A stretch of 64,000 nt of DNA from Azoarcus indigens. GTDB lineage: Bacteria; Pseudomonadota; Gammaproteobacteria; Burkholderiales; Rhodocyclaceae. The stretch lies in assembly GCF_004361735.1 (NCBI RefSeq), contig NZ_SNVV01000008.1, positions 62,001 through 126,000 of the forward strand, written 5' to 3'. Shown here in pieces: positions 1-64,000 of this stretch (position 1 is the stretch's first letter; every line of letters starts with the position of its first letter). Made by a program: the position numbers and the translations under genes. The notes beneath the pieces were generated by a model. That model worked only from the letters and a program-made list of their open reading frames with translations. It ran no database searches and was not told where the DNA came from.

Positions 1-1058
1 GCCATCACCAGGGTTTTGTCGGCGCCCTCGGCGAGCGCGGTGAAGCGCGGCCCGGCGCTGGCCGGCAGTTCTTCGAAGCGGGCGCCGCCATCGCTGCTGC
101 GCAGCAGGCGGCCGGCCTCATCCACCAGCACCAGCGCGCCGTCGGCGAGCCGCGTGCCGGCGACCACCGATTCGCCGCGGCCGGTGTTCACCTTGGTCCA
201 CGCCGCACCGGGCGCGGGCTGGTGGAAAAGGTTGCCGCGCAGGCCGAACACCACCGCGCCGTCGCCGGCAAGCAGCGCGCCGAAGAAGGTGCCGTTGTAG
301 GGCGAGGCGAGCGGCGCGAAGCTGGCGCCGCCGTCTTCCGACGCGAACATCGCGCCCTGCTCGCCCACCACCAGCAGGCGTGCACCCTGGCGGGCGATGG
401 CGTAGAGATGGCGGCCGCGCGGGTCGCCGATGCGGTCCATGATCGAGTGCCAGCTGCGGCCGCCGTCCTCGGTCGCCAGCGCCAGGCCGTAGGCGCCGAC
501 CACGAAGCCGCGCTGCGCATCGACGAAATGCACGTCGAGCAGCGGCTTGTCGGGGCCGTCGTCGACGAGACGCTGCGCATCCGCCAGCCGGCGCGCGCTG
601 GCGGCATCGCCCGCGGCGGCAGCCTGGGCTGCTTCCAGCACGCGCTGCGCCGCCTGGCGGCCGTCGAGCTGGCGTACCCAGGTTTTGCCGCCGTCCGCGC
701 TATGCAGCACCACCCCGCCGTGCCCCACCGCCCAGCCGTGCTGCGCATCGGCGAAGTGCACATTGGTCAGCGCCACGCTCACCGGCACCGCGTCGGCCTG
801 GCGCCAGCGCGCGCCGTTGTCGTCGGAAAGCAGCACGGTGCCGCGCTCGCCCACCGCCACCAGGCGGTCGCCGGCGCGGGTGATCGCCAGCAGCAGCGCG
901 GTGTTGGCGCGCGGCGTCGTGGCCGCAGGCTGTTCGAGCAGGTCGAAGCGCGCGGCGAGTGGCGCTTCCGGCGTGGCCGCATGCAGCACTGGCATGCCCA
1001 GGCCGAGGGCGAGCAAGGCCGCCCCGACCCGCCGCCGGGTAGAGATTCTGGTGTTCAT
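1..1058 (-). CDS. YCF48/BNR-repeat periplasmic protein, 3' end outside the window
   Basis: This reading frame opens at an ATG at 1058 and stays open to the window edge, so the C-terminus is missing. It starts with a signal peptide (NTRISTRRRV, a hydrophobic core, cleavage near LHA-AT). Repeated blades follow, of the type GERGTVLLSDDNGARW, HGWAVGHGGVVLHSADGGKTW and RGFVVGAYGLALATEDGGRSW. These are the YCF48/Hcf136 beta-propeller repeats related to BNR/Asp-box repeats. It lies 92 bp downstream of the DUF1329 gene on the same strand and is probably co-transcribed with it. In other proteobacteria this trio (DUF1302, DUF1329, YCF48-like) is commonly followed by an RND/MMPL exporter, which would lie to the left of this window; that is an expectation and cannot be seen here. 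The substrate is unknown. Confidence 0.82.
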   Translation of the reverse strand, partial: MNTRISTRRRVGAALLALGLGMPVLHAATPEAPLAARFDLLEQPAATTPRANTALLLAITRAGDRLVAVGERGTVLLSDDNGARWRQADAVPVSVALTNVHFADAQHGWAVGHGGVVLHSADGGKTWVRQLDGRQAAQRVLEAAQAAAAGDAASARRLADAQRLVDDGPDKPLLDVHFVDAQRGFVVGAYGLALATEDGGRSWHSIMDRIGDPRGRHLYAIARQGARLLVVGEQGAMFASEDGGASFAPLASPYNGTFFGALLAGDGAVVFGLRGNLFHQPAPGAAWTKVNTGRGESVVAGTRLADGALVLVDEAGRLLRSSDGGARFEELPASAGPRFTALAEGADKTLVM

Positions 1059-1150
1059 GATGTCGTGTTCCCTGGCGCCGGCGATGGCCGGCTCAGCGCG
1101 GCGTCCGCGGCCGTCGAAGGGCCGCGGAGGGACCGCTGAAGCAGACAGGA

Positions 1151-2503
1151 TCAGCGCACGGCTTCGGCCGCGACCGCATCCCCGGTGAAGTAGTTTTCGC
1201 TCTTGCGCGGCACCACGCGGAAGTCCTCGCCGTTGAGCGCCTGGATCACGCTCATGGTGCCGGCCTGCAGGTTGAACACGGTGGCGGTCTTGATCAGCGT
1301 GGCCGGCACGCTCGGCACCACGAAGGGCGTCACCTGGGTGGTGCGCCACAGCTTGCCCTCGGCGTCGTAGCCGTCCATCAGCAGCAGCAGCCAGCTGTCC
1401 TCGTCGAAGTAGAAGCGGCGCTTGGGCACCGCATGGCGCTTGCCGGAAGCGACCGTGGCTTCCACCTCCCACACCCGGTGCAGCTCCCAGCGCACGTGGT
1501 CGGGGTTGAGGTGGTGCTTGGCGATGGCATCGTCCAGCTTCGCGCCGATCAGGCCGTTGGTGTTGTACGGCACGTACATCTCTTTCTTGCCGACGATCTT
1601 CCAGTCGTAACGGTCCATCGCGCCGAAGAAGCCCTGCACCTCGTCGAAGTAGTTGGCGCCGGAGGCGACGAAGTCGGGCGTGTCGTAGGCCACCGTGGGC
1701 GCCCGCCGCACGCGGCGCTGGCCGACCAGGTATTGCCAGGCCTGGCGCGGATTGGCCGGGTCGATGGTGTCGCGGATGACCAGCGATTCGCCGGCCTTGA
1801 ACGGCGGTTCCAGCGTGTTGAAGCGGAACATCGCGTACTCGCCCGACCAGCGCTCCGGCGCGCCGTCCTTGTAATAGAACGGGTACTGGAAGGCGATGTC
1901 GTTGCGCGTCGCCAGCGTGTGGCTGCCGTCGGCGTTGCCGACGATGTTCTTGAAGCGGTACTCGATGGACTCCGCCTCGACCCGCATCAGGTAGTTCCAG
2001 ATGACCTCGGCGCCGTCCTTGGGAATCGGGAACGGCGTGCCGCCGAAGCAGCCCTCCAGCGAGCGCTTCTCGTCCTTCAGCGAACAGCGGGTGGCGTTCT
2101 TGAAGGCGTTGTCGTAGACGTGCTGGGGCGCGGCGGCGGTGCGCTGGGTCGGGTAGACGTCGACGCGGAAGCTGTCCGGATACTTGGCGAGCAGCAGCCG
2201 GGTGCCCTCGCTGAGCTTGTCGGCGTACTGGGCGGCGTTCTTCGCGCTGATCTGCAGCAGCGGCTTGTCGTTGGCGAGGAACTGCGTCGGGATGTCGCCG
2301 AGCTTGTTGCCGGCCACCGGCTTGGTCTGGCCGCCGGTCCAGGCGGGAATGCTGCCGTCCTTGTTGCCGGCGCGCTCGCCACCCAGCGGCGTCAGCGTGG
2401 TCTTGAGGGCGGCGGCCTCGGCCTCGGTCACCGCGGCCTGGGCCTGCGGTGCGATTGCGAGCAGTCCGCCAATGGCGATGCACAGCATCTTCATGCGCAA
2501 CAT
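1151..2503 (-). CDS. DUF1329 family periplasmic protein
   Basis: The protein is about 450 aa and begins MLRMKMLCIAIGG with a Sec signal peptide ending near AQA-AVTEAEA. The open frame continues upstream, but the ATG at 2503 is chosen because it begins the signal peptide. The body matches the DUF1329 family (LPS-outer-membrane-like fold): a GNKDGSIPAWTGG segment near the N-terminus, many aromatic strands, and the segment QAWQYLVGQRRVRRAPTVAYD. Length agrees with the family. It sits 29 bp after the DUF1302 gene and before the YCF48 gene on the same strand. DUF1329/DUF1302 pairs are tied to outer-membrane handling of hydrophobic compounds (steroids, lipids, aromatics) in several proteobacteria. 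Here the substrate is not determined. Confidence 0.85.
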   Translation of the reverse strand: MLRMKMLCIAIGGLLAIAPQAQAAVTEAEAAALKTTLTPLGGERAGNKDGSIPAWTGGQTKPVAGNKLGDIPTQFLANDKPLLQISAKNAAQYADKLSEGTRLLLAKYPDSFRVDVYPTQRTAAAPQHVYDNAFKNATRCSLKDEKRSLEGCFGGTPFPIPKDGAEVIWNYLMRVEAESIEYRFKNIVGNADGSHTLATRNDIAFQYPFYYKDGAPERWSGEYAMFRFNTLEPPFKAGESLVIRDTIDPANPRQAWQYLVGQRRVRRAPTVAYDTPDFVASGANYFDEVQGFFGAMDRYDWKIVGKKEMYVPYNTNGLIGAKLDDAIAKHHLNPDHVRWELHRVWEVEATVASGKRHAVPKRRFYFDEDSWLLLLMDGYDAEGKLWRTTQVTPFVVPSVPATLIKTATVFNLQAGTMSVIQALNGEDFRVVPRKSENYFTGDAVAAEAVR

Positions 2504-2532
2504 GGTCGTGTCTCCAGTCGTTGTAGTCGTGT

Positions 2533-4221
2533 TCAGAACGTGCGCTGCACGGAGAGCGAGATGAAGTCGCGGTCGCCGTGGAAGTTCTGGTAGGAAAGCT
2601 CGGGCACCGCGGTGTTGTAGCGGATCACCGAGCCGGCGGAGCCGATGTAGTGCGTGTAGTTCAGGCTGGCCTGCCAGGTCTTCTGGTAGTCGCCCTTCAC
2701 CCCGATCGAGATGTTGCCGCCGTGCTCCGAGGGGAACAGCGCGCCGTTGACCGAGCTGCGCCCGGAGATGCCGTAGCTCACGCCGATCGGCACCTGCAGG
2801 TCCAGCCCCGGCACCACCTGGAAGTACTCCGGCTGGAAGATGAACTGCACCGCGCTGGCGTCGCGGGTGGCGCGCGGATCGAGCTGATCGGCGTTCTTGC
2901 TGATCGACAGGCGGCGGTTGAAGGCGAATTCGCCGATGAAGGAGGCGCCATCCCACAGCGGGCTGGCCGCCAGCACGGCGAGCGCGGACAGGTTGAGGTG
3001 CAGGGTCTTGCCGACCGGGTAGGCCGCGTTGCCGCCGCCGTTGGCGGTGGCGTTGCCCGGCATGATCACCGTGTTGCCGCTCGCCACCAGCGGCATGTTG
3101 TCGCGGAAGGAGAGCTCGCCCGCCACGTTGGTGTCGCCCAGCAGGGTGCTGAAGCTCGCCCCCACCATGCGGATGTTCTCGCCGAAGACCTGCACGTAGT
3201 CGCCGATGCTGCCGGCCTGCGCGTTCACGCCGGGGCGCACGTAGAACTGGGGCATCTTGTCGTGGTAGCGCGCTGCGTAGAAGCCGAACTCGGTGTCGTC
3301 GAGCTTCAGCCGCAGTTGCACCCCGCCCTGCCCGGAATCCCGCGCCTCGATGTCCTTGCCGCGGTAGGCGACGGCGCCCGGCCCGAGGATCAGCGATTCA
3401 CCGCCGTTATCGACAAAGTCGGCAAAGCTGAAATAGCTGCCCGCCGCCGGCAGGCGCGTCTTGCGCCACTCGAACTGGTAGTAGGCGCCGACGGTGACCT
3501 TGGGGTTGATCTGCACCTGGCCGGAGATCTGCCCGATCGGCCGCAGGATCTCCTTGAACTGCGAGTTGGGCACCGACAGCGCCTTGATCAGATCGAGCGA
3601 GGTCTGCGCCGCGGCGATGCCGTTGGAGCCGAAGAACAGGCTCTCGCCGTAGAGCTGGGTGAAGCGCCCAGCCTTGACGTTCACATTCATGTCGCCCGGG
3701 CTGAAGTTGGCGTAGGCGAAGGCATCCAGCACCTCGGCGTACTGGCCGTGCAGCTTGCGGGTGGAGCGGGTGAACTCGTCGTAGTCGGCCGAGCGCGAAT
3801 TGACCAGCGCGCCACCGGCGGCGCCGGGGTTGTCGTTGCGGCGCTGATAGACGCTGTCGTACCAGCCGGCGCCGCTCAGGCGAAAGCCGTAGTCGCGCTT
3901 GTAGCGGAAGTCGAGTTCGGTCAGCAGGTCGAGCCGGTTGGAGATCAGCCCGCGGCCGAAGTTGAGATCGCCGTCGTTGGTGTTGGCCTGGGTGCCGGCG
4001 GAGTTGTCGGCAACATCGCCATCGGCCCCGCGCAAGCGCCACGCGGCGCTGTACTTCACCGTGTTGTCCCAGCGCAGCACCACGTCCGGGTTGCCGGTGT
4101 CGATGGTGGCTGCGCCCACGGCCGCCGGCAGCAGCCCGCCAAAGGCGACGGCCAGGGCCTGCACCAGGCAGCTGTATGGGACCACGCGCGGACGGACGGC
4201 CCGCCTTGAATCAAACGCCAT
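2533..4221 (-). CDS. DUF1302 family outer-membrane protein
   Basis: The protein is 562 aa and begins MAFDSRRAVRPRV with a signal peptide ending near AVGA-ATIDTG. The DUF1302 start signature is visible as NPDVVLRWDNTVKYS, followed by a glycine- and aromatic-rich beta-strand pattern. It ends FISLSVQRTF, with the terminal phenylalanine typical of outer-membrane beta-barrels. It is the first gene of a three-gene minus-strand group (DUF1302, DUF1329, YCF48-like) and is divergent from a LysR gene starting at 4463, which probably regulates it. The family is predicted to form an outer-membrane channel or lipid-transfer partner; the transported compound is unknown. Confidence 0.85.
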   Translation of the reverse strand: MAFDSRRAVRPRVVPYSCLVQALAVAFGGLLPAAVGAATIDTGNPDVVLRWDNTVKYSAAWRLRGADGDVADNSAGTQANTNDGDLNFGRGLISNRLDLLTELDFRYKRDYGFRLSGAGWYDSVYQRRNDNPGAAGGALVNSRSADYDEFTRSTRKLHGQYAEVLDAFAYANFSPGDMNVNVKAGRFTQLYGESLFFGSNGIAAAQTSLDLIKALSVPNSQFKEILRPIGQISGQVQINPKVTVGAYYQFEWRKTRLPAAGSYFSFADFVDNGGESLILGPGAVAYRGKDIEARDSGQGGVQLRLKLDDTEFGFYAARYHDKMPQFYVRPGVNAQAGSIGDYVQVFGENIRMVGASFSTLLGDTNVAGELSFRDNMPLVASGNTVIMPGNATANGGGNAAYPVGKTLHLNLSALAVLAASPLWDGASFIGEFAFNRRLSISKNADQLDPRATRDASAVQFIFQPEYFQVVPGLDLQVPIGVSYGISGRSSVNGALFPSEHGGNISIGVKGDYQKTWQASLNYTHYIGSAGSVIRYNTAVPELSYQNFHGDRDFISLSVQRTF

Positions 4222-4418
4222 GTCTTCCTCCTGTCGTTGTTATCGCTGTGGGGCGACTGGAGGCCAGGGAGGGAGCAAACCGCCCCACCCCCGACCCGCA
4301 TCGCCATCAGCTGTTATTGCCGGCCCGGGCCTCGCCTTTCCTGCGAGCCCCCTGCCGTCATGAGGAAAAATTACCGGCGCGCCTCATTACCGTCCAATAC
4401 CCATTCAAGGCTCACCTA

Positions 4419-4433
4419 ATACCTTCGCGGTAT
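4419..4433. promoter_or_regulatory. Candidate LysR box (ATACC-N5-GGTAT)
   Basis: A perfect 5-bp inverted repeat ATACC-TTCGC-GGTAT lies 30 bp upstream of the LysR start codon, in the intergenic region shared with the DUF1302 gene. It has the T-N11-A geometry of LysR-type operators. It may serve autoregulation and control of the divergent DUF1302 operon. The assignment rests on pattern and position only. Confidence 0.5.
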
Positions 4434-4462
4434 GATGAACACCCTCGAACGGGACGCCGCCC

Positions 4463-5377
4463 ATGGATATCCGCCAACTCCGCTACTTCATCGCCGTCGC
4501 CGAGGAGGCGAACATCGGCCGGGCCGCCACCCGGCTGCACATGTCGCAGCCGCCGCTGACCCGCCAGATCCAGCAACTGGAAGAAGAACTCGACACCCAG
4601 CTCTTCGTGCGCACCCCGCGCGGCATGGAACTGACCCAGGCGGGCACGCTGTTCCTCGCGGAAGCGCGCAACATCCGCGCCCTCATCGAGCAGGCCACCG
4701 AACGCACCCAGCGCGCCGGGCAAGGCAGGCTTGGGCGGCTGGACGTGGCCATCTTCGGCTCGGCCATCCTCGACCGCATCCCCAAGCTGATCCTGAATTT
4801 CCGCAACGAATACCCGGATGTGAACGTGGTGCTGCACACCATGACCAAGGCCGAGCAGATCGCGGCCTTGCGGCAGAACCGCATCACCGTGGGCTTCAAC
4901 CGCATGCTCGCGCCGCTGCCGGACATCCGCAGCGAAGTGATCGCCACCGAGGCGCTGCTGCTCGCGGTGAACCTCAACGATCCGCTGGCCGCGCAGCCCG
5001 CCTTGCCCTTCGACGCGCTCGCCCGGCGTCCTGTGATCCTGTTCCCCTCAGGCGCGCGCCCCAACTTCGTCGACAAGGTGCTGGCGCTGTGCGAAGCGCG
5101 CGGCTTCATCCCCGAAGTCGCGCAGGAGGTGGGCGACGCGGTCACCGGCGTGGCGCTGGTCGCCAGCGGCTTCGGCGTCTGCGTGGTTCCGGAATCGGCA
5201 ACCACGCTGCAGTACCCCGGCGTGGCTTACCTCCCCTTCGCCGACGCCCCGGCCGACGCTCGCGTCGACCTCAGCTGCATCTACCGCGCCGACGACCACT
5301 CGCCCATCCTGACGACCTTCCTTGCCTCCGTCCGCAAGTCGGCGGCACTGCAGGACGGGGCGGCGCGCGGCGCGTAA
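4463..5377 (+). CDS. LysR-type transcriptional regulator
   Basis: The protein is 304 aa. It has an N-terminal winged helix-turn-helix (MDIRQLRYFIAVAEEANIGRAATRLHMSQPPLTRQIQQLEEEL) and a substrate-binding-like C-terminal domain. The start at 4463 begins directly with the canonical MDIRQLRYF. It belongs to the BenM/CatM/CbnR-like branch, judging from the RAATRLHMSQPPLTRQI motif, which often responds to aromatic acids or their metabolites. It is divergent from the DUF1302-DUF1329-YCF48 group, with a T-N11-A inverted repeat in the shared promoter region, so that group is the probable target. The effector is unknown. Confidence 0.92.
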   Translation: MDIRQLRYFIAVAEEANIGRAATRLHMSQPPLTRQIQQLEEELDTQLFVRTPRGMELTQAGTLFLAEARNIRALIEQATERTQRAGQGRLGRLDVAIFGSAILDRIPKLILNFRNEYPDVNVVLHTMTKAEQIAALRQNRITVGFNRMLAPLPDIRSEVIATEALLLAVNLNDPLAAQPALPFDALARRPVILFPSGARPNFVDKVLALCEARGFIPEVAQEVGDAVTGVALVASGFGVCVVPESATTLQYPGVAYLPFADAPADARVDLSCIYRADDHSPILTTFLASVRKSAALQDGAARGA

Positions 5378-5456
5378 ACACCCCGCGCTGGCGAGGCCGC
5401 CGCTTCCGCGTGGCGGCGGTCTGGCTGCACGAGCGGTTCTCCTTTTTCCCGCGCGC

Positions 5457-6380
5457 TCAAGCCACCCGGCAGGCGCCGGCGCTGTCGGATGCCATTGCCG
5501 GAAACACCCGCTCGCAGAGGAAATCCACCAGCGCGCGCACCTTGGGCGAGGCATGCTTGCTCGCCGGCCACAGCACATGGAAGGTGTTGCTGCGCGCCAC
5601 ATGGTCCTCCAGCACCCGCTGCAGCCGGCCCTCCGCCAGCAGGGCGCGCACCGAGAAATCCGGCACGCAGGCGATGCCCAGGTCTTGCAGGGCGAAGCAC
5701 ACCCGCGTCTCGATGTTGTTGCAGATCATCGAGGTCGGCAGCGCCAGCTCGGGCTCGTCCGGCGCCCGCCGCAGAGGCCAGCTTTCCAGCTTGCCGGAGT
5801 TGGGATAGCGGTAATGCAGGCAGCTGTGCGCCAGCAGATCCGCCGGCACCCGCGGCGTGCCGCGCTGCGCCAGGTAGCCGGGCGAGGCCACCAGCAGCAG
5901 CTGGAACTGCCCCAGCTTGCGGGCGGAGAGGCGGGAGTCGGCCGGCTCGCCGGTGCGCACCACCGCGTCGAAACCCTCTTCGATGACGTCCACCAGGCGG
6001 TCGGAGAAATCCAGGTCCAGCTCGATGTCCGGATGGCAGCGCATGAACTCGCCCAGCACCGGCAGCACCAGCGAACTCACCAGCGGCAGGCTGACCCGCA
6101 GCCGCCCGCGCGGCACCGCCGAAGCCTCGGACAGCTCCAGCTCCGCCGCCTCTATCTCCGCCAGGATGCGCCGGCTGCGCTCCAGGAACAGCGCGCCCTC
6201 CGCCGTCAGCGTGATGCTGCGGGTGCTGCGGTGGAACAGGCGTACCCCCAGCCGCTCTTCCAGCCGGGCCACGCTTTTGCCCACCGCCGAGGCCGACACC
6301 CCCAGCGCCCGGCCGGCGGCGACGAAGCTGCGGGTCTCCGCTACCTGGATGAACACGGTGAAGCCACTGAGGCTGTCCAT
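5457..6380 (-). CDS. LysR-type transcriptional regulator
   Basis: The protein is 307 aa with an N-terminal HTH (MDSLSGFTVFIQVAETRSFVAAGRALGVSASAVGKSVARLEERLGVRLFHRSTR) and a LysR effector domain. The ASAVGKSVARLE motif and FHRSTRSITLT belong to the large AaeR/DmlR-type LysR branch. It is divergent from the serine hydrolase and MFS genes starting at 6497, with a GGACAA-N2-TTGTCC repeat between them. The likely role is control of that hydrolase/exporter pair. Confidence 0.92.
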   Translation of the reverse strand: MDSLSGFTVFIQVAETRSFVAAGRALGVSASAVGKSVARLEERLGVRLFHRSTRSITLTAEGALFLERSRRILAEIEAAELELSEASAVPRGRLRVSLPLVSSLVLPVLGEFMRCHPDIELDLDFSDRLVDVIEEGFDAVVRTGEPADSRLSARKLGQFQLLLVASPGYLAQRGTPRVPADLLAHSCLHYRYPNSGKLESWPLRRAPDEPELALPTSMICNNIETRVCFALQDLGIACVPDFSVRALLAEGRLQRVLEDHVARSNTFHVLWPASKHASPKVRALVDFLCERVFPAMASDSAGACRVA

Positions 6381-6396
6381 ATGCGCCCTCGATTAA

Positions 6397-6410
6397 GGAC
6401 AAAATTGTCC
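6397..6410. promoter_or_regulatory. Inverted repeat GGACAA-AA-TTGTCC, candidate operator
   Basis: This is a perfect 6-bp inverted repeat with a two-base spacer, centred in the 116-bp gap between the divergent LysR gene and the serine hydrolase gene. It lies 17 bp upstream of the LysR start. Palindromes with this ACAA/TTGT core are frequent in promoters controlled by AaeR/DmlR-like LysR proteins. No binding data can be inferred from sequence. Confidence 0.5.
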
Positions 6411-6496
6411 GTAGAACGAGGAACTCTACCCTGCTTTTTCTTCAATCCAACGTTTTCTATTGTCTCGGGGCCTTCCATGAACACGAGGAATTCCCG

Positions 6497-7762
6497 ATGG
6501 CTTCCGCCCCTTTTGCAGCTCCGGCAGCGCCGCTTCCCGCGCCCCACGCTGCATCCCTTGATGGCTCGCCCTCCCCCGCCGCAGCGCCACTCCTGCCCGC
6601 CGTGCAGCAGGCAGTGCGGCGAGCGCTGGAGGAGCAGCGGCTGGTCGGCGCGGTGGTGCTGGTGGCACACGATGGCGCGCTGATCCACCACCAGGCCGCC
6701 GGCTTCGCCGACCGCGAAAGCGCCTCGCCGATGCGGCCGGACACCCTCTTCCGCCTGGCCTCGGTCAGCAAGCCCATCGTCGCCACCGCGGCGATGGTGC
6801 TGGTGGCGCAAGGCCGGCTGGCGCTGGACGAGGACATCCGCCGCTGGCTGCCGGATTTCCAGCCCAGGCTGGCCGATGGCAGCGTAGCCCGCATCACCCC
6901 GCGCCAGTTGCTGAGCCACACCGCCGGCCTGGGCTACCGCTTCTTCGAGGCGGACGAGAATGGCGCCTACGCCCGCGCCGGCGTTTCCGACGGCATGGAC
7001 GACAGCCCCATCAGCCTGCAGGAGAACCTGCGCCGCATCGCCAGCGTGCCCCTGGGCTATCCGCCCGGCAGCGGCTGGGGCTATTCGCTCGCCATCGACG
7101 TGCTCGGCGGCGTGATCGAAGCGCTGTGCGGCATGCCGCTGGCGCAGGCGGTGCGCCAGTTGGTGACCGCGCCGCTGGGCATGGCGGACACCGGCTTCAG
7201 CGCCAGCGCCGCCGGCCGCGTCGCCACCGCCTATGTCAGCGACCAGCCGCGACCCCACCGCCTGGGCGAAGGTGAGGTGGTGCCGGTGCTGCCGGGCACC
7301 GTCGGCATCCGTTACAGCCCGGCGCGCATCTTCGATCCGCGGGCCTTTCCTTCCGCCGGTGCCGGCATGGCGGGCAGCGCACCCGACTTCCTGCGCCTGC
7401 TCGAAACGCTGCGCCAGGGCGGCGGCGGGCTGCTGCCGGCCGGGCTGGTGGACGAGATGGGCCGCGACCAGACCGGCGGCCTGTCGCTGCCGGACGCCCC
7501 CGGCACCGGCTTCGGCCTGGGCTTCTCGGTGCTGCGCGAGCCGGCGCTGGCCGCCTCGCCGGAATCCGCCGGCACCTGGCGCTGGGGCGGCGCCTACGGC
7601 CATTCCTGGTTCGTGGACCGCGCCCGCGGGCTCAGCGTGGTGGCTTTCACCAACACGCTGTACGAGGGCATGTCCGGCCGCTTCGTCGCCGAGCTGCGCG
7701 ATGCCGTGTATGCCGATGCCAGCCGACCCGTCTCCGATCTCAAGCGAAGGAAAGAAGCATGA
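6497..7762 (+). CDS. Serine hydrolase of the beta-lactamase/family VIII esterase type
   Basis: The protein is 421 aa. The catalytic SxxK motif is SVSK within FRLASVSKPIVATAAMVL. The second motif appears as GYSLAIDVLGGVIE, with the tyrosine expected of class C-type enzymes. The C-terminal region GGAYGHSWFVDRARGLSVV replaces the KTG box. This pattern fits family VIII esterases, 1,4-butanediol-diacrylate-type esterases and penicillin-binding-protein-like hydrolases rather than a true beta-lactamase. No clear signal peptide is present, so it is probably cytoplasmic. The start at 6497 is preceded by GAGGAA. Its stop overlaps the start of the MFS gene (ATGA), showing translational coupling. Substrate unknown. 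Confidence 0.88.
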   Translation: MASAPFAAPAAPLPAPHAASLDGSPSPAAAPLLPAVQQAVRRALEEQRLVGAVVLVAHDGALIHHQAAGFADRESASPMRPDTLFRLASVSKPIVATAAMVLVAQGRLALDEDIRRWLPDFQPRLADGSVARITPRQLLSHTAGLGYRFFEADENGAYARAGVSDGMDDSPISLQENLRRIASVPLGYPPGSGWGYSLAIDVLGGVIEALCGMPLAQAVRQLVTAPLGMADTGFSASAAGRVATAYVSDQPRPHRLGEGEVVPVLPGTVGIRYSPARIFDPRAFPSAGAGMAGSAPDFLRLLETLRQGGGGLLPAGLVDEMGRDQTGGLSLPDAPGTGFGLGFSVLREPALAASPESAGTWRWGGAYGHSWFVDRARGLSVVAFTNTLYEGMSGRFVAELRDAVYADASRPVSDLKRRKEA

Positions 7763-8994
7763 CATACGCAGGCAACACTCTGGCGGCTGAAGCCGCCGGC
7801 CTCGCCCCGCCCTCCCAGCTGCCGCCCTCCCGGTTGCCGCTCTCCGCGCTGCTGGCGCTGGCGGTGGCCGGTTTCATCACCATCCTCACCGAAGCCCTGC
7901 CGGCCGGGCTGCTGCCGCAGATAGCCGCCGGCCTGGCGGTGCCGGAGGCGCTCGCCGGCCAGTTGGTCACCCTGTATGCCGTCGGCTCGCTGGCCGCCGC
8001 CATTCCGCTCACGCTGGCCACCCGCGGCCTGCGGCGGCGGCCGCTGCTGCTGGCGGCCATCGCCGGTTTCGCCGTCGCCAACACCGTCACCGCGCTGTCC
8101 GGCCACTATGTGCTGACCCTGATCGCCCGCCTGCTCGCCGGGGTGGCCGCCGGCCTGCTGTGGGCGCTGATCGCCGGCTACGCCGCCCGCATGGTGCCGG
8201 AGCATCTGAAAGGCCGGGCGATTGCGCTGGCGATGGTGGGCACGCCGCTGGCGCTGTCGCTGGGCGTGCCGGCGGGCACCTTTCTCGGCGCCCTGGCTGG
8301 CTGGCGCGCCTGCTTCGGCCTGATGACGGGAATGACGCTGCTGCTGATGCTCTGGGTGCTGCGCACGGTGCCGGATTTCCCCGGCCAGGCCGCCGACCGC
8401 CGCCAACCGCTGCTGCGGGTGCTGGCGCTGCCCGGCATACGCACGGTGCTGCTCGCGACCCTGGGCTTCGTGCTGGCGCACAACATCCTCTACACCTACA
8501 TCGCTCCCTTCCTGCGGGAGGCGCAACTCGGCGACCGGGTGGACCTGGTGCTGCTGGTGTTCGGCGCCGCCTCGCTGCTGGGCATCTGGATCACCGGCGT
8601 GCTGATAGACCGCTGGCTGCGGCAGCTGATGCTGGCCAGCACGCTGCTGTTCGGCCTCGCCGTGTTGGCGCTGGGGCTGTGGAGCGGCCGCCCTGCGGCG
8701 GTGTATGCCGCCATCGGCCTATGGGGCCTGGCCTTCGGCGGCTCGGCCACGCTGCTGCAGACCGCGCTGGCGAAGGCAGCCGGGGAGGCCTCGGATCTCG
8801 CCCAGTCCATGCTGGTCACCGCCTGGAACCTCGCCATCGCCGGTGGCGGCCTGCTGGGCGGGCTGCTGCTGGAAGAGCTGGGCGTGACCGCCTTTGCACC
8901 GGCCTTGCTGCTCCTGCTGGGGGCGACCTGGGGGCTGGTGTGGCGGGCCCGCGCTGCGGGTTTTCCGCCAGCGGGTGGCGAGCACCGCGCCTGA
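7759..8994 (+). CDS. MFS transporter, DHA1 (AraJ/PbuE-like) family
   Basis: The protein is 411 aa with about 12 hydrophobic segments. The N-terminal segment LPLSALLALAVAGFITILTEALPAGLLPQIAAGL is typical of the DHA1 exporters related to AraJ, NepI and PbuE. The motif-A loop is of the form LATRGLRRRPLLL, and GLLWALIAGYAARMVP is the common helix-4/5 segment. Its ATG overlaps the stop of the serine hydrolase gene, so the two form one operon under the divergent LysR. It could export a product or substrate of that hydrolase; the compound cannot be named. Confidence 0.88.
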   Translation: MTYAGNTLAAEAAGLAPPSQLPPSRLPLSALLALAVAGFITILTEALPAGLLPQIAAGLAVPEALAGQLVTLYAVGSLAAAIPLTLATRGLRRRPLLLAAIAGFAVANTVTALSGHYVLTLIARLLAGVAAGLLWALIAGYAARMVPEHLKGRAIALAMVGTPLALSLGVPAGTFLGALAGWRACFGLMTGMTLLLMLWVLRTVPDFPGQAADRRQPLLRVLALPGIRTVLLATLGFVLAHNILYTYIAPFLREAQLGDRVDLVLLVFGAASLLGIWITGVLIDRWLRQLMLASTLLFGLAVLALGLWSGRPAAVYAAIGLWGLAFGGSATLLQTALAKAAGEASDLAQSMLVTAWNLAIAGGGLLGGLLLEELGVTAFAPALLLLLGATWGLVWRARAAGFPPAGGEHRA

Positions 8995-9012
8995 GCGGCC
9001 GGCGGCCGGCAT

Positions 9013-9040
9013 AAAAAAGGGGCGTCTCTCGACGCCCCTT
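9013..9040. terminator. Bidirectional intrinsic terminator between convergent MFS and dctM genes
   Basis: A 10-bp perfect stem (AAGGGGCGTC, loop TCTC, GACGCCCCTT) is flanked on the left by a run of A. On the minus strand this gives a T-tract after the hairpin, so it terminates the dctM transcript well. It also lies 22 bp after the MFS stop. Confidence 0.8.
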
Positions 9041-9065
9041 CTGCGTTAACGCGCTGGCCGTCCCG

Positions 9066-10391
9066 CTATGCCAGCCATCTCAGCATGATCAGCGAGATGG
9101 CGGGGAAGGCCACGAGCAGCAGGATGCGCAGGACGTCGGAACACAGGAAGGGCAGCACGCCGCGGAAGATGGTCGCCAGCGGGATGTCCTTGGCCATGCT
9201 GTTGATGATGAACACGTTCATCCCCACCGGTGGCGTGATCAGGCCGATCTCCATCACCACCAGCGCCACCATGCCGAACCAGATGGCCTTTTCCTCATGG
9301 GTGAGGCCGTAGTAGTCCATGCCGAGGATGATGGGCAGGAAGATGGGGATGGTGAGCAGGATCATGGACAGGCTGTCCATCACGCAGCCCAGCAGCAGAT
9401 AGATGAGGATGATGGCGAACAGCACGGTGAAGGGACCGAAGCCCATCTGCTCCACCCACTGCGCCACTTCCACCGGCATCTGGCTGACGGCCATGAAGGC
9501 GTTGAGCATGTCGGCGCCAAGCAGAATGAGGAACATCATGCCGGTGCCGGTAGCGGTACCGTAGATGCACTCCATCAGACCGCCGTTCTTCAGGCCGCCG
9601 GATTTCCATGCCGCGATGCCGGTGGCGATCACGCCCACTGAGGCCGCTTCCGTCGGGGTGAACAGGCCGCCGTAGATACCGCCGATCACCACCGCGAAGA
9701 TCAGCATCACCGGCCAGGTGTCGACCAGCGTCGCCATGCGTTCCGCCCAGCTGTGCTTGGGCGTTCCCGGGCCGCCGGCGGCCGGGTCCAGGCGGGTGAC
9801 GATGGCGATCACCAGCATGTAGCCCAGTGCAGCCAGAACGCCGGGGATGAAGGCGGCGACGAACAGCTTGGCGATGTTCTGCTCCGCCAGGATGGCGTAG
9901 ATCACCAGCGGCACCGAGGGCGGAATCAGGATGCCCAGCGTGCCGCCCGCCGCCAGCGAACCCGCCGCCAGGCTGGGCTTGTACTGGTGGCGCTTGAGTT
10001 CCGGCAGCACCACGTGCGACATGGTGGCCGCGGTGGCCAGCGAGGAGCCGCAGATGGCGCCGAAGCCGGCGCAGGCGGATACGCCCGCCATCGCCATGCC
10101 GCCACGCCAGTGGCCGATGAAGGCGTTGCCGGCGCGGAACAGGGCCTTGGACAGGCCGCCGTGGGTGGCGAACTGACCCATCAGCAGGAAGAGCGGCACC
10201 ACCGACAGGTCGTACAGCGAAAAGCGGCCATAGGGCGCATTCTTCAGGTAGGCGAGCAGCGGGTCCCAGCCGGAGGCCCAGACGTAGCCGAGGGCGCCGG
10301 CCAGGAACATCGAGATGCCGATATGCACCCGCAGGGCGAGCATGACCATCATGATCGCGCCCATGGTCAAACCAATAGTCATACCGCTCAC
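9066..10391 (-). CDS. dctM: TRAP transporter large permease subunit DctM
   Basis: The protein is 441 aa and highly hydrophobic, with about 12 membrane helices. Family signatures include PLFLLMGQFATHGGLSKALF, GFGAICGSSLATAATM, GSLAAGGTLGILIPPSVPLVIYAILAEQNIAKLF and LLLGCVMDSLSMILLTIPIFLPII. These are the standard DctM features. Its start overlaps the dctQ stop by 4 bp (ATGA). Together with dctQ and dctP it forms a tripartite sodium-coupled importer for a carboxylate. The adjacent LigAB-type dioxygenase suggests that the cargo is an aromatic acid (inference). Confidence 0.95.
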   Translation of the reverse strand: MSGMTIGLTMGAIMMVMLALRVHIGISMFLAGALGYVWASGWDPLLAYLKNAPYGRFSLYDLSVVPLFLLMGQFATHGGLSKALFRAGNAFIGHWRGGMAMAGVSACAGFGAICGSSLATAATMSHVVLPELKRHQYKPSLAAGSLAAGGTLGILIPPSVPLVIYAILAEQNIAKLFVAAFIPGVLAALGYMLVIAIVTRLDPAAGGPGTPKHSWAERMATLVDTWPVMLIFAVVIGGIYGGLFTPTEAASVGVIATGIAAWKSGGLKNGGLMECIYGTATGTGMMFLILLGADMLNAFMAVSQMPVEVAQWVEQMGFGPFTVLFAIILIYLLLGCVMDSLSMILLTIPIFLPIILGMDYYGLTHEEKAIWFGMVALVVMEIGLITPPVGMNVFIINSMAKDIPLATIFRGVLPFLCSDVLRILLLVAFPAISLIMLRWLA

Positions 10392-10912
10392 GACTTCACC
10401 TCCCCGCGCACTTCACCCATGAACACGAACAGCGCGGCGATACCGAGCAGCGCAAACGACGGCACCAGCGGGATATAGCCCCACCACACCGGCAGCGAGA
10501 TCACCATGGAGGTCTCGCCGTACTCGCGCATTTCCAGCATGCCCTCCCACACCCGCCAGGCGATGAAGAAGGCGGAGATCGCCAGCAGCAGCGAGGCCAC
10601 CGCGTCCAGCAGGCGCTTGAGCACCTCAGGCGCCCACAGGGTGAAGAAATCCACGAACACATGCCCTTTCTTCAACTGGCAATAGGGCAGGCACATGGCC
10701 ACGCCCATCGCGGAGAACATCTGTACCAGCTCGTAGTCGCCCGGCACCGGCGTGGCAAACAAGGCGCGGCCGACAACGCTGGCGACCGACATGAGGGATT
10801 CGATGACGAACAAGATGCCGCCGAGAATGGCCAACGCAGCGCAGGCCAGCTCGACGATCCTGCCCAACGGACCATGCGCATGCACGGTCGGCTGCGCCAG
10901 GGACTCTGACAT
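10388..10912 (-). CDS. dctQ: TRAP transporter small permease subunit DctQ
   Basis: The protein is 174 aa with four predicted membrane helices. It contains the DctQ signatures ILGGILFVIESLMSVASVVGRALF, PGDYELVQMFSAMGVAMCLPYCQLKKGHVFVDFF and WWGYIPLVPSFALLGIAALF. It lies between dctP and dctM and overlaps dctM by 4 bp. It is separated from dctP by about 80 bp containing a hairpin, a usual place for reduced read-through so that the binding protein is made in excess. Confidence 0.93.
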   Translation of the reverse strand: MSESLAQPTVHAHGPLGRIVELACAALAILGGILFVIESLMSVASVVGRALFATPVPGDYELVQMFSAMGVAMCLPYCQLKKGHVFVDFFTLWAPEVLKRLLDAVASLLLAISAFFIAWRVWEGMLEMREYGETSMVISLPVWWGYIPLVPSFALLGIAALFVFMGEVRGEVKS

Positions 10913-10941
10913 GGGGTTCTCCGGTCGGAGGGGGAAAGGCT

Positions 10942-10977
10942 AAAAAAACGGCCGCGGGCAGAGCGCGCCGCGGCCGT
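10942..10977 (-). terminator. Partial terminator/attenuator between dctP and dctQ
   Basis: On the minus strand ACGGCCGCGG, a 10-nt loop and CCGCGGCCGT are followed directly by seven T residues. This is a full intrinsic-terminator structure placed inside the TRAP operon, directly after the binding-protein gene. It would lower membrane-subunit expression relative to DctP. Confidence 0.7.
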
Positions 10978-10992
10978 CGCAGTGCAAGCAGC

Positions 10993-12018
10993 TTACTTCG
11001 CGTAGCTCTGGGACAGGGAGACAGCTTCGTCGTACAGCTTCTTGCCGTCCACACCCTTGGAGGAGACTTCCTTGATCCACTCTTCGGTGACCGGCTTGGT
11101 CGCCGCTTCCCACTTGCTCACTTCTTCCGGAGCCAGCGAATAGACGGTGTTGCCGCGCTCGACGGTGAGCTTGCGGCCGGCGGCGTCGGCTTCGCGGAAC
11201 TGGGTGGAAACCCAGGCGGAGACGTCGCGGCCGCTGTTGTCGTCGATGACCTTCTTCAGCTCGGCAGGCAGGCTGTCGTACTTCTTCTGGTTCATCACGA
11301 AGATCATCGTGGAGGTCAGCATGGCGCGGTCTCCGGCGACCTCCATGTTGAACTTGGTCAGCTCGTGCGTCTTGGTGGAGGGCACCACTTCCCAGGGGAT
11401 CATGGCGCCTTCGATCACACCCTTGGACAGGCTTTCCGCCATCTGCGGCACCGGCATGCCGACCGGGGTCGCGCCCAGCGAGGACAGCATCTTGTTGCCC
11501 AGGCGGGAAGGCGCGCGCACCTTCATGCCCTTGAGGTCATCCAGGGTCTTGACCTGCTTGTCGCGGAAGTGGAACACATAGGGGCCGGGCACCCAGGTGG
11601 CGATGGGCTTCATGCCGGCGAATTCCTTCATCGCATTCTTGTGGATGAAGTCCCACAGTGCGCGGGAGGTGGCTTCCGGCGTGGTGGTGGCGAAAGGCAG
11701 CTCGAACACTTCGGACAGCGGGAAGCGGCCCGGAGTGTAGCCCGGCAGGGTCCACACGATGTCGGCCACGCCATCGCGCACCTGGCTCAGCAGTTGCGGC
11801 GGGGTGCCGCCCAGCTGCATGGCCGGGTAGATCTGGCACTTGAGCTTGCCCTGCGATTCGGCGGCGATCTTGTCGCACCAGGGGGCGATGAACTTGGTAT
11901 GGGCCGGCGAAACCGGCGGCAGGAAGTGGGCAACCTTCAGCACAACTTCCTGAGCATGGGCGGCGGCAGGCGCGAGGGTGGCCAGGGCGATGCCCACGGC
12001 CAGGCGGCGAAGCTTCAT
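10993..12018 (-). CDS. dctP: TRAP transporter solute-binding protein DctP
   Basis: The protein is 341 aa with a Sec signal peptide (MKLRRLAVGIALATLAPAAAHA-QEV). DctP-family features include KVAHFLPPVSPAHTKFIAPWCDKI, AMQLGGTPPQLLSQVRDGVADIVWTLPGYTPGRFPL and the substrate-arginine segment LDDLKGMKVRAPSRLGNKML. The conserved arginine that binds the substrate carboxylate is present. It is the first gene of dctPQM. Upstream, a strong hairpin closes the LigB-type gene and an AT-rich palindrome precedes dctP, so the transporter probably has its own promoter. The likely cargo is an aromatic or other carboxylate metabolised by the neighbouring dioxygenase (inference). Confidence 0.94.
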   Translation of the reverse strand: MKLRRLAVGIALATLAPAAAHAQEVVLKVAHFLPPVSPAHTKFIAPWCDKIAAESQGKLKCQIYPAMQLGGTPPQLLSQVRDGVADIVWTLPGYTPGRFPLSEVFELPFATTTPEATSRALWDFIHKNAMKEFAGMKPIATWVPGPYVFHFRDKQVKTLDDLKGMKVRAPSRLGNKMLSSLGATPVGMPVPQMAESLSKGVIEGAMIPWEVVPSTKTHELTKFNMEVAGDRAMLTSTMIFVMNQKKYDSLPAELKKVIDDNSGRDVSAWVSTQFREADAAGRKLTVERGNTVYSLAPEEVSKWEAATKPVTEEWIKEVSSKGVDGKKLYDEAVSLSQSYAK

Positions 12019-12146
12019 CAGTGAGTCTCCTCTATGAACACGTTGCGACAGGGTCCGGTTCGTGGTGCCGGCTATCCTGCCGCTTCCTCTGCGTGGCAGA
12101 GTTTGACGTCACTGAATGTAAGCCAAAAGACCTATGGCGGACTAAC

Positions 12147-12174
12147 AGCTATATCAGTTCGATATAGCTATATA
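12147..12174. promoter_or_regulatory. AT-rich palindromic operator/promoter region upstream of dctP
   Basis: AGCTATATC-AGTTC-GATATAGCT is a perfect 9-bp inverted repeat (12147-12169). It overlaps a 12-bp perfect palindrome ATATAGCTATAT (12162-12173). The core ATATC-N5-GATAT has LysR T-N11-A geometry. The block stands out as AT-rich in a GC-rich region and lies about 130 bp upstream of the dctP start. It probably binds the LysR encoded at 13546-14478 or another regulator. Confidence 0.6.
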
Positions 12175-12205
12175 GGCGATATTTTGCTTTTAATCATCTG
12201 AAATA

Positions 12206-12238
12206 CCGCTCCGCCCCGCCATTGGCGGGGCGGAGCGG
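12206..12238 (-). terminator. Strong hairpin terminator after the LigB-type gene
   Basis: CCGCTCCGCCCCGCC (12206-12220) and GGCGGGGCGGAGCGG (12224-12238) form a 15-bp perfect stem with a 3-nt loop, 20 bp after the stop of the dioxygenase gene. On the minus strand it is followed by TATTT. It should end or strongly attenuate the ligAB-like transcript before dctP. Confidence 0.7.
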
Positions 12239-12257
12239 AACGGCGCACGATGCAGGC

Positions 12258-13100
12258 TCAGTCGGCGCACTCCATCACCATCAGGCCGGCGGCCGTGTTG
12301 GAGATGGGGATGTGGTAGTTGGCGTGCACCTTGCGCACCTTGCCCGGCAGCGCTGCGCGGGTAGCCAGCCACATCAGCAGTTCCACGCCCTGGGTGCCGG
12401 TGAGCTCCACCAGTTCTTCGATGGAGTACTTGGTCGCCCATTCCGGGTCGTTGATCAGGCTCTCCATGAAGGCGAGGTCGAAGTCCTTGTTCACGAAGCC
12501 GGCGCGCTTGCCGTCCAGTTGGTGCGACAGGCCGCCGGTGCCGATCACCACCACCCGCAGGTCTTCGTCCCAGGAGGCGATGGCTTCGCCCAGCGCCTTG
12601 CCAAGCTTGAAGCAGCGCTTGGCCGAGGGCAGCGGGTACTGCACGGTGTTGATGCACACCGGCACCGTCTGCACCGGACAGCGTTCCTCGTTCGGCCACA
12701 GCAGCTTCAGCGGCAACGAGAAGGCGTGGTCCACCAGCATTTCCTGGCAGGTGGTGAGGTCGAATTCCTTCTCCACCAGCTCGTTGATGACGTGCCAGGA
12801 CAGGGCCTGGTTGCCGGCATAGGGCGGCAGCGTGGGAATGCCCCAGCCTTCGTCGGCGTTCTGGTATTCCGGCGCGGCGCCCACGGCGAAGGTCGGCATC
12901 TTGTCGAGGAAGAAATTGAGGCCGTGGTCGTTGTAGACCACCACCGCGATGTCCGGCTTCACCTTGGCGAGCCAGTCATGCACCGGCGGGAAACCGTCGA
13001 AGAAGGGCTTCCAGTAAGGGTCCTGCTGCAGGTTGCCGGCGATGGCGCGGCCGATGGCCGGCACGTGGGAAGTGGTGATGCCGCCTACGATCTTGGCCAT
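12258..13100 (-). CDS. LigB-type extradiol dioxygenase catalytic subunit (protocatechuate/gallate 4,5-dioxygenase family)
   Basis: The protein is 280 aa and begins [17 protein letters not shown]. It aligns without gaps to the second LigB-type protein of this window (PmdB, 21648-22502) through residue 240. The expected Fe(II) ligands are present: His12, His59 (VYNDH) and Glu240 (GTQGVELLMWL). The acid/base histidine is His193 (GTGGLSHQL). Around these sites many residues differ from PmdB, for example GLNFFLDKMPTFAVG against [15 protein letters not shown], so the substrate is probably different. It follows the LigA-type gene by 3 bp. A LysR gene is divergent and a TRAP importer lies downstream. 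Gallate, a substituted protocatechuate or protocatechuate itself are candidates; none can be chosen from sequence alone. Confidence 0.88.
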   Translation of the reverse strand: MAKIVGGITTSHVPAIGRAIAGNLQQDPYWKPFFDGFPPVHDWLAKVKPDIAVVVYNDHGLNFFLDKMPTFAVGAAPEYQNADEGWGIPTLPPYAGNQALSWHVINELVEKEFDLTTCQEMLVDHAFSLPLKLLWPNEERCPVQTVPVCINTVQYPLPSAKRCFKLGKALGEAIASWDEDLRVVVIGTGGLSHQLDGKRAGFVNKDFDLAFMESLINDPEWATKYSIEELVELTGTQGVELLMWLATRAALPGKVRKVHANYHIPISNTAAGLMVMECAD

Positions 13101-13103
13101 GTC

Positions 13104-13457
13104 TTATTTCCCCGCGGCCACGAGCATGGCCTTGAATTCGTCTTTCGTCATACCGGTCTGGGCGGCGCCCAGGTCCTGTACGTCCAGCCCCAGGATGCCG
13201 GCGAACTTCGCCAGGTAATACACATTGCCGCCGGCGGCGAGCAGACCGAGCACGTCGCGGTTGCGGATCACGCTCTCCTGCTCTTCGTTGAGGCCGTACT
13301 TGCGGCAATAGGCGTGCTCGTCGCGCTGGAACTCGGCGCGGTTGTCCGCACTGTTGAACGAGAAACACATCTTGTTCAGCGCATAGCCCTTCTGCGCGAG
13401 ATCGCCGTCGAACACGGCGGTGCCGGGAATCTCCCGTTTCTGCCTGACGCTGCTCAT
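13104..13457 (-). CDS. LigA-type dioxygenase small (alpha) subunit
   Basis: The protein is 117 aa, starting MSSVRQKREIPGTAVFDGDLAQKGYALNKMCFSF. The ATG at 13457 has a GGAGGGG ribosome-binding site, whereas the open frame itself runs further upstream. The LigA fold features GYxLNxMCFSF, ADNRAEFQRDEHAYCRKYGL, RDVLGLLAAGGNVYYLAKFAGILG and MTKDEFKAMLV are present. In LigAB this subunit covers the active site and contributes to specificity. It is shorter than PmdA of this window (146 aa) because it lacks the C-terminal extension. It is the first gene of the module and is divergent from the LysR gene. Confidence 0.88.
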   Translation of the reverse strand: MSSVRQKREIPGTAVFDGDLAQKGYALNKMCFSFNSADNRAEFQRDEHAYCRKYGLNEEQESVIRNRDVLGLLAAGGNVYYLAKFAGILGLDVQDLGAAQTGMTKDEFKAMLVAAGK

Positions 13458-13492
13458 TCTTTCCCCTCCATGCTTTCTTGTTCGTGGAGGCG

Positions 13493-13509
13493 CCAGTATT
13501 TGCGACTGG
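13493..13509. promoter_or_regulatory. Inverted repeat CCAGT-N7-ACTGG, candidate LysR operator
   Basis: It lies in the 88-bp gap between the LigA-type gene and the divergent LysR gene. The arms are perfect, 5 bp, with a 7-bp AT-rich spacer (ATTTGCG). Position and symmetry fit an operator for the adjacent LysR protein. Confidence 0.4.
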
Positions 13510-13545
13510 ACAGGGAAGATAAACGCAGCGAGACTCATACGACCC

Positions 13546-14478
13546 ATGAGCGATTTCGATCATTCCCACCTGGACGGCCGCCTGCTGCAGTTGCTGCTCG
13601 CAGTGGTGGAGGAAGGCTCGGTCACCCGCGCCGCCGAGCGCCTGGGCGTGACCCAGTCGGCGGTGTCCCACCTGCTGGGCAAGCTGCGCACCATCGTCGG
13701 CGATCCGCTGTTCGTCAAATCCGGCCGCGGCATCGTCGCCACCGCCCGCGCCGAGGGGCTGGCGGTGCACGCGCGGGTGCTGCTGGAGGAAATGCGCCGC
13801 TTCGCCAGCGCGCCGGTGTTCGAGCCGGCCCAGCTCCACACCACTTTCACCCTGGCCGCCAACGACTTCCAGCGCGACCTGCTGCTGCCGGCGCTGCTGC
13901 GCCGGCTGCGCGCGGTGGCGCCGGGCGTGGCGCTGCGCATCATCCCTTCCGACGTGCCGACACCTGAGATGCTGCGGGACGAACACTGCCACCTCGCCAT
14001 CTCGCCGCGCCCGCCGGATGCCGGCGACATCCTGCACAAGCGCCTGTTCGCCGATCACTACCGGGTGTTCTTCGACGCCACCCAGCGCGCCGCGCCCGCG
14101 GACACCGCGGAATACCTGGCGGCCGAGCACATCACCGTGGTCTATGAGGCCAGCCGGCCGCTGGATTTCGACCGCGGCCTCGCCGCCCGCGGCCTGCAGC
14201 GCCGCTTCGTCGCCAGCGTGCCCGGCTTCGCCGGCATCCCCGCCTTCGTCCATGGCAGCCCGCTGCTCGCCACCGTGCCCGGTCTGCTGCAGGGCAGCTT
14301 GATGCGCGGGCTGGCGAGCTGCGCCCTGCCCTTCGAGGCGCCGCCGCTGCCGATGTACATGATCTGGCACCTGCGCAACCGCCACGACCCGGCCCACAGC
14401 TGGCTGCGCAGCGAACTGGAGGCGGTGGTGCGCGCCCTGCCACTGGCCGCGGCCGCGTCTTCCGCAGCCGTCGCTTGA
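13546..14478 (+). CDS. LysR-type transcriptional regulator of the LigAB-like/TRAP module
   Basis: The protein is 310 aa. The start at MSDFDHSHLDGRLLQLLLAVVEEGSVTRAAERLGVTQSAVSHLLGKLR is chosen because it begins the usual NodD/PcpR-like LysR N-terminus; the open frame extends further upstream without a ribosome-binding site. The HTH and the LysR effector domain are intact. The segment TQSAVSHLLGKLRTIVGDPLFVKSGRG is typical of the NahR/NodD subgroup, whose members respond to aromatic compounds. It is divergent from the LigA/LigB-type genes and is the probable regulator of that module. Confidence 0.92.
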   Translation: MSDFDHSHLDGRLLQLLLAVVEEGSVTRAAERLGVTQSAVSHLLGKLRTIVGDPLFVKSGRGIVATARAEGLAVHARVLLEEMRRFASAPVFEPAQLHTTFTLAANDFQRDLLLPALLRRLRAVAPGVALRIIPSDVPTPEMLRDEHCHLAISPRPPDAGDILHKRLFADHYRVFFDATQRAAPADTAEYLAAEHITVVYEASRPLDFDRGLAARGLQRRFVASVPGFAGIPAFVHGSPLLATVPGLLQGSLMRGLASCALPFEAPPLPMYMIWHLRNRHDPAHSWLRSELEAVVRALPLAAAASSAAVA

Positions 14479-14499
14479 TCCGGCCCATCCTGCCCGCCT

Positions 14500-14524
14500 G
14501 AAAGCCCCGCCAGCCGGGGCTTTC
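14500..14524. terminator. Intrinsic terminator-like hairpin after LysR
   Basis: The stem AAAGCCCCG / CGGGGCTTT with the 5-nt loop CCAGC starts 22 bp after the LysR stop. The A/T ends of the stem give a short T stretch on either strand. Confidence 0.65.
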
Positions 14525-14811
14525 CGTCTTCCGCCGACACTTCCGCAGCACCCCGGATGCCGCCTGGATAGCCGGCACATTGGCCGCCGCTATCGCCGCC
14601 ATGGTCAATTGCAATTGGCAGGACAAGGGCCCGCGGCCTGTACTGGACTTGCACATGCCAGTTGCAAGGCAGGGAGGTGCGGCGGTGCATCCCACATCAC
14701 GCCACCGCCGGTGCAACGCAGCGCCACGGCCATCCCCACGGCCCAAGGCACATCTCCGAAGGGCGGCACAGCCCGGGCGATCCGCGTACGCCGGCTGCAA
14801 GGAGGAGACCG
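14525..14811. other. Gene-free stretch with a long-range inverted repeat (14609-14620 / 14656-14667)
   Basis: The gap between the LysR gene and the diheme cytochrome gene (14479-14811, including the hairpin at 14500) holds no credible gene. It contains TTGCAATTGGCA and TGCCAGTTGCAA, an inverted repeat matching at 11 of 12 positions with 35 bp between the arms, about 145-200 bp upstream of the cytochrome start. It could be a pair of operator half-sites or a leader structure; no regulator can be assigned. A GGAGGAG ribosome-binding site at about 14801 belongs to the next gene. Confidence 0.5.
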
Positions 14812-16230
14812 ATGCGACATCCCACTCAGCCTTTACCGCAACGCCCTGCCGTCCATCCCGCCCTGAAAGCGCTGGCCGCCGCCCTCACCGGCGGTAGCCT
14901 GCTGCTGCCCCTGGCCGCCGATGCCGCCTCCAGCTACGCGCCGGTCAACAGCGAGGAGAGCTTCTCCGCCCTGCGCGCCCGCTATGTGGACATGAAGCCC
15001 GGCGTGGAGCGCCGGCACCGCAGCCTGCTGGAGCAACGCTACGACCTCGGCGACAAGCCCGGCGACCTCGCCATGACCCGCGGCAAGCGGGTGCAGACCG
15101 GCGTGCGGGTACGCCTGCCGGCCGGCGTCGCCTCCTGGGAAGCGCTGACGCGCATGAGCCCGGAGCAGATCAAGGAGCGCGACCTCTTCCCGGCTGGCTT
15201 CCTGCCGCTGCCCCATCCGCACCATGCCGAAGGCGGCATGCTGTTCCCGCAGTTCCACATCGACAAGGTGATGCAGCAGGACGGCCGCGACCTCAAGCGC
15301 TTCGACCTCAGCTACGACCTCCCCGACCACCTGCTGCCGGAATATCCGCCCGCCATCTTCCTCACCACCCGCAAGGACCTGGGCGACGTCTCCAGGGGCC
15401 AGGTGGTGACGCTGGCGAACTACTTCGAGCTGTTCGACGGCGTGCTCAATCCCAAGCAGCTGGAAGGGCTGCGCCTGCTGGTGACGCCCTTCCCGCAGCA
15501 GCAGTTCAACGCCACCGCCGACCGCCGCTCGGACAAGCCCTCGCAGGGCGTCACCTGCTTCGACTGCCATGTGAACGGCCACACCAACGCCAGCACCCAT
15601 CTGGTGGGCGACATCCGCCCGCAGGAATTCCGCCACCGGCTGGACACGCCCTCGCTGCGCGGGGTGAACATCCAGCGCCTGTTCGGCTCGCAGCGCGCCC
15701 TGAAAACGGTGGAAGACTTCACCGAGTTCGAGCAGCGCGCCGCCTACTTCGACGGCGACCCGGTGATCGCCACCAAGAAAGGCGTGAACATCCTGGAGCG
15801 CGGCAGCCAGGTGCACTTCATGGGCGAGTTCCAGGCCCTGCTGGACTTCCCGCCGGCACCCAAGCTGGACCTGCTCGGCAAGCTGGTCCCGGCCAAGGCC
15901 AGCGCCAGCGAACTGCGCGGGCAGGACGTGTTCTTCGGCAAGGGCCAGTGCGCCAGCTGCCACACCCCGCCCTTCTACACCGACAACCTGATGCACGACC
16001 TGCAGGCCGAACGCTTCTTCACCCCGCGCGACATCAACGGCCGCATGGCGGCCATGGATGGTCCGATCAAGACCTTTCCGCTGCGCGGCCTGAAGGAGTC
16101 ACCGCCCTACCTGCACGACGGCCGCCTGCTCACCATCGAGGACACGGTGGAGTACTTCAACCTGGTGCTGGGCGTGCAGCTCTCTAGCCAGGAAAAGGCC
16201 GACCTGGTCGCCTTCCTGCGCACGCTGTGA
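14812..16230 (+). CDS. Diheme c-type cytochrome of the cytochrome c peroxidase/MauG type
   Basis: The protein is 472 aa with a signal peptide (hydrophobic core ALKALAAALTGGSLLLPLAADA-ASS). It contains two CxxCH heme-c sites: CFDCH at residue 249 and CASCH at residue 380. C-terminal features such as FTPRDINGRMAAMDGPIKTFPLRGLKESPPYLHDGRLLTIEDTVEYF match the CCP/MauG fold, including a methionine/histidine-rich heme environment. It is longer than bacterial CcpA-type peroxidases because of an N-terminal extension of about 200 residues. It may be a periplasmic peroxidase or a protein-modifying MauG-like enzyme. GGAGGAG precedes the chosen ATG. It stands alone between terminators, so the context gives no direct partner. 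Confidence 0.82.
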   Translation: MRHPTQPLPQRPAVHPALKALAAALTGGSLLLPLAADAASSYAPVNSEESFSALRARYVDMKPGVERRHRSLLEQRYDLGDKPGDLAMTRGKRVQTGVRVRLPAGVASWEALTRMSPEQIKERDLFPAGFLPLPHPHHAEGGMLFPQFHIDKVMQQDGRDLKRFDLSYDLPDHLLPEYPPAIFLTTRKDLGDVSRGQVVTLANYFELFDGVLNPKQLEGLRLLVTPFPQQQFNATADRRSDKPSQGVTCFDCHVNGHTNASTHLVGDIRPQEFRHRLDTPSLRGVNIQRLFGSQRALKTVEDFTEFEQRAAYFDGDPVIATKKGVNILERGSQVHFMGEFQALLDFPPAPKLDLLGKLVPAKASASELRGQDVFFGKGQCASCHTPPFYTDNLMHDLQAERFFTPRDINGRMAAMDGPIKTFPLRGLKESPPYLHDGRLLTIEDTVEYFNLVLGVQLSSQEKADLVAFLRTL

Positions 16231-16269
16231 CGCGCCTGCGCCCAAGCGCAGACAAGTTGCACGCCGACC

Positions 16270-16305
16270 GGGAGCCGCGGGCATGCGCGGCTCCCGCTTT
16301 TTCTT
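16270..16305 (+). terminator. Intrinsic terminator of the diheme cytochrome gene
   Basis: GGGAGCCGCG (16270-16279), loop GGCATG, CGCGGCTCCC (16286-16295), then GCTTTTTCTTT. This is a canonical stem with a T-tract, 40 bp after the stop codon. Confidence 0.88.
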
Positions 16306-16593
16306 TCGCCGGACGGCAAACCCTGCGGGCGCCCGGCGGCAAGCTCATTGCCCGGCAAGGAAGCGGAGCCGTTCTCCCCTGGCCCTAGACACAGCCAGGA
16401 ACAGGCCCCTCGGCTTCGCTCAAGGCGGGCTGTCGCAAAGAGCCGCGCCTTCGGCAGGCCCGCCCCGAGCCTGGCGAAAGGCCTTGCCCTGATCGCCGGG
16501 TCATTGAATCCATGCCCGATGGCTGGCCGACTGCACGCGACGCTTTCCCCTGATAATCCAGTGGTCTTTCACCCCGACTCGATCACCATCGCC
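16306..16593. other. Gene-free stretch
   Basis: This is the remainder of the gap between the diheme cytochrome and the next small gene (16231-16593). No credible gene, repeat or RNA was seen apart from the terminator at 16270. A longer reading of the following gene from about 16351 is open but has no ribosome-binding site and an atypical composition. Confidence 0.4.
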
Positions 16594-17019
16594 ATGCTAG
16601 AGCGCCCCTCCCCCGCCGACCGTCCCGCGCCACGCGAACTCGACACCCTGCTGGAGCAATTGCGCAGCAGCATCGCCCACCACCTCGCCACCAGCAGCCC
16701 CCGCTCCGCCAGCGTCGCCCAGGACCTGCTGGCCCGCCTGGCCACCCTGGTCGATGGCAGCGGCAAGCTCGCGGCCTGCGGCGGCGGCAACATCGAACAC
16801 CAACCGGCCCTGGCCGAACTGCTGGCCCAGCTCTCCCGCCAGGCCATCGCCCCCTCGCCCCAGGACGCCCGCCAGATCGCCCGCCAGCTGGAAGCCCTCA
16901 GCCATACCGCCGACACCGGCCTGGGCGACGCCCTGCGCGGCCGCATCGTCAAGCTGGCCGAGGAATGGCGGCTGAAGGAACGCCGCGCGAGCGACATGCA
17001 GGCCGGGCTGGAAGAGTGA
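16594..17019 (+). CDS. Hypothetical alpha-helical protein
   Basis: The protein is about 141 aa, beginning MLERPSPADRPAPRELDTLLEQLRSSIAHHL. No family is recognised. The protein is alanine- and leucine-rich and appears fully helical, with repeated LxxLL-type stretches (LDTLLEQL, QDLLARLATL, ALAELLAQLSRQ) and a charged C-terminus (EEWRLKERRASDMQAGLEE). There is no signal peptide or membrane segment. The ATG lacks a clear ribosome-binding site, and upstream in-frame starts exist. Codon bias matches neighbouring genes, which supports a real gene. It is convergent with the DUF3750 gene. Confidence 0.45.
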   Translation: MLERPSPADRPAPRELDTLLEQLRSSIAHHLATSSPRSASVAQDLLARLATLVDGSGKLAACGGGNIEHQPALAELLAQLSRQAIAPSPQDARQIARQLEALSHTADTGLGDALRGRIVKLAEEWRLKERRASDMQAGLEE

Positions 17020-17163
17020 ACTGGCTGGCCGGCGACGCAGTGCTTCGCTTTTTCCGCCTACGCCCAGCAAGGGGAGCAAGGAGCGGGGAGAAAACCCACG
17101 GCGCCTCATTCGGCGAGCCTTGGAACCGGAACACCAAGAAAGAGGCTGCCGCCCCTCAAGCCA

Positions 17164-18024
17164 TCAAGGCCTGACCGCCTCCGCCGCAACCGGCGCAGCT
17201 GCGCCGCCTGCCAGCGCGCCACCCTCGCCCTCCCCCTCCAGCCGCCGCACGCCCCACATCGCGCTGCCCGGCACATGTTCCGGTACGCCGACGCGGCCGA
17301 TCCCGGGCAGCTTCAGTGCTGGCGGCCAGACATCCACGCCCAGGCTGAGGCCGAGCAGGTTCAGCTCCAGGCCTTCCTCCGCCGCCACGGTGATGCCCAG
17401 CAGGCCGAGCAGGGAGAACTGGGCGCCGGTGCCGCTGGGGGCGGTGCCGAATAGGGCGCCGTCGGGCAGGTAGTCCTTGCCGATGGCGGTGGAAGGCAGT
17501 TCCAGGTGCAGTTCCGGCACCGCCCGCGCCAGGTAGGCGACGAAGGTGTTGCTGTTGGGACCGGGCCAGATGCGGTATTCGTTGGCGTGCGGATAGCGGC
17601 CGGTGGCCTCGTGCAGGCGGGCGATCATCGCGTCCACCTCGGCACCGCCGCGCAGGTCGCGCAGCAGCGTGGGTTCGTTGCCATACCAGTAGCCATCCGG
17701 GATGCCTTCGCGCACCCGCACCGCCTGGCGGCCGTTGCCGACGCCAAAGCCCATCACTTCGAAGCGGGTGTATTCCGCCCCGCCGCGCGGCTTGGCCGCA
17801 ATCCAGGTATGCACGCCGAAGGCCCCGCGCCAGCGCACCGCGCGGGCGGAATACACCTGGATCACCGCCTCCCTGGTGCTTGCCGGATCCGGGGCGAGGC
17901 CGGTGCTGTCGCGGCGGGCGCCGCGCCAGTCGCGGGCGTTGTCGCCGGCGTAGTAAGCCGCCACCGAACCGGCAAGCGGCAGGAAGAAGGCAGCGATGGC
18001 GCAGAGGAGGAGGCGGAGCTTCAT
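17164..18024 (-). CDS. DUF3750 family exported protein
   Basis: The protein is 286 aa. The ATG at 18024 starts a clear signal peptide or membrane anchor (MKLRLLLCAIAAFFLPLAGSVAAYYAG). The body contains VIQVYSARAVRWRGAFGVHTWIAAKPRG and ATGRYPHANEYRIWPGPNSNTFVAYLARAVPELHLELPSTAIGKDYL, characteristic of DUF3750. The conserved His/Tyr and the PGPNSNTF segment are present. The family is typical of proteobacteria and has no defined biochemical role; a periplasmic hydrolase-like fold has been suggested by its pattern only. It is separated from the AEC transporter gene by about 115 bp on the same strand. Confidence 0.82.
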   Translation of the reverse strand: MKLRLLLCAIAAFFLPLAGSVAAYYAGDNARDWRGARRDSTGLAPDPASTREAVIQVYSARAVRWRGAFGVHTWIAAKPRGGAEYTRFEVMGFGVGNGRQAVRVREGIPDGYWYGNEPTLLRDLRGGAEVDAMIARLHEATGRYPHANEYRIWPGPNSNTFVAYLARAVPELHLELPSTAIGKDYLPDGALFGTAPSGTGAQFSLLGLLGITVAAEEGLELNLLGLSLGVDVWPPALKLPGIGRVGVPEHVPGSAMWGVRRLEGEGEGGALAGGAAAPVAAEAVRP

Positions 18025-18140
18025 CGGCTGGGCAGAAGTCGGAATCGTGCGGGGAACGCTGTCCAGAGTATCACCGGCCGCGCCGGGTTCCCGGCGCGGG
18101 GCTCGGCTTTTACGCATGCACCAGCCCGACGCATGCGTGC

Positions 18141-19070
18141 TCAGGCGATGAAGCCGAGCACCACGCTCAGGGTGACGAAGGACAGCAGCGTCGCCACCAC
18201 CAGCGCCGCCGAGCACATGCCCTCCTGGCCATACTTCAGGCCGAAGATGGGGTAGATGGTGAGCATGGGCGCGGCGGCGAACACCACCGCCGCGCTGCGC
18301 AGCGCCGGGTCGGCCGGCGGGAACACCAGCACGAAGGCGGCCACCGCCAGCGGGTGCAGCACCAGCTTGCCGAGGGAGATGGCGGCGAGGTCGCCCGCCA
18401 TGCCCCTCACCTTCTGCCCGACCAGGCCGCCGCCGATGACGAACAGCGCCACCGGCGCCGACGCGGTGGCCAGCATGTCCACCGCCTTGGCCGGTACGCC
18501 GCCCAGGCGCAGCCCGGCGAGCGAACCGGCGAAGCCGAGCACGATGGCGATCACGATGGGGTTCCTGGTGAGGCGCAGGAAGGTCTGGCCCAGCACCGTG
18601 CGCAGGCTGGCGCCCTGGCCGCCGGCGCTTTCCGCCAGCGCGATGACGAAGGGCAGCAGCAGCAGGTTCTCCACCAGCATGCACAGCGCCAGGGCGACGC
18701 CGGCGGTTTCGCCGAAGAGCTGCCAGGCCACCGGGAAGCCGACGAAGGCGCTGTTGGACATCGCCGCGCCCATGCCCACGAGCGCGCAGCCCTGGGCGTT
18801 CTTCTTCAGCAGGTAGCGCGCGGCGCCCAGCGCCAGCAGGAAGACCAGCAGCGAGCCGGCGAGGTAGGCGGCGACGTAGTTGGGGTCCATCACCTCGCCG
18901 AAGCTGCGTTGCAGCAGGGCGCGGAACAGCACCGCCGGCAGGGCGATGTTGATGACGAAGGCGCCCAGCACCCGCATGTCCTGGCGCGGAAACAGGCCGC
19001 CGCGCACGCAGGTGTAGCCGAGGGCGATGATGAGGAAGATGGGGCCGACGATGGTCAGGATGTCGAGCAA
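18141..19070 (-). CDS. AEC (auxin efflux carrier) family transporter
   Basis: The protein is 309 aa with about ten membrane helices. It begins MLDILTIVGPIFLIIALGYTCVRGGLFPRQDMRVLGAFVINIALPAVLF, the standard AEC N-terminus. The inner repeat GMGAAMSNSAFVGFPVAWQLFGETAGVALALCMLVENLLLLPF carries the asparagine-rich crossing region of the family. It lies at the distal end of the pmd gene series, about 330 bp after the aldo/keto reductase gene. Relatives transport malonate, malate or other carboxylates, so it may handle an acid connected with the pathway (inference). Confidence 0.85.
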   Translation of the reverse strand: MLDILTIVGPIFLIIALGYTCVRGGLFPRQDMRVLGAFVINIALPAVLFRALLQRSFGEVMDPNYVAAYLAGSLLVFLLALGAARYLLKKNAQGCALVGMGAAMSNSAFVGFPVAWQLFGETAGVALALCMLVENLLLLPFVIALAESAGGQGASLRTVLGQTFLRLTRNPIVIAIVLGFAGSLAGLRLGGVPAKAVDMLATASAPVALFVIGGGLVGQKVRGMAGDLAAISLGKLVLHPLAVAAFVLVFPPADPALRSAAVVFAAAPMLTIYPIFGLKYGQEGMCSAALVVATLLSFVTLSVVLGFIA

Positions 19071-19402
19071 GGTGGTTCTCCGGGCATGAGAAGGGCCGCG
19101 TTCCCGGCGAGCGGCGGACGCGGCCCTGCATCAATGCGCGCATGCGGCGCGCTTCGTTTGTTGCGACTTCGTTTGCTGCATCGAACTGGACGACCAAAGC
19201 CGCCCACGCGGGCACGCCGGCAGGCGCTACACCAGCCGATGGTTCTGCGCCTGTGTATTCAGGAGCGGAGGCCCTGCCCCCGGCAAGCCCGGCAAACCGC
19301 GGCCCGCCGCCTGGCCGCGGGGAGCCGGATCGTTCCAGGCCCCCACCTCTTACCGGGCGCTGGCAAGACCACCGACAGCGGGTCCGATTCCTGGCGGGGG
19401 CA
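19071..19402. other. Gene-free stretch with a GC hairpin
   Basis: This is the gap between the aldo/keto reductase and AEC genes. It contains a hairpin with perfect 9-bp arms GGGCCGCGT (19093-19101) and ACGCGGCCC (19118-19126), without a T-tract, just upstream of the AEC start. No open reading frame in the gap has credible features. The distance suggests that the AEC gene may be transcribed separately from the pmd operon. Confidence 0.45.
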
Positions 19403-20398
19403 TCAGAACTCCTCGGTATCGATCTCGGTCTGGGTCGGCGCGTTGTAGCGCGGGCCGGTGACGGTGCGCTGGCTGACCAGTTCGCCGGCGCGCGCCAGCA
19501 GCGTCGGGTCCAGCTTCAGGTCGGCGGCGGCCAGGTTCTCTTCCAGGTGGTCGATGCGGGTGGTGCCGGGAATCGGCAGCACATGCCCGCCTTGCGCCAG
19601 CAGCCAGGCCAGCGCGAGTTGGGCCGGGGTGCAGCCGGCTTCCCGCGCCCGCGCGCGGTAGTCGTCCAGCAGTTTGAGGTTGGCAACGAGGTTGTCGCCC
19701 TGGAAGCGCGGCATGGCGCGGCGGATGTCCTTGGCGTCGAAGGCGGCCACGTCTTCCACCGTGTGGAAGGCGTCCGCCAGGTAGCCGCGCGCCACCGGGC
19801 TGAAGGCGACGAAGGCGGCGCCCAGCTCGCGGCAGGCGTCCAGCACCGCGATCTCGGCGTTGCGCGTCCACAGCGAGTATTCGGTCTGCACCGCGGCCAC
19901 CGGATGCACCGCATGGGCGCGGCGCAGGGTGTCGGCGGAGACTTCGGACAGGCCGACCGCGCGGATCTTGCCGGCGGCCACCAGCTCGGCCATCGCGCCC
20001 ATGCTGTCTTCGATGGGCACTTTCTTGTCCCAGCGGTGCAGGTAGTAGAGGTCGATGACGTCGGTGCGCAGGCGAGCGAGTGCTTCGTCGCAGGTGCGCT
20101 TGATGGTTTCCGGTCGGCCGTCGATGACGCGCTTGCCGTCCACCCCCGTCATGCCGCACTTGCTCGCCAGCGTGAAGCGCGAGCGGTAGGGCGACAGCAC
20201 CCGCCCGACCAAGGTTTCATTGGCGCCGAAGCCGTAGAGGGCGGCGGTGTCGAAATGGGTGACGCCCAGGTCCAGCGCCCGCAGCAGCACCTTTTCGGCG
20301 GCTTCCGGCGCCGGTGGCACGCCGTAGGCGTGGCTGAGATTCATGCAGCCCAGGCCGATGGCGCTGACCGGGAAGGGTCCGAGATTGCGTTGATGCAT
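19403..20398 (-). CDS. Aldo/keto reductase
   Basis: The protein is 331 aa. The ATG at 20398 (MHQRNLGPFPVSAIGLGCMNLSHAYG) has an AAGGAG ribosome-binding site; the open frame extends a little upstream. The catalytic tetrad of the AKR family is visible: Asp and Tyr in FDTAALYGFGANETLVGRVL, Lys in FTLASKCGM and His in IDLYYLHRWD. The C-terminal NADPH-binding segment LPIPGTTRIDHLEENLAAADLKL is present. It belongs to the YajO/AKR13-like group. It follows pmdC by about 185 bp on the same strand and could reduce an aldehyde related to the pathway; the substrate is unknown. Confidence 0.88.
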   Translation of the reverse strand: MHQRNLGPFPVSAIGLGCMNLSHAYGVPPAPEAAEKVLLRALDLGVTHFDTAALYGFGANETLVGRVLSPYRSRFTLASKCGMTGVDGKRVIDGRPETIKRTCDEALARLRTDVIDLYYLHRWDKKVPIEDSMGAMAELVAAGKIRAVGLSEVSADTLRRAHAVHPVAAVQTEYSLWTRNAEIAVLDACRELGAAFVAFSPVARGYLADAFHTVEDVAAFDAKDIRRAMPRFQGDNLVANLKLLDDYRARAREAGCTPAQLALAWLLAQGGHVLPIPGTTRIDHLEENLAAADLKLDPTLLARAGELVSQRTVTGPRYNAPTQTEIDTEEF

Positions 20399-20583
20399 GC
20401 GCAGCTCCTTGGAAATGACTGCGCCGGCGCGGGGCCGGCGGAGCATGAAACAGAAACGGAGCAGCCCGGCCGGGGCGGCTCCGTGAAGCGATGCTGCGGC
20501 GGTCCACCCGGCGGCCAGGGGAAAAGCCGGCCCTCCCCTTGCCGCCGGCGCGCCCGCCGGGCCGCCGTCGCGGCCTTACGGCA

Positions 20584-21540
20584 TCAGTCCTTCAACTGCT
20601 GTTCCAGCTGGGCCAGCACTTCGTAGCAGGGCAGCACCTTGGCGACGCTGGAGTTGGGCTCGCGGCCTTCGCGGATGGCGGCGAAGAACTCGCGGTCCTG
20701 CAACTCGATGCCGTTCATCGACACATCCACCTTGGAGACGTCGATCCTCTCTTCCTTGCCATTCACCAGGTCGTCGTAACGGGCGATGTAGGTGCCGGTG
20801 TCGCCGATGTAGCGGAAGAAGGTGCCCAGCGGGCCGTCATTGTTGAACGACAGGCTCAGCGTGCAGATGGCGCCGTTGGCGGCCTTGAGCTGGATGCTCA
20901 TGTCCATGGCGATGCCCAGCGTCGGATGGATGGGGCCCTGGATGGCGTTGGCCTTCACGATCGGGCTGCCGGCCTGGTAGGCGAACAGGTCCACGGTGTG
21001 GGCGGCGTGGTGCCACAGCAGGTGGTCGGTCCAGCTGCGCGGCTGGCCGAGCGCGTTCATGTTGGTGCGGCGGAAGAAGTAGGTCTGCACATCCATCTGC
21101 TGGACGTTGAACTCGCCGGCTTCGATCTTCTTGTGCACCCACTGGTGGCTGGGGTTGAAGCGGCGGGTGTGGCCGCACATCGCGACCAGGCCGGTTTCCT
21201 GCTGCAGGCGCACCACTTCCTGGGCGTCTGCCAGGGAGTCGGCCAGCGGGATTTCGACCTGCACATGCTTGCCCGCGCGCAGGCAGGCGATGGCCTGCGA
21301 GGCGTGCATCTGGGTCGGGGTGCACAGGATCACCGCGTCCACTTCCGGCAGCGCCAGGCTGTCGGCGAGGTCGGTGGTGATGTGGCCGATGCCGTACTTG
21401 TCTGCCACTTCCTTGGTCTTTTCCAGGTCGCGGCTGACCAGCGACACCACTTCGACGCCGTCGATGTTCTTGATGCCGTCCAGGTGCTTGATGCCGAAGG
21501 CGCCGGCGCCAGCCAGCGCAACCTTGATCGTCTTGCTCAT
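20584..21540 (-). CDS. pmdC: 4-carboxy-2-hydroxymuconate-6-semialdehyde dehydrogenase (PmdC/LigC)
   Basis: The protein is 318 aa of the Gfo/Idh/MocA family. The Rossmann motif is VALAGAGAFGIKHL. The usual EKP triad is replaced by EIP in KHVQVEIPLADS, as expected for the LigC group. The segment CGHTRRFNPSHQWVHKKIEAGEF and the DHLLWHHAAHTVDLFAYQAG region match known LigC/PmdC proteins. It oxidises the hemiacetal form of the ring-cleavage product to 2-pyrone-4,6-dicarboxylate with NADP. It lies 107 bp after pmdB, in the same order as the Comamonas pmd operon. Confidence 0.92.
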   Translation of the reverse strand: MSKTIKVALAGAGAFGIKHLDGIKNIDGVEVVSLVSRDLEKTKEVADKYGIGHITTDLADSLALPEVDAVILCTPTQMHASQAIACLRAGKHVQVEIPLADSLADAQEVVRLQQETGLVAMCGHTRRFNPSHQWVHKKIEAGEFNVQQMDVQTYFFRRTNMNALGQPRSWTDHLLWHHAAHTVDLFAYQAGSPIVKANAIQGPIHPTLGIAMDMSIQLKAANGAICTLSLSFNNDGPLGTFFRYIGDTGTYIARYDDLVNGKEERIDVSKVDVSMNGIELQDREFFAAIREGREPNSSVAKVLPCYEVLAQLEQQLKD

Positions 21541-21647
21541 TTACTACCCCCGTTTGTCATGTATGCCAAACAGCCCCCCGAGGGGGCCTCGTCCGTCTTG
21601 GGACGGCCCTGCGACGGTCTCGTCGATTCCAGCAGGGCGAAACTGCT

Positions 21648-22958
<1,311 letters not shown>

Positions 22959-22978
22959 CTATGCCGGGCGCGCCGCGC

Positions 22979-23893
22979 TCAGACTTCTTCCGGCCAGTAC
23001 AGCCGCATCGGGTTGTCGACCAGCAGCTTCTGCTGCAGCTCGGCGGTGGGGGCGATGTGGGGGATGAAATCCACCAGCAGGCCGTCGTCCGGCATGTGGT
23101 CCTTGAGGTTGGGGTGCGGCCAGTCGGTGCCCCACAGCACGCGGTCGGGGAAGCTCTCGACCACCTTGCGGGCGAAGGGCACCACGTCGCGGTAAGCGTT
23201 GCGCTCGCCGTCCAGCGCGCGCGGGCCGGTCACCGACAGGCGCTCCGGGCAGCTTACCTTGCTCCACACATTTTCGTTCTCGCGCATGAACTTGAGGAAG
23301 AGCTCGAACTCGGGACCGTCGACCGGCTTGCTCACGTCTGGCCGCCCCATGTGGTCCACCACCACCGTGGTCGGCAGCGCGGTGAAGAAGTCCCACAGCT
23401 CGGGCAGGTCCACCGCCTCGAAGTAGATCACCACATGCCAGCCCAGCGGGGCGATGCGGCTGGCGATCTCCAGCAGCTCGTCCTTGGGGGTGAAGTCCAC
23501 CAGGCGCTTGACGAAGTTGAAGCGCACGCCGCGCACGCCGGCTTCATGCATCGCCTTCAGCTCTCCGTCGGTGACGCTGCGGCGCACGGTGGCCACGCCG
23601 CGGGCCTTGCCGCCGGAATGCACCAGCGCATCCACCATGGCGCGGTTGTCGGCGCCGTGGCAGGTGGCCTGGACGACGACGTTGCGGGCGAAGCCGAGGT
23701 GGTCGCGCAGGGCGTAGAGCTGGTGCTTGCTGGCGTCGCAGGGGGTGTACTTGCGCTCCGGCGCGTAGGGGAACTCCGCCCCCGGACCGAACACATGGCA
23801 GTGCGCATCCACCGCACCGGCAGGGAGCTTGAACTGAGGTTTGGTCGGGCCCTGATACCAGTCGAGCCAGCCGGGGGTCTTGGTGAATTCCAT
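22979..23893 (-). CDS. pmdD: 2-pyrone-4,6-dicarboxylate hydrolase (PmdD/LigI)
   Basis: The protein is 304 aa from the ATG at 23893 (MEFTKTPGWLDWYQGP); the open frame extends upstream without support. It belongs to the amidohydrolase_2 family: the first motif is DAHCHVFGPGAEFPYAPERKYTPCDA, the strand-8 motif is LWGTDWPHPN, and the strand-6 region is TTVVVDHMGRPD. These match LigI, which opens the pyrone to 4-oxalomesaconate without a strict metal need. It stands directly before pmdA. In the Comamonas operon pmdD follows pmdF; here three other genes lie between them. Confidence 0.92.
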   Translation of the reverse strand: MEFTKTPGWLDWYQGPTKPQFKLPAGAVDAHCHVFGPGAEFPYAPERKYTPCDASKHQLYALRDHLGFARNVVVQATCHGADNRAMVDALVHSGGKARGVATVRRSVTDGELKAMHEAGVRGVRFNFVKRLVDFTPKDELLEIASRIAPLGWHVVIYFEAVDLPELWDFFTALPTTVVVDHMGRPDVSKPVDGPEFELFLKFMRENENVWSKVSCPERLSVTGPRALDGERNAYRDVVPFARKVVESFPDRVLWGTDWPHPNLKDHMPDDGLLVDFIPHIAPTAELQQKLLVDNPMRLYWPEEV

Positions 23894-23964
23894 GTCGCGT
23901 TCCACTAAGGCAAGTTGTTGTCGGTAAAAGGCCGGGCGGCCTGCGGGGACGCCCGGCGCGGGTT

Positions 23965-24969
23965 TCATCGGCTGGCGGGCTTCCAGGGCACCACACTGAC
24001 CGTGTCGGCGATGTCGAAGCGCATCAGGTCTTCGCCCATCGCCAGCGGACCGTCATAGACCGTCTGCGTGGCCTGCCTGACGTCGTTCACCGACATCGGC
24101 GGGTACTTCTTGGTGGCGGGCAGCACGTAATGGGTGTAGGCCGCCAGCTTCGGCCGGGTTTCGGCGAAGATCCTGCCGGCCTGCTCCGGGGTGGAGTGGT
24201 GGTCCATGATGGGCTGCATCTTGGGGTTCTCTTCCAGCAGGCCGGGGCGGGCGGCGGCGACTTCGTGGATCAGCAGATCCACGCCCTTGCCGTACTTGAG
24301 CACGCCGGGCGAGGGCCGGGTGTCGCCGGAGATCAGCACCGAGCGGCCGCCGTAGTCGATGCGGTAGCCCACCGAAGGGTGGATCTTCTCGCCATGCTCA
24401 TTGGGAAAGGCGGTGACCTTGACGCCGCCCTGCTCGTACACCACGCCGCCGGCCTCATCGAACTCGGTGACGTCGAACTTCACGCCGGCCAGCGGCAGGC
24501 CTTCGTCCGCCACACGCACCGCGAGGTCGTCCGCATAGGCGGCCTCCAGCCCCCTGGTGAGATTACCCAGGCCCTTGGGGCCGGTGATGCGGAAGGGCGT
24601 GGTACGCCCGCCATAGGCGGTGGATACCCAGCCGGTAAGCCACAGGTCGACGAGGCCGTTGGTGTGGTCGAAGTGGTAGTGGGTCAGGAAGACATGATCC
24701 ACGCTGCGCAGCGGCAGGCCGAGCTGCCACAGGCGGATGGTGACGCCGCGGCCGGCGTCGAACACCAGGTTCTGGCCGCCGGCCTGCACCAGCACCGCGC
24801 CACCGAAGCGCTCGGCGTTGGGATTGGGCGTGCCGGTGCCCAGCAGCACCACGCTGAAATCCCTGGCGGACGAGGCGGCGGCAGCCGGCTCGGCGGCATG
24901 CACCGCGGTGGTGGATAAGGCAATCAGCGCAGCGGCGATGGCGCTGCCCAGCTGGTTCTTCAGTTTCAT
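23965..24969 (-). CDS. Exported MBL-fold hydrolase (RNase Z/arylsulfatase-like)
   Basis: The protein is 334 aa. The ATG at 24969 starts a signal peptide (MKLKNQLGSAIAAALIALSTTAVHA-AEP), so it should act in the periplasm. The metal site HxHxDH is HYHFDH at residues 97-102. Other MBL signatures are LLGTGTPNPNAERFGGAVLV, FDAGRGVTIRL and ISGDTRPSPG, and later LIHEVA and YTHYVLP. This pattern belongs to the RNase Z/AtsA/PhnP-like branch. RNase Z proper would not be exported, so a small-molecule hydrolase (ester, sulfate ester or lactone) is more likely. It lies between pmdD and the DUF1932 gene, where the Comamonas operon has no gene. Confidence 0.85.
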   Translation of the reverse strand: MKLKNQLGSAIAAALIALSTTAVHAAEPAAAASSARDFSVVLLGTGTPNPNAERFGGAVLVQAGGQNLVFDAGRGVTIRLWQLGLPLRSVDHVFLTHYHFDHTNGLVDLWLTGWVSTAYGGRTTPFRITGPKGLGNLTRGLEAAYADDLAVRVADEGLPLAGVKFDVTEFDEAGGVVYEQGGVKVTAFPNEHGEKIHPSVGYRIDYGGRSVLISGDTRPSPGVLKYGKGVDLLIHEVAAARPGLLEENPKMQPIMDHHSTPEQAGRIFAETRPKLAAYTHYVLPATKKYPPMSVNDVRQATQTVYDGPLAMGEDLMRFDIADTVSVVPWKPASR

Positions 24970-25054
24970 CTCACGGTCTCCTTCGGGTGGTATTGGCCAT
25001 GCCGCGCCGGGCGGACATGTGCCTTTCTGAAATCGGTTTGCCATTGCGCCACGC

Positions 25055-25981
25055 TCACTCGCCGCCCTTCCCCAGGCTGTGCAGGATGCGGTCGGCCTCG
25101 GTGCGCCAGTCGGCGCTGCGGGCGAATTCGGGTGCGGCCCGGTCGCCGAACAAGCCGGCATCGGCGAGGTCGGCGATCCAGGCCTGGCGCTCGGCGGTGC
25201 CGGCGGCGGACCAGGGCACGAGGCCGGCCTCGCGCACCGTCTGCGCCACTTCGCGCACTTCCTCGCTGCGGCGGCGGCCGTGCTGGATGACGCGCTGGAA
25301 GAAATAGGCGGCCTGCTTTTCCCAGTCGATGCCGGGGAAGGTCTCGTACAGCGAGGCCAGCACCGCGTCCTCCACGCCGTAGTGGCGGGCGGTGGTGAGG
25401 CTTTCGATGACCATGGCTTCCATGCCCTTGATCATCACGCTGCGGCACATCTTGGTGGCGGAGGCCACGCCCAGGCGCACGTCCGCGATCTGCGCCTCGA
25501 AGCCGAGGGATGCCAGCGCCGGCGCCAGCGCCGCCGCGTGCCGCCCGCCCAGCAGCAGCGGCACACGGATGCGGTAGGGCGGCACTGAGGTCATCACCGC
25601 GCCTTCCACGTAGCGGCCCCCTGCCCCGTCGATGATCTCCGCCGCGCGGCGCTTGGCGCCGGGCGAGGCGGAGTTGAAGTCGAGGAAGAAGATGCCGGCG
25701 GCCACGCCGGGTACGCAGGCCTGGGCCACGGCCACCGCCTGGCTGGCGGTGACGGCTGAGATGAGGAGCTCGCACTCGGCGGCGACCTGGGCATGGGAGG
25801 CGGCCAGGGTGACGCCATGCGCGGCGGCATGCTGGCGCAGCGGCGCGGCGGCGGTTTCGTCTGCCAGCTTGAGGTCGAAGGCGGACACCGCGACGTCGAG
25901 CGCGCGCAGGTCCTCGGCCAGGATGCGGCCCACCTCGCCGTAGCCGATGAGACCGACACGCAGGACGAGCGGCCCGTCCAT
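25055..25981 (-). CDS. NAD(P)-dependent oxidoreductase with DUF1932 C-terminal domain
   Basis: The protein is 308 aa of the beta-hydroxyacid dehydrogenase superfamily. The N-terminal Rossmann motif is VGLIGYGEVGRILAEDL. The central segment GIFFLDFNSASPGAKRRAAEII resembles the substrate-binding region of 3-hydroxyisobutyrate/6-phosphogluconate-type dehydrogenases. The catalytic lysine is expected in SATKMCRSVMIKGMEAMVIESL, followed by the DUF1932 helical domain. The start overlaps the upstream MBL gene stop by one base, so the two are translationally coupled. Its substrate is probably a hydroxyacid derived from the MBL product (inference). Confidence 0.85.
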   Translation of the reverse strand: MDGPLVLRVGLIGYGEVGRILAEDLRALDVAVSAFDLKLADETAAAPLRQHAAAHGVTLAASHAQVAAECELLISAVTASQAVAVAQACVPGVAAGIFFLDFNSASPGAKRRAAEIIDGAGGRYVEGAVMTSVPPYRIRVPLLLGGRHAAALAPALASLGFEAQIADVRLGVASATKMCRSVMIKGMEAMVIESLTTARHYGVEDAVLASLYETFPGIDWEKQAAYFFQRVIQHGRRRSEEVREVAQTVREAGLVPWSAAGTAERQAWIADLADAGLFGDRAAPEFARSADWRTEADRILHSLGKGGE

Positions 25982-26985
25982 CACAGCACCATCAGGTCCT
26001 TGCCGACGACGACTTCGCCCTTGTAGTGCTTGCGCACGCCTTCGAGCCACATCTCGTCGGTGATGCCGGGGTCGTCGCCCGGCACCAGGTGGGTCAGCAC
26101 CAGCTTCTTCACCCCGGCCTCGGCGGCCACGCGGCCGACGTCCTCGGTGGTGGTATGGCTGGCGAGCAGGTGTTCGCGCAGGGTGGCGGCGTTGGGCACG
26201 CGCTTGAGCATGGCGTCCACGCCCGGCACGTAGATGGCCTCGTGCACCAGCACGTCGGCGCCGGTGGCGAGCTTGACGATGGCCTCGGAATAGTTGGTGT
26301 CGCCGGACACCACCACGCTGCGGTCGCGCGTATCGAAGCGCAGGCCGTAGGAGTGGTGGATGGGCGGATGGATGTTGCGCGCGGCGCTGACCTTGACCTG
26401 GGCGTTTTGCAGGATCACGCCGTCGCGGTCGTAGGTGTGCGTCTCCACCAGCTTGCGCGGGTCGGGCTTGCCCTCGTCGCCGATGCGGGTGTCGATGTCG
26501 AACTTCATGTACTCGAAGAAGGCCTGCGTCATCTCTTCGAGCGGCGGCGGCCCATAGACGGCGACCTTGTCCTTCAGCCCGGTGGCCCAGGCGCTGTAGA
26601 GCAGGCCGCCGTACTCCAGGTTGTGGTCGGAGTGCATGTGGGTGAGGAAGACGTAGCGCAGGTCGCGCAGCGAGATGCCGGCCTGCACCAACTGGCGGGC
26701 CACGCCCTGGCCGCAGTCGATGACGTAGGGCACGCCGTCTATCAGCAGCGCGGTGCAGGGGTTGGAGCGCTCGCCGCCCACCCGCGGGCCGCCCTTGGTG
26801 CCGACCAGGATGATGCGGGTGCCGCTGGCGCTGGCCGCCGGCTGCTGCGCCCATGCAGGCAGCCCCAAGCCGGCGGCGGCGAGGCCGCCGAAGCCGGCCA
26901 GGCCAGCCAGCAGCGCGCGGCGCTGCGGGTCGGCCTGGGATGGGGGGAAATGCTTGCCTAGGGTGTCGATCTCGTTCGCCTTCAT
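25981..26985 (-). CDS. Exported (Tat-like) MBL-fold hydrolase
   Basis: The protein is 334 aa. The N-terminus carries a twin arginine (QRRALLAGLAGFGGLAAAGLGLPAWAQ), suggesting Tat export, so a folded metal-loaded enzyme is plausible. The metal site is HMHSDH at residues 116-121. Further MBL elements are ILVGTKGGPRVGGERSNPCTALLI, VIDCGQGVARQL, VVSGDTNYSEA, VLVHEAIYVPG and LVLTHLVPGDD. It is related to, but clearly different from, the MBL protein at 23965-24969. It is the first gene of the inserted three-gene unit; a 206-bp gap separates it from pmdF, so it may have its own promoter. Confidence 0.85.
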   Translation of the reverse strand: MKANEIDTLGKHFPPSQADPQRRALLAGLAGFGGLAAAGLGLPAWAQQPAASASGTRIILVGTKGGPRVGGERSNPCTALLIDGVPYVIDCGQGVARQLVQAGISLRDLRYVFLTHMHSDHNLEYGGLLYSAWATGLKDKVAVYGPPPLEEMTQAFFEYMKFDIDTRIGDEGKPDPRKLVETHTYDRDGVILQNAQVKVSAARNIHPPIHHSYGLRFDTRDRSVVVSGDTNYSEAIVKLATGADVLVHEAIYVPGVDAMLKRVPNAATLREHLLASHTTTEDVGRVAAEAGVKKLVLTHLVPGDDPGITDEMWLEGVRKHYKGEVVVGKDLMVL

Positions 26986-27191
26986 GCTCTCTGTCTCCTC
27001 CGGGCCGGGGGTGGTGGGGACTGCGCCCCTCTCTTGACGAAAACCGCGTGCTTGCGGCCTGCTTGCGGACCGGCCTCCGGCGAGGGAGGCCGGCCGCGGG
27101 ATTCACATCGCTCGATCTACCTCGTCGAGTTGCTTCGGCGGGATTCGGGGCCGGCCACCCGGCGCCACCGGGTGAGCGCCGGGGCCGGACA

Positions 27192-27887
27192 TCAGTCGAT
27201 GTACTTCAGGCCAGCCTTTTCCAGCGGCTCGCGCATCTTGTACATGTCCAGGCCGAGCACGCCGGAAGCCAGCTTGGCGCGCTTCTCGCCTTCGAAGGAC
27301 TCGCGCTTCTCGGCGGCGTCCGCCACCTGCTGGGCGATGGCGGCGGGCACCACGACCACGCCGTCCACATCCGCGATGACGACGTCGCCCGGATTCACCA
27401 GCGCGCCGGCGCACACCACCGGGATGTTCACCGAGCCCAGCGTGGCCTTGATGGTGCCCTTGGCATGGATGGCCTTGGAGAACACCGGGAAGCCCATCTT
27501 CTCCAGCTCTTCGACGTCGCGCACGCCGCCGTCGATGATCAGGCCCTTGGCCCCGCGAGACTGGAAGGAGGTGGCGAGCAGGTCGCCGAAGAAGCCGTCC
27601 TCGTTGTCGGTGGTGCAGGCGGCCACGGCGACGTCGCCCGGCTGCAGCTGCTCGGCGGCCACGTGCATCATCCAGTTGTCGCCCGGCTGCAGCAGGATGG
27701 TGACGGCGGTGCCGCAGATCTTGGCACCGGAATACACCGGGCGCATGTAGGGCTTCATCAGGCCGACGCGGCCCATCGCTTCGTGGATGGTGGCGACGCC
27801 GAACTTGGACAGCTTCTCCACCGCCGCCTTGTCGGCGCGGACGATGTTGCGCTTGACGATGCCGAGCTGGTTCATCGGTTGGCTCAT
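27192..27887 (-). CDS. pmdF: 4-carboxy-4-hydroxy-2-oxoadipate aldolase (PmdF/LigK)
   Basis: The protein is 231 aa of the RraA-like class II aldolase family. The ATG at 27887 ([26 protein letters not shown]) follows AAGGAGAG; an open frame upstream is ignored. Key parts are [60 protein letters not shown] and [14 protein letters not shown]. The Asp/Arg pair in GGVRD and the downstream Asp of the family are present. It cleaves the hydroxy-oxoadipate into pyruvate and oxaloacetate and also decarboxylates oxaloacetate. It lies 13 bp after pmdE. Confidence 0.93.
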
Positions 27888-27900
27888 CTTCGTTCTCTCC

Positions 27901-28926
27901 TTACAGGCCCTTGGCCTTGAGCGCAGCGTCCAGGCGCGGATAAACCCGGCGGGCGTTGCCCTCATAGATCTTGTAGCGGTCTTCGGCGCTGATCGCGGCG
28001 GCCTCGATGTAGCGCTTGGTGTCGTCGTAGTAGTAGCCGGTCTCGGGGTCGATGCCGCGCACCGCGCCTATCATTTCGGAGGCGAACAGCACGTTCTCGA
28101 CCGGGATCACCTTGGTCAGCAGGTCGATGCCCGGCTGGTGATAGACGCAGGTGTCGAAGAAGATGTTGTTCAGCAGGTGATCCTTCAGCAGCGGCTTCTT
28201 CAGCTCCTGCGCCAGGCCGCGGAAACGGCCCCAGTGGTAGGGCACCGCGCCGCCGCCGTGCGGGATCACGAACTTCAGCGTGGGGAAATCCTTGAACAGG
28301 TCGGAGGTGAGGCACTGCATGAAGGCGGTGGTGTCCGCGTTCAGGTAGTGGGCGCCGGTGGTGTGGAAGCAGCTGTTGCAGCTGGTGGACACGTGCACCA
28401 TGGCCGGAATGTCGTACTCGACCATCTTTTCGTAGATGGGGTACCAGTGGCGGTCATGCAGCGGCGGGCTGGTCCAGTGGCCGCCGGAGGGGTCCGGATT
28501 GAGGTTGATGCCGACGAAACCGTATTCCTTGACGCACTTTTCCAGTTCGGGAATGCAGGTCTTGGGATCGACGCCAGGGGACTGCGGCAGCATCGCAGCG
28601 CCGATGAAGTTGTCCGGGAACAGCTGGGAGACGCGATAGCACAGTTCATTGCAGATCGCCGCCCAAGTGGAGCTGGTGTTGAAATCGCCGATGTGGTGGG
28701 CCATGAAGCTGGCGCGCGGCGAGAAGATGGTGAGGTCGGAGCCGCGCTCCTTCATCAGACGGAGCTGGTTCTTCTCGATGGTCTCGCGCAGGTCGTCGTC
28801 ACTGATCTGCAGCTCGGAGACCTTGGGCGTGGCCGAGGGATCCTTCAGCCCCGCGATCTGGCGGTTGCGCCATTCTTCGAGCGCTTTCGGTGCGGTGGTG
28901 TAGTGACCATGACAGTCGATGATCAT
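27901..28926 (-). CDS. pmdE: 4-oxalomesaconate hydratase (PmdE/LigJ)
   Basis: The protein is 341 aa of the amidohydrolase_2 family, starting [24 protein letters not shown]. LigJ features include [73 protein letters not shown] and [23 protein letters not shown]. Zinc-binding His residues of DCHGH and of the IPHGGG region are present. It hydrates oxalomesaconate to 4-carboxy-4-hydroxy-2-oxoadipate. It follows pmdK and precedes pmdF as in Comamonas. Confidence 0.94.
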
Positions 28927-28958
28927 CGTTTTGTCCTTTTGTCGTCGTACTCGGAACC

Positions 28959-28997
28959 GGCCTTGTGGGGCGGCCGCGCGGGCCGCCCCACAAGGCC
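28959..28997. other. Perfect 16-bp hairpin between pmdK and pmdE
   Basis: GGCCTTGTGGGGCGGC (28959-28974) pairs with GCCGCCCCACAAGGCC (28982-28997) over a 7-nt loop. There is no T-tract on either strand. It most likely stabilises the 3' end of the pmdK part of the mRNA, or separates expression levels inside the operon, rather than ending transcription. Confidence 0.55.
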
Positions 28998-29002
28998 AAC
29001 TA

Positions 29003-30367
29003 TTAGTGGGCGTGAACCTCTTCGGCAACCCGCTTGGCCGCACCGGAGGGCTCCGGATGGGCAAACTGCTTGATCAGCAGCGCCACCGCGGCGATCAGCG
29101 CCGGCACCGCGACCACCATGAAGATCTCGCTGAAGCTCAGCTGGCGGCGCGACAGTTCCGCCACCAGGAAGGAGCCGGCGATACCGCCGAAGCGGCCGAT
29201 GCCCAGCATCCAGGACACGCCGGTGGCGCGGCCCGCAGTCGGATAGAAGGCGGCGGCCAGCGCCGGCAGCGAGGACTGGGCGGTGTTCATGATGGTGCCG
29301 GCGACGAACACCACTACCACCAGGGTGCCGACGCTGCCCACCACTTCACCGATGGAGAAGATGGCGATGGCGGTCAGCAGCCAGCCCACCGCGATGATGC
29401 GGTTGGCGTTGAAGCGGTCCATCAGCCAGCCGAAGAACACCGCGCCCACGCCGCCCAGCGGGAACAGCGCGGCGATCAGGGTCGCCTGCCCGGGGGCCAG
29501 GCCGGCGTCCTTGAACAGCACCGGCATCCAGTTCATCAGCGCGTAGAAGATCACCAGGCCCATGAAGTAGGACAGCCACAGCATCACGGTGCCGACGGCG
29601 TAAGCGCGCGAGAACACCACGCCCAGGCCGCTCTTGCCCTCCACCACCGCCTTGGTCTCGCTCATAACGAAGGAGGAGGCGGAGGACACGCTGGCGGAAA
29701 TGCGGCTCAGCACGGCGCGGATGCGGTCGGCGGACTGGGCCTTGGCCACCATGTAGCGCACCGACTCCGGCAGCAGGACGAGCAGCAGCACGACCAGCAG
29801 CAGCGGCGCGATGCCACCTAGCGTCAGCACGCTGCGCCAGCCCCACTGCGGAATCATCCACGCCGCCAGGAAGCCGCCGAAGGCCGCGCCCAGCGGGAAA
29901 CCGCAGAACATGGCGTTGGTGATCATGGCGCGGCGCTTGTCCGGGCAGTACTCGCTCATCAGCGTGACCGCGTTCGGCATGGCCGCGCCCAGGCCGAGGC
30001 CGGTGACGAAGCGCAGTTCGGTGAGCATGCGCAGATCGGTGGCGAAGGACGAGGCCAGGCAGGCCAGGCCGAATACCAGCACCGAGCCCACCAGCACCTT
30101 CTTGCGCCCGAGGCGGTCCGCCAGCGGGCCGGCGGACAGGGCGCCGGCGGCCAGGCCGAACAGCGCCGCGCTCAGCACCGGAGCCAGGTCGGGCTTGCTG
30201 ACGCCCCATTCCTGGATCAGCGAGGGCGCGATGTAGCCGATGGCGGCGGTGTCGAAGCCGTCCAGCAGCACGATGAAGAAACACAGGCCGAAGATGGCCC
30301 ACTGGAAGCGGGAGAAAGGGTGCCCGTTGATGAACGCCTGCACATCCACAGGCTGCTGCTTGCTCAT
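29003..30367 (-). CDS. pmdK: MFS aromatic acid:H+ symporter (PmdK/PcaK type)
   Basis: The protein is 454 aa of the AAHS family, with 12 predicted helices. The N-terminal signature is LLDGFDTAAIGYIAPSLIQEWG, including the DGxD residues needed by PcaK-type permeases. Motif A appears as GPLADRLGRKKVLV. The loop between helices 6 and 7 is long and polar. It should import protocatechuate or 4-hydroxybenzoate. It lies between pmdU and pmdE, the position occupied by pmdK in the Comamonas operon. Confidence 0.93.
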   Translation of the reverse strand: MSKQQPVDVQAFINGHPFSRFQWAIFGLCFFIVLLDGFDTAAIGYIAPSLIQEWGVSKPDLAPVLSAALFGLAAGALSAGPLADRLGRKKVLVGSVLVFGLACLASSFATDLRMLTELRFVTGLGLGAAMPNAVTLMSEYCPDKRRAMITNAMFCGFPLGAAFGGFLAAWMIPQWGWRSVLTLGGIAPLLLVVLLLVLLPESVRYMVAKAQSADRIRAVLSRISASVSSASSFVMSETKAVVEGKSGLGVVFSRAYAVGTVMLWLSYFMGLVIFYALMNWMPVLFKDAGLAPGQATLIAALFPLGGVGAVFFGWLMDRFNANRIIAVGWLLTAIAIFSIGEVVGSVGTLVVVVFVAGTIMNTAQSSLPALAAAFYPTAGRATGVSWMLGIGRFGGIAGSFLVAELSRRQLSFSEIFMVVAVPALIAAVALLIKQFAHPEPSGAAKRVAEEVHAH

Positions 30368-30497
30368 TGTGCGTCTCCGATGAGCGAGTGGAAGGGACGC
30401 TCTCTGGCGTTTGAAGGGGTCGTTTCCGGATGCGCCAGCCTCGCTGGGAAGGCTCCGGCTCGCCGTTTGGGTGGATTAACTTGAAACGGTGTGCCGC

Positions 30498-31580
30498 CTA
30501 CGGTTTCCAGACCGAGGCCGGCACCATCACCTCGCCACGCATCAGCAGGCGCGCGGTGCGCAGCAGGGCGGCGCGGGTGACGTTCTGCGGGTTCGCCGGA
30601 TCGAGCGCCAGCTCGACCGAGAACTCGCCGGTGGGATGCTCCACCGAGACCTTCTTGGCGTCGCCCTCCGGCACCACCGCGATGCCTTCGGTGACCGAGC
30701 CTTCCAGCACGCAGGCGGTCGCCACGGTGACCGCGGCAAGCACGCCGATGGCGTCGTGGCAGACGTGCGGGATGAAGCTGCGGGTGCTGAGGCTGCCGCC
30801 GTCGCGCGGCGGGGCGATCAGCGTCATCTTCGGGTAGTTCTTGGCGCTGACGTCGCCCAGCCCCATGGCGTGGCCACAGGCCAGGCGCAGGCGCTCGATG
30901 CGGGCCTTGAGTTCGGTATCGGCGTTCAGCTCGGCCACCGTCTCGTAGCCGGTACGGCCGACGTCGGCGGCGCGGAAGATCACCAGCGGCATGCCGTTGT
31001 CGATGCAGGTGACCTCGACGCCGTCGATCACGTCGCGCACCTTGCCGGTGGGCAGCAGGCCGGAACAGACCGAACCGGCGGTATCCAGGAAGTTGATGGT
31101 GATGGGCGCCGAACTGCCGGGCACGCCGTCGATGCGCGCATCGCCCTCGTACTCCACCACGCCCCCCGGGGTGCGCACGGTGATGTCGCACTGCATGTCG
31201 GTGTTCAGCGTGAGCACGCGGAAGGTGGAGGTGTCGCCCTGCGGCTGGACCAGGCCGGTCTCCAGCGCGAAGGGCACCACCGCCGCCAGCATGTTGCCGC
31301 AGTTTGGGGTGGTGTCCACCGTGTCCTTCTCCGGCTGCAACTGGGCGAAGAGGAAATCCAGATCCACGCCCGGCACTTCGCTGCGGCGGACGATGCCGAC
31401 CTTGCTGGTGAGGGGGTGGGCGCCGCCCAGGCCGTCGATCTGGCGGCGGTCGGGCGAACCCATCACAGCCAGCAGCACACGGTCGCGGGTAGCGATGTCG
31501 GCGGGCAGGTCGGACTCCTTGAAGAAGGGTCCGCGCGAGGTGCCGCCACGCATGAACAGGGTCGGGATAGGGGTTTGCAT
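30498..31580 (-). CDS. pmdU: 4-oxalomesaconate tautomerase/isomerase (PmdU, GalD/LigU family)
   Basis: The protein is 360 aa of the PrpF (diaminopimelate epimerase-like) family. It starts MQTPIPTLFMRGGTSRGPFFKESDLP, the hallmark of the family. Other segments are IDGLGGAHPLTSKVGIV, VDTTPNCGNMLAAVVPFALE (with the conserved Cys) and HVCHDAIGVLAAVTVATACVLEGSV. It interconverts keto and enol or double-bond isomers of oxalomesaconate so that PmdE can use them. It is the first gene of the minus-strand operon and is divergent from the LysR gene. Confidence 0.92.
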   Translation of the reverse strand: MQTPIPTLFMRGGTSRGPFFKESDLPADIATRDRVLLAVMGSPDRRQIDGLGGAHPLTSKVGIVRRSEVPGVDLDFLFAQLQPEKDTVDTTPNCGNMLAAVVPFALETGLVQPQGDTSTFRVLTLNTDMQCDITVRTPGGVVEYEGDARIDGVPGSSAPITINFLDTAGSVCSGLLPTGKVRDVIDGVEVTCIDNGMPLVIFRAADVGRTGYETVAELNADTELKARIERLRLACGHAMGLGDVSAKNYPKMTLIAPPRDGGSLSTRSFIPHVCHDAIGVLAAVTVATACVLEGSVTEGIAVVPEGDAKKVSVEHPTGEFSVELALDPANPQNVTRAALLRTARLLMRGEVMVPASVWKP

Positions 31581-31647
31581 GGGATGATTATGGGAGCCGC
31601 CAACCCGGTTCGACAGGGGCGGGCCGCTCTATCAGCTATTCCTTTTT

Positions 31648-31660
31648 GCGATATCATCGC
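31648..31660. promoter_or_regulatory. Candidate operator GCGAT-ATC-ATCGC in the pmdU/LysR intergenic region
   Basis: This is a perfect 5-bp inverted repeat with a 3-bp spacer in the 111-bp gap between pmdU and the divergent LysR gene. It lies in the most AT-rich part of the gap, beside a T-tract (CCTTTTTGCG). Its location suits binding by the LysR protein to control the pmd operon and itself. Confidence 0.45.
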
Positions 31661-31691
31661 TGCAGTTATTCTCTCCTTGGCAGTGCGCGGC

Positions 31692-32651
31692 ATGGATCTG
31701 AAGCAGCTGGAATACTTCGTCCGGGTAGCAGAACTGGGCAGCTTCACCCGCGCCTCCATCGCCCTGGACATCGCCCAGCCGGCGCTGAGCCGGCAGGTAC
31801 GGCTGCTGGAGGTGGAGCTGCGCCAGAGCCTGCTGATCCGCAACGGCCGCGGCGTCACCACCACCGAGGCCGGCAAGCTGCTGCTGGAGCACGGCCGCGG
31901 CGTGCTGCACCAGATAGAGCGCGCCAAGGAAGAGCTGGCCCGGGTGCGCGGCACCCTGAGCGGCCGCGTCGCCCTCGGCCTGCCGCCCAGCCTGTCCAAG
32001 GTGCTCACCGTGCCGCTGACGCGGGAGTTCCGCGCCCGCCTGCCGGAGGCTTCGCTGTCCATCACCGAAGGCCTGTCCACCACCATGCAGGAATCCCTGG
32101 TGAGCGGCCGGCTGGATATCGCGGTGCTTTACAACGCGGTGGCCTCGCCGGACGTGGACCTGATCCCGCTGCTGGAGGAAGAGCTCTTCCTCATCGAGCG
32201 CAAGAGTAACGCCGGCCCGCAGCCGGTGATCCTGAAGGAGATCGCCGCCCGCGAGCTGGTGATCCCCAGCCGCCCTCACGCGATGCGCATGCTGATCGAA
32301 TCCGAGCTGGCCAACATCGGCTGCCGGCCGCGCATCGCGCTGGAGATAGACAGCGTGGCCGCCATCCTCGACCTGGTGGCGGACGGCGCCGGCAGCGCGG
32401 TGCTGACGATGAACGCGGTGACTGCCTCCGGCAATGCGGACGCCTTCGACGTCCACCCCATCGTCTCACCCACAGTGCGCAGCAAGCTGATGCTGGCCAT
32501 CAGCTCGCGCCGGCCGGCGACGCTGACGCAGCAGGCCATGCTGGAGTTGATCGCCGAGACCGCAAGCGGCCTGGTGGCCGGCGCCACCCCCGCGGGCATC
32601 GCCGCCGCGGCTGGCCCTGCGCCCCGCCGCACTGTGCCGAAGTCCTCATAA
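31692..32651 (+). CDS. LysR-type regulator of the pmd operon
   Basis: The protein is 319 aa. The ATG at 31692 begins MDLKQLEYFVRVAELGSFTRASIALDIAQPALSRQVRLLEVEL, the typical LysR HTH; the much longer open frame upstream is antisense to pmdU and is not coding. It belongs to the CbbR/NAC-like subgroup (QPALSRQVRLLEVELRQSLLIRNGRGVTTTEAGKLLLEHG). Being divergent from pmdU, it is probably the functional counterpart of the LysR regulators of the Comamonas pmd operon, but the exact orthology is not certain. Confidence 0.92.
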   Translation: MDLKQLEYFVRVAELGSFTRASIALDIAQPALSRQVRLLEVELRQSLLIRNGRGVTTTEAGKLLLEHGRGVLHQIERAKEELARVRGTLSGRVALGLPPSLSKVLTVPLTREFRARLPEASLSITEGLSTTMQESLVSGRLDIAVLYNAVASPDVDLIPLLEEELFLIERKSNAGPQPVILKEIAARELVIPSRPHAMRMLIESELANIGCRPRIALEIDSVAAILDLVADGAGSAVLTMNAVTASGNADAFDVHPIVSPTVRSKLMLAISSRRPATLTQQAMLELIAETASGLVAGATPAGIAAAAGPAPRRTVPKSS

Positions 32652-32653
32652 AA

Positions 32654-32691
32654 CGCTAAAGGAGTACCCCGGCCGTACCGCTAAGGGGGTA
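32654..32691 (+). repeat. Two direct repeats CGCTAA(A/G)GG(A/G)GTA upstream of the chemoreceptor gene
   Basis: CGCTAAAGGAGTA (32654-32666) and CGCTAAGGGGGTA (32679-32691) match at 11 of 13 positions and start 25 bp apart, close to two and a half turns of the helix. They lie just after the LysR stop and about 115 bp upstream of the chemoreceptor start. Tandem sites of this kind suggest binding of a dimeric regulator; which one is unknown. Confidence 0.5.
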
Positions 32692-32804
32692 TCTTTCCCC
32701 ACGCAGGGCAGTCCGCCTGCACCCCGGCGGGCAGTTCGGCACGCCCTCCGGCGCAACGCACAAACGACACAACGATGCCGCTACCGAGGCGGCCGGAGGA
32801 GACT

Positions 32805-34451
32805 ATGACGCGCCCAACCCCGCGTGCGCCGGGCAAGAGCCTGGCCGTCCGTACCCTGCTCTACCTCGCCATCCTGCTGCAGATCGCCCTCGCCCTCGTC
32901 CTCGGCCTGCTGGGCATCAAGGGCATGTATTCCACCCTCAACGGACTGGATGGCGTCTATAACCAGCGGGTGATTCCGCTGCGCGACCTCAAGGTCATCT
33001 CCGACGAATACGCGGTCGCCATCGTCAACGCCACCCAGAAGGTGCGCGACGGCACGCTGACGCCGGAGGATGGCGCCGCCGTGATGGAAAAGGCGCACAA
33101 GCTGATCGGCGAGAAATGGCAGGCCTTCCGCGCCGGCCAGCTTTCCCCGCGCGAGCAGGAGCTGGTGAAGACCGCCGAGCCACTGATGGCCACCGGCGAC
33201 AAGCTGGTCACCGAGATGATCGAAAAGCTCAAGCTCGGCGCCCTGAGCGAAATCCACGCGGTGGCCGAGCGGGTGCTCTACCCCACCATGGACCCGATCT
33301 CGGCGGTGATCCGCGAGCTGATCGAGGCCCAGCTCGAAAGCGCCCGCCACGAGTACGAGCAGGAACAGGCCGCCTTCCAGCAGGCGGTGGTGGTGATGCT
33401 GGCGATGATCCTGCTGGCGGCCGCCATCTCCGGCATCGGCGGCTTCATCTTCGCCCGCAACTTCCTGATGCGGCCGCTGGAGGACGCCCGCCGCTTCGCC
33501 ACCGACATCGCCGGCGGCAACCTCGCCACCGAGATCCGCATCCACCGCGACGACGAGATCGGCAGCCTGGCGATAGCCCTGCGCAGCATGCAGCAGGAGT
33601 TGCGCAACATGGTGCGGCTGATCCAGGACAACGCCGAGCGCATCGCCTCCGCCAGCGAGAACCTGGCCGGCAACACCGGCGCCATCTCCACCGCCAGCGC
33701 CCAGCAGTCCGGCGCGGCCGAGTCCATCGCCGCCGCCATCGAGCAGATGACCACCTCCATCACCCACGTCTCCGCCTTCACCGCGGATGCGCGCAAGATC
33801 GCCACCGAGTCCGGCGACACCGCGCAGAGCGGCGCCGAGGTGATACGCCGGGTGGTTAGCGATATCCAGCGCGTGGCCCAGTCGGTGGACCAGTCCGCCG
33901 AGGCCATCCGCAACCTCGGCCAGCAGTCCAAGGAGATCGCCACCGTGGTCACTGTGATCAAGGAGGTGGCGGACCAGACCAATCTGCTGGCGCTGAACGC
34001 CGCCATCGAGGCCGCCCGCGCCGGCGAACAGGGCCGCGGCTTCGCCGTCGTGGCCGACGAAGTGCGCAAGCTGGCCGAGCGCACCGCCGCCTCCACCGAG
34101 GACATCGCCCGCATCGTCGGCCTGATCACCACCGGCACCGATTCCGCGGTGCGCGCGATGGACGAGCAGGTGCGCGGCGTGCAGCGCAGCGTCGCCCTGG
34201 CCGGCGAGGCCGGCGAGGCCATCGCCCGCATCAACGATTCCTCGCAGCAAGTGGTGTCTACGGTGAGCGACGTCTCCTCCGCGCTGGACGAACAGGCCAC
34301 CACCAGCACCGAGATTGCCCGCGGCATTGAGGAGATCGCCGCCATGAGCGGCCGCAACCGCGAATCCACCCAGGAGGTGGATGAGGCCACCCGTGAGCTG
34401 GCCGGCTTGTCCCAGCAGCTGCGGGAAACGGTGCGCCGCTTCCGCCTCTGA
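32805..34451 (+). CDS. Methyl-accepting chemotaxis protein with a four-helix-bundle sensor
   Basis: The protein is 548 aa. The ATG at 32805 follows GGAGGAG. Order of parts: cytoplasmic N-tail, membrane helix (about 15-38, [20 protein letters not shown]), periplasmic helical domain of the 4HB_MCP type (about 40-195), second helix ([22 protein letters not shown]), HAMP ([34 protein letters not shown]), and a signalling domain with the hairpin tip [41 protein letters not shown]. No C-terminal CheR-binding pentapeptide is seen. Its position beside the pmd regulator suggests that it senses aromatic acids, like the Pseudomonas PcaY receptor, which also has a helical-bundle sensor (inference). Confidence 0.93.
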
Positions 34452-34463
34452 GCGGCGGAAAGG

Positions 34464-34505
34464 AAAAAAGCGCCGGCGGCCTCAATGGCCGTCGGCGCTT
34501 TTTTT
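34464..34505 (+). terminator. Intrinsic terminator of the chemoreceptor gene (bidirectional)
   Basis: AAAAAAGCGCCGGCGGCC, loop TCAAT, then GGCCGTCGGCGCTTTTTTT. The stem is 12 bp with one mismatch (or wobble) and has a T-tract on the plus strand and an A-tract upstream, so it can work in both directions. Confidence 0.88.
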
Positions 34506-34613
34506 GTGGCTGCGGGTCTGGTGCCGCCGGCCGGGCGCAAGTGGCGCCCGCGCAAGCACGCAACCCCCTCAGTCTGATCACGCTCCGGCGCCCACCGGCC
34601 CGGAGCGCCCGGA

Positions 34614-35477
34614 TCAACAGCCGATAGCGGACAGCTCCAGCCGGCCCTGCGCCACCGGCGGGCACCAGAAGTAGCCGCCAGTGAGCGGCCGGGTGAAGCG
34701 GTAGAGCGCGTCCACCACACCATCCTCGGCACCGCTCATGCGGTGCAGCTGGGCCTCGAAGGCGTCGAAGGACTTGCCGAAGGCGAGGAACAGCAGGCCG
34801 GCGTTGCGGCCCTCCGCCCAAGGCATGGAGCGGCGCAGCACGAAGGCTTCCGGGTCGAAATCCTCCTGCGCGGTGCGCTTGACGTGGGCGGACTCCGGCG
34901 CGTCTTCAAGCTCCTCGTTGTCCGAGCGGCGGCGGCCGATGGAATTGTCCTGGTCCTCGCCGCTCATGGCGTCGAAGCGGGCGAAGTCATGCCGCCAATG
35001 CTGGATGGCGGCGAAGCTGGCGCCGCTGGCATCGAAGGCCGCGGCCAGCGCCGCCTCGCCTTCCGGGTTCTCGGTGCCGTCCTCGTAGCCGGTCAGGTCG
35101 CGGCCTTCCTTGAAGCGGAAGGCATCGGTGCCGCGCTCCAGCAGCAGCGCCGGCGCCAGCGCCTGCTCGATGCCGCGGGCGCGCTCGAACAGTGCGCCAC
35201 GGTCATCGCCGCGCAGCCACACCCACAGGTCCCACGGCGTGGACGGCACCGCGACATCGCCCGCGCGGCCTTCCGGGAAGGCGCGCAGGCCTGCCACCTC
35301 CTTGCCGAGCGCCTGCACCAGCGGCAGGCCCAGGCCCACCACTACGCCATCGTCGATCTGCAGCGCGCGCAGCGCCTGCACGGACGCACCCAGTGCATCC
35401 GCCTGGGCGATGCGGAAGAACAGGTGTCTCGCCATCGAGGGAACCGGGGCCAGGATGCCCGGCTGGAAATCGCTCAT
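34614..35477 (-). CDS. DyP-type heme peroxidase
   Basis: The protein is 287 aa from the ATG at 35477 (MSDFQPGILAPVPSMARHLFFRI). The GxxDG motif of dye-decolourising peroxidases is GYEDG within GRDLTGYEDGTENP. The proximal His is expected in VKRTAQEDFDPEAFVLRRSMPWAEGRNAGLLFLAFGKS, and the distal Arg is in the following segment. Length and lack of signal peptide fit the cytoplasmic YfeX/class P (former B) group. It is not part of an obvious operon; the next upstream gene on the same strand is the CCA/HD-like protein gene, over 100 bp away. Confidence 0.9.
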   Translation of the reverse strand: MSDFQPGILAPVPSMARHLFFRIAQADALGASVQALRALQIDDGVVVGLGLPLVQALGKEVAGLRAFPEGRAGDVAVPSTPWDLWVWLRGDDRGALFERARGIEQALAPALLLERGTDAFRFKEGRDLTGYEDGTENPEGEAALAAAFDASGASFAAIQHWRHDFARFDAMSGEDQDNSIGRRRSDNEELEDAPESAHVKRTAQEDFDPEAFVLRRSMPWAEGRNAGLLFLAFGKSFDAFEAQLHRMSGAEDGVVDALYRFTRPLTGGYFWCPPVAQGRLELSAIGC

Positions 35478-35585
35478 GACAACTCCAGTGAGAGTGAAGG
35501 GAGAAAGAGGAGGCTGATGCGCAGCCGGAGCGCGCGCGGCGGCGGGCATGGTACAGGCTGCCGCGGCGGCACGACATGCGCAAGA

Positions 35586-36488
35586 TCAGAAGCCGTCCGC
35601 CGCCGGCGGCGCCCAGCGTTCTGAGCGCAGCGCCGCCGCCACCGCCATCGCCCGCGCCTGCTGCAGGGCGGCGGCGGCCTCCTCCGGGTCGCCCTCGCCG
35701 GAGAAGACGGCCGCTGCGTCCACCTCACGACAGGCGCGCAGCGCCAGCCGCAGCATCGGCGCCTTGGGATAGCGGCGGCTGGCGCGGCCGGGAAAGGCGC
35801 GGAAATCGCATTCACACAGGCACAGCAGGCGCTCGAAACGCTCCTCGCGCTCGAAGGCGTCCACCCGCTCCAGCAGGGCGGCGATGGAACCGGCGCGCAT
35901 TTCCGCCGCCCGGTGCACCCGCTCGCACTCTGCCAGCGCCAGCAGGGCCAGGTCGCGGTACTCGGCCGGCAGCCGGTTGCGCTCGCAGATAGCCTCGATG
36001 CGGGGCCGGCCGCGCTCCATGTGGCGGTAGTGCGCCGGCAGATGCTCCCGCGGCGAATCCGACTTGCCGACGTTGAACACCAGCGCGGCAAACCGCAGCG
36101 CCGCCGGCGCTCCACAGCGCGCCGCCTCGTCCACCACCCGCAGCAGGTGCTCGCCGATGTCCACCTCCGCCGGATCGTCCGCGCTTTGTGGCACACCGAA
36201 CAAGGCATCAACTTCGGGCAGGAACACCGCCAATGCACCGCAATCGCGCAGCACCCGCAGCATGCGCGAGGGCGCGACCGCCAGCAGCCCGCGCTCGAAC
36301 TCCGCCCATAGCGCCACATCGCCGGCAGTCAGCAGCGCACCGTCGGCCACCGCCTTGCGCATCAGGCCCAGGGTTTCACCGTCCATGCCCGCGCCATCCC
36401 CCGCCGTCAGCGCCGCCAGCCGCATCAGGTTGAGGCCGGGATCGGCAGGCGGCGGCTCGGGAAGGCCACGGAGGAAATCAGCGCACAT
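35586..36488 (-). CDS. CCA-adding-enzyme-like protein lacking the nucleotidyltransferase domain, degenerate HD
   Basis: The protein is about 300 aa from ATG 36488 (MCADFLRGLPEPPPADPGLNLMRLAALTAGDG). From about residue 50 it matches the C-terminal half of proteobacterial Cca: GDVALWAEFERGLLAVAPSRMLRVLRDCGALAVFLPEVDALFGVPQ, and then RFAALVFNVGKSDSPREHLPAHYRHMERGRP. The catalytic HD dyad of the family (normally VHDLGK) has become FNVGK, so phosphohydrolase activity is unlikely. The N-terminal head with the nucleotidyltransferase Gly-Ser and Asp-x-Asp motifs is absent, and no such domain lies upstream. It could be a tRNA-binding or regulatory relic. The reading frame is intact and its codon use is normal, so it is not an obvious pseudogene. 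The start codon has no clear ribosome-binding site. Confidence 0.72.
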   Translation of the reverse strand: MCADFLRGLPEPPPADPGLNLMRLAALTAGDGAGMDGETLGLMRKAVADGALLTAGDVALWAEFERGLLAVAPSRMLRVLRDCGALAVFLPEVDALFGVPQSADDPAEVDIGEHLLRVVDEAARCGAPAALRFAALVFNVGKSDSPREHLPAHYRHMERGRPRIEAICERNRLPAEYRDLALLALAECERVHRAAEMRAGSIAALLERVDAFEREERFERLLCLCECDFRAFPGRASRRYPKAPMLRLALRACREVDAAAVFSGEGDPEEAAAALQQARAMAVAAALRSERWAPPAADGF

Positions 36489-36660
36489 GGAGAGGACCGG
36501 GAGCTTGAATCCCCGAGGGCGAGCAAGATGCGCGCCATTTGGCGCAGCGCCAGAGCCGACCCGGCTCTCATGTGCGGTTGTGCGCTGGGCAGCGGCAAGA
36601 TCCTGCAGGGCACCGACCGAACACGAGTGCTCAACGCGTGGTGAAGCGCGTCGTGGCAGT

Positions 36661-37830
36661 TCAAATCTGCCGCCTGAGTTCCCCCAGCGACAGTGCGACA
36701 CGCTCCACCACCCCTACCCAACCGCCCCACTCCTTCTGCCGGAAAAGCCGCATGGAGGGGTACCAGGGCGAGTCTTCGCGCTCCAGCAGCCAGCGCCAGT
36801 CGGGCAGGAAAGGGAGCATCACCCAGGCGGGGCGGCCGAGGGCGCCGGCGAGGTGTACCGGCGAGCTGTCGATGGAGATCAGCAGGTCCACCTCGCTCAG
36901 GATGGCGGCGGTGTCCTCGAAATCGCGGATGTCGGCGCTCAGGCTCACCACCGGCATGCCGGGCGGTGGCGTCAGCGCCTGGGCTTCGGCCGGGCCTTTC
37001 TGGATGGAGAACAGGCTGACGCCGGCTTGCGCCAGGGGTTTGAGCATCTCCAGCGTCATCGAGCGGTTGGCGTCGTTGGGGTGCGAGGGGCGGCCGGCCC
37101 ACAGGAAGGCGATTTTCAGGCCCGGATAGGGCGCGAGGCGTTCCCGCCAGACGGCGCGCCGCTCGGGCAGCGCCTGCAGGTAGGGCATGGGCTCGCCGGG
37201 CAGATCGGCCAGCTGCAGGCCCATGATCATCGGCAGGCTCATCAGTTCGCAGTGGAAGTCGAAGGCCGGCGGCAGGTCGCCGCGCAGGGTGATCCCGTCA
37301 TGCCCCTGCATGCGGCTGGCCAGGCCGGCGGTTTCACGATTGACATCGAAAACGAGACGCGCCTGGCTGCGTGCCTGGGCCCAGGCCACCATGCGCATGA
37401 ACTGGAAGGTATCGCCGTAACCCTGTTCATCGTGGATCAGCAGCGTCTTGCCAGGGATGGGCCTGCCATCCCAGCGCGGCCTCTGCACTTTGCGCTCGAT
37501 GCGGCTGGTATGCGGCAGGCTGTAGCGGAAGGCGTATTCCCGCCAGCCCCGTTCGAAGTCGCCCAACAGCAGCCGGGTTTCGGCCAGATCGAAGCGGACG
37601 GCGAGATCGCCGGGCATCTGGTCCGCCACCATCTGCTGTATCGGCAGCGACTCCGCCACCCTGCCCTGTACCCGCAGGGCGTGGGCGAGCAGCAGCCACA
37701 GCGACACCGGCCCCGAGCCGCTGGCCAGATGCGGCTTGATCCAGGCCTCGACCTCGGCGCCACGGCCGGCGGCCAGCAAGGCGCGCAGTTGCGGCTCGAC
37801 AGCGGCGAGATTGATGGGGGCTGCGTTCAT
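36661..37830 (-). CDS. TPR-containing glycosyltransferase-like protein (GT9/heptosyltransferase type)
   Basis: The protein is 389 aa. The first 110 residues are helical and TPR-like. The glycosyltransferase-like part begins near LLIHDEQGYGDTFQFMRMVAWAQ, resembling the GDT(I/L)QF segment of TPR-linked glycosyltransferases. It ends with the heptosyltransferase-like block LLISIDSSPVHLAGALGRPAWVMLPFLPDWRWLLEREDSPWYPSMRLFRQ. Such proteins modify surface proteins or polysaccharides. It follows the TPR-sulfotransferase gene by 14 bp, and both lie downstream of an autotransporter gene. Donor and acceptor are unknown. Confidence 0.82.
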   Translation of the reverse strand: MNAAPINLAAVEPQLRALLAAGRGAEVEAWIKPHLASGSGPVSLWLLLAHALRVQGRVAESLPIQQMVADQMPGDLAVRFDLAETRLLLGDFERGWREYAFRYSLPHTSRIERKVQRPRWDGRPIPGKTLLIHDEQGYGDTFQFMRMVAWAQARSQARLVFDVNRETAGLASRMQGHDGITLRGDLPPAFDFHCELMSLPMIMGLQLADLPGEPMPYLQALPERRAVWRERLAPYPGLKIAFLWAGRPSHPNDANRSMTLEMLKPLAQAGVSLFSIQKGPAEAQALTPPPGMPVVSLSADIRDFEDTAAILSEVDLLISIDSSPVHLAGALGRPAWVMLPFLPDWRWLLEREDSPWYPSMRLFRQKEWGGWVGVVERVALSLGELRRQI

Positions 37831-37844
37831 CCGTGTCCAGGGCC

Positions 37845-39968
37845 TCAGCCGATGCGGCCTGCTTCCGCCGGTTTGCCCTCCACGCCTTCAACACCCAGCG
37901 CGGCCAGCAGGGGCCCGAGTTGCCGGGCATAGGGCTTCCACCGGCCGACGCTGCTGTTGAACAGGGGCTGGCGGACTTGATTGACGCTGGCGGTTCTGAC
38001 CAGCCGGCGGGTCTGGTGGAAGTCCAGGCAGGCCGGACTCCACTCCAGCCCGCAGAACGCCAGCAGGCGGCGGACGCCGCCTTCCAGGTCGGCCACCAGT
38101 TCCTCGTATTCGATCTCGAGGAAGCGGTCTGCCGGCAGTACTGCCCGCCAGTGCGTCATCAGGCGCTCGTAGGCGCGGTAGAACAGGCCAAGTTCGGTCT
38201 GGTCGTAGGCGAACAGTTGCTCGCGGGTGAAGAGCTTGGAATAGCAGGACAGGCAGGTGTCCACCGGGTTGCGCCGCACATGGATGATGCGGGCCCCAGG
38301 GAGGATGCGGTTGATGAAGCCGGCGTGGAAGAAGTTCGAGGGCATCTTGTCCACCAGGTACGCATGGCTGCCCGCCCGCGTCCGCAGGCTTTCCAGATAG
38401 CGCCGGCCCAGCGCGGCCTCCGCCTCCGGTGCCATTTGCGCTGCGCTGCCGGGATAGGACGGCACGCGCTGCGTCAGGTGAGGGATGTCCGCCAGCTCGC
38501 CGGCACCGAATACCAGCGGATGGGACGCCAGGATCTGCTCCACCAGCGAGGTGCCCGAGCGCGGCATGCCCAGCACGAACAAGGCGGCCTCGCTGCCGGC
38601 CACCGCCTCGCCCGGCCGCGCCATCGCCTCCGCAGAGAAGGCGGCGGCAATGGATGCCATCCATTGCTCGGTGGCGGCGCTGTCATAGGAGAAAGTCGCG
38701 CGCTTGTTGCGGTTGGCCTCGTCCAGGTAGGCAAAGGCCCGCTCCGCTTCGCCGAGGTCCATCCAGGCCTTGGCGAGGGCGAAACCGAGGGCGATGCGGT
38801 CATTGAGCGCCTGCACGCCCCCCGTCGCCAGCAGCGCTTCCATCGCCTCGAGCGCCGGGTCGTCCGCCGTGGTGAAGCGGTGTAGGTCGGAGAAGTTGAA
38901 CCATGCCCCCGCCGCACGCGGAAAACGCGCGAGCAGCGCGGCGAAAGCCTGTTCCGCCTTATCCCGCTCGCCCAGTTCCATCAGCAGGCTGGCACGGTTG
39001 AGCAGCGCCTTTTCCGGCGCGAAACCCAGGGACGCGGCCGCCCGCTCGAACGCGGCCAGGGCCTCGGCGGTGTTGCCGCGGGCCTGCAGCACTTCTCCCA
39101 GGGCGTTCTGGGCCTCGCCATTCTCCGGCACGCTGGCGACCGCCCTGCGGACTTCGACCAGCGCCTCGTCCAGCCGATTCAGGTAGCTCAGGGCTTTCGC
39201 CTTTACCACCATGGCGCCGACATGCAGCGGAGCAAAGTTCGCCAAGGCGTCGGCCCAGCGCAGCGCCTGCTCGTAACGGCCGGCGGCCAGCTCCGCGGCA
39301 CCCGCGTTGATGTAGGCGTCGGCCAGCCGGGGATTGATGTTGATGGCACGACGGGCATCGGCCAGGGCTTCGTCCAGCAGCCCCAGCTCGGTCAGCAGGT
39401 TGGCCCGATTGCTGAAGGCTTCGGCATAGGCCGGCGCCAGGGCCAGCGCCGCCTCATAACAACGGCGGGCTTCCGCCAGCCTGCCCATGCGCTTGAGGGT
39501 GTTGCCGAGGTTGTTGTGGGCCTCGGGCGAGCCCGGTTGCAGGGCGGCCACCCGCTCCAGGCAATGCAGGCTTTCCTCCAGCTTGCCGGCCTCCTGCAGG
39601 ATGATGCCGAGGTTGTTCCAGCCCGCCACCAGTGTGCTTTCCAGCGTCACCGCCCGCCGCGCCGCCCGCTCGGCCTCTTCCAGCAGCCCCTTCTGCCTGC
39701 ACATCTCGGCCAGGTTGCTGAGGAAGGCGGCCGGCACCCGGGGTGCGAGGCAGGCCTTGCGCAGGTGGTCGATGGCGAGGTCGAGATTGCCGTAGGCATG
39801 CGCCATCAGGCCCATCAGGTGCAGGGCGTCGGACTGCCCCGGCCACAATGCCAGCACATGCTGGCACAGCCGCTCCGCCTGGTCGGCATGGCCCGCGTTC
39901 CAGTGCGCCTGGGCCTGTCCAAGCGCCTGCTCCACGGTTATCTGCTGGGGTTGCTGAGGTGAGGTCAT
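37845..39968 (-). CDS. TPR-repeat sulfotransferase
   Basis: The protein is 707 aa. About residues 10-380 form tandem TPR units (repeats of AWNNLGxxLxxxGxxEEAxxxxxxA type, such as VAGWNNLGIILQEAGKLEESLHCLERVA and PEAHNNLGNTLKRMGRLAEARRCYEAAL). The C-terminal sulfotransferase domain has the PAPS 5'-phosphosulfate loop FVLGMPRSGTSLVEQILASHP (about residue 467) and the 3'-phosphate motif HVRRNPVDTCLSCYSKLF. Similar TPR-sulfotransferase proteins are widespread in proteobacteria with few known substrates; a protein-tyrosine or glycan target is possible. It is 190 bp downstream of the autotransporter gene. Confidence 0.88.
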   Translation of the reverse strand: MTSPQQPQQITVEQALGQAQAHWNAGHADQAERLCQHVLALWPGQSDALHLMGLMAHAYGNLDLAIDHLRKACLAPRVPAAFLSNLAEMCRQKGLLEEAERAARRAVTLESTLVAGWNNLGIILQEAGKLEESLHCLERVAALQPGSPEAHNNLGNTLKRMGRLAEARRCYEAALALAPAYAEAFSNRANLLTELGLLDEALADARRAININPRLADAYINAGAAELAAGRYEQALRWADALANFAPLHVGAMVVKAKALSYLNRLDEALVEVRRAVASVPENGEAQNALGEVLQARGNTAEALAAFERAAASLGFAPEKALLNRASLLMELGERDKAEQAFAALLARFPRAAGAWFNFSDLHRFTTADDPALEAMEALLATGGVQALNDRIALGFALAKAWMDLGEAERAFAYLDEANRNKRATFSYDSAATEQWMASIAAAFSAEAMARPGEAVAGSEAALFVLGMPRSGTSLVEQILASHPLVFGAGELADIPHLTQRVPSYPGSAAQMAPEAEAALGRRYLESLRTRAGSHAYLVDKMPSNFFHAGFINRILPGARIIHVRRNPVDTCLSCYSKLFTREQLFAYDQTELGLFYRAYERLMTHWRAVLPADRFLEIEYEELVADLEGGVRRLLAFCGLEWSPACLDFHQTRRLVRTASVNQVRQPLFNSSVGRWKPYARQLGPLLAALGVEGVEGKPAEAGRIG

Positions 39969-40158
39969 GGCTGGACTGGGCGGAATGGGAGCGTATGACT
40001 ATAGAGCACCGGAAAGGCGACCGAGACAGGTCTGCCACGGGAAACGCAGGCCACCTGCCTTTCCCGACAGCGCGGGACCGACAGGTGGCCAGGGGCATCG
40101 CGGGGGCCGGGCATCACCGCGACCGCGGCTCCGCCCGACATGCAGGGAAGAAGCGGGA

Positions 40159-43100
40159 TCAGAAATCCCAGCTGGCGCGCAGCACCCCGGTGTGAGCCTG
40201 GTAGGCATGGCGGAAGTCGCCGTTGTACTCCAGCCGCAGCTTGACGCCGTTCTTCTTGTCCAGCGTCGCGCCCACCCCCACGGTGACGCCATCCGCACTC
40301 AGCCTGGCGGAGGATGAAGTGAAGGCGACGCCGCCCATCGCGCCATTGGTACGAATCGCTCCGTCCTCGTACTCGTGCAGCCAGGCCACCTTCACATCGG
40401 GCGCAAGCCGGCCGGCTGCGGTATCAAAGCTGGCAGAGAGTTTCACGCCCAGTTCCTGGGTCAGCACGTCGGTGCTGAGGTGATCCACCTTGAGATTGGC
40501 AGCGCCGGCGCCGTGTTCGGTGTAGCCGTCGTTCTCCAGCCGCGCGGCCATCAGGCTGAACTGCGGTGTCAGGGTGAGGTTCTGGTTGAGCGGGAAGTCG
40601 TAGCCCACCGTGACCTGGCCGAGGTATTGCTCGCCGTCGTAGTCGGCCTTGGCCTTGACCCCGAGGAAGTCGATACGGCGGCTCTGGTCATAGCGGTTGA
40701 CGCCGATGCCGAGCTGCCCGGCGATCGACAGCCGGCCATCTGCCCAATCCGGCTGCCACAGGCTGTAGGCGGTGAGCTGGTAGGTATCCGCCTGCGTCTT
40801 GCTGCCGGAGGAAACGCCCCTGCCGTCGAGATCGTTCCGTATCCAGCTGAAGGCCAGGCCGGCCATGAAGCGGGGGCTGGCGTACCAGTCGGCGCCGATC
40901 ACGAAGCCGGCGCTGCTCGCACGATAGCCAGCCGCCCGGTGGGAGTTGTCGCGCTCGGCCACACCGCCCACCAGTTCGCCCCAAAACGCACCGCGCTGGC
41001 CGAGCAGGCCATCGCCGGAGGACTGGCCAGTCATGCCCGCCATCTGGGCGACGGCGTTTCGATCACTGCCATTCATCGCACCAGCGATCATCTGTTGATG
41101 CTGGCCTATCGCCATCGCCACCGGCTTCACCGCGGTGGTAATCAGCTGCGGCGTCAGCTGATTGGGGGCCAACTGCGCCACGCCCACCTGCTGTTCGCCC
41201 TCGGACAGGGCACCCAGCGGCGCCAGCACATCGGATTGGAAGGCCGCGGCTGCCGGGGTGACGCCGCTGCTGGAGGCGATTGCCGCAATCCTGTCCAGCG
41301 CCACGCCCATGCCAGTGGCGAAGCCGCCCTGCTGCTGGCCGATACGGGTGTAGTCCGTGGTCGGAACGCCTCCCCCGTCTCCCACCGTCAGCACCAGTTG
41401 GGTGTTGCCGCCGACCGTGACCAGGCTGCCAGTGACCACATAGCCGCTGGCGTAGTAGGACAGGTTGCCGAGGCTCAGGCCGCTGCCTGCGGAAACGATG
41501 GTGTAAGTGCCCTCCTGCACGCTGCCGCCGCCCAATGCCCGCATGTTGATGAACCCGCCGGTCAGCGACGCATTGTCGCTGACGAGCAGGTTGCCGTAGC
41601 TGGATGACGAAACACCAATGAGCAGCCCACCGGCGCTCTGGGTGTAGTTACCGGTGATGCTGATCGCCTCATTGACCATCAGCACGCCGTTATTCACGAC
41701 CGAATGGGAGCCGACGTTGATGTTGCTGTTCAGCAACTGCACGCCCCCTCCGAGGAACAGCACATTCGCGGCGGTACTGCTGATGGTGCCAATGCCACCG
41801 GCGTAACCGGTCAGCGTGCCAGGTGCCGAGATGGTTCCACCTGTGAAGCTCAACGCGTTCGTTGAGGTATTGACGATGTTGCCGGCGATCACGCCAGCAT
41901 TCCGGATCGTGCCCAACTGCCCGGACGAAAAGATCGCATTGACGCTGCCGCTCACCAGCCCCTCGTTATGAAGCAACCCGATGGTGCCGTCATTCACGAT
42001 ACCGAGCAGCCCCTGGATCGTCCCCGAGGAATTCAACTCGGAAATACTGGAGGCCGACCCGTAGTTGTAGACGCCTATCGTACCGCCGACGATGGAGCCA
42101 TCGTTGCTGATGGTGCCTATGCTGCCCAGGTTCCTGACCCCCGCTCCCACCCCGATCAAGGCACCGGAATTGGTCAGCGTGCCGAGGGTGCCGGTCGAGG
42201 CAACATAGATCGGATTGAATGCATTCAGCGTGCCGCTGTTGCTCAGCGTCGCCAGCGAGCCGCCAATGTAATTGTTGCCCCCTGCCAGGGAGAGGCTGTT
42301 TCCCGTCACCGAGCCGGCGAGCTCCAGCCCTTCCACATCCGAGGCATAGCTGAGGCCGGTAAAGGTGGAACCGGAACCACCGCTCACCACGAGCACGCTG
42401 CCTTGATTGACAAGGTTATTGGCATTGGCGGAAAAACCGCCCAATTCGATCTCACCGCCAGTGATATTGGCCGCACCGGTCACCGTCAGCCCGGCGGATG
42501 AAGACTCGAGTTGCAGCGAGCCCGTCGTCTGGAGATAGGCGCCCGTCATCGTGACCTGATTGCTCAGCAGCAGCTGGGCGCCGGTATTGGCAATCGTATG
42601 GCCGGTGGCAACGATATTGTCATTCAGCAGCAACGCACCATCACTGAAGACGACATCCGCGGCGGTGCTGGTGATCGTTCCCTTGTCGGCGGATCCCGTT
42701 CCGCCGCTGGCGCCGGTCAAGGTGCCGATAGTGCCGCCGATTCCGCCCACGATGGTGAGCGCATTGGCGGAAGTATTGCTGATATTGCCCGCGATCAAAC
42801 CCGAATTGACCACAGCGCCTATGGTGCCTGCCCCGTCATTCTGGATTGCCGTCGCGGCGCTGAGGGTGCCGCTATTGCTCAGCGTACCGATGCTGCCGGA
42901 ATTGGAAACACCTATACCGCCGGAACTAACGATGAAGCCATCGTTGTCGATTGAATCGATATGGCCTTGAGCTGAATTCCATATGCCGGCCTGATCACCA
43001 GCGATCGTCCCCCCGGTGTTCTCCACGCTGATTATGGTGGCGTCGTTACCGATCCCATAAAGGGGGCCGCTGATCATCCCGGAGTTGGTGACGGTCCCAA

Positions 43101-43746
43101 TCGTAGATCCGCCGTAATTGAAAATACCGGACGAATTACTGGTTATGGTTCCGCCTGCCTGATTCTCTATGAGGCCGATATACCCGCCATTGCCGTTGAC
43201 GATGCCGTTGCTTGTCAAAGTGCCGGAGCCACTCCCGGTGATCAGGCCGGCATTGATGATGGTGCCTATCGTGCCGCTGGTGGCGTCGCCAATGAAACCA
43301 CTATTACTGATGCCAGCGTATTGGCCGACTATGGTTCCGCTAATCTGGTTGTGGATCAGGCCTATAGTCGCCACATTGTGAATAGCGGCCGACTGTGCAG
43401 CCGACGCAGAAAGGGTCCCCGCATTGGACAGGGTGCCTATGCTGCCACCCGCATTTAAGAAGGCTCTGTCGCTCCCGCTGATCACGCCGTCATTGATCAG
43501 GGAGTCGAGGATGGACGAGGTACTCTGAAGACCCACCGCTCCACCCGAGATGGTGGAGCTCACAGCAATAGTCAGGCTGGTCAGGCCGCTGCCGACGAAA
43601 GCCGGTCCATCACATGCAAGCCCGCTGGTATCGAATACCGCTGTATTGATCGTGCCGCAGGGCGCCGCCTGTGCCGGATGATGTGCCAGGACAGCCAGGG
43701 ATAGCCCCAGCAGTGAAGTCGTTGCCGGCAGGTTGTTCCTCTTCAA
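40159..43746 (-). CDS. Autotransporter (type Va) with a repetitive beta-helix passenger
   Basis: The protein is 1195 aa. The start is a TTG at 43746 with an AGGAG site seven bases upstream; no ATG is better placed. A signal peptide (MKRNNLPATTSLLGLSLAVLAHHPAQA-APCG) leads into a passenger of about 800 residues made of imperfect repeats of the IGTLSNSGTLSA / GTIGTIINAGLI type, typical of a beta-helix adhesin. The autotransporter beta-barrel occupies about the last 270 residues (from QRGAFWGELVGGVAERDN) and ends in RASWDF with the terminal Phe required for BAM recognition. Downstream transferase genes could modify the passenger (inference). Confidence 0.92.
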   Translation of the reverse strand: MKRNNLPATTSLLGLSLAVLAHHPAQAAPCGTINTAVFDTSGLACDGPAFVGSGLTSLTIAVSSTISGGAVGLQSTSSILDSLINDGVISGSDRAFLNAGGSIGTLSNAGTLSASAAQSAAIHNVATIGLIHNQISGTIVGQYAGISNSGFIGDATSGTIGTIINAGLITGSGSGTLTSNGIVNGNGGYIGLIENQAGGTITSNSSGIFNYGGSTIGTVTNSGMISGPLYGIGNDATIISVENTGGTIAGDQAGIWNSAQGHIDSIDNDGFIVSSGGIGVSNSGSIGTLSNSGTLSAATAIQNDGAGTIGAVVNSGLIAGNISNTSANALTIVGGIGGTIGTLTGASGGTGSADKGTITSTAADVVFSDGALLLNDNIVATGHTIANTGAQLLLSNQVTMTGAYLQTTGSLQLESSSAGLTVTGAANITGGEIELGGFSANANNLVNQGSVLVVSGGSGSTFTGLSYASDVEGLELAGSVTGNSLSLAGGNNYIGGSLATLSNSGTLNAFNPIYVASTGTLGTLTNSGALIGVGAGVRNLGSIGTISNDGSIVGGTIGVYNYGSASSISELNSSGTIQGLLGIVNDGTIGLLHNEGLVSGSVNAIFSSGQLGTIRNAGVIAGNIVNTSTNALSFTGGTISAPGTLTGYAGGIGTISSTAANVLFLGGGVQLLNSNINVGSHSVVNNGVLMVNEAISITGNYTQSAGGLLIGVSSSSYGNLLVSDNASLTGGFINMRALGGGSVQEGTYTIVSAGSGLSLGNLSYYASGYVVTGSLVTVGGNTQLVLTVGDGGGVPTTDYTRIGQQQGGFATGMGVALDRIAAIASSSGVTPAAAAFQSDVLAPLGALSEGEQQVGVAQLAPNQLTPQLITTAVKPVAMAIGQHQQMIAGAMNGSDRNAVAQMAGMTGQSSGDGLLGQRGAFWGELVGGVAERDNSHRAAGYRASSAGFVIGADWYASPRFMAGLAFSWIRNDLDGRGVSSGSKTQADTYQLTAYSLWQPDWADGRLSIAGQLGIGVNRYDQSRRIDFLGVKAKADYDGEQYLGQVTVGYDFPLNQNLTLTPQFSLMAARLENDGYTEHGAGAANLKVDHLSTDVLTQELGVKLSASFDTAAGRLAPDVKVAWLHEYEDGAIRTNGAMGGVAFTSSSARLSADGVTVGVGATLDKKNGVKLRLEYNGDFRHAYQAHTGVLRASWDF

Positions 43747-44179
43747 TGTCCCTCTCCTATTGTCCTATGCCCAGTAGCCCACAAGCGAAACCGGACTCAT
43801 CTCCAGCCGGATGCCATCGACCACTTCATCCAGAAAGGATTTGGCCGTGGATTTCGGAGTATAAAAGACAAAAGCTCGCCCAAACCATGCCGGTGACAAG
43901 CCCGCAACATTCCACAGCGGAATGGCCTAATTCCCGCGGACGCGAAAAGGGAGGTCCAATGTGCAATCCTGCTGGCGCCGCCCCGGCACGGAGCGCATCC
44001 CTTTCCGTCGGAGCAGGCAACCTGGCGCAATATTCAGCCTTTAAGAACCCGAAAGCTGCCAGCGCGCATGGAATGCAGCACCTTCAATGCAAATTGCATG
44101 GAAACGCATGGGGAAATCGAAGCCAGATTCATCCTGAAGGCCGGAAATGACAAAGGCCCTTGCGGGCCTCGATGAATTC
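43747..44179. other. Gene-free stretch upstream of the autotransporter gene
   Basis: The 433 bp between the autotransporter start and the tRNA-Ser gene hold no supported gene. A 77-codon open frame on the minus strand (43797-44030) has no family features and an arginine/cysteine-rich composition. The base composition is less GC-rich than the surroundings, as expected for a promoter region. The only other element is the hairpin downstream of the tRNA at 44154-44169. Confidence 0.45.
44154..44169 (-). terminator. Hairpin after the tRNA-Ser gene
   Basis: On the minus strand AGGCCC-GCAA-GGGCCT is followed by TTG, 10 bp beyond the tRNA CCA end. Short stem with a GNRA loop and a very short T-tract; probably ends the tRNA transcript. 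Confidence 0.5.
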
Positions 44180-44270
44180 TGGCGGAGAGGGCGGGATTCG
44201 AACCCGCGTTAGGGTATTACCCTAAACACGCTTTCCAGGCGTGCGACTTAAACCACTCATCCACCTCTCC
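44180..44270 (-). tRNA. tRNA-Ser (anticodon GGA)
   Basis: The minus strand folds as a class II tRNA of 91 nt with the CCA end encoded: acceptor arm GGAGAGG / CCTCTCC, D-arm region TGAGTGGTTTAAGTC, anticodon loop CTGGAAA (anticodon GGA, plus-strand 44234-44236), a long variable arm TTAGGGTAATACCCTAA and T-arm CGGGTTCGAATCCCG. The long variable arm and GGA anticodon identify serine decoding UCC/UCU. Confidence 0.97.
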
Positions 44271-44344
44271 GTGGAAGGCGCGCATTGTAGCCGCAAGTCG
44301 GGCGATATGGAAGCCCCGAATTTGCGGCAATCGCGGGCGGGGAA

Positions 44345-46400
44345 TCAGGGCTTCTTCACCGCCCCTTCCTCCTGCTCCGGCAGGTGCGGATAGCGCACGT
44401 AATCCACCAGATCCTGGATCTCGCGGGGTGGCGGTCTGGTGCATAGACTGACCAGCACGATCACCGCGAAGCCCAGCGGCACGCCGAACACACCGGCCGA
44501 AATGGGGTTGATGTCGAACCAGGCGTTGGCCGTGGAACCGCCGAAGAAAGGATGGGTGCGGAAGGCGTAGTAGAGGGTGACGCTCAGCCCGGCCACCATG
44601 CCGGCCACCGCACCGGGGCGGTTGGCGCGCTTCCAGAAGATACCCAGCACCAGCGCCGGGAAAAAGGCGGCGGCGCCGATGGAGAAGGCGAAGCCGACCA
44701 TGAACAGGATGTTGTCCGGCCGCAGCGAGGCCACCCAGGCGGCAACCGCCGCCACCACCAGCAGCTGCGACTTGGAGATGACCAGGCGGCGGTGGGTGGA
44801 GGCGCGCGGGTTGATCACCTTGTAGTAGAGGTCGTGCGACAGCGCGTTGGAGATGGTCAGCAGCAGACCGTCGGCGGTGGACAGCGCCGCCGCCAGCCCG
44901 CCGGCGGCGACCAGCCCGGAGAACACATAGGGCAGGCCGGCGATCTCCGGCGTGGCGAGCAGGATCACATCGGTGTTCAGGCTCAGTTCCGCCAGCTGCA
45001 GGATGCCGTCGCCGTTGATATCGTCTATGCGCACCAGGCCGACCTTGCCCCAGGACGCCACCCAGCTCGGCAGCACCGCCAGGCTGGAACCGACCACGTT
45101 GGTATACACCTCCCACTTGGCAAACACCGCGTAGGCCGGTGCGGTGACGTAAAGCAGGAAGATGAAGACGATGGACCAGAACACCGAGCGGCGGGCATCC
45201 GCCACCCCCGGTGTGGTGTAGTAGCGCGCCAGCACATGGGGCAGCGCGGCGGTGCCAACCATGAGCACGAAGACCAGCGCCAGGAAGTTGTTGCGCTTAG
45301 CGACCGACTCCTCCTCCGTCACCCCGGGATGCGCCTCGGCATGGCGCGGCGGCGGCCGGGCGCGCTCCAGCGCCTCGGCGCGGGCGCGCTCCCAGGCCAC
45401 CCTGGCGTCCTCCGGCGAGCGCGGCAGGTCTCGCAGCGCGCGCTCGGTGAGGGCGATGTCGCGCGCCGGCGCGCTATCCGCGCGCAGCTGGTGCAGGCGC
45501 TCGATCAGACCGCGCCGCTCCGCATCCAGCGACTCCGGCAACGTGGAGATCTTGGTGCCGTAATCCTCGGCCCGGTAGCGGTACATGCTGCGCACCTCTA
45601 CCTCCTCCGGCGCATCGAACAGCATCTCCTCCCGCTGCGAAAGCTCGCTCAGCACCGCGCCATAGGCTGCCTGCGGGATCGGTACACCGGTGAGCTTGTA
45701 GGAAAGGATGCCGACCGGCACCAGGTAGGCAATCATCAGGATCACGTACTGCGCCACCTGGGTCCAGGTGACCGCCCGCATGCCACCGAGGAAGGAGCAC
45801 ACCAGGATGCCGGCGAGGCCGACGAAGAGGCCGATCTCGAACTCCACGCTGACGAAGCGGCTGGCGATCAGGCCGACGCCGTAGATCTGCGCCACCAGAT
45901 AGACGAAGCTCGCCAGGATGGTGGCGCCGATGCCGACCAGCCGGGCGACGTTGCCCTCGTAGCGGGCGCCGAGGAAATCCGGAATGGTGTATTGGCCGAA
46001 CTTGCGCAGATAAGGCGCCAGCAGCAGCGCCACCAGCACGAAGCCGCCGGTCCAGCCGGTGACGAAGGCCAAGCCCTCGAAACCGGTGAAGTAAAGCGTG
46101 CCGGCGAGGCCGATGAAGGAAGCGGCGCTCATCCAGTCGGCCGCGGTCGCCATGCCGTTGAACACTGCCGGCACCCGGCGGCCGGCGACATAGTATTCGC
46201 TGACGTCGCTGGTGCGGCTCATGACGCCGATGCTGGCGTAGATGGCCAGCGTGACGAACAGGAAGACATGGCCGATGGCGCGCTGCGATAGGCCGAACTG
46301 CTCCGCCACTGCCAGCAGGCCGACGAAGAAGACGAAAGCCACGGTGTACCAGACGTAGTAGCGCCGCAGCCGGCCGGCGAAAGTCGTCGGCCCTCTCATG
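44345..46400 (-). CDS. Sodium:solute symporter (SSS family, VC_2705/ActP-like) with hydrophilic insert and EF-hand loop
   Basis: The protein is about 684 aa from ATG 46400 (MRGPTTFAGRLRRYYVWYTVAF). SSS-family features are SEYYVAGRRVPAVFNGMATAADWMSAASFIGLAG and ALSTADGLLLTISNALSHDLYYKV, the latter typical of the acetate-permease-like group. A charged insert of about 120 residues (REEMLFDAPEEVEVRSMYRYRAED... to VTEEESVAKRNN) interrupts the membrane domain. Residues 460-471 (DINGDGILQLAE, plus 44987-45022) fit a 12-residue EF-hand calcium loop. It is the last gene of the acetate-type sensory operon and is 24 bp after the exonuclease gene. The likely substrate is acetate or another short monocarboxylate (inference). 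Confidence 0.88.
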
Positions 46401-46424
46401 CCCGCCGCGCCTCCGCCCGCGCCA

Positions 46425-48605
46425 TCAGTAGCGCACCCTGGCGTAGTAGGACTGCTCTGCCGCCTCGCGCGCCTGGCGCAGGGTGACGATGCCCTTCGCT
46501 GCCAGCAGCGGCACCAGCGCAAGAAAGACCTCGGCGGTCACCAGCGCATCGCCCACCGCGGTATGGCGGCCCACCACTTCCACCCCCAGCAGTTCGGCGA
46601 TGGCCTCCAGCCGGTGTGATTCCTGGTTGGGGTGGATCACTGCAGACAGCAGCAGGGTGTCCAGCACCGGCTGGTCGAAGCGCAGGCCGGTCGCCGCCTC
46701 CTTGAGCTGGAGGAAGCGCATGTCGAAGGCGGCGTTGTGGGCGACCAGCACGGTATCCGCGGCGAAGGCATGGAAGGCGGGCAGCACCGTCGCGATGGCC
46801 GGCCGGCCGGCCAGCATGTCGGCGGTGATGCCGTGCACCTTGACCGACTCCGGGTCGAGCGGCCGGCCGGGGTCCATCAACTGCTCGAAGGCCTCGCCGC
46901 GCAGCAGCTTGCCGTTGACGATGCGCACTGCGCCGATCTGGATGATCTCGTCGCCCTGGGAGGGGTTGAGGCCGGTGGTCTCGGTATCGAATACCGTGTA
47001 GGCCAGTTCGGCCAGCGGCCTGTCGTCCAAAGCACGAGAGCGCTCCGACCAGCTGAAGAGGTCGAAGTCGTAGTACTCCGGCCGCCCCTCGCCCGCCGGG
47101 TAGGCAGGCACCTCCTGCGCCACCTGGGGCACCGCGGCGGGCAACGCGATGCGGAAGAAGGCGCGGTGGCGCACCTTCTCACGCTCCATCCACATCTCCC
47201 CATCGTGGCGTTCGATCACGTCGCGCACCGACAGCGGGCTGCTCTCGCCGGCGAACTGCATCGCCTCCAGCTCCCAGCTCATCACCGTTTCGGTACTCAT
47301 CGCCTGCCCGGACCAGATCATGTCCAGGTGCACCAGCCGGCCGTTGGGAACGAGGCGGAAGCGCACCTCCCGCACTTCGAACTCGTCCGACAGCCGGTGC
47401 GCCAGATAGGTGAGCGCCTGCAGCAGGGAGAAACTGTCCACCTTCAGCCACAGGCCTTCGTCCACCTCCTCCAGCTTGGTAGGCAGCGACACCATCTGCT
47501 CGATGCGGCGCTGCGCCGCGGCGACCAGGTCGGCGCCCAGCATTTCCTCCAGGGGCCAGCGTGCCTTCAGGGAATCGGCGAACTCGGTGGCGGTGCGGTC
47601 CAGCAGCTGGCTCATGGCCTGGACCTCGTCGCGGATCACCTTGCGGAAGCGTTCGCGCAGCTCTTCCTGCAGGTCGGCGTAATCCAGCATCTCGGCGGCG
47701 GCCCTCACATTGGCCAGCGCCGCGCGGTTGCCCTCGGTAAGCGTATGCAGCATCTGGTCGCGGCGCGATTCGGTCTCGAAATTACGGGTGATGTTGTCCA
47801 GCAGCAAGATGAAGCCGCTGACCTCGCCGCCGGCCACTACCGTGCCCGCGCCGCCGGGCAGCACCGGCGCCATCTGCACCCGCAGCAGCTGGCCGCTGCG
47901 GGTGGTGGTGACGAAGTGGGTTACCGCCTGTATGCCCCGCTGCAGCCGGTGTCGCACGGTTTCCAGCGCATGATCGACCAGGGCGCGGTCGAACACGGTG
48001 TAGATGGAGCGGCCCAGCCCGAGCAGTTCGCCGCCGCCGGCCGCCGCCGGCGCATCGGACAGCGCGCGGAACTGCTGCCGCGCATGGCCGTTGTAGAGCA
48101 GCACCCGGCCTTCCAGGTTGCAGACGATGACGCTCTGGGTCAGCTCGGACATCAGCGCCGCAAGGCGATTCTTCTCCTCTTCCACCGAGTTCATCGCCGC
48201 GCGGATGCGCTCGGCCACATCGTCCTCCAGGCTGCGGCGATGTTCCGCCAGGGCGTTGATGGTCTCCACCAGGGCCCGCACCTCCGGGCTACCCGCGACG
48301 CCGACCGGCCGAGCGGCGCCAGTGCTCAGCAGCACCCGCGCCTCTTCGGCCAGGCGCGCCGGCAGGGCGACGTAGTTGCGGTGCAGCTGCCTCACCACTG
48401 CGATGGCGCACACGGCGGCAAGGGCGAGGAATACGAACATCAGGCCAACGCGAGGCGCCAGCAGGCCGGCGAGCGCATGACGCTCTTCAGCGGAGAGATC
48501 CACCCACAGGATGCCGCCGACGGCGGCGACGGTGAGAAGCAGGAAAACGGGGACCGCGAGGGTGGCCAGGGTCAGCCGGGCGCGGGGGCTCATTGCCCGG
48601 CTCAC
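46425..48605 (-). CDS. Membrane sensor-like protein (PAS, degenerate kinase module) fused to DEDDh 3'-5' exonuclease
   Basis: The protein is 726 aa from a GTG at 48605 that overlaps the response-regulator stop (GTGA); an ATG four codons later is an alternative. Two N-terminal membrane helices (about 10-70) are followed by a linker, a PAS domain (LMSELTQSVIVCNLEGRVLLYNGHARQQFRALS), and a region shaped like a histidine kinase but without the phosphorylatable His and without the N and G boxes (EGNRAALANVRAAAEMLDY; SFSLLQALTYLAHRL). The C-terminal DnaQ-like exonuclease is intact: FDTETTGL (about residue 537), HNAAFDMRFL and HTAVGDALVT. The usual partner genes of this type are the SSS symporter, the SSS-kinase and acs, all present here. 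The nucleic-acid target is unknown. Confidence 0.88.
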   Translation of the reverse strand: MSRAMSPRARLTLATLAVPVFLLLTVAAVGGILWVDLSAEERHALAGLLAPRVGLMFVFLALAAVCAIAVVRQLHRNYVALPARLAEEARVLLSTGAARPVGVAGSPEVRALVETINALAEHRRSLEDDVAERIRAAMNSVEEEKNRLAALMSELTQSVIVCNLEGRVLLYNGHARQQFRALSDAPAAAGGGELLGLGRSIYTVFDRALVDHALETVRHRLQRGIQAVTHFVTTTRSGQLLRVQMAPVLPGGAGTVVAGGEVSGFILLLDNITRNFETESRRDQMLHTLTEGNRAALANVRAAAEMLDYADLQEELRERFRKVIRDEVQAMSQLLDRTATEFADSLKARWPLEEMLGADLVAAAQRRIEQMVSLPTKLEEVDEGLWLKVDSFSLLQALTYLAHRLSDEFEVREVRFRLVPNGRLVHLDMIWSGQAMSTETVMSWELEAMQFAGESSPLSVRDVIERHDGEMWMEREKVRHRAFFRIALPAAVPQVAQEVPAYPAGEGRPEYYDFDLFSWSERSRALDDRPLAELAYTVFDTETTGLNPSQGDEIIQIGAVRIVNGKLLRGEAFEQLMDPGRPLDPESVKVHGITADMLAGRPAIATVLPAFHAFAADTVLVAHNAAFDMRFLQLKEAATGLRFDQPVLDTLLLSAVIHPNQESHRLEAIAELLGVEVVGRHTAVGDALVTAEVFLALVPLLAAKGIVTLRQAREAAEQSYYARVRY

Positions 48606-48976
48606 GCCTCCATGCCCAGCAGGCTGCGCACCCGGGCGACCAGCTCGCGGGTAGAGAAGGGCTTGGTCATGTAGGCGTCCGCGCCCAGCGCCAGTCCCTT
48701 GGCCACCTCGGTATCGCGGCCCTTGGCGGTCAGCATCAGGATGCAGGTGGCTTGGGTCTTGGGGTCCGCCTTGATCTCCTGGCAGACCTCAAAGCCGCTC
48801 TTCTTCGGCATCATCACGTCCAGCAGCACCAGATCGGGCTGCTCGGCACGAATGCAGCGCACCGCCTCATCGCCATCATTCGCCACCAGCACTTCGAAGC
48901 CTTCGCGCTTCATCAGGAATTCGAGTGAAATGACGATGTTTTGCTCGTCATCCACGATCAGTATTTTCTTCGTCAT
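48602..48976 (-). CDS. Single-domain response regulator (receiver only)
   Basis: The protein is 124 aa, a CheY-like receiver: acidic pair in VDDEQN, phospho-acceptor Asp53 in VLLDVMMPKKSGF, Thr of LTAKG and Lys of KPF. There is no DNA-binding output domain. It sits between the SSS-domain kinase gene (about 86 bp upstream) and the exonuclease-fusion gene, which overlaps it by 4 bp. It is probably phosphorylated by the kinase and acts on another protein, possibly the fused exonuclease (inference). Confidence 0.92.
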   Translation of the reverse strand: MTKKILIVDDEQNIVISLEFLMKREGFEVLVANDGDEAVRCIRAEQPDLVLLDVMMPKKSGFEVCQEIKADPKTQATCILMLTAKGRDTEVAKGLALGADAYMTKPFSTRELVARVRSLLGMEA

Positions 48977-49062
48977 CCTTGCCCCTCCCCCTGCATTCTA
49001 TGTGAAGCCCCGCGCCCGCAGGCGCATGCTTCCTTTCATCAGCCCGCCGGCGCCGGCCGCCC

Positions 49063-51804
49063 TCAGGCCGCCCGCGTTACCGGCGCGAGCGGCAGCGTGA
49101 ATGAGAACGTGACGCCTTCTCCGGGCACCGAATTCATCCACAGGCGGCCACCGAAGTGTTCGATGATCTGCCGGCTGATCGGCAAACCGAGGCCGGTGCC
49201 TTGCGGCCGTGAGCGCTCGTTGCCGCCCTGGCGGAAACGCTGGAAGATCACCGCCTCCAGCCCCGGTTCGATGCCGGGGCCGTTGTCCGCCACATCCACC
49301 CGGAAGCCCTCGGCCTCCGTTCGCAGGGTCACCCTGACGCGCCCCTCTCCCGGCGTCAGGAACTTCGCTGCGTTGGACAGCAGGTTCAACATCACCTGCA
49401 GCAGGCGATCATGGTCCGCCAACAGTGACGGTACCGTGTCCGGCAGATCCAGCTCGACCTCGGCCTGCCGCTCGCGGAACAGCTGCGCGGTCGTTTCCAC
49501 CGCCTGCAGCACCAGCTGACGCATATCCACTTCGGAATTGTGCCATTCGGCATGGCCGGATTCGATCTTGGCCAGGTCCAGCACCTGATTGACCAGCCGC
49601 GTCAGCCGCTCGGTTTCCGAGACGATGATGCCGAGAAAGCGCCGCCGGTCTTCCAGGCCGATCCGGGGATCGTCGTGCAGCATCTCGGAAAAGGCCCTGA
49701 TCGACGTCAAGGGCGTGCGCAGTTCGTGGGTCACCGAGGACATGAAGTCGTCCTTGAGGCGGTCCAGCTCGGTCAGCCGCTCATTGGCCAGGCGCAGTTC
49801 GGCGGTGGCCGCCTCAAGTTCGCGCGACTTCTCCTCCAGCCGGTGTGAGTAGGCGCGGACCTCGGAGGCCTCGTCCAGGATGTCCATCACCTCCTCCAGC
49901 CGCAGCGGTGCCTCCTGCACCACGGTGGACACCATGACCCGCGCCGACGCGCTGCCGATGGCCCCGGCGAGCAGGGTCTCGGCGAAGTGCACCAGTTCGG
50001 CATCCGCTTCCAGCTCGTTCATGTCGCTGACGCCGCGCGCCTGCGCATAGGCCTGGAAGGCCTGCTCGGTGCGATGGCGGCCGAGGAAGCGCGCCACCAG
50101 CGGCACCAGCTCGCGCGCCTCCACCCCGCCGCGCCAGAAGCTGGCCCGCGGCGCCTCGCCCTGGCGCAGCGCGTCAACGAACAGCGTCGCCTGGCTGGCC
50201 TCCGCCGCCGAGGGTTCGCGCAGCAACGACACCACGCCGTAGCAGGCGATGTTGGCCAGCAGGCTCCACAGCAGCGCATGGCTGATGTTGTCCAGCCCGC
50301 CCAGCCCGAACAGCGACTCCGGCTTCAGCCAGGCCATGCCCCCCAGGCCATGGTCGAGAAAGCTTGCATCCAGCCAACCCGACTTGGCGAAGGACGGCAG
50401 CAGCAGGGTGTAGCCCCACACCAGGAAACCCGCCAGCAGCCCGGCCAGCGCGCCCTCGCGGGTACCGCCGCGCCAGTACATGCCGCCCAGCATGGCCGGC
50501 GCGAACTGCGCCACCGCGGCGAAGCTGATGAGGCCGATGCTGACCAGCGCGTAGGCCTCGCCCGCCAGCCGGAAATAGAGATAGCCCAGCATCAGGATGC
50601 CGACGATGGCGCCGCGGCGTATGCCCAGCAGCAGGCCGGTGAGGTCGCGCTGGGCGCCGGTGCCGAGGTGGCGCCAGCGCAGCAGCACCGGCATCACCAG
50701 ATCGTTGCAGACCATGGTGGACAGCGCGATGGTTTCGACGATGACCATGCCGGTGGCGGCCGACAGCCCACCGATGAACACGAACAGCGCCAACCCCTCG
50801 TAGCCGTGGGCCAGCGGCAGCGTGAGCACGAAGGTATCCGGGTCCACCGTGCCACGGCCGAAATGCAGCAGGCCGCCCAGGGTGATGGGGATCACGAACA
50901 GGTTGATCGCCAGCAGGTAGGCGGGAAACAGCCAGGTGGCGCGGCGCAGGTGGGCCTCGTTCACATTCTCCACCACCGCGATCTGGAACTGCCGCGGCAG
51001 GAAGAACAGCGCCAGCATCGCCAGCAGCACATGGGCGAACCAACCGCCGTGGCCGATGGAACTGCCGCCATCGAACACCAGCAGGCCGGCCAGCTCCGGT
51101 TGCGCCGCCGCCCGCTCGTAGAGGTCACCGAAACCGTCATAAAGCCCATAGGTGACGAACACACCCACGGCGACAAAGGCCGCCAGCTTGATCACCGACT
51201 CGAAGGCGATCGCCGCCACCATGCCCTCGTGGCGCTCGGTGGCATCCAGGTGGCGGGTGCCGAACAGAATGGTGAATACCGCCAGCGCCAGCGCGATGTA
51301 GAAGGCGCCGTCCTCCAGCCAGTTGGCACCGGCAGACGAACTGAAAAGGCCGTCGTGCGAGCCCAGCAGCACCGTGTAGCCGCTGGAGATGGCCTTGAGC
51401 TGCAGGGCGATGTAGGGCACCACGCCGACCACCGCGATGATGGTCACCAACCCGCCCAGCAGGTGGCTCTTGCCATAGCGCGAGGCGATGAAGTCGGCGA
51501 TGGAGGTGATGCGCTGGGCCTGCGCGATGCGGATCATCTTCAGCAGCAGCAGCCAGGACAGCGTCAGCCCCAGCGTCGGCCCCAGGTAGGTGGGCAGGAA
51601 CCAGACGCCGCCGGACGCGGCACGGCCGACGCTGCCGAAATAGGTCCAGGCGGTGCAATACACCGCCATCGACAGCGCGTAGGTCCACGGGTTGGCGATC
51701 AAGGAGCGGCCCCGGTCGGCGCTGCGGTCGCCCAGGTAGGCAACGGTGAACAGAACCAGCAGATAGGCGCAGGAGGCGCCGATGATGACCGCGCCGGAAA
51801 TCAT
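49063..51804 (-). CDS. Histidine kinase with an N-terminal SSS transporter domain (CrbS-like)
   Basis: The protein is 913 aa. The first 520 residues are an SSS/PutP-like membrane domain with about 13 helices (MISGAVIIGASCAYLLVLFTVAYLGDRSADRGRSL, NPWTYALSMAVYCTAWTYFGSVGRAASGG). A soluble linker follows, then a coiled-coil, DHp domain with H-box SSVTHELRTPLTS (His about residue 693), N-box LLQVMLNLLSNAAKFL and G-boxes VADNGPGIEPG and QGTGLGLPIS. CrbS-type sensors of this architecture regulate acetyl-CoA synthetase and acetate uptake in Vibrio and Pseudomonas. Unlike those, no receiver is fused at the C-terminus; the receiver is the next gene. It starts 14 bp after the small membrane protein gene. 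Confidence 0.93.
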   Translation of the reverse strand: MISGAVIIGASCAYLLVLFTVAYLGDRSADRGRSLIANPWTYALSMAVYCTAWTYFGSVGRAASGGVWFLPTYLGPTLGLTLSWLLLLKMIRIAQAQRITSIADFIASRYGKSHLLGGLVTIIAVVGVVPYIALQLKAISSGYTVLLGSHDGLFSSSAGANWLEDGAFYIALALAVFTILFGTRHLDATERHEGMVAAIAFESVIKLAAFVAVGVFVTYGLYDGFGDLYERAAAQPELAGLLVFDGGSSIGHGGWFAHVLLAMLALFFLPRQFQIAVVENVNEAHLRRATWLFPAYLLAINLFVIPITLGGLLHFGRGTVDPDTFVLTLPLAHGYEGLALFVFIGGLSAATGMVIVETIALSTMVCNDLVMPVLLRWRHLGTGAQRDLTGLLLGIRRGAIVGILMLGYLYFRLAGEAYALVSIGLISFAAVAQFAPAMLGGMYWRGGTREGALAGLLAGFLVWGYTLLLPSFAKSGWLDASFLDHGLGGMAWLKPESLFGLGGLDNISHALLWSLLANIACYGVVSLLREPSAAEASQATLFVDALRQGEAPRASFWRGGVEARELVPLVARFLGRHRTEQAFQAYAQARGVSDMNELEADAELVHFAETLLAGAIGSASARVMVSTVVQEAPLRLEEVMDILDEASEVRAYSHRLEEKSRELEAATAELRLANERLTELDRLKDDFMSSVTHELRTPLTSIRAFSEMLHDDPRIGLEDRRRFLGIIVSETERLTRLVNQVLDLAKIESGHAEWHNSEVDMRQLVLQAVETTAQLFRERQAEVELDLPDTVPSLLADHDRLLQVMLNLLSNAAKFLTPGEGRVRVTLRTEAEGFRVDVADNGPGIEPGLEAVIFQRFRQGGNERSRPQGTGLGLPISRQIIEHFGGRLWMNSVPGEGVTFSFTLPLAPVTRAA

Positions 51805-51817
51805 CGCGGACAGCCCG

Positions 51818-52018
51818 TCACCGTGCGCCCCTTTCGGCGATCCAGGCCACCAGGGCGATCAGCCCGCCCCAGCAGACGAAGAGATAGACGTGCAGCAAAG
51901 GCAGCCCGAACACCTGCAGCGGGCGGTCGAACAGCGACAGCAAGGGATAGTTGAACAGCAGTACGCCGGCAATGAACACGGCGACCAGGCGTTGCCCGGC
52001 GAGACCTTTGCGCATCAT
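51818..52018 (-). CDS. Small two-helix membrane protein
   Basis: The protein is 66 aa with two membrane helices (RLVAVFIAGVLLFNYPLLSLF and LLHVYLFVCWGGLIALVAWIAERGAR). Length and position resemble the small accessory proteins (DUF3311/DUF4212-like) that accompany SSS transporters. Two consecutive ATG codons at 52018 and 52015 are possible starts; a longer upstream reading includes a proline-rich non-membrane segment with no ribosome-binding site. It is the first gene of the SSS-kinase operon, which it precedes by 13 bp. Confidence 0.75.
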   Translation of the reverse strand: MMRKGLAGQRLVAVFIAGVLLFNYPLLSLFDRPLQVFGLPLLHVYLFVCWGGLIALVAWIAERGAR

Positions 52019-52057
52019 TCGCCCCGGTGATGATGGCGGTCCGTGATTATAGGTGGT

Positions 52058-52085
52058 GTCGCCTCCGGCCAATGCCGGAGACGAC
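52058..52085. other. Stem-loop between acs and the sensory operon
   Basis: GTCG-C-CTCCGGC, loop CAAT, GCCGGAG-A-CGAC forms an 11-bp stem with one internal mismatch. A second GC-rich stem (GCCGGCC / GGCCGGC at 52181-52201) lies directly after the acs stop. Neither has a clear T-tract. They probably mark the 3' end of acs mRNA and the leader of the small membrane protein gene. Confidence 0.45.
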
Positions 52086-52216
52086 CCCGAAAAGAAGCGC
52101 ATCTTGGCGTGCGCCTTCTTTGCTCCCCCTCCCGGCCCGGCTGCATGGCCGGACTTTCTCCGTAAGACGGTACCGGAGCCGCCGGCCTTGCACCGGCCGG
52201 CCCCGCAGGCCCGGGC

Positions 52217-54190
52217 TTAGCCCGCGCTCTGCTTCAACTGCTCGAGGATGGCCGGGTTTTCCAGCGTGGAGGTGTCCTGGGTGATGTCCTCGCCCTTGGC
52301 CAGCTGGCGCAGCAGGCGGCGCATGATCTTGCCGGAGCGGGTCTTGGGCAGGTTCTCGCCGAAGCGGATGTCCTTGGGCTTGGCGATCGGGCCGATCTCC
52401 TTGCCCACCCAGTTCTGCAGCTCCTTGATCATCGCCTTGGCGTCCTCGCCGGTGGGGCGCTGGCCCTTCAGCACGACGAAGGCAACGATGGCTTCGCCGG
52501 TGACGTCGTCCGGACGGCCGACCACCGCCGCCTCGGCCACCTTCTCGTGGGCAACCAGCGCGGACTCGATCTCCATCGTGCCCATGCGGTGGCCGGAGAC
52601 GTTCAGCACGTCGTCGATACGGCCGGTGATGGTGAAGTACCCGGTGTCCTTGTCGCGGATGGCGCCGTCGCCCGCCAGGTAGAGCTTGCCCTTGAAATCT
52701 TCCGGGTAGTAGGACTTCTTGAAGCGGTCCGGATCGCCCCAGATGGTGCGGATCATGGACGGCCACGGGCGCTTCACCACCAGGATGCCGCCCTGGCCGT
52801 TCGGCACTTCGGTGCCGGTCTCGTCCACCACCGCGGCCTGGATGCCGGGGAAAGGCAGCGTGCAGGACCCGGGCACCAGCGGCGTCGCGCCCGGCATCGG
52901 CGTGATCATGTGGGCGCCGGTCTCGGTCTGCCAGAAGGTATCGACGATGGGGCAACGGCCGCCGCCGACGTTCTCGTAATACCACTCCCAGGCCGCCGGG
53001 TTGATCGGCTCGCCCACCGAACCCAGGATGCGCAGGCTGGAAAGGTCGTACTTGCTCGGGTGCAGCGACGGGTTGTTGTCGGCGGCCTTGATCAGCGAGC
53101 GGATCGCCGTCGGCGCGGTGTAGAAGATGGTGACCTTCAGGTCCTGGATCATGCGCCAGAAGCGGCCGGCATCCGGGTAGGTCGGCACACCTTCGAACAC
53201 CACCTGGGTGGCGCCGCAAGCCAGCGGGCCATAGGCGATGTAGCTGTGGCCGGTGACCCAGCCGATGTCGGCGGTGCACCAGAAGATGTCGGAGGGCTTG
53301 ATGTCGAAGGTGTATTGCATCGACAGCACTGCCTGCAGCAGGTAGCCGCCGGTGGAATGCTGCACGCCCTTCGGCTTGCCAGTGGAACCGGAGGTGTAGA
53401 GCAGGAACAGCGGGTGCTCGGACTCCACCCATTCCGGCTCGGCGGTATCGGCCTTGCCTTCGATCAGGTCGGTGTACCAGATGTCGCGGCCGGCGGTGAA
53501 GCCGACCTCGGCGCCGGTGCGCTTGACCACCACCACCTTCTGCACCGACTCGCAGCCGCCCAGCGACAGCGCCTCGTCGGCGATCGGCTTCAGCGGCAGG
53601 CCCTTGCCGCCACGGAACTGACCGTCGGCGGTGATCACGACGGAAGCCTGGGTGTCGTTGATGCGGTCGCGCAGCGCCTGGGCGGAGAAGCCGCCGAACA
53701 CCACAGAGTGGGTCGCGCCGATACGGGCGCAGGCCTGCATGGCGACGATGCCCTCGATGGACATCGGCAGGTAGATGACGACGCGGTCGCCCTTCTTCAC
53801 GCCCAGGTCGCGCAGGCCATTGGCCAGTTTGCACACGCGGCCCAGCAACTCCTTGTAGGTGACGCGGGTCACCCGGCCGTCGTCGCCTTCGAAGATGATG
53901 GCGACCTTGTCACCCAGCCCGCGCTCGACGTTGCGGTCTAGGCAGTTGTAGGAGGCGTTGATCTTGCCGTCGGCAAACCACTTGAAGAAGGGCGCGTTGC
54001 TCTCGTCCAGCACCTGGGTGAACGGCGTGTGCCAGGTCAGCGCTTCGCGGGCACGGCGGGCCCAGAACCCTTCGTAGTCGTCCGCCGCTTCCTTGCACAG
54101 GGCGCGATACGCGTCCATACCCGGTACCGCAGCATTCTTCACCACTTCTTCCGAGGGGTTGTAGATGCGTACCTGCTGTTCGTTGGACAT
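52217..54190 (-). CDS. acs: Acetyl-CoA synthetase
   Basis: The protein is 657 aa. The ATG at 54190 ([20 protein letters not shown]) follows AGGAGAGG; a GTG two codons upstream is less likely. The AMP-binding signature is [21 protein letters not shown]. Other conserved blocks are [33 protein letters not shown] and [26 protein letters not shown]. The C-terminal acetylation-site motif [14 protein letters not shown] is intact, so regulation by lysine acetylation is plausible. The enzyme activates acetate to acetyl-CoA. It lies upstream of the SSS-kinase operon on the same strand. Confidence 0.97.
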
Positions 54191-54421
54191 GCTCACCTCT
54201 CCTCAACGTGACTGATGGTCGATTCAGACCGTGTTCTGTCGGCAGCGGAACTCGGCGGTTCCCGTCCGCGACCGGTCGGTTCCGGCTGCACTCCGCACCA
54301 CCGGGGTGCGGGATAGAGGGCATTGAAGAACAGGTATCTTACACAGGACTTACAGGCTGACGCAGGGGTTTTTCACCCCGCAGCGCACAATGCCATTTGG
54401 ATTGACGCACCAAAATCGGGC

Positions 54422-54449
54422 AAAAAAAGACCGGCCAGGGCCGGTCTTT
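54422..54449 (-). terminator. Intrinsic terminator of the MHS transporter gene
   Basis: Stem AAAGACCGGC / GCCGGTCTTT with the 4-nt loop CAGG is followed on the minus strand by seven T residues. It lies 24 bp beyond the transporter stop. Confidence 0.88.
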
Positions 54450-54472
54450 CCTATGCTGGATCGATGCGCCGG

Positions 54473-55774
54473 TCAAGCCTTCCCCGGCTCCCGCCGAAGG
54501 AGATAGATACCCACCAGAAAACCCACGCCACATAACGCGGCGACGTAATACGCCGGCCCCAGCGGATCTGCCTTGAGCATCAGCGACACCACCATGGGCG
54601 TCAGGCCGCCGAAGATGGCGTAGGAGAGGTTGTAGGAGAAGGACAACCCGGAAAAGCGCACCTTGGCCGGGAAAGCCTTCACCATTACATATGGCACTGC
54701 ACCAATTACCCCCACGCACAAACCGGTCACCGCGTAGAGCGGAAACAGCAGCTCGGGATGGGTGTGGAGGCGGGTGTAGAACAGCCAGGAGACGACCGCC
54801 AGCAGCAGACTGCCGACGACGAAGGTGCGCCCGGCGCCAACCCGGTCGGCGATGGCGCCGGAGGCGGTACAGCCGATGCTCAGCAGCACGATGGCCAGGC
54901 TGTTGGCCTGCAGCGCGGTAGCCGCATCGAAGTGGTACACCGTCTGCAGCACGGTGGGCGTCATCAGGATCACCACCACGATGCCGGCGGACAGCACCCA
55001 GGTGAGCAGCATCGACACCACCACCGCGGCACGATGCTCCCGCACCACCGTCTTCAGCGGAATCTCTTCGGCCAGCGCCTCGCGCTGCTTCAGTTCGGCG
55101 AATACCGGCGTCTCTTCCAGCCAGCGCCGCAGATACACCGACAGCAGGCCGAACACCCCGCCGGCGATGAAGGGGATACGCCAGGCGTAGGCGGCAACCT
55201 CTTCGGCGATGAACACGGTGTTGATCAGCGTCGCCATCAGCGAACCCAGCAGGATGCCGGCGGTGAGGCCGCTGGTGAGCGTGCCGCAGGCATAGCCGAC
55301 GTGCTTGGAGGGCACGTGCTCCGCCACGAACACCCAGGCGCCCGGCACTTCGCCGCCAATGGCAGCCCCCTGCACGACCCGCATGAGCAACAGCAGTAAC
55401 GGCGCGGCAATGCCGATCTGGGCGTAGGTGGGCAACATGCCCATCACCAGCGTGGGCACCGCCATCATGAAGATGCTCAAGGTGAACATCCGCTTGCGGC
55501 CCAGCATGTCGCCGAAGTGCGCCAGCACGATGCCGCCCAGCGGACGAGCGAGATAGCCGGCGGCGAAGATGCCGAAGGTTTGCAGCTGTCGCAGCCATTC
55601 CGGCATGTCGGGCGGGAAGAAGAGCTTGCCGACGACGGTGGCGAAGAAGACGAAAATGATGAAGTCGTAGAACTCGAGTGCGCCGCCCAATGCGGAGAGG
55701 GACAGCGTCTTGTAGTCGCCGCGCGTCAGTGGACGCGCAGGAGCGGGAACATCCTGGGAAAGAGCGGACTGCAT
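54473..55774 (-). CDS. MFS transporter, metabolite:H+ symporter (MHS) family
   Basis: The protein is 433 aa from ATG 55774 (MQSALSQDVPAPARPLTRGDYKTLSLSALGGALEFYDFIIFVFFATVVGKLFFP). The segment ALEFYDF and the loop FGDMLGRKRMFTLSIFMMAVPTLVMGMLPTYAQIG are MHS signatures, as in ProP, KgtP and ShiA. RVVQGAAIGGEVPGAWVFVAEH follows. It has 12 predicted helices. An upstream in-frame start exists but adds a region without a ribosome-binding site. Substrate: an organic acid or osmolyte; it cannot be defined further. It is a single-gene unit with its own terminator. Confidence 0.88.
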   Translation of the reverse strand: MQSALSQDVPAPARPLTRGDYKTLSLSALGGALEFYDFIIFVFFATVVGKLFFPPDMPEWLRQLQTFGIFAAGYLARPLGGIVLAHFGDMLGRKRMFTLSIFMMAVPTLVMGMLPTYAQIGIAAPLLLLLMRVVQGAAIGGEVPGAWVFVAEHVPSKHVGYACGTLTSGLTAGILLGSLMATLINTVFIAEEVAAYAWRIPFIAGGVFGLLSVYLRRWLEETPVFAELKQREALAEEIPLKTVVREHRAAVVVSMLLTWVLSAGIVVVILMTPTVLQTVYHFDAATALQANSLAIVLLSIGCTASGAIADRVGAGRTFVVGSLLLAVVSWLFYTRLHTHPELLFPLYAVTGLCVGVIGAVPYVMVKAFPAKVRFSGLSFSYNLSYAIFGGLTPMVVSLMLKADPLGPAYYVAALCGVGFLVGIYLLRREPGKA

Positions 55775-56266
55775 GATCGGGCGGAAGGGGCATGCTTCGT
55801 GAGGAAAGCCGAGAAGAATAGCAGAAACGCCAGTCACTTACCGAAGCGCCCCCCCTTCTTCAAGCTGGTCAGGTCCTGTCTTGCCGCCGCGCCGCGTGCC
55901 GGTCCGGGACAACCGCAAGCGGGGGGCTCAGTCACCGCTGGCTAGGTAAACTCGTCCAGCCTCCTCGCCCCACCGCCGCGGCCCTGCACGCCGCCTCGGC
56001 GCGAGCGCGGGCCGGAGAAGAAAGAGGCTTCTACCAAAGGGACTCCAGGCCCCTCCTGTCCTGCGCGTACGGCGCCCCTCTCGACCGACCAAATGGGTGC
56101 GCCCCATCTCGCCCAAGCAAGAGGCGACGCCGTTGGTTCCCTATGCGCTGCATCTGCTTCGCGCCACAATCATCAGCCCGGGTTTTCCCTAGGGCCGCCG
56201 GTGCTAAAATCCCGCGGTTTGCCCCCACTACGTTCTTTTCGTTCCCATCACCCCGGAGACCTCGCC
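55775..56266. other. Gene-free stretch upstream of the fumarase gene
   Basis: This region separates the MHS transporter and class I fumarase genes, which are divergent. No credible coding frame or repeat was seen. Open frames on the minus strand at 55928-56228 are arginine-rich shadows. The right end contains the candidate fumarase promoter (TTTTCC at 56183 and TAAAAT at 56205). Confidence 0.45.
56183..56210 (+). promoter_or_regulatory. Candidate sigma-70 promoter of the fumarase gene
   Basis: TTTTCC (-35 like) and TAAAAT (-10 like) are separated by 16 bp, 57 bp upstream of the fumarase start, in an otherwise GC-rich region. The -10 match is good and the -35 match moderate. Confidence 0.4.
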
Positions 56267-57799
56267 ATGACCGTGATTCGCGAAGAAGACCTCATCCAGT
56301 CCGTCGCGGATGCCTTCCAGTACATCAGCTACTACCATCCGCTCGACTACATCAAGGCACTGGGTGAGGCCTGGGAACGGGAAGAGAGCCCGGCGGCGAA
56401 GGATGCCATCGCCCAGATCCTCACCAACTCGCGCATGTGCGCCGAGGGCCACCGCCCCATTTGCCAGGACACCGGCATCGCCGTGGTCTTCCTCAAGGTC
56501 GGCATGAACGTGCAGTGGGACGCCAGGATGAGCGTCCAGGAGATGGTCAACGAGGGCGTGCGCCGCGCCTACAACCACCCGGACAACAAGCTGCGCGCCT
56601 CGGTGCTGCTCGACCCGGCCGGTGCCCGCAAGAACTCCAAGGACAACACCCCCGCCGTGGTGCATTACGAGATCGTTCCCGGCGACCATGTGGAAGTCAC
56701 CTGTGCGGCCAAGGGCGGCGGCTCGGAGAACAAGTCCAAGATGGCCATGCTGAACCCGTCCGACTCGCTGGTGGACTGGGTGCTGAAGACGGTGCCGACC
56801 ATGGGCGCCGGCTGGTGTCCGCCGGGCATCCTCGGCATCGGCATCGGCGGCACGCCGGAGAAGGCGATGCTGATGGCCAAGGAATCGCTGATGGCGCCGG
56901 TGGACATCCACGAGCTGCGCCAGAAGGCCGCCTCCGGCGCCGCGCTGAGCCGCGTCGAGGAACTGCGCCTGGAACTGATGGAGAAGGTGAACGCGCTGGG
57001 CATAGGCGCCCAGGGCCTGGGCGGCCTCACCACCGTGCTGGACGTGAAAATCCTCGACTACCCGACGCACGCCGCCTCCCTGCCGATCGCGATGATCCCC
57101 AACTGCGCCGCCACCCGCCACGTCCACTTCGAACTGGACGGCTCCGGCCCGGCAAAACTGGAAACGCCCCGCCTGGAAGACTGGCCGCAGGTCACCTGGA
57201 CCGCCGACACCAACGTCGCCACCCGGGTGAACCTGGACACGCTGACCAAGGAAGAAGTCGCCGCCTGGAAGCCGGGCCAGATCCTGTTGCTGAACGGCAA
57301 GATGCTCACCGGCCGCGACGCCGCCCACAAGCGCATCCAGGACATGCTGGCCAAGGGCGAGAAACTGCCGGTGGACTTCACCAACCGCGTCATCTACTAC
57401 GTCGGCCCCGTCGATCCGGTACGTGACGAAGTCGTCGGCCCGGCCGGCCCCACCACCGCCACCCGCATGGACAAGTTCACCCGCATGATGCTGGAGCAGA
57501 CCGGCCTCATCTCCATGATCGGCAAGTCCGAGCGCGGGCCCGTTGCCATCGATGCCATCCGCGACAACAAGTCCGCCTACCTGATGGCGGTCGGCGGCTC
57601 CGCCTACCTGGTGTCCAAGGCCATCAAGGAGGCCAAGGTGGTCGGCTTCGCCGATCTGGGCATGGAAGCCATCTACGAATTCACCGTGCAGGACATGCCG
57701 GTGACGGTAGCGGTGGACTCCAGCGGCACCAGCGTGCACAACACCGGCCCGAAGGAATGGCAGGCCAAGATCGGCAAGATTCCGGTCGCGGTCGCCTGA
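56267..57799 (+). CDS. fumA: Class I (iron-sulfur) fumarate hydratase
   Basis: The protein is 510 aa from ATG 56267 (MTVIREEDLIQSVADAFQYISYYHPLDYI), preceded by CGGAGA; an open frame upstream is ignored. The N-terminal Fe-S domain has cysteines in GHRPICQDTGIAV, GAGWCPPGILGIGIGG and IPNCAATRHVHFELDGSG, which ligate the 4Fe-4S cluster. The C-terminal domain carries the NRVIYYVGPVDPV and GPTTATRMDKF blocks. It hydrates fumarate to malate; nearby gentisate cleavage would also deliver fumarate. Single-gene unit with a strong terminator. Confidence 0.96.
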   Translation: MTVIREEDLIQSVADAFQYISYYHPLDYIKALGEAWEREESPAAKDAIAQILTNSRMCAEGHRPICQDTGIAVVFLKVGMNVQWDARMSVQEMVNEGVRRAYNHPDNKLRASVLLDPAGARKNSKDNTPAVVHYEIVPGDHVEVTCAAKGGGSENKSKMAMLNPSDSLVDWVLKTVPTMGAGWCPPGILGIGIGGTPEKAMLMAKESLMAPVDIHELRQKAASGAALSRVEELRLELMEKVNALGIGAQGLGGLTTVLDVKILDYPTHAASLPIAMIPNCAATRHVHFELDGSGPAKLETPRLEDWPQVTWTADTNVATRVNLDTLTKEEVAAWKPGQILLLNGKMLTGRDAAHKRIQDMLAKGEKLPVDFTNRVIYYVGPVDPVRDEVVGPAGPTTATRMDKFTRMMLEQTGLISMIGKSERGPVAIDAIRDNKSAYLMAVGGSAYLVSKAIKEAKVVGFADLGMEAIYEFTVQDMPVTVAVDSSGTSVHNTGPKEWQAKIGKIPVAVA

Positions 57800-57822
57800 T
57801 CCGGCGCCTCTACGGCCCCAGC

Positions 57823-57855
57823 AAAGCCCGGTGGAGCGATCCACCGGGCTTTTTT
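57823..57855 (+). terminator. Intrinsic terminator of the fumarase gene
   Basis: AAAGCCCGGTGGA, loop GCGA, TCCACCGGGCTTTTTT. This is a 13-bp perfect stem followed by a T-tract, 24 bp after the stop codon. Confidence 0.92.
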
Positions 57856-57969
57856 CTTGCCCGGCCGGTTCGCGGCCGGCGCCAAATACCCCTACCGGCA
57901 ACGCACATTAGCTGACATTTTCTTACGGGATACCCGGCTGTATTTACCTGCCGCCGTTGATTGACCAGA

Positions 57970-60657
57970 ATGGGAAGTCTTCTCGTCCAGGCCATCGCGA
58001 ACATCGTGCACTCCGCCCGTCGCACCCGTCTCCTGTACGGGATCTGCATCTTCGCCAACCTTGGCCTGCTGGCGGCCGCCGGGCTGGCGGCCTCCGGTCC
58101 GCTGGCGGGCTGGCCCACGAGCGCCCTGCTGGTCTGTCTGCTGCTGGCCTTCTCCGCCGCCACGCTGGGACTGGTGCGGCTCTTCGCCATCCCCAAGGCA
58201 GTCAGCACCACGCTCTCTGCCGCCCTGCGCCAGTTCGAACCCTTCGCCCAGCGCAGCGCCCTCGGCCTCAGCCTGGTGGATCTGCATGGCCGGGTACGCT
58301 ACATCAACCCGGCGCTCGCCCGGCTGGTGGGCGAAGACAAGCCGCAGGACGCGGTCGGCCGCCGCATCAACACCTACTACCCGGAAGCCCAGCAGCGCCG
58401 GCTGGACGAAGAGATGCTTCCCTGCCTGGTGGAGCATGGCCACTGGGAGGGCGAGTTCGAATTGCTGTGCGGCGCCCACGCCCGGGTACCGGTGGAGGAG
58501 CAGGCCTTCCTGCTGCGCGACGGCGAGGGCCTGCCCCGGCTCATCGTCGCCATCTATCGCGATCTGCGCGAACAGCGCCGCACCGAGCAACAACTGGGTG
58601 ACGAGCAGGCGCTGCACGAGCAACTCGTCGGCGTCCTGCCCGGCATCTACTGCGTGCTCGACGAAAGCGGCCGGCTGCGGCGCTGGAATCCCAACCTGGA
58701 GCGCTACACCGCCTGCACCACCGCCGAACTGTGCGGACAACTGCTGGCGGACCTGTTCGAGCCGGAGGATGGCGCCGAGATCACCGCCACGCTGAAGCGC
58801 GCGCTGAGCAATGGCCACGCCGAAGTGGAAACCGCCCTCACCCAGCGCGACGGCGGCCGTGCGCCCTTCCAGCTCTCGGCGCACCGCGCGGTGCTCGGCG
58901 GCCGCATCCACCTGCTCTGCTTCGGCCTGGACACCGCCGAGCGCAGCCGCGCGGATGCCCGCCTGCGGGTGCTCGGCGGCGTGTTCGAACACAGCCGGGA
59001 AGCCATCCTGGTGACCGACGCCGGCAACCGCATCATCGCCGTCAACCCCGCCTTCACCACGCTGACCGGCTACCAGCCGGAGGATGTGCTGGGGCAAGAC
59101 CCCGGCTTGCTCTCTTCCGGCACCACGCCACCCGCGCTCTACCACGGCATGTGGCACGAGCTTCATCGCAAAGGCCACTGGGAAGGCGAGATCTGGGACA
59201 GGCGCAAGGACGGCAGCCTGTACCCCAAGTGGCTCAGCATTGACGTGGTGCGTGCCGCCAGCGGCGAGATTTCCCACCACATCGCCTGCTTCCACGACCT
59301 CTCCGAACGCAAGGAAGCGGAAGACCGCATCCGCCACCTCGCCCATCACGACGCCCTCACCGGCCTGCCCAACCGCCGCGCCTTCGTCGCCCGGCTGGCC
59401 GAGGCGCTGAGCGCGGCGCGCACCCAGGGCAGGCCGCTGACGGTCATGCAGATCGACATCGACCGCTTCAAGCGCATCAACGATCTCTGCGGCCCTGCGG
59501 TGGGCGATCAACTGCTGGTCGAACTGTCGCTACGCGCGGCCGATTGCGTCCAGGGCGGGGGCGCGGTGGCCCGCCTGGGGGGGGACGAGTTCGCGGTGCT
59601 GCTTGCCGGGGCCAGGCCGGCGGAGGAGATCGAGGAACTCGCCGACAAGCTGCTGCAGCGGCTGCGCGCGCCCTGCCTCGTCGGCAGCGAGGTGTTCGAG
59701 CTGACCGCCAGCATCGGCCTCAGCCGCTATCCGGAAGACGGCGACGATGCCGCGGTGCTGCTGCGCCACGCCGAAACCGCGGTACAGCACGCCAAGGCCC
59801 AGGGCCGCAACCGGCTGCAACGCTTCGCGCTTGGCCTGGACGCCACCTCCGCACTCGCCCTGCTGCAGGAAAACCGCCTGCGCGAAGCGCTGCGCGCCGG
59901 CCGCCTGCTGCTGCACTACCAGCCGCTGATCGATCTCGACAGCGGCGAAGTGCGCAGGGTGGAAGCGCTGGTGCGCTGGAACGATCCGGTGGAGGGGCTG
60001 ATTCCGCCGGAACGTTTCATTCCCCTCGCCGAAGAATGCGGGCTGATAGACGCCATCGGCGCCTGGGTGGTGGATGAGGCATTGCGCCAGCTTGCCGAAT
60101 GGCATCGTCAAGGGCTGGACTGGCTGAAGATGGCGGTCAACCTGTCCGCCTGCCAGCTCGAATCCCGGGAACTGCCGCAAGCCATCGCCGAAGCGCTGGC
60201 GCGCCACGGCCTCAGGCCTTCACACCTGGAACTGGAGATCACCGAATCGGCCGCGCTGCGCGATCCGGAAAACGCTGCCCAGGTGCTGACGCGGCTGAAC
60301 GGCATGGGCGTGGCGCTGGCGCTGGACGATTTCGGTACCGGCTATTCCTCGCTGTCCCATCTCAAGCTGCTGCCGGTGGCCAGCCTGAAGATGGACCGCT
60401 CCTTCGTGCGCGGCATCGACTCCGACCCGGAAGACGCCGCCATCTGCGCCGCCACCATCGCCCTCGCCCATGAGCTGCAGTTGAACGTGGTGGCCGAGGG
60501 CGTGGAGAACGCCAGCCAGCTGGACAAGCTGAAGCGCCTGGGCTGCGACCTCGTCCAGGGTTTCCACTTCAGCCATCCGTTGGAAGCCGACCGCCTGGCC
60601 GCCCTGCTGGGCAGCGGCGCGCGGCCGTGGCTGAACGGAGGAGCCGCCGCCAGCTGA
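57970..60657 (+). CDS. PAS-containing diguanylate cyclase/phosphodiesterase (GGDEF-EAL)
   Basis: The protein is 895 aa. The start is taken as ATG 57970 (MGSLLVQAIANIVHSARRTRLLYG); a TTG three codons upstream is possible. Two N-terminal membrane helices (about 18-70) are followed by three PAS domains (about 85-195, 215-325 and 335-450). The GGDEF domain has the intact active site RLGGDEF at residues 537-541. The EAL domain has EAL at 665-667, LEITESA, and the loop DDFGTGYSSLSHLKLLP. Both catalytic motifs look functional, so it may make or degrade cyclic di-GMP according to its signal. It is convergent with the small gene at 60660, two bases away. Confidence 0.95.
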   Translation: MGSLLVQAIANIVHSARRTRLLYGICIFANLGLLAAAGLAASGPLAGWPTSALLVCLLLAFSAATLGLVRLFAIPKAVSTTLSAALRQFEPFAQRSALGLSLVDLHGRVRYINPALARLVGEDKPQDAVGRRINTYYPEAQQRRLDEEMLPCLVEHGHWEGEFELLCGAHARVPVEEQAFLLRDGEGLPRLIVAIYRDLREQRRTEQQLGDEQALHEQLVGVLPGIYCVLDESGRLRRWNPNLERYTACTTAELCGQLLADLFEPEDGAEITATLKRALSNGHAEVETALTQRDGGRAPFQLSAHRAVLGGRIHLLCFGLDTAERSRADARLRVLGGVFEHSREAILVTDAGNRIIAVNPAFTTLTGYQPEDVLGQDPGLLSSGTTPPALYHGMWHELHRKGHWEGEIWDRRKDGSLYPKWLSIDVVRAASGEISHHIACFHDLSERKEAEDRIRHLAHHDALTGLPNRRAFVARLAEALSAARTQGRPLTVMQIDIDRFKRINDLCGPAVGDQLLVELSLRAADCVQGGGAVARLGGDEFAVLLAGARPAEEIEELADKLLQRLRAPCLVGSEVFELTASIGLSRYPEDGDDAAVLLRHAETAVQHAKAQGRNRLQRFALGLDATSALALLQENRLREALRAGRLLLHYQPLIDLDSGEVRRVEALVRWNDPVEGLIPPERFIPLAEECGLIDAIGAWVVDEALRQLAEWHRQGLDWLKMAVNLSACQLESRELPQAIAEALARHGLRPSHLELEITESAALRDPENAAQVLTRLNGMGVALALDDFGTGYSSLSHLKLLPVASLKMDRSFVRGIDSDPEDAAICAATIALAHELQLNVVAEGVENASQLDKLKRLGCDLVQGFHFSHPLEADRLAALLGSGARPWLNGGAAAS

Positions 60658-60659
60658 GG

Positions 60660-60896
60660 TCAATCGAGGTTGTAGGAGGGAGACAGGTCCCAGAGGTACT
60701 TGCCGGACAGGAACTGCAGGCGGCGCAGGGCCAGCGGCGTCAGACGACAGTCTTCGAAGCACTCGATGTTGCTGTTGAAGCTGCCGATCTCCACACCCAG
60801 GTTGACCAGTTCTTCCCGATCAGGCTCGAGGGCGTATATATCGCCCCGGTAAGCCGCAGGAACGCGGCGGTTACCGCCATATTGCGTAGCCATCAT
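60660..60896 (-). CDS. Small hypothetical protein
   Basis: The protein is about 78 aa, starting MMATQYGGNRRVPAAYRGDIYALEPDREELVNLGVEIGSFNSN, with a GGAGAGAG ribosome-binding site ahead of tandem ATG codons (60896 and 60893). There is no signal peptide or membrane helix. Composition is less biased and less arginine-rich than antisense shadows, which supports coding. No family is recognised. Its stop lies 2 bp from the stop of the GGDEF-EAL gene in the opposite direction. Its role is unknown. Confidence 0.6.
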   Translation of the reverse strand: MMATQYGGNRRVPAAYRGDIYALEPDREELVNLGVEIGSFNSNIECFEDCRLTPLALRRLQFLSGKYLWDLSPSYNLD

Positions 60897-61156
60897 CGTC
60901 TCTCTCCGTGCCGGTTGTTCGTGCTGCCGGCTCATCATGCATACCTCAAGCGGACGAGGGCGCGAAGTACATCACGCTTCCCTCACCGTAGAAGCACATT
61001 GGCCGACAAGCGGCGACTGCACCCCATACGAATAAATTTCGCCCAAAAAGATTCTTTCGGTATCGAATTTCGGCGAAATGACTGCTTCATGCCACGTTAA
61101 GCAGAACACCAACCGGCAGAAAACGAGCCGACAGCCGGTCAACGTCCGACACTGTC

Positions 61157-62068
61157 CTACGCTGGCGGCAAGCCGGCCAGCAGCGCGGAGATCACACCGC
61201 GCAGCCAGCGGTTGCCAGGGTCATGATGGTAACGCTCGTGCCAATGCTGCTTGACTGCGTAATCGGGCAGTTCGAAGGGCACCGGGAAGATGCGGAAGCG
61301 CCCTCGCCCGGCCAGCACCTGGCCCAGCCGCAACGGGATTGTCACCAGCATGTCCGTATGCTCAACGACAAACGACACGCCCAGAAAGTTCGGCACCCGC
61401 AGGGCGACACGACGGTTGATGCCCTGGCGAGCGAGCTCCTTGTCCACGATCAGGTGGCCGGTGCCGGAACTGCTGACCACCGCATGCTCCTCGCGCTCGA
61501 AGTCCGCCAGCGTCAGCACTTCACCTATGCGCGGGTGATCCATGCTGGCGAGGCAGACGTAGTTCTGCCGGAACAGGGACTGCTGGTAGAAACCCGCCTC
61601 CAGCTGCGGCATGAAGCCCAGCGCCAGATCCGCCTCGCCGGACTCCAGCTGCCGGGCGGTCTCCGCCGACAGGTGGGCGATGTCGATGCGCACGCCGGGC
61701 GCCGCCTCGCGCAGGTGCGCCCACAGTGACGGCAGCAGCACCAGCTGGCTGATGTCGGTCATGCAGATGCGGAAAGTCCGCTCGGCGGTCGCCGGCTCGA
61801 AGGCGTTGCGATAGCCGAAGGCGGCGCCCAGCGCATCGATGGCCGCGCGCACCGGCCGCACCAGTTCCTCGCCCAGCGGCGTCGGCTCCATGCCGGCCGA
61901 AGTGCGCACGAACAGCGGGTCGCCGAAGTGTTCCCGCAGCTTGGCCAGCGCGATGCTCACCGCCGGCTGGCCGAGGCCGAGGTTGTCGGCGGCACGGGTC
62001 ACGCTGCGCGTCTTGTAGATCTCGTCGAACACATTGAGCAAACGGATTTCCAGGGTCTGCACCGCCAC
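61157..62068 (-). CDS. LysR-type regulator of the gentisate genes
   Basis: The protein is 303 aa, starting MAVQTLEIRLLNVFDEIYKTRSVTRAADNLGLGQPAVSIALAKLREHFGDPLFVRTSAGMEPTPLG. This is the NahR/LinR/NodD-like subgroup (GDPLFVRTSAGMEPTPLG) with aromatic-responsive members. It is divergent from the gentisate dioxygenase gene. A perfect 15-bp inverted repeat starts 5 bp upstream of its start codon, consistent with autoregulation. The expected effector is salicylate or gentisate, or a related acid. Confidence 0.92.
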   Translation of the reverse strand: MAVQTLEIRLLNVFDEIYKTRSVTRAADNLGLGQPAVSIALAKLREHFGDPLFVRTSAGMEPTPLGEELVRPVRAAIDALGAAFGYRNAFEPATAERTFRICMTDISQLVLLPSLWAHLREAAPGVRIDIAHLSAETARQLESGEADLALGFMPQLEAGFYQQSLFRQNYVCLASMDHPRIGEVLTLADFEREEHAVVSSSGTGHLIVDKELARQGINRRVALRVPNFLGVSFVVEHTDMLVTIPLRLGQVLAGRGRFRIFPVPFELPDYAVKQHWHERYHHDPGNRWLRGVISALLAGLPPA

Positions 62069-62072
62069 CTCT

Positions 62073-62087
62073 ATTCGAATTTCGAAT
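62073..62087. promoter_or_regulatory. Perfect inverted repeat ATTCGAA-T-TTCGAAT (LysR box)
   Basis: This is a 7-bp perfect inverted repeat with a one-base centre, with T-N11-A geometry inside it, 5 bp before the LysR start codon. It faces the gentisate dioxygenase gene in a 140-bp intergenic region. A second, weaker pair ATGCA-N10-TGCAT lies at 62091-62110. It is the best operator candidate in the window. Confidence 0.65.
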
Positions 62088-62208
62088 GAAATGCATTGGT
62101 ATCACTGCATGGATCAAATGTCGACGGCCGGCTAAATTCCGTCCAACAACGAAACGCCGCAGCCCTGCCAAGACAGCGGCCAGCGGCCCCGACAAAGGAG
62201 GAGCAGAC

Positions 62209-63246
62209 ATGCTGGAACTCGGCCGCCTGGACGATTTGCCGCTGGAGTATCGCGAAGCACTCACGGCCCACAACCTGGTGCCGCTATGGCCCAGCCTGCG
62301 GGCGGTGCTGCCGCCGGGCAAGCCGGGCCCGCGCACCAAACCCACCCACTGGTCCTACGAAACCCTGCGCCCGCTGCTGCTGCGCGCCGGCGAGCTGACG
62401 CCCATCGAGAAGGCCGAGCGCCGGGTGCTGGTGCTGGCCAACCCCGGCCACGGCCTGGACAAGATGCAGGCCAGCTCCTCGCTTTACCTCGGCATGCAGT
62501 TGCTGCTGCCAGGCGAGTTGGCCCCCTCCCATCGCCACACGCCGAACGCGGTGCGCATGATCGTGGAAGGCGAAGGCGCCTACACCACGGTGGATGGCGA
62601 GAAATGCCCGATGAGCCGCGGCGACCTCATCCTCACTCCCACCGGCCTGTGGCACGAGCACGGCCACGACGGCAACGAGCCGGTGGTGTGGCTGGACGTG
62701 CTGGACCTGCCGCTGGCCTACTACCTCGAAGCCTCCTACGTCACCGAAGGCCAGCCGCAAACGGTGAAAGGCCTGAGCGCGGAGCGCGCCTACCAGCGCG
62801 GCGGCGTGGTGCCCTCGCCGGTGTTCGCCCGCAGCGACAAGCGCTACCCGATGCTGCGCTACCCCTGGCAGGAAGTGCGCAGCGCGCTGCTCAAGCTCGC
62901 CGAAGCGCAGCCGGACATCGAAGCGGTACAGGTGGCCTATGTGAATCCGGAAACCGGCGGCGACTGCGAGAACATCCTCGGCTTCTTCGCGCTGATGCTG
63001 CGCCCCGGCGAAACGCTGGCGCTGCCCGCCCGCTCGCCGGCGGCGGTGTTCCACCAGATCGAGGGCGGCAGCCAGGTGGATATCGAAGGCACCGCCTTCA
63101 CCCTGGCGGAAGCGGACACCTGCTGCGCCCCCGGCTACTCCCGGGTGACGTTGAAGAACCGCAGCGCCGACCGCCCCGCCTTCCTGTTCATCGCCGACGA
63201 ATCGCCCCTGCACAAGAAGCTCGGCTTCTACGAAGTCCGCGCCTGA
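62209..63246 (+). CDS. gtdA: Gentisate 1,2-dioxygenase (bicupin)
   Basis: The protein is 345 aa from ATG 62209 (MLELGRLDDLPLEYREALTAHNLVPLWPSLRAVLP), preceded by AAGGAGGAG. The first cupin motif is PSHRHTPNAVRMIVEGEGAYTTVDGEKCPMSRGDLILTPTGLWHEHGH, with the Fe(II)-binding histidines; the second, degenerate cupin covers the C-terminal half (FFALMLRPGETLALPARSPAAVFHQIEGGSQVDIEG). Length fits gentisate and salicylate 1,2-dioxygenases. It opens gentisate to maleylpyruvate. It is in an operon with the FAH-family hydrolase 24 bp downstream. Confidence 0.9.
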   Translation: MLELGRLDDLPLEYREALTAHNLVPLWPSLRAVLPPGKPGPRTKPTHWSYETLRPLLLRAGELTPIEKAERRVLVLANPGHGLDKMQASSSLYLGMQLLLPGELAPSHRHTPNAVRMIVEGEGAYTTVDGEKCPMSRGDLILTPTGLWHEHGHDGNEPVVWLDVLDLPLAYYLEASYVTEGQPQTVKGLSAERAYQRGGVVPSPVFARSDKRYPMLRYPWQEVRSALLKLAEAQPDIEAVQVAYVNPETGGDCENILGFFALMLRPGETLALPARSPAAVFHQIEGGSQVDIEGTAFTLAEADTCCAPGYSRVTLKNRSADRPAFLFIADESPLHKKLGFYEVRA

Positions 63247-63270
63247 ATCCCCAACGGAGTACGAGACCCC

Positions 63271-63981
63271 ATGTCCCAAGCCACCTACCTCTGGACCCCG
63301 CCCGCCCCGCCTTCCCTGCCGGTGCGCGGCCGCAGCGAACGCCTGCCGGTGAACCGCATCTTCTGCGTCGGCCGCAACTACCACGCCCATGCGCTGGAAA
63401 TGGGCGCGCCGGTGGACAAGGCCAGCGCCCGCCCCTTCTACTTCACCAAGACGCCCTCCGCCCTGGTCGAATCCGGGGCCACCGTGCCCTACCCCTGCGG
63501 CACGCAGAACTACCACTACGAGATGGAACTGGTGGTCGTCATCGGCAAGCCGGGCTTCCGCGTCCCCAAGGCGGAGGCGTCCGCCCTGATCTACGGCTAC
63601 GCCGCCGGCCTGGACATGACCCGCCGCGACCTGCAGTTGGTCGCCCGCGACAAGGGCCGGCCGTGGGACCTGGGCAAGGACTTCGAACTCTCCGCCGTGT
63701 GCGCCGAAGTAGTGCCGGCCGAAGGCCTGGGCGTGCTCGCCGAAGGCGCCATCGAGCTGAAGGTGAATGGCGAGACCAAGCAGAAGTCCGACCTCGCCAT
63801 GCTGATCTGGAACATCCCGGAGATCATCGCCGACCTGTCGGAGTTCTATCACCTGCAACCGGGCGACCTGATCTACACCGGCACGCCGGAAGGGGTGGGC
63901 GCGGTGAAGTCGGGAGACCGCATCAGCGGCAGCGTGGCCGGCGTCGGCGAAATCGCGCTGACCATAGGCCAGCCGGAGTAA
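63271..63981 (+). CDS. nagK: Fumarylpyruvate hydrolase-like FAH family protein
   Basis: The protein is 236 aa of the fumarylacetoacetate hydrolase family. Metal-binding and catalytic features include [36 protein letters not shown] (metal-ligating glutamates), [29 protein letters not shown] and [18 protein letters not shown]. In the gentisate pathway it splits fumarylpyruvate into fumarate and pyruvate (NagK). No maleylpyruvate isomerase gene is seen in the window; it could lie just beyond the right edge. Confidence 0.88.
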
Positions 63982-64000
63982 ATCCCGGGCCGGCCGGGCG

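Follow-up and report, generated by a model that had tools for sequence, protein, structure and literature searches.

The window, the 64,000-nucleotide stretch of Azoarcus indigens DNA analysed here, carries a pmd/lig operon for protocatechuate 4,5-cleavage, in which a slot for accessory genes separates ligK from ligI. Here this slot holds three genes from at least two origins. The middle one, encoding a DUF1932 dehydrogenase, is a regular, uncharacterised member of such operons and not an insert; what is new is the presence, in a known operon type, of two MBL-fold hydrolase genes, one on either side of DUF1932. The evidence comprises gene order, distribution, clade membership, ligand residues, leaders judged by eye and predicted folds.

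The operon and its accessory slot

Three intact minus-strand open reading frames occupy 26985-23965, as the initial annotation had it, within the following order.

31692..32651, plus strand: LysR regulator, divergent (related loci)
30498..31580, minus strand: LigU/PmdU, 4-oxalomesaconate tautomerase (NF033377 above cut-off)
29003..30367, minus strand: PmdK, aromatic acid MFS transporter (Pfam and NCBIfam scans)
27901..28926, minus strand: LigJ/PmdE, hydratase, Amidohydro_2 (name from homology and place)
27192..27875, minus strand: LigK/PmdF, CHA aldolase (NCBIfam equivalog)
26986..27191, minus strand: 206-base ligK-MBL1 gap, with conserved 37-base block
25981..26985, minus strand: MBL1, MBL-fold hydrolase, 334 aa, Tat-like leader (Pfam, alignment, tree, model)
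25055..25981, minus strand: DUF1932 dehydrogenase, 308 aa, 6PGDH/beta-hydroxyacid dehydrogenase fold (Pfam, loci, fold)
23965..24969, minus strand: MBL2, MBL-fold hydrolase, 334 aa, Sec-like leader, RNase Z/PNGM-1-like (Pfam, homology)
22979..23905, minus strand: LigI/PmdD, 2-pyrone-4,6-dicarboxylate hydrolase (name from homology and place)
22505..22945, minus strand: LigA/PmdA, protocatechuate 4,5-dioxygenase alpha (TIGR02792 above cut-off)
21648..22502, minus strand: LigB/PmdB, dioxygenase beta (position and homology to annotated beta subunit)
20584..21540, minus strand: LigC/PmdC, CHMS dehydrogenase, GFO/IDH/MocA (position and homology)
19403..20446, minus strand: aldo/keto reductase, final gene of the operon (related loci)

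NCBIfam models identify the operon type (TIGR02792, 240.1 against a cut-off of 108.6; TIGR02798, 423.5 against 304.5; NF033377, 544.7 against 440 bits), with LigA, LigK and LigU scoring as equivalogs above cut-off. The full set of steps, including ligI, ligJ, ligB and ligC, runs in one direction. No NCBIfam equivalog exceeded its cut-off for ligI, ligJ or ligC (ligB lay outside the scan); the names of all four follow from their Pfam family, their place and their homology. The aldo/keto reductase gene is also terminal in several of the related operons compared. The start codon (ATG) of DUF1932 and the stop codon of MBL1 have one base in common, the overlap first annotated; the MBL2 start ATG is preceded by a ribosome-binding-like AAGGAG, and LigI has an ATG farther upstream, at 23968, that overlaps the stop codon of MBL2. 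MBL1 (GC 69.2, GC3 94.6) and MBL2 (67.9 and 89.3) are similar to the rest, and composition gives no signal of recent foreign origin.

The ligK-MBL1 gap of 206 bases compares with only 2 bases between ligK and DUF1932 in genomes G388 and G399. It contains a 37-base block, with the dyad CTCGA-9-TCGAG, that is identical in the sister species (G400) and has largely diverged flanks; 35 bases of this block occur once in the window genome and once in G400, and are absent from G388 and G399. The gap with its conserved block could point to separate regulation of MBL1, which counts against the reading preferred below. Within the window the dyad pattern, allowing at most one mismatch, is not rarer than chance (2 matches against a mean of 2.65). 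A promoter scan returned no promoter-like sites, a terminator scan gave 7 terminator-like sites against a mean of 6.3 (no clear excess), the 206-base gap did not fold clearly better than its shuffles (z -1.1), and Rfam gave no match at gathering scores in 19000-32800.

Distribution of the slot genes

We found DUF1932 between ligK/pmdF and ligI/pmdD in 10 of 31 loci examined, in all ten without MBL1; pathway genes are nearby in 24 of the 31. Loci L104, L107, L116 and L052 were read by tblastn. Of four genomes in the genus of the window, two show the order ligK-DUF1932-ligI in an operon that lacks both MBL genes; Azospirillum has ligK-DUF1932, and a Klebsiella record has ligK-tautomerase-DUF1932. 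The initial annotation had described a single three-gene insert; since other operons, those of two congeners included, have DUF1932 in the ligK-ligI slot and no MBL genes there, the addition is instead one gene on each side.

MBL1 is present in nine such operons: one from the window, one from a sister species, six from Comamonas-genus genomes (C. testosteroni ATCC 11996 among them) and one from a Rhodocyclales MAG. The nine copies form one clade (SH-aLRT 99) that includes none of 40 other relatives, which lack pathway genes in the flanking DNA available. Operon copies lie between ligK and ligI; the contig of locus L132, where MBL1 adjoins DUF1932, begins at MBL1, leaving the ligK end outside. 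The window copy is about 27-34% different from those of Comamonas and the MAG, so MBL1 has long held this position.

Among the 45 LigI-bearing Comamonas-genus genomes, six have MBL1 between pmdF and pmdD, directly adjoining ligI each time and with DUF1932 absent from the slot; two of these six, searched whole, contained no DUF1932 relative at E 1e-15. The slot is empty in 35 of the 45, so its genes are not essential there. The Comamonas order without a slot gene, as first described, thus stands for those 35 and fails for the six. Operon MBL1 is rare overall: 6 genomes have it out of 53 from the Comamonas genus, and 2 out of 168 from the window's own family. MBL1-like proteins occur in 5 of these 168, with pathway genes only at the window and G400 (1.5 kb flanks for the other three), and in 2 of 349 genomes around G049 (59 and 49%), with pathway genes absent from the 1.5-kb flanks. 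Plasmid records match MBL1 (107) and MBL2 (104), all below 60% identity, and neither of two plasmid MBL1 regions inspected has this operon. The non-operon relatives of MBL1 have mixed neighbors that give no hint of substrate; of the 80 loci in which genes were called around MBL1 relatives, 12 had their MBL gene overlooked.

Among the genomes examined, the window and sister G400 are the only two with MBL2 in such an operon, and 15 loci with MBL2 relatives have no pathway genes except one 34% LigI-like frame. Both MBL genes flank DUF1932 in the window genome and G400. Elsewhere the same region takes genes that deliver protocatechuate, a point in favor of a feeder role for the MBL proteins: PobA, the maker of protocatechuate, scores above its equivalog cut-off in the same slot of operons L049 and L051, and L051 has a tannase/feruloyl-esterase-family gene between ligI and ligA.

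Within the genus LigU, LigJ, LigI and LigA-C are 88-95% identical, against 75% for LigK and 75-77% for DUF1932; the window LigK is 75% like the LigK of two congeners without MBL genes and 92% like that of G027. This drop in LigK and DUF1932, together with the match to G027, implies that a block was exchanged in one of the lineages. The MBL genes might then be passengers of the ligK-ligI block exchange with no role in protocatechuate use, for which the restriction of operon MBL2 to two genomes also speaks. We think this unlikely: three diverged lineages retain MBL1 at this position, its ligands intact, where a passenger would be expected to be lost or to be found elsewhere too.

Sequence and fold of the slot proteins

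All three proteins exceed Pfam cut-offs. As originally described, MBL1 has a Tat-like leader with a twin arginine (..PQRRALLAGLAG..AWAQQ) and MBL2 a Sec-like one (MKLKNQLGSAIAAALIALSTTAVHAAE), both judged by eye. The RR motif precedes a hydrophobic stretch in 17 of 30 MBL1-type rows (the window, L133, L134 and 14 more, also by eye); in most of the other 13 the extracted stretch begins downstream of the motif. MBL1 residues H116, H118, D120, H121, H206, D229 and H299 (HxHxDH plus the remaining metal ligands, all kept) are invariant over 33 aligned rows, as is H277; in MBL2 the corresponding set of HxHxDH and remaining ligands (H97, H99, D101, H102, H192, D216, H280) is invariant over 7 rows. 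We take the metal-ligand roles of these residues in both proteins to be those of RNase Z.

The top solved match to MBL1 is the arylsulfatase 8gyg by sequence (E 8e-39), by Foldseek with the MBL1 model (first, 3e-29) and by VIA-align (Z 37.8 at 1.8 A over 272 residues, against 33.3 for RNase Z). Structure prediction agrees with the likeness to RNase Z and AtsA drawn in the initial annotation; for MBL1, its view of leader-bearing hydrolases tied to the pathway gains from the operon clade, the Tat-like leaders and this best match. Identity to 8gyg is about 30%, the limit set for AtsA in PMC5066984. The nearest solved relative of MBL2 is PNGM-1 (E 4e-26 over 36-321). A common MBL fold says little about substrate.

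MBL1 might instead be a periplasmic lactonase that opens PDC (2-pyrone-4,6-dicarboxylate) lost from the cell for re-uptake of its carbon, an outside counterpart of LigI. MBL folds include lactonases, and AHL-lactonase models match MBL1 weakly (E 6e-4 to 9e-4); MBL1 is the immediate neighbor of ligI in each of the six Comamonas slots, the stretch from ligI to ligA at L132 contains a dicarboxylate symporter and another LigI-like gene, and C. testosteroni KF-1 secretes PDC on 4-hydroxybenzoate (PMC10154247). However, MBL1 is nearest to arylsulfatase and RNase Z by both sequence and fold, two genes separate it from ligI in the window, 39 of the 45 Comamonas-genus genomes have ligI without MBL1, and we identified no system here that would take up the opened product; we regard this role as quite unlikely. 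The idea that MBL1 is a CHMOD hydrolase of the MenH type, like those of syringate catabolism, was also considered and rejected: DesC and MgaC are described as alpha/beta-fold hydrolases (PMC12314914), and MBL1 is not of that fold.

There is very little chance that the MBL proteins act as RNase Z, as phosphodiesterases or as beta-lactamases with no connection to aromatics. Models of RNase Z, PNGM-1 and GntH all match, but every NCBIfam MBL model stays below its cut-off: the curated RNase Z models give 132.2 of 363 and 109.7 of 292.95 bits with MBL1 and 144.8 of 363 and 106.7 of 292.95 bits with MBL2, and GntH gives 178 of 333 bits with MBL2. The export-type leaders and the operon clade argue in the same direction.

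The dehydrogenase matches Pfam DUF1932 (PF09130, 63.5 against a cut-off of 25 bits) and NAD_binding_2 (32.4 against 21), and falls below the equivalog cut-offs for 3-hydroxyisobutyrate dehydrogenase and tartronate semialdehyde reductase (35.1 of 291.6, 28.8 of 397 and 20.1 of 340.75 bits). Its model aligns with HIBADH and gamma-hydroxybutyrate dehydrogenases at Z about 22-24.5. K177, presumably the catalytic lysine judging by motif, is invariant over 30 rows; R180, K185, R237 and R238 are invariant too.

Proposed roles and comparison with known systems

We lean, at close to an even call, toward a reading in which MBL1 and MBL2 are exported periplasmic hydrolases that feed the pathway and DUF1932 serves the cytosolic pathway independently. 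DUF1932 would be the long-standing resident of the slot, joined later by MBL1 and MBL2, one per side. It would be a cytosolic NAD(P)-dependent enzyme whose substrate is probably one of the anionic carboxylate intermediates of the pathway's LigK/LigJ/LigU end. MBL1 and MBL2, probably dinuclear-zinc hydrolases of the periplasm, would release protocatechuate, or a closely related phenolic acid, from a sulfate-ester or carboxylic-ester conjugate ahead of uptake, and the freed aromatic acid could be imported by, e.g., PmdK. As a first guess the MBL1 substrate may be a sulfate ester, because an MBL arylsulfatase is the closest solved relative. It is plausible, if somewhat short of probable, that the operon hydrolase, including that of C. 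testosteroni ATCC 11996, cleaves a phenolic sulfate or ester or leaked PDC, and that in many such operons DUF1932 deals with a by-product arising from the ring-cleavage intermediates. The trio had originally been proposed as one unit, exported MBL hydrolysis followed by cytosolic oxidation of the product by DUF1932, with which the one-base overlap, the flanking of DUF1932 in the window genome and G400, and the adjacency at L132 agree, but the ten slots with DUF1932 and no MBL1, and the six Comamonas slots with MBL1 and no DUF1932 (two in genomes without a relative of it at E 1e-15), make this very improbable.

Protocatechuate is a plant-derived compound. The catabolism of lignin and of plastic monomers funnels into it, and Comamonas is a studied platform for this (PMC10154247). 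If an exported hydrolase belongs to the C. testosteroni pmd operon, the pathway may accept further conjugates, or may recapture PDC that engineers want; DUF1932 is an easy target for finding a side reaction omitted from the textbook pathway.

The pmd (Comamonas) and lig (Sphingobium) systems have the same enzymes and direction, LigU-PmdK-LigJ-LigK-...-LigI-LigA-LigB-LigC with the aldo/keto reductase last, to which the window adds two leader-bearing MBL hydrolases and DUF1932 between ligK and ligI. The gene-map figure legend of PMC8431788 does not name such genes, and the terminal aldo/keto reductase is perhaps of the pcaG/pcmF kind of that legend. Among titles and abstract openings we found no paper describing these genes in this operon, the original Comamonas pmd papers being outside that scope. 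With the MBL-type arylsulfatases (Pseudoalteromonas atlantica 8gyg; SulfAtlas S4, AtsA of P. carrageenovora) MBL1 has in common the fold and HxHxDH, at about 30% identity to 8gyg; it differs in its Tat-like leader and aromatic-operon context, and is likened to them from sequence and predicted fold. S4 sulfatase activity is known on an artificial substrate only, according to PMC5066984. MBL2 has the MBL core and ligands of RNase Z and PNGM-1, but scores below the curated RNase Z cut-offs and bears a Sec-like leader. The DUF1932 protein has the same fold as 3qsg, 4ezb and 1i36 (Z 32.6, 32.1 and 26.4; identity 34, 34 and 31%); the titles of those structures name no substrate, whereas the protein described here belongs to a protocatechuate operon.

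Operon layout and the place of DUF1932

A protocatechuate 4,5-cleavage operon occupies part of the window's minus strand, and a LysR gene diverges from it:

31580-30498, minus strand, ligU
30367-29003, minus strand, pmdK
28926-27901, minus strand, ligJ
27875-27192, minus strand, ligK
26985-25981, minus strand, MBL1 (MBL-fold hydrolase)
25981-25055, minus strand, DUF1932 (dehydrogenase)
24969-23965, minus strand, MBL2 (MBL-fold hydrolase)
23905-22979, minus strand, ligI
22945-22505, minus strand, ligA
22502-21648, minus strand, ligB
21540-20584, minus strand, ligC
20446-19403, minus strand, aldo/keto reductase, the operon's last gene

The order of the Comamonas operon is pmdUKEFDABC. The initial annotation had located the MBL-DUF1932-MBL genes correctly, including the one-base overlap of MBL1 and DUF1932, and had read all three as an insert. 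After the LysR gene stands a methyl-accepting chemotaxis-type protein (32805-34451, plus strand), kept in the congener G388 (L045) and possibly serving chemotaxis towards the operon's substrates.

As for DUF1932, the insert reading does not hold: it is regular in the slot between ligK (pmdF) and ligI (pmdD). Relatives were sought in 399 genomes of the order (E 1e-20) and found in 38, with 41 matches including the window's own; 31 of the other 40 were fetched, the nine omitted all falling between E 1e-30 and 1e-20. At least one of LigI, LigAB, LigC, LigJ, LigK and LigU lies nearby at 40% identity or more in 24 of these 31 loci, and pathway genes are absent from seven stretches (L034, L040, L041, L042, L058, L061 and L062), L034 and L061 being contigs of less than 5 kb. 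DUF1932 holds the ligK-to-ligI position in 10 of the 31, standing directly between the two genes in eight (L043-L048, L050 and L052) and followed by PobA in L049 and L051 (TIGR02360, 565 bits against a cut-off of 538.7). The ligK-DUF1932-ligI order also occurs on a Diaphorobacter plasmid, a ligK-DUF1932 pair in Azospirillum lipoferum, and ligK-tautomerase-DUF1932 in a Klebsiella record that also shows transporter- and dioxygenase-like frames upstream. In a tree of DUF1932 proteins, slot loci account for 16 of the 17 rows in the group that contains the window copy (SH-aLRT 98).

The fold is that of 6PGDH/beta-hydroxyacid dehydrogenases, the closest matches being three structures with no stated substrate. 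The basic residues K177, R180, K185, R237 and R238 are invariant in the alignment, which would fit an anionic substrate. An HpcH/HpaI aldolase gene adjoins a distant DUF1932 relative in L041 (9698-11394), and the same neighbor cluster recurs in L040, hinting at other aldolase-DUF1932 pairs.

A probable block exchange in the operon

Among the four genomes sampled from the window's genus, G400 shares the window's arrangement (identities: MBL1 97%, DUF1932 95%, MBL2 97%). In G388 and G399 the order is ligK-DUF1932-ligI, and ligK and DUF1932 are 2 bases apart; their operons contain no MBL gene, and their whole genomes no MBL1 relative at E 1e-30. Identity of the window's proteins to those of G388 and G399 is 88-95% for LigU, LigJ, LigI, LigA, LigB and LigC, yet 75% for LigK, 75-77% for DUF1932 and 82-85% for the aldo/keto reductase; PmdK is 79% identical in G388, and none was found in the G399 stretch. 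The window LigK (27192-27875, minus strand) is 92% identical to that of G027, from a different family, which points to alleles having been exchanged within the operon. Since LigK and DUF1932 diverge more than the rest of the operon and LigK is so like that of G027, one of the two lineages has probably swapped a block around ligK-DUF1932, perhaps together with the MBL genes.

The ligK-MBL1 gap (206 bases) contains a 37-base dyad-bearing block identical in G400, with much of the flanks divergent; a 35-base part of it occurs once in the window's genome and once in that of G400. The dyad itself is no rarer than expected by chance within the 64-kb window. The block may be a regulatory site.

History and possible role of the MBL genes

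A scan of genome contigs gave at least 592 stretches with MBL1 relatives, and among the best 80 protocatechuate genes adjoin three: C. testosteroni ATCC 11996 and C. suwonensis (ligK-MBL1-ligI), and a Rhodocyclales MAG (L132, MBL1-DUF1932-ligI, its contig beginning at MBL1). Only these three of the 80 reach 70% identity to MBL1; the other 77 have no lig/pmd gene in the available DNA (down to 3.7 kb). Between ligI and ligA, L132 also encodes a second LigI-like hydrolase and a dicarboxylate symporter (PF00375; 2839-5029); the hydrolase reaches 280 bits against the 4-sulfomuconolactone hydrolase model, whose cut-off is 500. Across 53 Comamonas genomes MBL1 occurs in 6 and LigI in 45. All 45 slots were inspected: six hold MBL1 (fewer than six independent cases, the G739 and G763 copies being identical over the compared stretch), three DUF1932, one a TctC/Bug-type binding protein named by eye from its sequence, and 35 are empty, with gaps of at most 378 bases. 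In a 50-row tree made by a quick method without bootstrap, with 42 of the 80 loci (L170-L211) left out, the nine operon copies form one clade (SH-aLRT 99) separate from the 40 others. Judged from these sequences, MBL1 has a history in the protocatechuate operon.

The metal ligands of MBL1 and MBL2 are invariant across the aligned rows. The MBL1 leader shows a twin arginine in C. testosteroni and C. suwonensis, and 17 of 30 MBL1-type rows overall do so; it is not visible in the other 13, mostly because the aligned stretch starts past it. The MBL1 model (mean pLDDT 88, leader below 50) is closest to the P. atlantica arylsulfatase, ranked above RNase Z, whose cut-offs both MBL proteins miss widely; MBL2 is closest to PNGM-1.

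PobA occupies the slot in two f38-family operons; in one of them a tannase/feruloyl-esterase-family gene, with a lipobox recognized by eye, stands between ligI and ligA. Protocatechuate-delivering genes thus do settle in this region in other operons, which lends support, short of proof, to a feeder role for MBL1. MBL1 could possibly instead be a periplasmic PDC lactonase beside ligI, since C. testosteroni KF-1 secretes PDC on 4-hydroxybenzoate according to PMC10154247; MBL1 was seen in strain ATCC 11996. It is also possible that the MBL genes, above all MBL2, are passengers. Twenty loci that surround non-operon MBL relatives (5 MBL1-like, 15 MBL2-like) contain no pathway genes except a 34% LigI-like frame in L111; a Bug/TctC-type binding protein gene lies at most two genes away in seven (L106, L108, L111-L114 and L119). 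The non-operon MBL1 relatives have mixed neighbors, in a single case (L138) a PF00884 sulfatase gene. The unit of hydrolysis followed by oxidation initially proposed is weakened, because MBL1 without DUF1932 and DUF1932 without MBL1 both occur.

Comparison with described operons

A literature search of titles and abstract openings, whose results did not include the original Comamonas pmd papers, returned no description of MBL or DUF1932 genes in this operon. The cluster of the aldo/keto reductase (19403-20446, minus strand) spans 10 loci, the window included; we know of no pathway step assigned to it. It may be the counterpart of the putative alcohol/aryl-alcohol dehydrogenases in the gene-map legend of PMC8431788. 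Next to ligJ or ligK, several related operons encode a PF13531 solute-binding protein some 220 residues long (L120, 6524-7183; a cluster of 11 loci), which may be the pcaT that the same legend lists as a molybdate-transport-like gene.
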